Shown piece after piece: positions 1 to 21,797 of a stretch of DNA of 21,797 nucleotides. Positions within the stretch are counted from its first letter, which is position 1. Each line of letters opens with the position of its first letter. Origin of the DNA: a virus; IMG/VR virus record IMGVR_UViG_3300041402_001266, positions 1 through 21,797 of that record. One strand, given 5' to 3'. Made by a program: the position numbers and the translations under genes. Under the pieces are notes generated by a model. That model was not told the DNA's origin, made no database searches, and worked only from the letters and a program-made list of their open reading frames with translations.

Positions 1-11
1 TATTGCAAGAT

Positions 12-362
12 TTACCATCCTTTTTGATAATTAGAAACGTCATATCCCTGTCGTTGGACGTCTCGGCGGGTAATTCTAATCGGAATATGTTTCACTTTTA
101 TATATTCTCCTTGCCTAACTCTTTTCAAATATCCGGCTTTTGTTAGGTAACGCCGATATACATCAACCGTCCCATATTCATGACTAAAATACATGTGGGC
201 TTGCAAATAGGATTCCATCCAATGGTATCCGCGTTTTAAAGGTGGTAGCTTTTTCTCAAATTCCCTTTGCTTTAAAAGGCGTTTACGTTTGATAATCTGG
301 CCGTTTTTAAATCGATTGATATAACGTTTTACATTATACCACGTTCCGTAATCATATGTCAT
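12..362 (-). CDS. Small basic protein of unknown function
   Basis: A 116-residue protein rich in Lys, Arg and Tyr, with no motif I can assign. The start is supported by a purine-rich site (GAGGAG, about 6 nt before ATG). It follows the gp46 gene after a 25-nt gap and is read in the same direction, so it is probably co-transcribed with gp47-gp46. The N-terminal part (residues 1-50) is strongly positively charged. The C-terminal part (about 55-100: Tyr-rich, then an RxGEYIKVKHIPIR stretch) could be a small winged-helix or beta-rich nucleic-acid binder, but that is only an impression from composition. It stops 11 bases from the window edge, so the next gene in the operon is not visible. Confidence 0.7.
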   Translation of the reverse strand: MTYDYGTWYNVKRYINRFKNGQIIKRKRLLKQREFEKKLPPLKRGYHWMESYLQAHMYFSHEYGTVDVYRRYLTKAGYLKRVRQGEYIKVKHIPIRITRRDVQRQGYDVSNYQKGW

Positions 363-387
363 TATTTCTCCTCTGAATAATTATATT

Positions 388-2328
388 TCATATTTTTTCC
401 AATCTCGAGAATCTCTCTTTTATGGCTCGAAAAGTGACATCAAATTGGTCGGCCAGTTGATGTTTATGTGAAATATTGATAATTGTAAATCCTTTCTGGC
501 GCATGGAATCAATGATATTTATTATCCCGCGGATGCCGTCATCGTCCAGACTCCGGTCAAATACCTCATCCATAATGAGCAGATTTGAGGTCAGGGAATT
601 TTTCATTTTGGCAATATCAAGAAATGAAAATAGCAGGGCGATATCACATCGTTGCCTCTCCCCTTCGGAAAAATTATTATAAGACAATTTATCATATCCC
701 TTGAGGGCAATTTTCTCTTCGAGTTCCTCATCAAATGATATTTCATATGGCGCAGATAAAATGCTCAAATACTGGTTGACCAATGTGTTGAGTTTCGGGA
801 TATAACGTTTAATAATATAGGTCTTAATGCCTTTATCGGACAGTATTTTGATCGTTACATCGTGAACCAGTTTTTTAAAGGCCAGTTGTTTTTGATTTAT
901 TTGGGCGGCTGAAACCTCCTCTGCCGGCCCATCCTCATCTTTTAAATTCCCACGGGACTCGTTTCGCAGGTCTTCAATTTGTTTTTCGACTTCGGTGATG
1001 CGGCGTTTTGTATTGGAAATTACGGACTCACGAGTTGCCTTAAAATTGGCCAGTTGCTTTTTACCGGCCTCAATTTTTGCATCGTTTACCTTTACGTCAT
1101 TCTCGTCATCATACCATCCAAGCTGATAATTTGACATTTCTGTTTCCAGAAGTTTACACTTTTCGTCAAGTGGTGCAATCGTATCGGCTTCAATCTTATC
1201 AATCTCCGCCTTAAATGCCTCAACCTTATCCAACTCAGCTTCGACTTTTTTGTGGCGTTTTTCTAATATCTCTATCTCTGCTCGAATATCCGCCAATTGT
1301 TTCTTTTGGAATTTTGGGTCCATTGGCTGTTTACAAGCGGAGCATTCGGTTGTTACCGTATAATATTCAAGGTCGGTCTTTTTACCTTCCAATTCAAGAC
1401 CGATTTTATAGCGGACTTTTGACCCCTTATCGTGGTTTTGCCGATATTTTTCTTTATCACCTTCCAATCCCTCTTTTAAAGCGACCATCTCATGAAAATA
1501 TCCGGACCGCTCATTGCCCAATTTTTCGTGGGCGGCTTGCTTGTCGGCTATACCCAAAGTGAGGTCTGCAGACCTTTTTTTAAGGTCTATCATCGACTGT
1601 TTTAATTCCCCGGCCTGCTTTTTTAATGCGGCCAGTTCATCTTTTGCCGATGCCTGTTCTTTTTCAATACTCCCCATCAACTCCTCAATTTGGTCATCGT
1701 TGGATTCCCGCTGTTGCTTATTGTACTCCAAAATCATATTTAGTTTATATTGAAGTTTATCGATAGCGGTATCATTATCTCGCATCTCATCCTTTAATAT
1801 CGATAATTTTGCCTTGACGAGTTTATTCATCACGGAAAATATCTCAATCGCCAGGATATCCTCTATAAACATCCGTTTGTCGGCGGCTGTGAGGCGCAGG
1901 AACGGGATATAATCAGTTGTGGACATGATGAGTGTATGCTTTAAATTTTTCTTTGAAAATCCAAGCACAAACTCCAAATATGTCTGAGTATCCATCATCA
2001 TTGACGCTTCATCCATCGGCGTCCCGTCCTTTTCGATGGTAAAAACGTTCGGCTTTGCCCCACGGGAAATTATATAATTGGATTTTCCGGCCTGCACCTC
2101 CAATACCACAAGGCAGTCCTTTTTATTGAGGATGTTTACAATTTGCTCCTTTTTACATTTTCGCAGTGGTCTGCCGGTCAAAGCAAAAAATAATGCCTCA
2201 ACGAAGACTGATTTGCCGGCCCCATTATTGCCGATAATATTGATGGTCTCTTGGGAATCGAGACGCATCTCCGTCCAACCTTTTCCATAGGAGAACAGGT
2301 TTTTCCATTTGATTTTCTTGAATAGCAT
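388..2328 (-). CDS. gp46: gp46-like recombination endonuclease subunit (Rad50/SbcC family ATPase)
   Basis: ATPase subunit of the phage gp46/gp47 complex (Rad50-Mre11 or SbcC-SbcD type), which resects double-strand ends for recombination-dependent replication and helps degrade host DNA. Seen in the 646 residues: Walker A GNNGAGKS at 33-40, long heptad-like charged coiled coils (about 170-320 and 345-480), a zinc-hook CSAC at 329-332 in the middle, ABC signature FSEGER at 553-558, Walker B LLIMDE at 583-588, and a switch-like ISHKH near 619-623. The length is close to the roughly 560 residues of T4 gp46, with longer coils. The ATG has GGAG 6 nt upstream and lies 1 nt after the stop of the preceding small ORF, so translation is probably coupled. 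Identity as gp46 is secure from domains plus the adjacent gp47. Confidence 0.96.
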   Translation of the reverse strand: MLFKKIKWKNLFSYGKGWTEMRLDSQETINIIGNNGAGKSVFVEALFFALTGRPLRKCKKEQIVNILNKKDCLVVLEVQAGKSNYIISRGAKPNVFTIEKDGTPMDEASMMMDTQTYLEFVLGFSKKNLKHTLIMSTTDYIPFLRLTAADKRMFIEDILAIEIFSVMNKLVKAKLSILKDEMRDNDTAIDKLQYKLNMILEYNKQQRESNDDQIEELMGSIEKEQASAKDELAALKKQAGELKQSMIDLKKRSADLTLGIADKQAAHEKLGNERSGYFHEMVALKEGLEGDKEKYRQNHDKGSKVRYKIGLELEGKKTDLEYYTVTTECSACKQPMDPKFQKKQLADIRAEIEILEKRHKKVEAELDKVEAFKAEIDKIEADTIAPLDEKCKLLETEMSNYQLGWYDDENDVKVNDAKIEAGKKQLANFKATRESVISNTKRRITEVEKQIEDLRNESRGNLKDEDGPAEEVSAAQINQKQLAFKKLVHDVTIKILSDKGIKTYIIKRYIPKLNTLVNQYLSILSAPYEISFDEELEEKIALKGYDKLSYNNFSEGERQRCDIALLFSFLDIAKMKNSLTSNLLIMDEVFDRSLDDDGIRGIINIIDSMRQKGFTIINISHKHQLADQFDVTFRAIKERFSRLEKI

Positions 2329-2329
2329 T

Positions 2330-2521
2330 TTAGCTCCTGAAAATTATCAGTGGCACAAATCCATACCAACCGAATTCCAGATATGGAGAGTGGTCTTGGA
2401 TATCTTCCGTAATTTGCCATTGATATAATATCTTTGCACGGACGGAATTAAACCCAAAATCACCAACTCCGACATCCGATAAATCAGTGACTGGCTTGCT
2501 CAAATCAACTGAGGGCTTCAT
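2330..2521 (-). CDS. Small protein between gp47 and gp46
   Basis: A 63-residue ORF wedged between gp47 and gp46. Its ATG overlaps the end of the gp47 gene by 17 nt and has a good GGAG site 7 nt upstream. Its TAA is 1 nt before the gp46 start. T4 also carries small unnamed ORFs (46.1, 46.2) between genes 47 and 46, so the position is familiar, but I see no clear sequence match. The protein begins with a polar Ser/Asp/Val-rich segment and ends with an aromatic, hydrophobic stretch (YLEFGWYGFVPLIIF) that could pack against a partner or a membrane. The tight coupling suggests it is made together with the nuclease complex. Function unknown. Confidence 0.72.
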   Translation of the reverse strand: MKPSVDLSKPVTDLSDVGVGDFGFNSVRAKILYQWQITEDIQDHSPYLEFGWYGFVPLIIFRS

Positions 2522-3554
2522 TATAGGTCTCCTTCATCAATTTTATAACCCCGGCTTTGAGGTCGGCATCCAAATCGTCTTGGATTTCCATATACCCTTC
2601 AAATATTTCCATAAAATCCTCATTGTCAACGTCCCCATCATCCGGCGCATCCAATAAAAGACTTATATCAATGACATCACATTTTATAGCAGATTCCATC
2701 AATTTTGACAAAAGTTTTTCATCTTTTGCCTTCATTTTGTAATTGAGATAAACCTTTACATAACAATCGGCGGCGGATTCAACGTGCTTTTTAGTTATAG
2801 GCTTGTCCGCCGTCAAATATATTTTTTTGAATATCGATCGGGCCATTGGGACTTGTTTTAAGTCAAAATCGTCCAATCGCTGAGTTTGGGCTATTTTCTG
2901 TGCAAGCTCTAAAGTATAAGCAAACTTCTGGTCGCCGCAGTCGGCCCACGTGGTCTGATAAAACGACCCCAAATAAAAGATATTGCCCTTTTTCTGCACC
3001 AGATGAAAGTGACCGGAAAATACCCATTTAAATTTACGCAGGGTCGATGCATTCATCCCGCCAGTGCATTTGATACCATTGGTCATTTCAAAACCTTGCA
3101 GTTCGAAATGGCCGAAGCAATACTTCGCCTTAGAATTTTTTATTGCGGCCAGAGACTCATCCCAGTTCTCTTTGTTTATCCACGGCACAAAAAGGCACGG
3201 GACTCCATCAATTTCAATCTCCTCCGGTGCCTGAACAATTTTGATATGTTTATGCTTTTTAAATATCAGGTCCGGAGTGTTGACTTTGCTCGTATTTTTG
3301 AAAAGAGTATCGTGGTTCCCAATGAGCAAAAGCACTTTAATATCGCTGGCAATCTCATTTAAAACAATGTCCAGGATTTTAATCGATATAAAATTCCGGT
3401 TATCGAAAAAATCCCCCAATATAATCATCCGCCTGATATCGTTCTCTTTGCAATATCCTATAAATTTCTTCCACTCGGTTATTTGGTAATCGATAAATCG
3501 CTCATCGTTAATCCGCATTCCGAAGTGAAGGTCGCCAATTACAGCAACAGCCAT
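2505..3554 (-). CDS. gp47: gp47-like recombination endonuclease subunit (Mre11/SbcD family)
   Basis: Nuclease subunit of the gp46/gp47 complex. The 349 residues carry all metallophosphoesterase motifs of Mre11/SbcD: GDLHFG (D8, H10), GDFFDN (D48), GNHD (N80, H81, D82), GHFE (H149) and GHFH (H182, H184), which bind two metal ions. T4 gp47 is 339 residues, so this is full length. It ends with an acidic segment (residues about 300-335, Asp/Glu-rich). The gene lies directly after the kinase-like gene (gap of 4 nt) and overlaps the small ORF that precedes gp46, a classic 47-x-46 arrangement. The first ATG is used because the family begins just before the GDLH motif. Confidence 0.96.
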   Translation of the reverse strand: MAVAVIGDLHFGMRINDERFIDYQITEWKKFIGYCKENDIRRMIILGDFFDNRNFISIKILDIVLNEIASDIKVLLLIGNHDTLFKNTSKVNTPDLIFKKHKHIKIVQAPEEIEIDGVPCLFVPWINKENWDESLAAIKNSKAKYCFGHFELQGFEMTNGIKCTGGMNASTLRKFKWVFSGHFHLVQKKGNIFYLGSFYQTTWADCGDQKFAYTLELAQKIAQTQRLDDFDLKQVPMARSIFKKIYLTADKPITKKHVESAADCYVKVYLNYKMKAKDEKLLSKLMESAIKCDVIDISLLLDAPDDGDVDNEDFMEIFEGYMEIQDDLDADLKAGVIKLMKETYNEALS

Positions 3555-3558
3555 TTTG

Positions 3559-4014
3559 TTAATCTCCGAATTTTATTTGTTTTTCTGGTATATTCCCTGC
3601 ATCTAATGTGGCACTTTCCCACATTCCACGAATAACGGTCGGGAAACGGGGCTCATCAGGAAAATTTCGTTTTGCTCTCTGGATACAAACTTCCATTGAG
3701 GTATAAAAGTGGCGTAAATATATCTTTACATCACTCAGTTCTTTGGCAAACTTCTCCCATGACTTACGATATACTGGCCGGAGGTTAGTTGCATCAACCA
3801 CAACGGTATCATGACCGGCGTTAAATAATGATTCAACCATAAGCCGTTCAATTTCAGATACTCTTTTCTCCTCTTTAAAATACCGAATGGTGCCACCAAG
3901 AGTTTTTCGGATGGCATCCCGATTGACAATAGGATGTCCTGACTCCTTTGCCCATGTTGATTTGCCGGACTGTGGCAATCCAACCGTCAAAACCAATAAT
4001 TTTTTACATATCAT
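3559..4014 (-). CDS. Polynucleotide kinase-like P-loop kinase (kinase domain only)
   Basis: A 151-residue P-loop protein that resembles the N-terminal 5'-kinase half of T4 polynucleotide kinase (PseT/Pnk). Seen: Walker A GLPQSGKST at 12-20, a VNRD segment at 30-33 that matches the NRDD region of T4 Pnk where the catalytic Asp lies, VVVDATN at 71-77 corresponding to the second nucleotide-binding strand, and an R-x-W-x-x-F-A-K stretch shared with Pnk. The C-terminal HAD phosphatase domain of T4 Pnk is absent. Start: an upstream extension is open, but ATG at 4014 begins right before the kinase fold and overlaps the gp55 stop by 11 nt (ATGATATGTAA), typical of this genome. Likely role: 5' phosphorylation of nicked RNA or DNA; a nucleoside or other small-substrate kinase is possible. 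Confidence 0.85.
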   Translation of the reverse strand: MICKKLLVLTVGLPQSGKSTWAKESGHPIVNRDAIRKTLGGTIRYFKEEKRVSEIERLMVESLFNAGHDTVVVDATNLRPVYRKSWEKFAKELSDVKIYLRHFYTSMEVCIQRAKRNFPDEPRFPTVIRGMWESATLDAGNIPEKQIKFGD

Positions 4015-4420
4015 GTCTCTGCCCCACTTTAAATTGAATGCCATAACGGTGATATAATTGGGATATCTGTTCGTCCCGCAGTTTATCTTTAATGTTTTTC
4101 TGCTTTTTTTCTCCCGCCAAGGCATCCCAAAAATAGTGAATAATTACAGTCGTAAAATACCCGAATGGGTTTGTCCGTTCCGTGTCAAATTTATGGGCAA
4201 TAATACAACATTTAAGGTATGCATCGGAGACCATATCCTCAATCCAAGTATAGCCGGAAAAACGGCCTTTCGTGCCTATCTGTTCCGCCATTTCATAGAA
4301 TATCAGATGCAATCGCTCGCCTATTACGCCAGTCTTTTTTAGCTTTTTCAGCTCCGTTATCATTTCCTTATTGGTAACATAGTGCTTTCCCTTTGGATTT
4401 TTCTGCTTATTTTTAGACAT
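4004..4420 (-). CDS. gp55: gp55-like late transcription sigma factor
   Basis: Phage-encoded sigma factor that directs host RNA polymerase to late promoters. The 138 residues align by eye with T4 gp55: a KHYVTNKEM start (T4 YNYVNNKEL), a central FSGYTWIEDMVSDAYLKC segment (T4 FSGYTQSWKQEMIADGIE) corresponding to sigma region 2, then HKFDTERTNPFGYFTTVIIHYFWDAL (T4 [21 protein letters not shown]). It is shorter than T4 gp55 (185) and lacks most of the C-terminal part, although that part carries the clamp-binding tail in T4. Start: ATG at 4420 has AGGTGG 5 nt upstream; an in-frame GTG 9 nt earlier is less likely. It has its own TTGACA/TATAAT promoter. It probably reads the GGTAAATA promoters of the right arm (inference). 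Confidence 0.9.
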   Translation of the reverse strand: MSKNKQKNPKGKHYVTNKEMITELKKLKKTGVIGERLHLIFYEMAEQIGTKGRFSGYTWIEDMVSDAYLKCCIIAHKFDTERTNPFGYFTTVIIHYFWDALAGEKKQKNIKDKLRDEQISQLYHRYGIQFKVGQRHDM

Positions 4421-4442
4421 CTGCTCCACCTTTCTGTCATCT

Positions 4443-4472
4443 ATTATACCAAATAGGGGAGGGTTTTGTCAA
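4443..4472 (-). promoter_or_regulatory. Sigma70-type promoter upstream of gp55
   Basis: On the minus strand, a perfect -35 TTGACA (4472-4467) and a perfect -10 TATAAT (4448-4443) are separated by 18 nt. Transcription would start near 4436, leaving a leader of about 15 nt before the gp55 ATG with its AGGTGG site. This would be read by host polymerase and gives gp55, kinase, gp47 and gp46 a transcription start independent of the upstream block. Confidence 0.8.
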
Positions 4473-4489
4473 AACAAGCACAACATATG

Positions 4490-4615
4490 CTAATCGGCAG
4501 GAATTACCTTTTCTTTTTTGCGGTCATATTTGGATTTATCTTTGTGCCATTTGGTGGGTTTTGCGGTGGGAATGGCGAACGGAAGTTTCTGGCTCTCGGC
4601 CAGTTCTTTATTCAC
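4490..4615 (-). CDS. Small basic protein, GTG start
   Basis: A 41-residue ORF starting at a GTG whose 8 nt (GTGAATAA) overlap the end of the prepilin-like gene, and ending in TAG 18 nt before the gp55 -35 box. The protein reads MNKELAESQKLPFAIP followed by a Lys-rich segment with WHKDKSKYDRKKEK. The composition is compact and biased to Lys, and the coding overlap is typical for this genome, so I regard it as real although there is no strong ribosome binding site. Short proteins with a similar Ser-Gln-Lys-Leu-Pro-Phe-Ala-Ile-Pro start followed by a basic tail are familiar to me from other T4-type phages, but this is a recollection, not a search result. Function unknown. Confidence 0.6.
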   Translation of the reverse strand: MNKELAESQKLPFAIPTAKPTKWHKDKSKYDRKKEKVIPAD

Positions 4616-4859
4616 TATTATTTTCTTCTTCCGTTTCGACATCGGTTGCGGCATCCTCTTCAGATTTTTCTATACCGGCATATTTATATAAGCCATCCTT
4701 GCGGCTTTGAGCGGTCTGTTGCACGGCCTCAATTTTTTCCTTGGCATGTGTATCAAAACCAATATATCTCTTGGCAATAAAGGTGCCCAATACACCAATG
4801 ATTAATAGAACTGCAATCAGCTCAATTAACGTGAAGCCCTTTTTATTTAGACGTTTCAT
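4608..4859 (-). CDS. Type IV prepilin-like protein (N-methylation motif)
   Basis: An 83-residue protein that starts with a textbook class III (prepilin) signal: short basic leader MKRLNKKG, then F-T-L-I-E-L and a hydrophobic helix of about 20 residues (9-30). The predicted prepilin-peptidase cut is G8/F9 and the glutamate at position +5 of the mature protein (E13) is present. The rest (31-83) is a charged, helical, acidic tail ending EEENNSE. There is no room for the usual pilin beta-sheet domain, so it is a minimal pilin or pseudopilin. The ATG follows the upstream stop codon with no gap (TAAATG) and has no clear ribosome binding site, indicating translational coupling. It sits inside a phage early/middle operon. 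A possible role is to interfere with host type IV pili, competence or type II secretion; this is inference. Confidence 0.82.
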   Translation of the reverse strand: MKRLNKKGFTLIELIAVLLIIGVLGTFIAKRYIGFDTHAKEKIEAVQQTAQSRKDGLYKYAGIEKSEEDAATDVETEEENNSE

Positions 4860-5369
4860 TTAAAATAAGTCAGTCAATTTACCGGATACTTTAGCAGTCT
4901 CCATTGGTACATCCTCCGGCTCGACTTTTTCCTTTTTAGATTTATAAGCACGTTTTAACTTTGTTTCCAATATTTTATCGATGTCCATTGCTTCAATAAT
5001 CGGCTCGAGTTCTTTAATTGCCGAAAATGGAAATATAGTATCATCAATTAAAAAGGGTTTAAACGTGGCTATTATCCAATCAACAAGGCGGCGTGGTATT
5101 GCTCCCTGTGGGACACCCCTAATACCGGCCTCATCCCGTTTCATTTTCATATTAAAAATACAGGAATCGTTAACCTGTATTTTAGCATAATCATGGCCTT
5201 TGCCTTTTTTGATTTTGACGTTGTCCACATATCGGTGCGTAAAGCAAAGATATTTATATCCGTTAACGGTTTGAGTCGTCCGGCTGAAAATTAAATTACC
5301 GTAATCCTCTTCTTCATGCCGGAGTTCAATAAAAGGCAATCCAGATGTGCTATATTTTAGTTCGGACAT
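4860..5369 (-). CDS. Conserved-looking protein of unknown function
   Basis: A 169-residue protein. The start MSELKYSTS at 5369 is chosen because it lies 1 nt after the stop of the preceding zinc-ribbon gene and has an AAGG site 8 nt upstream; an upstream in-frame extension would overlap that gene. I see a mixed alpha/beta sequence with a GIRGVPQGAIPRRLVDWIIATFKPF segment in the middle, then a C-terminal Lys/Glu-rich tail (about 135-169) that looks disordered. No catalytic motif is recognisable. It is directly coupled to the prepilin-like gene downstream (stop TAA touching ATG). It belongs to the operon that starts at the promoter copy 6108-6194. Function unknown. Confidence 0.75.
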   Translation of the reverse strand: MSELKYSTSGLPFIELRHEEEDYGNLIFSRTTQTVNGYKYLCFTHRYVDNVKIKKGKGHDYAKIQVNDSCIFNMKMKRDEAGIRGVPQGAIPRRLVDWIIATFKPFLIDDTIFPFSAIKELEPIIEAMDIDKILETKLKRAYKSKKEKVEPEDVPMETAKVSGKLTDLF

Positions 5370-5370
5370 A

Positions 5371-5586
5371 TTAATACCTTGCACAAGACGGGCAACAATC
5401 CCCATCTTCTTCCATTATCGGTTCATATAATTTGCGGCAACCGGTGCACATTTTAACGGTCATATGAATCAGCTCCCGTTCACGTTCCTCATCAATCGGC
5501 TCACATCCACAAGGAGTATGGTCGTGGCATGAGGGGCAAATATGCATTTCTTCCATCATATCATGAACGTCATTATCTGTCATCAT
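5371..5586 (-). CDS. Small zinc-ribbon protein (CxxC pairs)
   Basis: A 71-residue acidic protein with cysteine pairs CPSC (18-21), CGC (27-29), CTGC (near 49-52) and CPSC (near 66-69), the pattern of one or two zinc ribbons. The start has AAGGAG followed by 8 nt and ATG, and the ATG overlaps the TGA of the upstream gene (ATGATG). No enzyme motif. Such tiny zinc proteins in phage early regions often bind host polymerase or other host proteins, but nothing here shows the partner. Confidence 0.78.
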   Translation of the reverse strand: MMTDNDVHDMMEEMHICPSCHDHTPCGCEPIDEERERELIHMTVKMCTGCRKLYEPIMEEDGDCCPSCARY

Positions 5587-5705
5587 TTTGATTTCTCCTT
5601 TTCTTTATCGGCACAAATCGGACACTGGCCGGTCTGCTTAAAGTCCCAAAATATACTTCCACATTTGCATTTGTGAATTTGCGGGTTTGATGTAATTTTT
5701 GGCAT
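5583..5705 (-). CDS. Tiny zinc-ribbon protein, 40 residues
   Basis: A 40-residue ORF: MPKITSNPQIHKCKCGS, then a loop and a CPIC pair, then a Lys/Glu-rich tail. The C-x-C and C-x-x-C pairs are about 15 residues apart and would bind one zinc ion. GGAG lies 8 nt before the ATG. The ATG overlaps the TAA of the upstream gene (TAATG) and its TGA overlaps the next ATG. The overlaps on both sides and the Cys spacing make it convincing despite its size. Confidence 0.75.
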   Translation of the reverse strand: MPKITSNPQIHKCKCGSIFWDFKQTGQCPICADKEKEKSK

Positions 5706-6097
5706 TATGAAATTCTCCCAAATACCTGTCCCCATCGAATAACTCCGTGCCAATCTGTTTTATCAACCGAATCAACTATGGCCTTTTCAATCGGGTCTAA
5801 AATTTTTCCCATCTCTCTGGCCAAAGAACATCTCCATTTCCCGTTCTCATCATATGCCGGAAGGTCAAAATCAGCGGTGCAAGGCATACATTGATGTGCC
5901 GGTTTCGGCGATACCAAAAAGCAGACCCATCTCCAAACGTATGCGGCCTTTCCCGTTATCGGGTCGTCCGTTACCTTTGGCTTACTTGCTCTGACCGTCC
6001 CATCCTTTTTTACTATGATATCAAGAATGGCCAGTCCTTCTTCATTACCGGCGAGTTTGTTTTTGGCGTTTTCGATGTTTACTTTAGGCATGTTCAT
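5705..6097 (-). CDS. Protein of unknown function, first gene after early promoter copy 1
   Basis: A 130-residue protein, the first gene downstream of the strong promoter at 6108-6194. AAGGAG lies about 10 nt before the ATG; a second ATG two codons later is also possible. Residues 1-55 read like a short alpha/beta segment, followed by a Trp-rich hydrophobic VWRWVCFLVSPKPAHQCMPCTADFDLP stretch with C-x-x-C (about 70-73) and two other Cys. The C-terminus has DKTDWHGVIRWGQVFGRIS. I recognise no family. Placement right behind the strongest type of promoter suggests high early expression. Confidence 0.72.
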   Translation of the reverse strand: MNMPKVNIENAKNKLAGNEEGLAILDIIVKKDGTVRASKPKVTDDPITGKAAYVWRWVCFLVSPKPAHQCMPCTADFDLPAYDENGKWRCSLAREMGKILDPIEKAIVDSVDKTDWHGVIRWGQVFGRIS

Positions 6098-6107
6098 AAT
6101 ATTTAGA

Positions 6108-6194
6108 TCTCCTTTTGTTGACCGTTTCTTTCCATTCTATAACTGTTATCGGCACTTGTCAACAAAACTTTAGCTTTTTCTCAAATTATTTTTA
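6108..6194 (-). promoter_or_regulatory. Early sigma70-type promoter, repeat copy 1
   Basis: Minus-strand promoter with perfect -35 TTGACA (6162-6157), 17-nt spacer and -10 TAGAAT (6139-6134). Upstream of the -35 is an A/T-rich tract with A-runs (6163-6194) like an UP element. The 87-bp block is identical to 8079-8165, including the leader and the ribosome-binding-site edge. It lies directly before the gene at 6097. Confidence 0.88.
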
Positions 6195-6201
6195 AATGGT
6201 T

Positions 6202-6336
6202 TTAGTGGTTTACTTGATAAATAAAAGCATCACAAAAAGCATATTGTGTTCTTTTATTAAATCCCCATTGACTAATTGGAAGTTTATAATCAAAGTCATG
6301 AGTTTCCATCATCCATTCAATCCAATAATAGTACAT
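6202..6336 (-). CDS. Small aromatic-rich protein, 44 residues
   Basis: A 44-residue ORF starting MYYYWIEWMMETHDF and ending in a TAA 8 bases before promoter copy 1. The start has a very strong site (GAGGAGG, 5 nt before ATG), the best in the region, which is the main reason to call it. The protein is rich in Tyr, Trp, Phe and Met. No motif is recognised. A plus-strand ORF over the same stretch has no ribosome binding site and opposes all neighbours. Confidence 0.62.
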   Translation of the reverse strand: MYYYWIEWMMETHDFDYKLPISQWGFNKRTQYAFCDAFIYQVNH

Positions 6337-6357
6337 TATTCCTCCTCAAACTATTTT

Positions 6358-6516
6358 TTAAAACATTCCGGCGAATCCTTGTGGGTCGGCTTTGGTGGTT
6401 TTAGTGGTTTTAGGTTGCTCCACCTGTGGTTGCTCTTTTACCGATACCTGTGGCTCACAAAAAGCTAAAGAGCAAACCAATACTATAACTATCATTATCC
6501 CAATAATTTGTTGCAT
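6358..6516 (-). CDS. Small exported or membrane-anchored protein
   Basis: A 52-residue ORF that begins MQQIIGIMIVIVLVCSLAFC, an uncharged hydrophobic segment typical of a signal peptide or a single membrane helix, followed by a Pro/Gln/Thr/Lys-rich tail that looks extended (EPQVSVKEQPQVEQPKTTKT). The sequence near C20 resembles a lipobox, but Phe at -1 makes lipidation doubtful. The ATG lies 15 nt after the upstream stop with a weak CCAGG site. It might act in the envelope, for example against superinfection or in lysis control; this is inference only. Confidence 0.55.
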   Translation of the reverse strand: MQQIIGIMIVIVLVCSLAFCEPQVSVKEQPQVEQPKTTKTTKADPQGFAGMF

Positions 6517-6531
6517 GCAAAACCTGGTCCA

Positions 6532-6843
6532 TTAATCCGATTTCTCAAAAATATTTTCGATGACCTTTTTACCCTTGGGTTTTGTGACGTCCCCATTTTC
6601 ATCGATTTTAAAAATCTCTTTTTTGCCTTTCATTAGCCACCAATATCCGTCCCTCTTTTCGATTTTGGCCTCATGCTCATCGGCATACATTATGACAAAT
6701 GCAGGGTCATCGGATATATGGGGATTCTTTTTATCCTCAATATATTCGACAATGTCGGCCAATTCCGACTCGTTAAAAGTATCCAGATAACGCTTTACTA
6801 TTTGCACCGATTTTCTCGGCATTAATTCCCTCATGCTTTTCAT
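6532..6843 (-). CDS. Protein of unknown function, 103 residues
   Basis: A 103-residue protein with a helical N-terminal half (about 1-40, ELADIVEYIEDKKNP) and a beta-rich C-terminal half with a repeated aromatic pattern (RDGYWWLMKGKKEIFKIDENGDV) that could be a small beta-sandwich or WYL-like strand set. GAAGGA lies 7 nt before the ATG. It is co-directional with the preceding genes and would be transcribed from promoter copy 2 (8079-8165). No family recognised. Confidence 0.72.
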   Translation of the reverse strand: MKSMRELMPRKSVQIVKRYLDTFNESELADIVEYIEDKKNPHISDDPAFVIMYADEHEAKIEKRDGYWWLMKGKKEIFKIDENGDVTKPKGKKVIENIFEKSD

Positions 6844-6896
6844 GTTATTTTCCTTCGATTTTTATTTTGTATTTTGGAAAATTATCCTCTGCGAAT

Positions 6897-7181
6897 TTAG
6901 TTGCTCCCTATTTTTGAAACGGCCTTTATAAGTTCAGGGTCACCAGAAACCTTTAACAATCGGGCGGCTTCCTTATATTCACCGTTTGCGATATGCATCA
7001 TGGCCGACCTGAAATCCATAGAATCGTCAGCCAAATCAAAATTAATCCGTTCGGCTTTCTGCTCAGCGGGAGTTAACCATTCCCACATCTCTTTTGCTAT
7101 CCACTTTTCAATTTTAGTTTTGGGTTTCCATCTCCACTTATCTCCGGTGGCTTCGGTCAATAAATCTTTAAAAGTGCTCAT
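6897..7181 (-). CDS. Protein of unknown function, 94 residues
   Basis: A 94-residue helical protein starting MSTFKDLLTEATGDKWRWKPKTKIEKWIAKEMWEW, rich in Trp and Lys in the N-terminal third and ending in two short amphipathic helices. The start resembles the N-terminal FKDLLTEA segments seen on many T4-type phage proteins, but that is not diagnostic. AAGGA lies 7 nt before the ATG, which shares 1 base with the stop of the metallopeptidase gene. It is likely translated together with that gene. Function unknown. Confidence 0.72.
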   Translation of the reverse strand: MSTFKDLLTEATGDKWRWKPKTKIEKWIAKEMWEWLTPAEQKAERINFDLADDSMDFRSAMMHIANGEYKEAARLLKVSGDPELIKAVSKIGSN

Positions 7182-8071
7182 TAAATTTCCTTATTTAATA
7201 GCCTTGGAGATATTCTCCAATCAGTTCCGTCCGGCGTATTGGTAATCCGGCAGGTTTTCAAATTGACTCTTTTTACGATGCCGGTTATCTTGGTGGTTTT
7301 TCGTTTGCTGCTCCAAAACCAAACCTTGTCCCCGACCTGCACGTCCCCACCTGTTACCACGTGGCGTTTGGGCGGCGTAAAAAGCGGTTTGAATTTTTCA
7401 TCCGTTTCTCTGGCCTTTACCAACATATCCAAATATTTCCGATAGTCGGTTATTGCCCCTTTGCCATCAATATAACTATTGCCATCGGCTTCAACACAAA
7501 CCGATACCATCATCCCAAATTGTCCGGCCACAAAAGCCTTTTCAAATTCGGCCTTGACCGGATCTACCTTGGGCGGTGCCGGTGCATTCAGTGCGGCTAT
7601 TTTAAGTTCATCCCATCTCGGCTCGATATGCTCCATCCATAAATCATAAAGCATCTGCTGATATTTACCAAATGAGCGACCGTGGGCTTTGCGTTTGTAT
7701 TGAAAATATGGTGCATTAGCACGTTCGGATTCGGCTCTGGCGTCTCCATCGTTTATAACATGGGCGACCTCATGCAAAAAAGTCCATGCGGTATGGCGAT
7801 ATAATACCACTCGGCGTTTGGCAGTCCATGCGGTTCCCCATCGTTGGGTCGTCTGGCGATGTGAGAGTTCTACCGATATAATGTCCTCACCCATATCGTA
7901 TAAAAACTGCATAAAATCGGATACAACAGAATCGTCAATAATGTGATTTTGCAATCTGACCCGTTCCATTTCGGAAACCGGACAAGTGGAGTTTCCGGTG
8001 CCGGATCTTTTTGCTACTTTAAATCGGCTGTTGCTTAAGTAATTCGGCCTGTTATCAAAAATGGTTGTCAT
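7181..8071 (-). CDS. Putative zinc metallopeptidase with C-terminal KOW/SH3-like segment
   Basis: A 296-residue protein with a zinc-peptidase motif FLHEVAHVIND (H100, E101, H104) followed 26 residues later by AHGRSFGKYQQMLYDL (H130). The HExxH plus distal HG-x-x-F pattern resembles SprT-like and related phage metallopeptidases. A basic beta segment (about 66-92) precedes the active site, as in those proteins. A long insertion-like region (about 150-240) links to a C-terminal GDKVWFWSSKRKTTKITGIVKRV stretch (about 246-268) resembling a KOW/SH3-type beta barrel, possibly for nucleic-acid or protein binding. It is the first gene after promoter copy 2, so early and strong expression is likely. 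The target is unknown; a host-protein protease is plausible. The peptidase call rests on motif order, not on an alignment. Confidence 0.78.
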   Translation of the reverse strand: MTTIFDNRPNYLSNSRFKVAKRSGTGNSTCPVSEMERVRLQNHIIDDSVVSDFMQFLYDMGEDIISVELSHRQTTQRWGTAWTAKRRVVLYRHTAWTFLHEVAHVINDGDARAESERANAPYFQYKRKAHGRSFGKYQQMLYDLWMEHIEPRWDELKIAALNAPAPPKVDPVKAEFEKAFVAGQFGMMVSVCVEADGNSYIDGKGAITDYRKYLDMLVKARETDEKFKPLFTPPKRHVVTGGDVQVGDKVWFWSSKRKTTKITGIVKRVNLKTCRITNTPDGTDWRISPRLLNKEI

Positions 8072-8078
8072 ATTTATT

Positions 8079-8165
8079 TCTCCTTTTGTTGACCGTTTCT
8101 TTCCATTCTATAACTGTTATCGGCACTTGTCAACAAAACTTTAGCTTTTTCTCAAATTATTTTTA
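8079..8165 (-). promoter_or_regulatory. Early sigma70-type promoter, repeat copy 2
   Basis: Minus-strand TTGACA (8133-8128), 17-nt spacer and TAGAAT (8110-8105), with the same A-rich upstream tract and leader as copy 1 (87 identical positions by eye). It drives the metallopeptidase gene at 8071. Confidence 0.88.
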
Positions 8166-8222
8166 TGCCAAGTTTCAGGTGTAAACATTTCAAATAGTTA
8201 CTGATTTCGTAACGCTTATCTA

Positions 8223-8254
8223 CCGAAAATTGTCAGTTTTATGACAATTTCCGG
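8223..8254 (-). terminator. Hairpin between operons, terminator-like
   Basis: Two 13-nt arms (8223-8235 and 8242-8254) around a 6-nt loop. As minus-strand RNA every position pairs (one G-U); on the plus strand the same position is an A-C mismatch, which supports the minus-strand RNA as the functional form. It follows the stop at 8284 and precedes promoter copy 2. There is no clear run of U after it, so it may be a weak terminator or a 3'-end stabiliser. Confidence 0.5.
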
Positions 8255-8283
8255 CAAATTATCGGCGGATTAGGGAGAGGGGT

Positions 8284-8481
8284 TTACTTTTTCTGCGGCA
8301 CAATATCGACCGTCATATCGGAATTGTATTTGATTTCATCCTCAACCTCTTTGGAGGAGAGGTATTTGCCGATGGGAAATTTAATGGTATTCACAGCCTT
8401 TACCACTTTGAAGCAATCCCTTTCATATCCGTTAATGTGCCGGAGGTCAGATACAACAATTTTTTCCTTTTTGCTCGTCAT
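8284..8481 (-). CDS. Protein of unknown function, 65 residues
   Basis: A 65-residue protein MTSKKEKIVVSDLRHINGYERDC, last gene before the intergenic hairpin. The start at 8481 is favoured over an upstream in-frame ATG because AAGGAG lies 8 nt before it and the upstream extension lies in the preceding gene. It is a mixed charged sequence with a short beta-like region; no motif recognised. Confidence 0.7.
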   Translation of the reverse strand: MTSKKEKIVVSDLRHINGYERDCFKVVKAVNTIKFPIGKYLSSKEVEDEIKYNSDMTVDIVPQKK

Positions 8482-8494
8482 GATTATTTCTCCT

Positions 8495-8782
8495 TTATTT
8501 CGGTTTGGATTTTGTCCAGACTTCGAACATCCTTTGCATGGTTGCTGCTGAATCAAGGGCATTGTATTCACCCTTTGCCTTCAACCATTCCACGAATTTC
8601 CGTTGCTGTGCAATTCGTTCGTTCATTTTATCGTCCCGTTTTCTTTTAAATATTTCTTTAATGGCATTCTTAATCACTCTCCCTGTTGGCAGAAATTTTA
8701 TTTTACATTTATCTGATATTTCCATGTCATGTTCAAATAACATTATGCCATTTTCATCTATGATATTCATTATAACTTTCAT
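8495..8782 (-). CDS. Protein of unknown function, 95 residues
   Basis: A 95-residue protein. Residues 1-35 read as beta strands (MKVIMNIIDENGIMLFEHDMEISDKCKI) and the rest as basic helices (NAIKEIFKRKRDDKMNERIAQQRKFVEWLKAKGEY), ending in KSKPK. AAGGAG precedes the ATG by 6 nt. The helical half is strongly basic and might bind nucleic acid. No family recognised. Confidence 0.72.
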   Translation of the reverse strand: MKVIMNIIDENGIMLFEHDMEISDKCKIKFLPTGRVIKNAIKEIFKRKRDDKMNERIAQQRKFVEWLKAKGEYNALDSAATMQRMFEVWTKSKPK

Positions 8783-8791
8783 TATTTCTCC

Positions 8792-8863
8792 TTATATTGG
8801 TTTTAAAATACCGGATAAATATCCGATGATGATTGCCAGTTGGATTATAATAATTAATTTCAT
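8792..8863 (-). CDS. Hydrophobic micro-protein, 23 residues
   Basis: A 23-codon ORF, MKLIIIIQLAIIIGYLSGIL plus KPI, that is one uninterrupted membrane-helix-like segment. AGGA lies 8 nt before the ATG and the gene falls exactly between two well-supported genes, with its TAA placed just before the ribosome binding site of the next. Its size is below what can be claimed firmly. If real, it is a single-pass membrane peptide. Confidence 0.4.
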   Translation of the reverse strand: MKLIIIIQLAIIIGYLSGILKPI

Positions 8864-8864
8864 T

Positions 8865-8900
8865 TTAGAATCCTGTAATGGTTACGGTATAGTTGCTCAT
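8865..8900 (-). CDS. Possible 11-residue micro-ORF
   Basis: ATG AGC ... TAA encoding MSNYTVTITGF. The ATG overlaps the TGA of the preceding small ORF (ATGA), the type of junction used elsewhere in this genome, and the stop is 1 nt before the next micro-ORF. It may be a leader or coupling peptide rather than a functional protein. Low certainty. Confidence 0.25.
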   Translation of the reverse strand: MSNYTVTITGF

Positions 8901-9001
8901 GTTATTGTCAATTTGAAACCCATCCCTTCCCGTTTGAGTTGGGCGACATAGATGGCCATAAGTTTCATATCACCTTCGGTTTTTTGAAATTCAACTTTCA
9001 T
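8897..9001 (-). CDS. Small protein, 34 residues
   Basis: A 34-residue ORF, MKVEFQKTEGDMKLMAIYVA then QLKREGMGFKLTIT. A strong AAAGGAG lies 7 nt before the ATG, directly comparable with neighbouring genes, and the gene exactly fills the gap after the ligase-like gene. The short beta-alpha-beta character is compatible with a mini fold. Function unknown. Confidence 0.58.
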   Translation of the reverse strand: MKVEFQKTEGDMKLMAIYVAQLKREGMGFKLTIT

Positions 9002-9013
9002 TTTATTTCTCCT

Positions 9014-9625
9014 TTAAAATTTATATCTACCACTTGGTTTGCGGACTTTAAACATCCAGTTTGATTCGGCGGCGGACGTCCGGCCTATATTTATCATGCC
9101 GTGGACGTTTTTCATTACCAGTCCCTCAAATTCATCCGAAGGGTCGGAAGCATATTTCTCATATACCCTTTTAAAATCGGTGCTATGTTGGGCGATGAGC
9201 GTGATTTTTGAGGTATCCATATCCTCAATCCTCAATTCGAGCATGGCTCTGCGTGACCAATATTGCAATTTATTTAATAGCTCGTCTCTCCAAATAAATA
9301 CATCCCATAATACAAGTTTATTGCGGATGCCGGTTGTTTTGTTATGCCGGAGTTCACTATCAAATAGGAAGTATCCCTTGGGAAATCTGGCCTTTAATTC
9401 GGCGACCATTTCGGGGTCAGGGTCGTCATTATATTTGAGTTTTTTGCCGTGGCGTCCCCAAAACTCGACCTTGCCGTCCATTATATGCAAGCAACAACGT
9501 TGCCCATTATATTTGGGCTCTGCGACATAGTCGTCATCGTTGCTCATATCCCCAAATAATTCTTGGTCGATAGTCGTCAAGACCGGCTTTTCGGGATAAA
9601 AATATTTAAAGTTTTTGATTTTCAT
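9014..9625 (-). CDS. Small ATP-dependent ligase-like nucleotidyltransferase
   Basis: A 203-residue protein holding the nucleotidyltransferase core of ATP-dependent DNA/RNA ligases: motif I EPKYNGQR (predicted adenylated Lys K38), motif III FLFDSEL (D89, E91), IIIa LVLWDVF (104-110), motif IV DEFEGLVMK (164-172) and motif V SNWMFKVRKP (K193, K196). The protein ends right after motif V, so the OB-fold or other C-terminal domain is absent. T4 DNA ligase is 487 residues and RNA ligases about 330-370, so this is unusually small. Motif I has Asn where DNA ligases usually have Asp (KxDG). It may be a minimal ligase, or act with an OB-fold partner. AGGAG lies 6 nt before the ATG. Substrate (DNA or RNA) cannot be decided here. 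Confidence 0.85.
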   Translation of the reverse strand: MKIKNFKYFYPEKPVLTTIDQELFGDMSNDDDYVAEPKYNGQRCCLHIMDGKVEFWGRHGKKLKYNDDPDPEMVAELKARFPKGYFLFDSELRHNKTTGIRNKLVLWDVFIWRDELLNKLQYWSRRAMLELRIEDMDTSKITLIAQHSTDFKRVYEKYASDPSDEFEGLVMKNVHGMINIGRTSAAESNWMFKVRKPSGRYKF

Positions 9626-9634
9626 TTCAATCTC

Positions 9635-9826
9635 CTAAAAAGGAATGTCCTCTTCCAAATGGTCGGCTTTGGTTATTTTTTTAATTAGGCAGGGGTCACA
9701 AAGGCCACCGTGCGGCAGGATGGCATGTTTGCCATCAAATATCGTATTGCAATCGTCACAAAGCCAAAGATATTCGGTATCATCGAGTTCATCAATTTGT
9801 TGAAATTCGGTCGGGTTTGCGAGCAT
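9635..9826 (-). CDS. Small zinc-binding protein (two CxxC)
   Basis: A 63-residue acidic protein with CDDC and CDPC pairs about 20 residues apart, a zinc-ribbon arrangement. ATG at 9826 is chosen because GAGG lies 7 nt upstream; an in-frame GTG 9 nt earlier overlaps that site. It is followed by the ligase-like gene after 9 nt and probably translated with it. Partner unknown. Confidence 0.72.
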   Translation of the reverse strand: MLANPTEFQQIDELDDTEYLWLCDDCNTIFDGKHAILPHGGLCDPCLIKKITKADHLEEDIPF

Positions 9827-9856
9827 AATGTACACCTCATGTTGTATATTTTGAAA

Positions 9857-9871
9857 ATTCTACTATTTATA
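9857..9871 (-). promoter_or_regulatory. Promoter-like TATAAATA/TAGAAT sequence
   Basis: On the minus strand, TATAAATA (9871-9864), identical to the T4 late promoter core, is followed by TAGAAT (9862-9857). There is no -35 match at the right distance. It lies between the palindrome and the zinc-protein start. Given that the late motif of this phage appears to be GGTAAATA, function is doubtful. Confidence 0.25.
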
Positions 9872-9886
9872 TGTTGTATTTCGCCG

Positions 9887-9940
9887 CCGCATGGAATCTG
9901 ATTCCATGCGGTATTCCATGCGGTTCCGGTTGGTTACCGG
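9887..9940. repeat. 25-bp perfect palindrome with an extra half-site
   Basis: CCGCATGGAATC (9887-9898), one T, then its exact inverse GATTCCATGCGG (9900-9911). The right half is repeated directly (ATTCCATGCGG, 9913-9923), and a further 5-bp hairpin (9926-9930 with 9936-9940) overlaps the stop of the next gene. No U-run follows on the minus strand. It may be an RNA processing or stabilising hairpin, or a protein-binding site. Confidence 0.6.
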
Positions 9941-10557
9941 ATTGAAGGCTTGCTTTGTCTCATAAAAACCTTGAGGTCGGCCAGTCCGTCCGGTTTCAGT
10001 TCGGTATATACGGCTTCGTCAAAGTTTTCGGATACCTTATAGGTTACCGTGGTTTCAAAAAAGTCATTCCATCGGTCTCCCAAAAGTTCCATCAGCTCTT
10101 TTTGCTTGGCCTCATCGGTAAAAACTTCCGAGTTAATTTTTACGACATAATCCTTTTCAATCAGGTCATCGGCGGCGTCCCCTAAAAGGCCGTTGATATC
10201 CTCTACATCGTCCGGCGAGAAGCTCCATTTGTTGGCGGTGATAAAATTTACCGTATTTCCTTCGGTGCCCTCAATCTTGCGGGATTTCTTAAAGCGTCCG
10301 GCAAAGGCTTCGTCATCGTGGCGTCCCCTGCCAAATTCAAGGATGCTCTTTTCGGCCTTGGCAATATCCGATTTGGCTTCCTTGGCCTTTTTCTTGGCGA
10401 CAATCAGGTTGGTGATGTCGGCTTTTACGGTTTCCGGTGCGTCTGTTATAATGGTGTCGTCCGTCTTTTTGGCGGTGCTCTTTTCGGCGACCTTGGCGTT
10501 ACCAGTTACCGTGGCCATAAAATCCGGTGTATTTGCTTTTTTCTTTGCTTGTGCCAT
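9934..10557 (-). CDS. Protein of unknown function, first gene after early promoter copy 3
   Basis: A 207-residue protein. Residues 1-60 are Ala/Lys/Thr-rich and probably disordered; 55-85 form a helix with alternating Lys/Glu (IVAKKKAKEAKSDIAKAEKSI); the rest is a mixed alpha/beta domain with an FGRGRHDDEAFAGRFKKSRKI segment and acidic stretches. No enzyme motif. AAGGAG lies 7 nt before the ATG. It directly follows the strong promoter at 10590-10650, suggesting an abundant early product such as a nucleic-acid-binding or scaffold protein. The ssDNA-binding protein gp32 is not recognisable here (no zinc site, no acidic C-tail). Function unknown. Confidence 0.75.
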   Translation of the reverse strand: MAQAKKKANTPDFMATVTGNAKVAEKSTAKKTDDTIITDAPETVKADITNLIVAKKKAKEAKSDIAKAEKSILEFGRGRHDDEAFAGRFKKSRKIEGTEGNTVNFITANKWSFSPDDVEDINGLLGDAADDLIEKDYVVKINSEVFTDEAKQKELMELLGDRWNDFFETTVTYKVSENFDEAVYTELKPDGLADLKVFMRQSKPSIR

Positions 10558-10589
10558 GTTTACTTCTCCTTTTTAGTTTTAGTTTCCTA

Positions 10590-10650
10590 ACCGTTTCTTT
10601 CCATTCTATAACTGTTATCGGCCTTTGTCAACAAAACTTTAGCTTTTTCT
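10590..10650 (-). promoter_or_regulatory. Early sigma70-type promoter, repeat copy 3
   Basis: Minus-strand TTGACA (10631-10626), 17-nt spacer and TAGAAT (10608-10603). Sixty-one bases match copies 1 and 2 with two differences in the spacer. The upstream A-rich part lies inside the last codons of the RNase HI gene (10639 onward), so the promoter begins within a coding region. Confidence 0.87.
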
Positions 10651-11193
10651 TCGATTATTTTCCATTTCTTTTGCGATTTCTTCTGGCGTGTAATGCTTTG
10701 TTTTATATACGAATGTGCCACGTCCCGCCGCAACCTCATCCTTAGTTTTATAAGGTTTGATATATAAATATCCAGTGGGATTATTTTTCTCCCCGTTTTT
10801 CCTGGATTCCAAGGCTAATTTATCGGCCTGTTTATTACCATAACTTTCATCGTGGCCTTTGACCCATTCAAACGATAAATCTTTATATTGTTTCAGCAAC
10901 CTTTTAATTTTTTTGATTAATTTGGTATTTTTCTTCGGCTTCCAATATTTATTGGTTATGACCCCGATGCAATATTTCGAATCGGTGATTATTTTAATGC
11001 GGTGATTTTGATATTGTTTTAATTTCTGCAGGGCGACTTTGATAGCGGTGAGTTCGGCAATATTATTCGTTCCCATGCCGACATATTTGGAAAATTTAAT
11101 CTCTTTGCCTTTATATTTGACATAGATACCTATTCCCATATGTTTGGTTTGATGAGGACATGACCCATCCGTATAAACATAAATTATATTCAT
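10639..11193 (-). CDS. rnhA: Ribonuclease HI
   Basis: Degrades RNA in RNA-DNA hybrids, for instance to remove primers. All catalytic residues of RNase HI are visible: D9 in YTDGSC, E47 in NIAELTA, D71 in ITDSKY, H114 in VKGHDE and D124 in NKQADKLA. The core is about 130 residues; a further 50-residue basic tail (135-184) follows, ending YTPEEIAKEMENNRRKS. Start: ATG at 11193 has GGGAGAGG 6 nt upstream and begins right before the first strand; an in-frame ATG at 11217 would place 8 extra residues over this site. T4's own RNase H is of the unrelated FEN-1 type, so this is a different solution to the same task. It is the first gene of the leftward arm. Confidence 0.95.
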   Translation of the reverse strand: MNIIYVYTDGSCPHQTKHMGIGIYVKYKGKEIKFSKYVGMGTNNIAELTAIKVALQKLKQYQNHRIKIITDSKYCIGVITNKYWKPKKNTKLIKKIKRLLKQYKDLSFEWVKGHDESYGNKQADKLALESRKNGEKNNPTGYLYIKPYKTKDEVAAGRGTFVYKTKHYTPEEIAKEMENNRRKS

Positions 11194-11263
11194 AAGAAAC
11201 CTCTCCCATAGAAACAAATGCTTGCTTGGTTAACTTAGATTGAAAAATTAAAAAGCAAAACAT

Positions 11264-11291
11264 TTGACATTATTTTTAATTCGACTAAACT
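11264..11291 (+). promoter_or_regulatory. Possible plus-strand sigma70 promoter
   Basis: Perfect -35 TTGACA (11264-11269), 16-nt spacer, -10-like TAAACT (11286-11291, four of six matches). Upstream is an A-rich tract (about 11240-11262) like an UP element. It would transcribe the hairpin-rich region to its right rather than any gene close by. Confidence 0.45.
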
Positions 11292-11340
11292 TATCAAAAG
11301 ATAAGAAAACCATTTCGATATATCAGGAGATAGTTTTTTG

Positions 11341-11593
11341 CTAATGCCAAGATAGCATTTGCAGACCTTCCCAAGTCTGCTATGGTCATTAGTTTAGAAG
11401 CTTAAAGCCTCATGGCCGATTCCCACCATTTGCAATTATTTTATCCTGTTCGTCCCCGTTTCAATTTCGCTTTAATTTTTAACCTTATCACATTTGATGA
11501 TGAACTTTAGGTGTACGAATGGTTTTTTTAGTTATGGTCCCCAATCAAGCCGATTCAAGGCTCGTGCGGGATGGCACCAATCGAACCGCACGA
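11341..11593 (+). ncRNA. Candidate structured RNA (strand uncertain)
   Basis: Two structured parts. First, CTAATG (11341-11346) pairs with CATTAG (11387-11392), enclosing CC/GG, ATA/TAT and a 6-bp stem GCAGAC/GTCTGC with an 8-nt loop (about 17 bp in all). Second, AGCC/GGCT (11548-11551, 11559-11562) directly abuts an 8-bp GC-rich stem TCGTGCGG/CCGCACGA (11562-11569, 11586-11593) with a 16-nt loop. A promoter-like site points into the region from each side (11264 plus strand; 11618 minus strand). It is not a tRNA. This is inference from pairing by eye. Confidence 0.35.
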
Positions 11594-11609
11594 AATTTAG
11601 TTAAAACTA

Positions 11610-11618
11610 TATTTACCG
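11610..11618 (-). promoter_or_regulatory. Late promoter motif, minus strand
   Basis: CGGTAAATA on the minus strand, preceded by TTTAAA exactly as at 20353 and 21166. It would transcribe leftward through the hairpin region toward RNase HI. It sits 12 bp from the rightward late promoter at 11631. Confidence 0.55.
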
Positions 11619-11630
11619 TTTAAATGGATT

Positions 11631-11638
11631 GGTAAATA
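11631..11638 (+). promoter_or_regulatory. Late promoter motif GGTAAATA before the tail tube gene
   Basis: GGTAAATA, one of six non-coding or gene-boundary copies in the window. By analogy with T4 late promoters transcription should begin about 6 nt after the motif, near 11644, which excludes the ATG at 11642 and supports the start at 11684 for the tail gene. Confidence 0.7.
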
Positions 11639-11683
11639 GTAATGGGAACAAGTATACCAAAAATCAAGAGGAATTGTCAAAAA

Positions 11684-12181
11684 ATGGCTGAAACAAAACC
11701 AGGAATATATAATTTCAATTTTGAGAATCGATTTCGGGTCACCTTCTTATCGGACCGACCGGACGTCAGAAATTTGGGCGGCACCTGTATTACTTTAAAT
11801 TTACCGAGTTTTATTATGGGAGTTACCCCGCAACCAACTTCAATTCGCATAATTCATATCCCCGGAGATTCATTGGAATTTGAGGAAGTGAATATGCAAT
11901 TTTTGGTTCAAGAGGAACTTGAAAATTGGCAGACTTTTGCCGACTGGATTGTCCGGCTAAGAAATCCTAATGAAATTGCTTTAGAACGGGACGTGATTGA
12001 TATCGGTATTGATATTTTAAACGCAAAATTTCAAACCATTATGGAGTGTACCTTAATCGATGCTTTTCCATTTACCATATCTGATATCCCGATGAATTTT
12101 CAAATTGATGATATTGAACCGGCCAGAATGGACGTTACATTTAAAGTAAACAATTTTACATATCAAAGAGTGTCAAATTAG
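11684..12181 (+). CDS. gp19: Tail tube protein, gp19-like
   Basis: A 165-residue protein with the size (T4 gp19 163 residues) and strand pattern of a myovirus tail tube protein: N-terminal segment FNFENRFRVTFLS, a short NLPSFIMGV loop, IRIIHIPGDSLEFEEVNMQFLVQEELENWQTFADWIVRL (compare the DDWTVTVMNDE and KFVDWQ region of T4 gp19), and C-terminal strands ending DVTFKVNNFTYQ. It would polymerise as hexameric rings inside the sheath. Start at ATG 11684, with AGAGG about 12 nt upstream; an ATG at 11642 falls before the expected late transcript start. A related tube-fold protein such as gp54 or another baseplate protein is not excluded. The sheath gene gp18 is not in this window. Confidence 0.72.
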   Translation: MAETKPGIYNFNFENRFRVTFLSDRPDVRNLGGTCITLNLPSFIMGVTPQPTSIRIIHIPGDSLEFEEVNMQFLVQEELENWQTFADWIVRLRNPNEIALERDVIDIGIDILNAKFQTIMECTLIDAFPFTISDIPMNFQIDDIEPARMDVTFKVNNFTYQRVSN

Positions 12182-12198
12182 CGAATTTATAGTATAAT
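12170..12198 (+). promoter_or_regulatory. Possible sigma70 promoter at the uvsY start
   Basis: Perfect TATAAT (12193-12198) with a 4/6 -35 match GTGTCA (12170-12175) at 17 nt. The -10 ends only 6 nt before the uvsY ATG, so a transcript would be leaderless or start at the ATG. It could allow uvsY to be made before the late genes. Confidence 0.4.
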
Positions 12199-12204
12199 AG
12201 AGTC

Positions 12205-12612
12205 ATGAAATATGATGATATCATAGAAAATTATTTAAAAGAGGCCGAAGAGGACTTCAACCTGGATAAAGCCGACCTTGAGGCAAAATTGCGCACGATT
12301 CCAAATTTGCACAGCAAGTGGCTCAGGCATTTTTATAAACAGTCGCATAAATTAATGAAAAAAGATAAGGAACTCGCCGTTATATGGCGGGATAAGCTCA
12401 ATCACTATCTATTTCATTATGCATATGAGGTAAAACATACTCAGGTCAAATTTTATATTGATTCTGATGATGAGTATTCAAAAATATTTTATCAGGTAGA
12501 GTGCCAAAGGAAAATTGTCGAAATGATAGAGAGTATCCTAAAGAAAACGACTCAATTATCCTTTGATATCAATAACTTAATCAAATTTAAAGAATTGAAA
12601 GCAGGCCGATAA
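12205..12612 (+). CDS. uvsY: UvsY-like recombination mediator
   Basis: Loads the UvsX recombinase onto gp32-covered single-stranded DNA. The 135 residues match T4 UvsY (137) in length and by eye: PNLHSKWLRHFYKQSHKLMKKD (T4 VMLYSKWLNKHSSIKKEMLRIE), KLNHYLFHYAYEV (T4 ARLDYYSGRGDGD) and the C-terminus VECQRKIVEMIESILKK then FDINNLIKFKELKAGR (T4 LLDFCSGALDAIKS, IKHIQDMRAFEAGK). Mostly helical. Only a weak purine site precedes the ATG. In T4 uvsY also lies close to uvsW, and here uvsW follows three small genes later, supporting the call. Confidence 0.88.
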   Translation: MKYDDIIENYLKEAEEDFNLDKADLEAKLRTIPNLHSKWLRHFYKQSHKLMKKDKELAVIWRDKLNHYLFHYAYEVKHTQVKFYIDSDDEYSKIFYQVECQRKIVEMIESILKKTTQLSFDINNLIKFKELKAGR

Positions 12613-12650
12613 TGAAACCAAGACCAAAGAGGTAGAAAGGGCCGTGGACG

Positions 12651-13040
12651 ATGAGTAAATTTACGACACCATTAATAGTGGAGCATATCGATGGTCGGAT
12701 TTGGGAGGTCGCTCAACCATTTGAGTATCATTTAGTTTATCCGGCAAAATATACATCTGATATTATATATGTTCATAAAAAATTCCGGATGGATTTTGCA
12801 TCCATTCCAAGGATTTTTTGGTCAATACTTCCGCCGACTGGATTATACGGTAAGGCGGCGGTCATACATGATTGGCTTTATAGAACTCAGATTTATACCA
12901 GGAAACGAGCAGACCAAATTTTCTTGGAGGCGATGGAAGTTTTGGGCGTTGCCAAATGGAAACGGGTCGTTATTTATCGGTCGGTCCGGATGTTCGGTTG
13001 GAATGCTTGGAGAAAGAGAGGAAAAAATGTTAAAAAGTAA
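12651..13040 (+). CDS. DUF1353 family protein
   Basis: A 129-residue protein with the recognisable DUF1353 pattern found in many tailed phages: FRMDFASIPRIFWSILPPTGLYGKAAVIHDWLYRT (about 42-80), then a helix with RADQIFLEAMEVLGV and a final VRMFGWNAW. The conserved Asp, His and Asp residues suggest metal binding, but the function of the family is not established to my knowledge. It lies between uvsY and two zinc-finger genes, in a late-oriented operon. The ATG has a GTGGA-type site 5 nt upstream. A short ORF at 12612 (7 codons) before it is not considered a gene. Confidence 0.88.
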   Translation: MSKFTTPLIVEHIDGRIWEVAQPFEYHLVYPAKYTSDIIYVHKKFRMDFASIPRIFWSILPPTGLYGKAAVIHDWLYRTQIYTRKRADQIFLEAMEVLGVAKWKRVVIYRSVRMFGWNAWRKRGKNVKK

Positions 13041-13182
13041 ACCAACATGCCCAATATGCAAATGTATCTGTAAAGATACAGATGATATGCACCGGCATTT
13101 GGAAGAAAAACATAATAATATGGCCGGGATAGACGAAGAATTACTGGAGACGGTCAAAAACAGAGAGCTTTTAAATGGGTGA
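13027..13182 (+). CDS. Tiny C2H2 zinc-finger protein, 51 residues
   Basis: MLKSKPTCPICKCICKDTDD, then a helix and HRHLEEKH. The pattern C8-x2-C11-x12-H24-x4-H29 is a complete C2H2 zinc finger; additional Cys (13, 15) and His22 sit inside it. The C-terminal half is an acidic helix (AGIDEELLETVKNRELLNG). GAGAGG lies 6 nt before the ATG, which overlaps the DUF1353 gene by 14 nt. C2H2 fingers are rare in bacteria (Ros/MucR) and known in a few phage proteins; here it may bind DNA or a protein. Confidence 0.75.
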   Translation: MLKSKPTCPICKCICKDTDDMHRHLEEKHNNMAGIDEELLETVKNRELLNG

Positions 13183-13342
13183 GAATTATATTAAATTGGT
13201 GTCTTGTCCGGTATGTGGACGAACTTTCTCGCAGGTAAAGGAGTTGGTTAGCCATATCAAGACTCATAATAGGATCGATTCCGAATATAATAAATCTGTC
13301 GTGGCCGAAGAGGAGAAAGAGAATAATAATTATTTCGGTTAA
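13175..13342 (+). CDS. Tiny classical C2H2 zinc-finger protein, 55 residues
   Basis: One finger with the full TFIIIA-like pattern CPVCGRTFSQVKELVSHIKT then H: C11-x2-C14-x3-F18-x5-L24-x2-H27-x3-H31, including the conserved hydrophobic Phe and Leu. An acidic Asn/Glu-rich tail follows (36-55). The ATG overlaps the TGA of the previous zinc-finger gene (8 nt), so the pair is translationally coupled. GAGAG precedes it by about 7 nt. Directly followed by uvsW after 5 nt. Possible role: nucleic-acid binding or adaptor next to the recombination helicase; inference. Confidence 0.78.
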   Translation: MGENYIKLVSCPVCGRTFSQVKELVSHIKTHNRIDSEYNKSVVAEEEKENNNYFG

Positions 13343-13347
13343 TTGCT

Positions 13348-14817
13348 ATGAAAATTAAATATTATAATGAGGCTTTCGTCTCGATTGATTGTGAATATGA
13401 TGAGGCGCAGGAATTAAGCGATGTTTTTTCGTTTTATTCTCCGAATCATCAATGGAGTCCGAAATATCAATCTGGCATATGGGATGGAAAAATACATTTA
13501 TTTGATATTAACAATTGCTTGTTGCCGTTTGGCTTATTAAAAAAATTAATAGGTTACCTGAAACTAAGCGATTATGAATATGAAATCGAACCACGGCTCC
13601 TTGAAATGGGCGGCAAAACATCATCAGATGAGATTCTGCAGTTTTGTAATGAGGTCCTGAAAGCCGACTTGGTGCCACGAGATTATCAAATAAAAACCAT
13701 ACAATACTTTTTATACCATCAGAAAATGATAGGCGTGTCGGCCACAGCATCCGGTAAATCGTTTATTTATTACATACTTTTTAATCTTTTGAGGTATTTA
13801 TACGATGATATAAAATGTCTTTTATTGGTTCCCCGGACGTCTCTGGTCGAGCAAATGTCCTCAGATTTCCAGGAGTATGCCAAAAATTTATGTGATTTTC
13901 GGAAATATAATCACCGGATTTATTCCGGCCGCGAGAAATATACTAATAAAATGATAACGATTTCGACTTGGCAATCGTTAAAAAATATGCCACCAGAGTA
14001 TTTTGAAAAATTTAACTGCGTGGTGGTCGATGAAGTGCATGAGGCAACCGCAAAGGAACTCCCGCGGATTGTGCATCATTGTATAAATGCCATTTATCGG
14101 GTCGGCATGACCGGTCATTTGAAAGACTGTAAAATTGCCAAGATGCAACTTAACGGGCTCTTGGGTAATATCAAAACATTTTCCAAGTCCGCCGAGCTGA
14201 TTGAAAAAGGATATTTATCCGATATCGAGATTAAATGCATTATTTTAAAATATGGACCGGATATAACCAAAAAGTTCATGGGCCGGCACCATAAAGAATA
14301 TGTGGAGGAGAATGAAATAATCCGAGCTATATCGTCACGGAAAAAGTTTCTGTGCCAGTTGGCGGCGTCACGTCCCGGAAATACGATGATATTATTTAAA
14401 ATACGTGATTATGGGCGGGATCTATATCGTTTAATCAAGCGCAATTTTAAGGATAAAAAGGTATTTTATATTGACGGCACGGTAAAGGTAAAATATCGTG
14501 AAAAGGTTCGTGCCGTTGCTGAGAAATATGATGATGTAATCATAGTCGCCAGTTATGGGACATTTTCGACTGGTATCAATATCAAAAATTTACATAATTT
14601 GATTTTCGGAGAATCAGTTTTGTCGAGTGTAAAGGTTATCCAGAGTATTGGGCGACTTTTAAGGAAATACTTTAACAAAAATGCCAAATTATATGACGTG
14701 ACCGATGATTTGACATACCGGAGCAGACGGAATTATGTATTGAAGCATTTTCTGCGCCGAATAAAATATTACGACCAGGAGCAGTTCGAATATGATGTAA
14801 CTAATAAAACCATTTAA
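13348..14817 (+). CDS. uvsW: UvsW-like recombination helicase
   Basis: Superfamily 2 helicase that branch-migrates recombination intermediates and unwinds R-loops, switching T4 replication from origin to recombination-dependent mode. In 489 residues (T4 UvsW about 500) I see: an N-terminal DNA-binding region (1-105), PRDYQ (110-114), Walker A SATASGKS (131-138), LLLVPRTSLVEQM (158-170), DEVH box (228-231), MTGHL motif III (254-258), an IIVASYGTFSTGINIKNLHNLIF segment nearly identical to T4 (IIVASYGVFSTGISVKNLHHVVL), and motif VI QSIGRLLRK (432-440). No strong ribosome site is seen before the ATG; coupling with the zinc-finger gene 5 nt upstream is likely. Confidence 0.96.
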   Translation: MKIKYYNEAFVSIDCEYDEAQELSDVFSFYSPNHQWSPKYQSGIWDGKIHLFDINNCLLPFGLLKKLIGYLKLSDYEYEIEPRLLEMGGKTSSDEILQFCNEVLKADLVPRDYQIKTIQYFLYHQKMIGVSATASGKSFIYYILFNLLRYLYDDIKCLLLVPRTSLVEQMSSDFQEYAKNLCDFRKYNHRIYSGREKYTNKMITISTWQSLKNMPPEYFEKFNCVVVDEVHEATAKELPRIVHHCINAIYRVGMTGHLKDCKIAKMQLNGLLGNIKTFSKSAELIEKGYLSDIEIKCIILKYGPDITKKFMGRHHKEYVEENEIIRAISSRKKFLCQLAASRPGNTMILFKIRDYGRDLYRLIKRNFKDKKVFYIDGTVKVKYREKVRAVAEKYDDVIIVASYGTFSTGINIKNLHNLIFGESVLSSVKVIQSIGRLLRKYFNKNAKLYDVTDDLTYRSRRNYVLKHFLRRIKYYDQEQFEYDVTNKTI

Positions 14818-14828
14818 AACGAGCAAAA

Positions 14829-15116
14829 ATGTCACGAAAAATCACTTTTAAGGTCGGTATTCCAGTTCAATCGATTACGGTAGACCCTGACGAAGTGAAT
14901 GAGGCGATGGAAAAGGGGCTCAAATGGTGGCAGGAAGCTGGACCAAAAGATATATGTCCATTTATTTCTGTCCCCGGTAGATGTAAAAATATATGTGGGA
15001 AGTTATTTTTAGATATTGAGAATGTTTATAGAAAGGAATGTCCCTTTAAAGAAAAATATGATGAAATTGCATTGAAGTCTTTAGTGAAAAAGTTACTTGA
15101 AGAAATTGGTAAATAG
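14829..15116 (+). CDS. Protein of unknown function with Cys cluster
   Basis: A 95-residue protein between uvsW and gp4. Residues 43-75 contain CPF, C-x-x-x-C (GRCKNICG) and a second CPF, a possible metal site; the flanks are a beta-rich N-terminus and a Lys/Glu helix at the end. Its last codons overlap a late promoter motif (15108-15115), so the stop codon lies inside it. GAG is the only purine site 5 nt before ATG. Function unknown. Confidence 0.72.
   Translation: MSRKITFKVGIPVQSITVDPDEVNEAMEKGLKWWQEAGPKDICPFISVPGRCKNICGKLFLDIENVYRKECPFKEKYDEIALKSLVKKLLEEIGK
15108..15115 (+). promoter_or_regulatory. Late promoter motif GGTAAATA before gp4
   Basis: GGTAAATAGTAAT, the same extended sequence as at 11631 (GGTAAATAGTAAT). 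It overlaps the stop codon of the upstream gene. The gp4 ATG is 27 nt downstream with AGGAG at 15124-15128. Confidence 0.68.
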
Positions 15117-15142
15117 TAATAATAGGAGTTAATTTAATCTGA

Positions 15143-15592
15143 ATGGTCTATAATCAAAAGACGTTAAAACAGGGATATTACAGACCCGTCCATCCAGAAA
15201 AATACAAGGGGGACGTCCGAAATATTATTTTTCGGTCCGGACTCGAACTAAAGTTTTATCGTTTCTTTGACCATAATCCGGCAATAATGAGGTGGAATTC
15301 GGAACAGGTCGTGGTGCCTTATACTGCCGATGTGGATGGAAAAAATCATCGATATTTTGTTGATGCATGGCTCAAAATTAAAACAAAAGACGGCGGGATA
15401 CAAGAATATCTCGTTGAAATAAAGCCATTTGCATTCACTCTCGAACCTCCACAACAAAATCGAAAAACTCAAACCTATCAAAGGAAAATTTTTGAGTATA
15501 TCAAAAATTTAAACAAATGGAAAGCGGCGGATAAATATGCCAAGAAAAAAGGTATGAAATTTATCATCCTTACTGAAAAGGATTTAAGATGA
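15143..15592 (+). CDS. gp4: gp4-like head completion protein
   Basis: Completes filled T4 heads before tail joining. The 149 residues match T4 gp4 (150) closely: LKQGYYRPVHPEKYKGDVRNIIFRSGLELKFYRFFDHNPAIMRW, YFVDAW, VEIKPF and NLNKWKAADKYAKKKGMKF then ILTEKDL. E35, D74 and E92-x-K94 form a PD-(D/E)xK nuclease-like set, consistent with suggestions that this family is nuclease-related. In-frame TGA directly precedes the ATG, so this is the only possible start; AGGAG is rather far away (14 nt). It is followed by three small genes that lead into the portal gene. Confidence 0.93.
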   Translation: MVYNQKTLKQGYYRPVHPEKYKGDVRNIIFRSGLELKFYRFFDHNPAIMRWNSEQVVVPYTADVDGKNHRYFVDAWLKIKTKDGGIQEYLVEIKPFAFTLEPPQQNRKTQTYQRKIFEYIKNLNKWKAADKYAKKKGMKFIILTEKDLR

Positions 15593-15744
15593 AAACATTC
15601 AAGCAAATTTTAGAGGCCAAAAAAAGCGAATCCACTCAGCTCCAATGTATGGAGTGCGGCAAACGATTCAAAAAGAAAATCGGCAAAAATACATTTGAAG
15701 TTAAATGTCCCAAATGTGGCTCATATGATACGGAACCTGCATGA
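15589..15744 (+). CDS. Tiny zinc-ribbon protein, 51 residues
   Basis: MKTFKQILEAKKSESTQLQ then CMEC ... CPKC, with the two pairs about 20 residues apart (C20/C23 and C40/C43), a regulatory-type zinc ribbon with basic loop KRFKKKIGKN. The ATG overlaps the gp4 stop (ATGA) and its own TGA overlaps the next ATG (ATGA). The N-terminal FKQILEA helix resembles the one at the start of other proteins here. It may be a structural zinc protein of the head region; no family assigned. Confidence 0.72.
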   Translation: MKTFKQILEAKKSESTQLQCMECGKRFKKKIGKNTFEVKCPKCGSYDTEPA

Positions 15745-15929
15745 AAAACTTTGTCAAAATATTAAATGAGATTGCCTTCGGCGGCAATATCGGCTTTCAG
15801 GAGATGGTCAAATTTTACCAAAATGCAACTCCGGCAGAGACCGCCGAGATGGAGAAAATCATCAAGAGGGCGGACTGGGCCGGCTTTAAGAAGCTAATAA
15901 AGCGTGTATTGAAAGTAAAACTGGTTTAA
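15741..15929 (+). CDS. Small protein of unknown function, 62 residues
   Basis: A 62-residue helical protein (MKNFVKILNEIAFGGNIGF, then Glu/Lys helices ending KLIKRVLKVKLV). The ATG overlaps the stop of the zinc-ribbon gene by 4 nt and the next gene starts 3 nt after its stop. Position between gp4 and the portal suggests a late function, but nothing in the sequence identifies it. Confidence 0.68.
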   Translation: MKNFVKILNEIAFGGNIGFQEMVKFYQNATPAETAEMEKIIKRADWAGFKKLIKRVLKVKLV

Positions 15930-15932
15930 ATC

Positions 15933-16598
15933 ATGGCATTAGGGCAAAATGTATTTGAGCAAAAGCCGGGAACAGCCGGTACTTTTAAACGGACTAAGTT
16001 TGTCCGCGGGAAACGAAAATTCCCCAAGGATATCCAAGTCATGTTTGACCGGCTATATAAAGACGTTGAGATTCCCAAATTAAAGCCGTCAAAAATTACA
16101 CGGGCTCGATTTGGATTTCCAATGATGTTCAAATACTCGCCGAAATGGTCAAGCATTTTACCATATTATGATGTTTTACCGATGCCGATACTTTTGGCAA
16201 AATATGGTGATGGGTTTTTGGGATTGAATATACATTATCTGCCGTGGGCGAAGCGATTGCAGTTGGCGGATAGACTCGTGAGGTCAGCCAAAAATAAAAA
16301 GAGGATTACTTATCCTCAAATTAAACGTGCATGGGCGAGCTTGCGTTTGCCGATGGGTTATTCTTATTTGATAATCCGGCGTTATTTGAACAGCCATATC
16401 CAGTCGGATATTGCGGTATTCACGTGGGAAACCTATCGGGCCGCAGCGGTAAATATTCCCGGTAAGTGGCGGAAGAAATCTGAAAAGGCAGTATTCTCCG
16501 CAATGAGAGACAAATGGAAAGACCATGTTAAGAAAACCAAGGGTAAAAATAAAAAAGCAAAAGTCACACGAACGAAATCAACTAAAAGGAAACGATAA
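15933..16598 (+). CDS. Conserved T4-type virion/head-region protein (FLGLNIHYLP motif)
   Basis: A 221-residue very basic protein. The central part has SKITRARFGFPMMFKYSP, LPYYDVLPMPILL and GDGFLGLNIHYLP, a combination I remember from T4-type phage proteins of marine and cyanobacterial phages encoded near head genes; I cannot confirm the name given to them. Residues 190-221 are nearly all Lys/Arg/Thr, a likely DNA-contacting tail. Its TAA overlaps the portal ATG (TAATG). A virion protein that binds DNA or DNA ends is plausible, but unproven. Confidence 0.72.
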   Translation: MALGQNVFEQKPGTAGTFKRTKFVRGKRKFPKDIQVMFDRLYKDVEIPKLKPSKITRARFGFPMMFKYSPKWSSILPYYDVLPMPILLAKYGDGFLGLNIHYLPWAKRLQLADRLVRSAKNKKRITYPQIKRAWASLRLPMGYSYLIIRRYLNSHIQSDIAVFTWETYRAAAVNIPGKWRKKSEKAVFSAMRDKWKDHVKKTKGKNKKAKVTRTKSTKRKR

Positions 16599-18283
16599 TG
16601 ACTGTTTTCGGGCGATTAAAAAAATTATTTCCTAAAAGCGAAGATAAGTTTGAAGATGATGTGGAAGTAAAGGATGACGTTGTAATTCTAAAAAATACCG
16701 ATGAACCGGAGGCCGATGCTTTTGGCATAAGCCAATTATCATGGGGACTCGACTTCGAAATTCGGGCAAAATCCATATATGACCTGATTACAATGTATCG
16801 CCGGGCAACCATAAATTTTGAGGTTGACGATGCCATCGATGAAATTGTTAATGAGGCAATCATCAAAGAGACCGATGATGTGGTCGATATTGATTTGGAT
16901 AAAGTTGATTTATCCGATTCAATCAAGAAAAAAATCAAGACCGAGTTTGATGAAATCCTTAAATTATTGAATTTTAATAATGAAAGTGAATATTTATTTC
17001 GGAAATGGTATACAGACGGGAGATTGTATTTCCAAGATGTTGTCGATAATGAAAAGGAAGGCATCAAAAAGATACAATTGTTGTCCCCGTTTGATATTAT
17101 TCGCATCAAAATTGATAATAAACTTAAAGAATTCGCCGCCGAAAAGAAAATTGAATTAAAAGGCGAATATGCTTATGTTTACAAAATCAACCAGAGACGG
17201 TTGGATGGATGTGCTAATACAAAGAATTTATACCAATATAATTATAAAGAGGAGGAGAGTGGATACCTAATTTCGGATGCTTTGATAACGTTCGTCCCGT
17301 CCGGCCTAACAGATTATACGGGCCGCATATTTATCTCACCGTTACATAAATGTCTGAAACCTTTGAATCAGTTGCGACTTTTGGAAGATTCTGCAGTCAT
17401 ATATCGAATCACTCGTGCCCCGGAACGCCGGGTATTTTTTATCGATGTTGGCAAACTGCCAAAGAAAAAGGCGGATGCATATGTGCAAAAACTCATCCGC
17501 GGGTTTAAATCCAAGGTTTATTATGATGCCAATACCGGCCAATTATCGACCAAGAGAAACGTATTGTCTATGATTCAGGATTATTATCTCCCGACCAACA
17601 GTGACCAAAAAGGGACGAAAATTGAGACCCTTGAGGGCGGTCAGCAGTTGGGCGAGATAGATGATATCATATATTTTAAAAAGAAATTATACAAATCCCT
17701 CAAAGTGCCGGTTGAAAGAATTGACGATGATGAAAATCCATCCATCCAAATAGGGCGGTCTGGAGAAATGCCGCGCAAGGAATTGAAATTTGTAAAGTAT
17801 ATCAAAAACCTGCGGTATCGCTTTTCATTTTTATTCATGGATTTACTTGAAAAACAATTGGTTTATAAATCCACAATGAGTAAAAAAGACTGGATGAAAA
17901 TCCGCAATGATATCAAATTTTTGTGGCAGAACGATAGTTATTATGCCGAGTTAAAAGATACCGAAATCATGAAAGACCGGCTTGAGACCGCCACGGAGAT
18001 AGAAGAATTCATTGGCAAATACTTCAGTAATTTATATGTCCAGAAGGAAATTTTTAAAATGACGGACGATGATATAAAAGAGCAACAAGACCAGATTAAA
18101 AAGGAAGAGGATGCAGGTGAGATAGATCCAACTCCAGAGGATGAATTTGGGGATGGGTCGCCGGAACCGAAGGATGATAAAGACAAACAGCAACCGGAAC
18201 CTGAAGAGGAAGAGGAACCAGAAGAGGAACCAAAAGAAACACCTCCGAAAGAAAAAGAGAAACCTCCGAAAGAAAAAGAATAA
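16598..18283 (+). CDS. gp20: Portal protein gp20
   Basis: Forms the dodecameric portal vertex through which DNA is packaged and to which the tail attaches. The 561 residues (T4 524) align by eye throughout: [22 protein letters not shown], then [39 protein letters not shown], matching T4 [39 protein letters not shown]. Later VYYDANTG and LLEKQL regions and FIGKYFSN (T4 FIGKYISH) also match. The last 55 residues are an acidic Glu/Pro/Lys tail that T4 lacks, ending in a direct repeat PPKEKE. Start shares a base with the previous stop. Confidence 0.97.
   Translation: [561 protein letters not shown]
18242..18283 (+). repeat. 21-bp tandem repeat at the portal 3' end
   Basis: Two copies of a 21-bp unit beginning CCTCCGAAAGAAAAAGA (18242-18262 and 18263-18283). 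They encode PPKEKEK and PPKEKE-stop, so the duplication lengthened the acidic tail and includes the stop. Confidence 0.75.
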
Positions 18284-18287
18284 AATC

Positions 18288-18295
18288 GGTAAATA
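18288..18295 (+). promoter_or_regulatory. Late promoter motif GGTAAATA after the portal gene
   Basis: CGGTAAATAG, preceded by AAAAT, 38 nt before the ATG at 18333. Between them lies the TTAACGTAAAAT leader motif (18302-18313) and GAGGAG. Confidence 0.7.
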
Positions 18296-18301
18296 GTTAT
18301 A

Positions 18302-18313
18302 TTAACGTAAAAT
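18302..18313 (+). repeat. Shared late leader motif TTAACGTAAAAT, copy 1
   Basis: Twelve identical bases are found again at 21192-21203 in front of gp23, each time between a late promoter and a GGAG site. A weaker similarity (ATAACGGAAATTTTTA) precedes gp22. Possibly a leader element for translation or stability. Confidence 0.45.
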
Positions 18314-18332
18314 TTAAGAGGAGAAAAACCTT

Positions 18333-18554
18333 ATGAAACAGTTTCAAGAAACATTTGAAGATACACTGGACTTGGAAGAGTTGGGTAATGATTTTAAATT
18401 TAAATCGGGAACCGAACTCATCGTTGACCAGGAAGGCAAAGATATCACCGTGACCGTAACAGAGGTCAATAAAAAGGCCGGTAAAGTCAAGGTCAAGGAT
18501 TCAGACGGAACCGATTTGGGATGGTATGAAGTCGGAAATGTCAAAGCCGCCTAA
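18333..18554 (+). CDS. Small beta-rich protein between portal and prohead core gene
   Basis: A 73-residue acidic protein, MKQFQETFEDTLDLEEL, then alternating beta strands (GTELIVDQEGKDITVTVTEV, KAGKVKVKDSDGTDLGWYEV) that look like a KOW/SH3-like barrel. GAGGAG lies 9 nt before the ATG. It is the first gene after a late promoter in the head block. T4 has no obvious counterpart here. A minor head or internal protein is a reasonable guess. Confidence 0.7.
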   Translation: MKQFQETFEDTLDLEELGNDFKFKSGTELIVDQEGKDITVTVTEVNKKAGKVKVKDSDGTDLGWYEVGNVKAA

Positions 18555-18590
18555 TAATTATTGAAAATCCAAAAAGGAGTATAAAATATC

Positions 18591-18785
18591 ATGGATAAAC
18601 TTTTAAAACAAGCCGTGGACAGCAATGTGGTCGGCTTTAAAGACCGATTCAAAGGTAAAATGCAAGACCATTATGACGTGGCCAAGACCAATATTACCAA
18701 AAAAGTCGCTGCAGATATGGCCGGTGTTGACCAGATGGAAGAGGAAGAGGATGAAAAAAAGTGTCCGCCGGGTCAAAAGTGGTGA
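18591..18785 (+). CDS. gp67: gp67-like prohead core protein, interrupted by in-frame UGA
   Basis: Encodes MDKLLKQAVDSNVVGFKDRF and so on, 64 residues, ending CPPGQKW-stop. The N-terminal helix and the following acidic run (MEEEEDEKK) resemble T4 gp67 (80 residues, MEGLIEAIKSNDLV then an Asp/Glu-rich tail), and the position between gp20 and gp21 is that of gene 67. The TGA (18783-18785) is followed in the same frame by 34 sense codons to TAA at 18888, which continue the Cys motif and add an acidic Ser/Asp/Lys repeat typical of this protein. AAGGAG precedes the ATG by 11 nt. See the next entry for the extension. Confidence 0.75.
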   Translation: MDKLLKQAVDSNVVGFKDRFKGKMQDHYDVAKTNITKKVAADMAGVDQMEEEEDEKKCPPGQKW

Positions 18786-18890
18786 CCGGATAAGAAAAAA
18801 TGTATCCCGGTGGGAGACAGTAAAAAATCTGACGACAAATCTGACGATGATGCTGACGACAAATCTGACGATGATGCTGACGATAAATAA
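18783..18890 (+). other. In-frame UGA-C and 34-residue readthrough extension
   Basis: TGA followed by C, then PDKKKCIPVGDSK and a repeated SDDDADDK-type acidic tail ending in TAA (18888-18890). Joined across the stop the Cys pair CPPGQKW-x-PDKKKC looks like one motif. Either programmed stop readthrough giving a minor long form of 99 residues, or a recent nonsense mutation or sequence error. Confidence 0.6.
18831..18878 (+). repeat. 24-bp perfect tandem repeat, two copies
   Basis: GACGACAAATCTGACGATGA-type unit at 18831-18854 repeated exactly at 18855-18878. It keeps the reading frame (8 codons) of the extension after the UGA, encoding DDKSDDDA twice. Confidence 0.85.
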
Positions 18891-18942
18891 AAAGAGGTGA
18901 ATCAATGCAAGATAAAGCAGTATGATAAATAAAGGATAAAAC

Positions 18943-19848
18943 ATGAAACTATTATGCGAGCTGACCGATGATATCAAAATCACTGAGGATATCATCGACC
19001 TTGGAGAAGGCAAAAGCCGGAAAGATATGTATATCGAAGGCATCACTCTCCAGGGCGAAGTCAAAAATAAAAACAACCGTGTATATCCCAAGGCCGTCTT
19101 AAGCGAAGCCATCAAAAAGCATATTGATGAATTTATGAAAGTTGGTCGTGCCGTTGGTGAATTAAACCATCCCGTTGAAAAATCCTCAGAAATCAATCCG
19201 GACCGCATATCGCACCGGTTTGTTGAGGTTAAAGAGGATGAGAATAATTTCATCACAAAAGCATTAGTGCTGAATACAACTCATGGGACTCAGGTTAAAA
19301 ACCTAATTGGCGGCGGAGTCAAGATGGGTATATCGTCCCGTGGATTTGGCGATGTTAAAGAGTCGGGCAATGCAAAAGTCGTCCAGTCTCTTTATCTGGT
19401 GTCACTGGGTGACATCGTAACAAATCCGTCCGCACCGAATGCTTTTGTCACTGCCGTAATGGAAAAAACTGAGTGGATTTGGGAAAATGGAATCCTTGTC
19501 GGAAAGGATTTATCTGAGGAACTCGATGAATATCGGGACGCTCTGGATAAATCAACTCAAAAAGATCGGGATGACGTTGCAATTGACCTGTTTAAACAGT
19601 ATTTATCCACTATTTCCGAAAATTACCAAAATGTGGATGAATCAATGAAAACGGATATCGAATCTCTCAAACCAGATAAAATCGAGCGCAAAGGAAAAGC
19701 GATCAAGATTACTTGGAACAGTGAGAAAGACCCAAAAAAATTAAAGGCCGAGCTTGAAAAGGCATTGAGTTCCAGTAAAGATAAAATCAAATGGATGGGT
19801 GCCTCAAACGAGAACGGTAAAGCAGTCGCCGAAATTGATTTAAAATAA
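18943..19848 (+). CDS. gp21: Prohead core protease gp21
   Basis: Serine protease that degrades the scaffold and trims head proteins. Seen: GELNHP with H76, and GISSRG with the nucleophile at S131 or S132, as in T4 gp21 and the herpesvirus-assemblin-like fold; IEGITLQGEVKNKNNRVYP at the N-terminus is also typical. T4 gp21 has 212 residues; this one has 301, with about 85 extra residues (about 215-301) containing KGKAIKITWNSE and a helix of Lys/Ala/Leu, probably a removable propeptide or core-binding domain. The ATG has only AAAGG, 7 nt upstream. Confidence 0.93.
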   Translation: MKLLCELTDDIKITEDIIDLGEGKSRKDMYIEGITLQGEVKNKNNRVYPKAVLSEAIKKHIDEFMKVGRAVGELNHPVEKSSEINPDRISHRFVEVKEDENNFITKALVLNTTHGTQVKNLIGGGVKMGISSRGFGDVKESGNAKVVQSLYLVSLGDIVTNPSAPNAFVTAVMEKTEWIWENGILVGKDLSEELDEYRDALDKSTQKDRDDVAIDLFKQYLSTISENYQNVDESMKTDIESLKPDKIERKGKAIKITWNSEKDPKKLKAELEKALSSSKDKIKWMGASNENGKAVAEIDLK

Positions 19849-19888
19849 AACCATGCGAATCGTTGATTCGTATTAATAAGGAGCAGTT

Positions 19889-20311
19889 ATGAAAAAAATG
19901 ACCCATAATTTTGAGGACCTGTATGAAAATTTACAGGAGCATCAGAAAATGGTTATGGAAGGCGGAGAGAAAAAGATATTGCAAAAGGTTCAAATGAAGG
20001 ATGCCTTTACCTTGGATGCGAAAGTGGCCGAGCCGCTTGTGAAAAAAGGATTGATAAGTGCCAATAAAGGCAAAGATACATTTTCGATAACAGATAAAGG
20101 GAAAAATTTCCTTGAAGAGGCCGTTGACCCCAAGGCCATTATTAAAGAGCTTATCGATACCGGTTGGTCGGGCTCAAATGAAGAGCAAATGAAAGCCGTT
20201 CAATTACTGAAAGGTTTGGCGACTTCCGATGACCCTGCATCCAATGCTTTCATGAAAAAGTTGGACAAGTTCACGTCCGGCCTAAAAGCTGACGCAGACG
20301 CAGACGCTTAA
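19889..20311 (+). CDS. Protein of unknown function between gp21 and gp22
   Basis: A 140-residue protein. Residues about 36-75 (KDAFTLDAKVAEPLVKKGLISANKGKDTFSITDKGKNFLEE) look like a winged-helix fold; the second half is helical and ends in ADADADA. AAGGAG lies 6 nt before the ATG. T4 has no gene between 21 and 22, so this is an insertion into a conserved block. Likely a core or internal head protein from its position; the winged-helix-like part could bind DNA. Unproven. Confidence 0.7.
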   Translation: MKKMTHNFEDLYENLQEHQKMVMEGGEKKILQKVQMKDAFTLDAKVAEPLVKKGLISANKGKDTFSITDKGKNFLEEAVDPKAIIKELIDTGWSGSNEEQMKAVQLLKGLATSDDPASNAFMKKLDKFTSGLKADADADA

Positions 20312-20352
20312 TTAAAGAATTACAGAAAATTTGAATAGTTGTTACCTTAAAC

Positions 20353-20360
20353 GGTAAATA
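20353..20360 (+). promoter_or_regulatory. Late promoter motif GGTAAATA before gp22
   Basis: TTAAACGGTAAATA, the most complete form of the motif, shared with 21166 and the minus-strand copy at 11610-11618. It lies 62 nt before the scaffold ATG; AAAAGGAG precedes that ATG. Confidence 0.75.
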
Positions 20361-20421
20361 TGTTTATAATACGAAAAATCATTTATTTTATATAACGGAA
20401 ATTTTTAAAAGGAGAAAAAAC

Positions 20422-21150
20422 ATGGACCTGAAGAAAATTTTGGAAAAATACTTCAAGGAACAGTTATCCGATGAGGCTTTGACAGAAATCACCACTCTAT
20501 TTGAGGCGGCGGTTAATGAAAAGGTCAAAGAGGCGATTGTCTCCACGGAATCTGACCTGGAAGAGTCCAATAAAGCCGAGATGAAAAAATTCAAAAATGA
20601 GTTGGTCGACAAACTTTCCGAGTATACGAAAGTGGCCGTTGATGAATTCATCGATGAAAATCGTCCGGGAATCGAATCCGATGTGAAAGTCAAGGTTGCC
20701 GAAGGCATTGCAAAGGGAATCACCAATGTCCTCAAAGAGCAATATATCAAAGTGCCTGAATCTGAGACCGATGTGGTCACCGATTTGGAGGGCAAACTCA
20801 AAAAGCAGGAAGACAAGCTAAATGAGTCCATCAACTCCGATATCGACAACAAAAAGCAGATTCTGGAATATGAAAAGGCATTATCCTTCAAGAAATTGGT
20901 ATCTGAGGCCGACCTCACAGATGTCGATGCCGAGAAGGTTTTGGATTTGCTTGACGGTATTGAAGCTGATAGCATCGAAACCTTTGAAGAGAAAACAAAT
21001 ATTATCATCGCAAAGGTTAAGGAAGATGGAAATTCTGATGACGATGATGATGACAATTCGCATAACGACCTTAATGAAAACATCAACGATGACGATGACG
21101 ATGACGGGTCCGGCGGAGATGATTCAGAAATCGATCAGTATTTGCCATAA
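20422..21150 (+). CDS. gp22: Prohead scaffold protein gp22
   Basis: Major component of the prohead core around which gp23 assembles; later cut by gp21. The 242 residues (T4 269) are almost entirely helical and charged (LKKILEKYFKEQLSDEALTEITTLFEAAV), with a Pro-containing linker near 110 and a very acidic Asp-rich C-terminal tail (about 205-235) ending SEIDQYLP. T4 gp22 has the same organisation and lies in the same place between gp21 and gp23. GGAG at 20411-20414 precedes the ATG. Confidence 0.92.
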   Translation: MDLKKILEKYFKEQLSDEALTEITTLFEAAVNEKVKEAIVSTESDLEESNKAEMKKFKNELVDKLSEYTKVAVDEFIDENRPGIESDVKVKVAEGIAKGITNVLKEQYIKVPESETDVVTDLEGKLKKQEDKLNESINSDIDNKKQILEYEKALSFKKLVSEADLTDVDAEKVLDLLDGIEADSIETFEEKTNIIIAKVKEDGNSDDDDDDNSHNDLNENINDDDDDDGSGGDDSEIDQYLP

Positions 21151-21165
21151 AAACCATTTTTAAAC

Positions 21166-21173
21166 GGTAAATA
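21166..21173 (+). promoter_or_regulatory. Late promoter motif GGTAAATA before gp23
   Basis: TTTTTAAACGGTAAATA, 16 nt after the gp22 stop and 57 nt before the major capsid ATG. The leader holds TTAACGTAAAAT (21192-21203) and AAGGAG. Confidence 0.76.
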
Positions 21174-21191
21174 AGAATAACAGAGATATTT

Positions 21192-21203
21192 TTAACGTAA
21201 AAT
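21192..21203 (+). repeat. Shared late leader motif TTAACGTAAAAT, copy 2
   Basis: Identical to 18302-18313. Here it lies 19 nt before the gp23 start codon. Confidence 0.45.
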
Positions 21204-21222
21204 ACCATAAGGAGAAAATCTA

Positions 21223-21797
21223 ATGGAAAAATTGTATGAGACTTTTACAGTCGAGCAGGAAGTTCTGGACAAGTGGTTGCCATTGCTTGAAGGTTCCGGC
21301 AAATGGGAGAATTTTGTATCCACATGCCCGAAACTGAATCCGATGGATTTTGCCACGGTTGCTCAATTGTTAGAAAATACCGAACAACTGAGAGAAAAGA
21401 CCACGACCACACAGGGCGTTGGCGACTTTTCACCTATTTTAATCCCGATGCTCCGGCGTGTTATGCCTTCCCTTATCGGAATGCAGATTTTTGGAACACA
21501 GCCAATGTCCGGACCGACCGGCCTGATTTTTGCCCTTCGTGCCGTATATCATAACGATAGCGACTTTCCGGTTAACCGAGCGAATTCGGTTCTGGTCACC
21601 CTTGCGGATGCTTCCTTGTTTGGCGTTGCCACAGGCGGCGTTGGAACTGGTGGCGATATTACCCACGGTGGCACCTCAACAGGCACCGGCGTTGGTATCA
21701 TCCGGCATAAAGAGAACAACAACCTTCTGGTCGAAGTCGTTTCTGGCACGTTTGTTGCAGGCGCAGGCGAGCAGGTCGATAATGCGAATCCGTATTC
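21223..21797 (+). CDS. gp23: Major capsid protein gp23, 5' part
   Basis: The first 191 codons of the major capsid protein, open to the window end. It reads MEKLYETFTVEQEVLDKWLP, then LRRVMPSLIGMQIFGTQPMSGPTGLIFALRAVYHND, close to T4 gp23 (QPMTGPTSQVFGLKAVYGND). The N-terminal 60 or so residues should be removed by gp21; LLE (residues near 21-23 and 47-49) and LRE (near 55) fit the protease preference for a hydrophobic-x-Glu site, but the true cut cannot be chosen. AAGGAG lies 9 nt before the ATG, with a late promoter in front. Partial only because the window ends. Confidence 0.95.
   Translation, partial: MEKLYETFTVEQEVLDKWLPLLEGSGKWENFVSTCPKLNPMDFATVAQLLENTEQLREKTTTTQGVGDFSPILIPMLRRVMPSLIGMQIFGTQPMSGPTGLIFALRAVYHNDSDFPVNRANSVLVTLADASLFGVATGGVGTGGDITHGGTSTGTGVGIIRHKENNNLLVEVVSGTFVAGAGEQVDNANPY

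Follow-up and report, generated by a model that had tools for sequence, protein, structure and literature searches.

The window, by which we mean the whole 21,797-nucleotide (nt) stretch of viral DNA analyzed here, represents part (21.8 kb) of the genome of a divergent T4-type phage and encodes a prepilin-like protein of 83 amino acids (aa) that, as modeled, keeps the entire α1 helix of a pilin and no globular head. The open reading frame (ORF) is a real phage gene, conserved and under purifying selection in a second phage. We propose, with a probability of roughly 45%, that its product is a headless prepilin that would be matured by the host prepilin peptidase and used as a subunit decoy, poisoning or capping pilus or secretion filaments. 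The features discussed below are collected in Table 1.

Table 1. Features of the window around the prepilin-like gene and T4-type marker genes
Feature	Position	Strand	Remarks
gp47 SbcD-like nuclease subunit	2505-3554	-	PF00149; tblastn to T4-type phages
gp55-like late sigma factor	4004-4429	-	PHROG 234 late sigma transcription factor, E 8e-22; immediately downstream of the prepilin unit
Perfect sigma-70 consensus TTGACA-18-TATAAT before gp55	4443-4472	-	Kept in L233 (6321-6350)
orf54, very basic, 54 aa	4490-4654	-	Kept in L233 (78%)
Headless prepilin-like protein gene	4608-4859	-	83 aa; PF07963 and TIGR02532 above curated cut-offs
Leader MKRLNKKG of the prepilin-like protein	4836-4859	-	
orf181	4860-5405	-	Start may be 5369 (MSELKY), as in L233; directly upstream of the prepilin gene
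orf71, small cysteine-rich protein	5371-5586	-	Prepilin transcription unit
orf56 (TTG start), small CxC...CxxC protein	5583-5753	-	Prepilin transcription unit
orf130	5705-6097	-	First gene past the promoter box; kept in L233 (69%)
Promoter box TTGACAAGTGCCGATAACAGTTATAGAAT (-35, 17 nt, -10)	6134-6162	-	Reads into orf130 through the prepilin gene
gp20-type portal protein	16598-18283	+	tblastn, <=41% identity, mainly cyanophage gp20

A class III signal and a complete α1 helix without a head

The prepilin-like ORF runs from an ATG start to a TAA stop and reads MKRLNKKG^FTLIELIAVLLIIGVLGTFIAKRYIGFDTHAKEKIEAVQQTAQSRKDGLYKYAGIEKSEEDAATDVETEEENNSE. It thus combines a short basic leader ending in G at -1 with the mature N terminus FTLIEL, in which F stands at +1 and E at +5, and with a hydrophobic run of about 21 residues, the hydropathy maximum lying over mature residues 1 to 21. 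An earlier note, made from the sequence alone, had described this as a complete class III signal and had named a missing match to the N-methylation family as a refutation. The claim stands, as the protein matched PF07963 with 30.3 bits (cut-off, 21.2; E value of 2.8e-7) and TIGR02532 with 31.0 bits (cut-off, 16.3). This was the only N_methyl match that the profile search gave in the record, and scanning the two strands for a simple motif revealed no second prepilin motif in the window. All scores against the equivalog models tried (GspG, GspH, ComGC, and PilA Myxo) fell below their cut-offs; the GspG and GspH models, at 27.3 of 88.9 bits and 24.1 of 80 bits, match approximately the first 40 residues.

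The AlphaFold2 (AF2) model, of moderate confidence (mean pLDDT of 64 to 69), consists of a single helix over residues 11 to 60, the length of the approximately 50-residue α1 spine, and contains neither β-strands nor a globular β-sheet head after it. The 22-residue tail, with 10 acidic residues and 1 basic residue, is predicted to be disordered, and the protein has no cysteines. Since the model gives one helix, no strands, and an acidic tail, the protein is, as modeled, a pilin α1 helix without a head, with all of the approximately 50 residues of α1 kept. The earlier note had judged the ORF too short for a normal pilin head, with which the model agrees, although α1 is nevertheless whole, and had counted a 20-residue hydrophobic helix, where we count about 21 residues for the hydrophobic run and 50 for the helix. 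Its term "minimal pseudopilin" is a fair description of the protein.

Conservation and purifying selection

When aligned relatives served as the query, a 36-kb viral contig (L233) emerged that has the same gene order as the window and approximately 78% DNA identity. Its prepilin orthologue (L233:5943-6185) encodes 80 aa, 81% identical over the aligned codons. Between the two genes we estimated approximately 1.1 to 2.2 synonymous and 0.11 nonsynonymous substitutions per site, corresponding to a Ka/Ks of 0.099 for the whole gene, which falls to 0.052 when the stretch shared with orf54 is left out. For the signal and transmembrane region, a Ka of 0.056 compares with a Ks of 2.7, and the Ka/Ks of 0.08 for residues 31 to 66 places selection beyond the signal as well. 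Mismatches in the first 66 codons were distributed 11/3/28 over codon positions 1/2/3. With neighboring values of 0.053 for gp55, 0.156 for gp47, and 0.192 for orf181, the constraint on the prepilin gene is comparable to that on the late sigma factor gene.

A more distant homologue (43% over 79 aa) was found on contig L150 in a gene neighborhood unrelated to that of the window; L150/L168 is a contractile-tailed phage with sheath, tube, sheath stabilizer, and baseplate hub genes. Both the L233 and L150 proteins also score above the PF07963 and TIGR02532 cut-offs. The earlier note had suggested that the gene be sought in related phages, and it is present there. The residues K-G-F-T-L-I-E are invariant in these orthologues, while the leaders differ (MKRLNKKG in the window, MNKG in L233, and MNRLKNNKG in L150), and the helix and tail are likewise conserved within this family. 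The pattern scan for wider relatives demanded E5 in advance, and therefore its conservation counts in the direct orthologues only. Because of the synteny and low Ka/Ks in L233 and the homologue in L150/L168, we conclude that this is an established, functional phage gene. A chance or noncoding ORF is ruled out by the profile scores together with the purifying selection against L233.

The bacterial matches of the window protein center on the signal and α1, that is, on its N-terminal half. GspH/GspG-type pseudopilins and MSHA-type pilins of deltaproteobacteria are approximately 40 to 50% identical to its residues 5 to 58; unlike the headless window protein, they carry a globular head, in frames nearly all longer than 120 aa. 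A scan of genome contigs and of 297 genomes of the deltaproteobacterial phylum gave weak N-terminal matches only, of at most 35 bits (the best value in the 297 genomes), which argues against a close bacterial donor. A link to pelagiphages, by way of a PulG-like gene with curli pores, was also dropped: the paper on phage Melnitz mentions curli and no pilin, and its genome has no N_methyl match.

Genomic context and likely timing of expression

Besides the T4-type core genes of Table 1, the window carries gp46 and uvsW, and the best-ranked matches of its core genes to known phages are approximately 41% identical. The left 7.3 kb of the window is shared, at 99.9% identity, with a 31-kb viral contig that extends further into genes for DNA polymerase, primase, helicase, and a RecA-like protein; a profile search found no further N_methyl gene on it. 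The prepilin unit is ordered orf130, orf56, orf71, orf181, prepilin gene, and orf54. As the earlier note had read from the TAAATG junction, the upstream ORF ends at 4860, and its stop codon runs directly into the prepilin ATG (TAA|ATG); the two genes overlap at this point in L233 (TAATG). At its 3′ end, the prepilin gene is overlapped by orf54 over 47 bases. The same note had placed the gene in a phage operon rather than in host contamination, and we concur, as the sequence comes from a virus record and a second phage has the operon in synteny; host contamination is thereby ruled out.

No PilA-C-like partner gene is recognizable beside the prepilin gene. The orf181 product had no match in Pfam, NCBIfam, or PHROGs; its C terminus reads ...GKLTDLF in the window and ...GTLTDLF in L233, and this short conserved hydrophobic end might bind the sliding clamp, as the tails of the T4 coactivator proteins do. 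On the other side of the unit, a polynucleotide-kinase-like P-loop protein (3559-4125, negative strand) is encoded between gp55 and gp47 and shares bases with the end of gp55; this interval is empty or holds another gene in the annotated T4-type phages examined.

Three copies of the 29-base promoter box TTGACAAGTGCCGATAACAGTTATAGAAT lie on the negative strand of the window, where 0.01 copies are expected by chance: upstream of orf130, at 8105-8133, and, with one mismatch, at 10603-10631. The box is present again on the overlapping contig and at the same place in L233 (4664-4692). The consensus promoter before gp55 marks the start of the next unit. Control by a late promoter was considered and not adopted: the late box TATAAATA at 4681-4688 of the window is absent from the L233 gene, and no late box is conserved inside the prepilin gene. 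Judged from these promoters, early or middle expression of the prepilin unit by host-type RNA polymerase is likely, and a conserved sigma-70-type promoter of its own without a conserved late box fits a host-takeover gene. The box forms part of a family of intergenic repeats of approximately 90 bases, all of them strong promoters of the sigma-70-like type that are preceded by a conserved A/T tract and followed by GGTCAACAAAA. These repeats lie at 6095-6196, 8070-8165, and 10590-10661 on the negative strand of the window and elsewhere at L110:172-251 and 2334-2425, at L111 around 830-916, and at L233:1207-1235, 4664-4692, and 14046-14074, and they mark early/middle units of this phage group.

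Short prepilin-like ORFs in other phages

Many of the matches listed in a scan of viral contigs with a DNA pattern for KGFTLIEL are ORFs of 28 to 140 aa. In 36 viral contigs selected from these matches, mainly for short ORFs, the T4 capsid protein Gp23 was encoded on 10, and all but two contigs contained exactly one N_methyl place, whereas three bacterial genomes held 14 to 16 such places each, all in frames of at least 125 aa. Cultured relatives were sought by homologue-based searches and HMM checks of whole records in a small panel. With the window protein itself as the query, a direct search of phage records returned nothing at E<=1 or E<=10, probably due to masking of the helix by the low-complexity filter; the L150 homologue worked better as a query. 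One N_methyl gene each was found in KVP40, nt-1, Aeh1, GomatiRiver_11, PhiW-14, X1, ACG-2014f, S-CAM7, G1, and Acibel004, phages whose hosts are Vibrio, Aeromonas, Delftia, Xanthomonas, Pseudomonas, Acinetobacter, and Synechococcus. No such gene turned up in any enterobacterial phage of the panel (hosts Escherichia, Shigella, Klebsiella, Enterobacter, Erwinia, Morganella, Serratia, and Salmonella) or, by HMM check, in the Acinetobacter phage Acj61, Melnitz, Marine virus AG-345-E02, and three cyanophages. Because the scan demanded E5 and the panel was small, this host pattern is a lead and not a result, and it is confounded by phage phylogeny. Among T4-type viral contigs, the 50 with the nearest gp47 carried no such gene, and therefore its advantage is not general; many of these contigs are fragments.

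The closest counterparts in kind are KVP40.0030 (66 aa, Vibrio phage KVP40) and its nt-1 equivalent, each, like the window gene, a single short ORF of a T4-type phage with a class III signal, E5, and one transmembrane helix. KVP40.0030 matches PF07963 with 36 bits, and its record notes a match to PF00114 (pilin); it differs from the window gene in adjoining td (thymidylate synthase) instead of gp55 and in an unrelated C-terminal part. Aeh1p044 (28 aa, Aeromonas phage Aeh1) and Aes012_095 are likewise T4-type phage ORFs that consist of or begin with a prepilin signal, the former annotated as "similar to N-terminal sequence of bacterial secretion protein pilin"; unlike the window protein, Aeh1p044 lacks most of α1 and Aes012_095 stays below the PF07963 cut-off (18.2 of 21.2 bits). 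Pilin-like annotations thus existed for KVP40.0030 and Aeh1p044, a point missing from the earlier note. The single N_methyl matches of PhiW-14 (gp119, 44 aa), X1 (WEM34242, 85 aa), G1 (orf026, 59 aa), Acibel004 (gp97, 107 aa), and ACG-2014f (gp249, 127 aa) are named hypothetical, "PilE-like" (Acibel004), or "pilin" (ACG-2014f) in the databases, and no similarity to the window protein was noted past signal and helix. The X1 protein, annotated as hypothetical, is encoded in a run of small genes of a T4-type phage (L013:4084-4341, negative strand, equal to Xanthomonas phage X1 12583-12840). A PilE-like ORF has also been noticed in the KVP40-like phage ValKK3 (PMC13142089).

Across these phage lineages the signal is constant while the tails differ completely. 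By its sequence, the window protein belongs with the KVP40.0030-kind ORFs, each the single N_methyl ORF of a tailed phage, with a small head or none, away from pilus operons. The kind has been glimpsed before (KVP40.0030, Aeh1p044, Acibel004, ACG-2014f, and ValKK3), and the window gene is a further example, not a one-off, because comparable short ORFs sit in cultured phages. Short prepilin-like ORFs are a recurring feature of phages, for the most part unnamed. A separate family of 63- to 75-aa prepilin-like phage proteins ends in ...PSKQSC...GGKW.EG....TQLCTYN or close variants (L119:6772+, L172:119+, L190:2490+, L185:7300-, L171:3010+, and L112:5587+). It occurs on viral contigs of up to 141 kb, of which L185 carries T4 Gp23, and no convincing cultured-phage counterpart was found. 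Two longer proteins of 122 to 135 aa (L144:9788- and L153:573+) share a (R)TGVV.KLS.KG motif in their tails and are perhaps prepilin signals fused to a small phage domain.

A candidate decoy and its alternatives

Class III signals are substrates of prepilin peptidases, and E5 matters more for filament assembly than for cleavage. In the proposed decoy mechanism, the protein would be produced early or midway in infection, its translation coupled to that of orf181, and would insert into the inner membrane, where the host prepilin peptidase would cut after KKG and methylate F1. Through its intact α1 and E5, the matured protein would enter a host type IV filament machinery, which could be a type IV pilus, a type II secretion system, or a competence pseudopilus. 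Because it carries no globular head and only a short acidic periplasmic tail, a normal fiber would be impossible, and the subunit would stall, cap, or titrate the platform and initiation complex. The phage would likely benefit in that infected cells no longer have functional pili or secretion, for example, through superinfection exclusion against pilus-using phages. The earlier note had also proposed that a fiber is poisoned, and we infer the same. Small phage proteins with such effects have precedents in PfsE of the Pseudomonas filamentous phage Pf4, a tiny inner-membrane protein that blocks pili by binding PilC, and in Tip (D3112) and Aqs1 (DMS3), which bind PilB and shut down type IV pili (PMC8764522). 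These are functional analogues only, and no prepilin signal is described for them (PMC8764522). For a phage pilin or pseudopilin, we found no published functional test in the searchable literature.

The protein could instead act as a substrate decoy for the prepilin peptidase, or as a plain class III anchor for an acidic periplasmic tail, in either case without filament interaction. Aeh1p044 (28 aa) and PhiW-14 gp119 (44 aa) contain little beyond the signal and transmembrane helix, and the lineage-specific tails behind a constant signal point the same way; other phages may thus use only these two elements. However, a pure peptidase decoy needs neither the helix nor the tail that the window family conserves, and E5, dispensable for cleavage, is retained in the orthologues, which points to a pilin or platform interaction rather than a mere anchor. 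The conservation of E5 and the C-terminal half of α1 appears to favor filament or platform interaction, and we consider action on the peptidase or simple anchoring rather unlikely. Interaction of this kind could also be productive, with a working pseudopilin- or minor-pilin-like subunit joining host type IV filaments and changing or promoting them as a PilA-N-like scaffold, cap, or initiator. The complete α1, the selection on residues 31 to 66 (Ka/Ks, 0.08), and the longer ACG-2014f and Acibel004 proteins (107 to 127 aa) are consistent with this. So is the solved structure that matched best, Geobacter PilA-N (geopilin domain 1; 9egp, E 6e-5; MshA also matched), which, like the window protein, is nearly headless and consists of a class III signal, α1, and a short tail. 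PilA-N is a cellular subunit that, paired with PilA-C, makes a genuine fiber, and therefore a missing head alone does not make a poison. Unlike PilA-N, the window protein has no such partner visible beside its gene; it also lacks a head and cysteines and is the single N_methyl protein of its record, and some phage versions, at 28 to 44 aa, are too short for a full α1. A working subunit is accordingly improbable in our estimation.

Two further explanations fare much worse. A small lysis or membrane-depolarizing protein, pinholin or spanin-like, in which the prepilin likeness is incidental, would agree with the single transmembrane segment and with weak PHROGs matches to Rz-like spanins (phrog_89 and phrog_1152, E of approximately 0.02). 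The N_methyl models score far better, though, the buried glutamate at +5 and the exact K-G/F junction are conserved in the orthologues, and the gene is not beside an endolysin, for which the match lies in another unit of the overlapping contig; we hold a lysis function to be very unlikely. Hardly credible at all is a recently captured, decaying, and functionless host pilin fragment, despite the missing head and the resemblance of the N-terminal half to deltaproteobacterial pilins and pseudopilins, given the Ka/Ks of 0.05 to 0.10 between two diverged phages, the 43% full-length homology to a third, and a best bacterial match of merely 35 bits in the 297 genomes.

Extended to other carriers, the decoy proposal would mean that headless prepilins have been taken up several times, and independently, by large lytic phages as subunit mimics that inhibit type IV filaments through dominant-negative incorporation, a general anti-pilus and anti-secretion strategy that does not involve motor binding and lies hidden under the name "hypothetical protein." We regard this generalization as doubtful, and the dominant-negative mechanism would be new, if proven. 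Should the proteins act only on the peptidase or as anchors instead, they nevertheless show that use of the class III pathway has been selected for. If the decoy proposal is true, phages would own a simple and portable means of disabling pili, competence, and type II secretion independently of the motor ATPase, natural headless prepilins would be ready-made probes of how pilins are admitted to the assembly platform, and the recurrent "hypothetical" genes of KVP40, nt-1, Aeh1, and PhiW-14 would gain a testable function.
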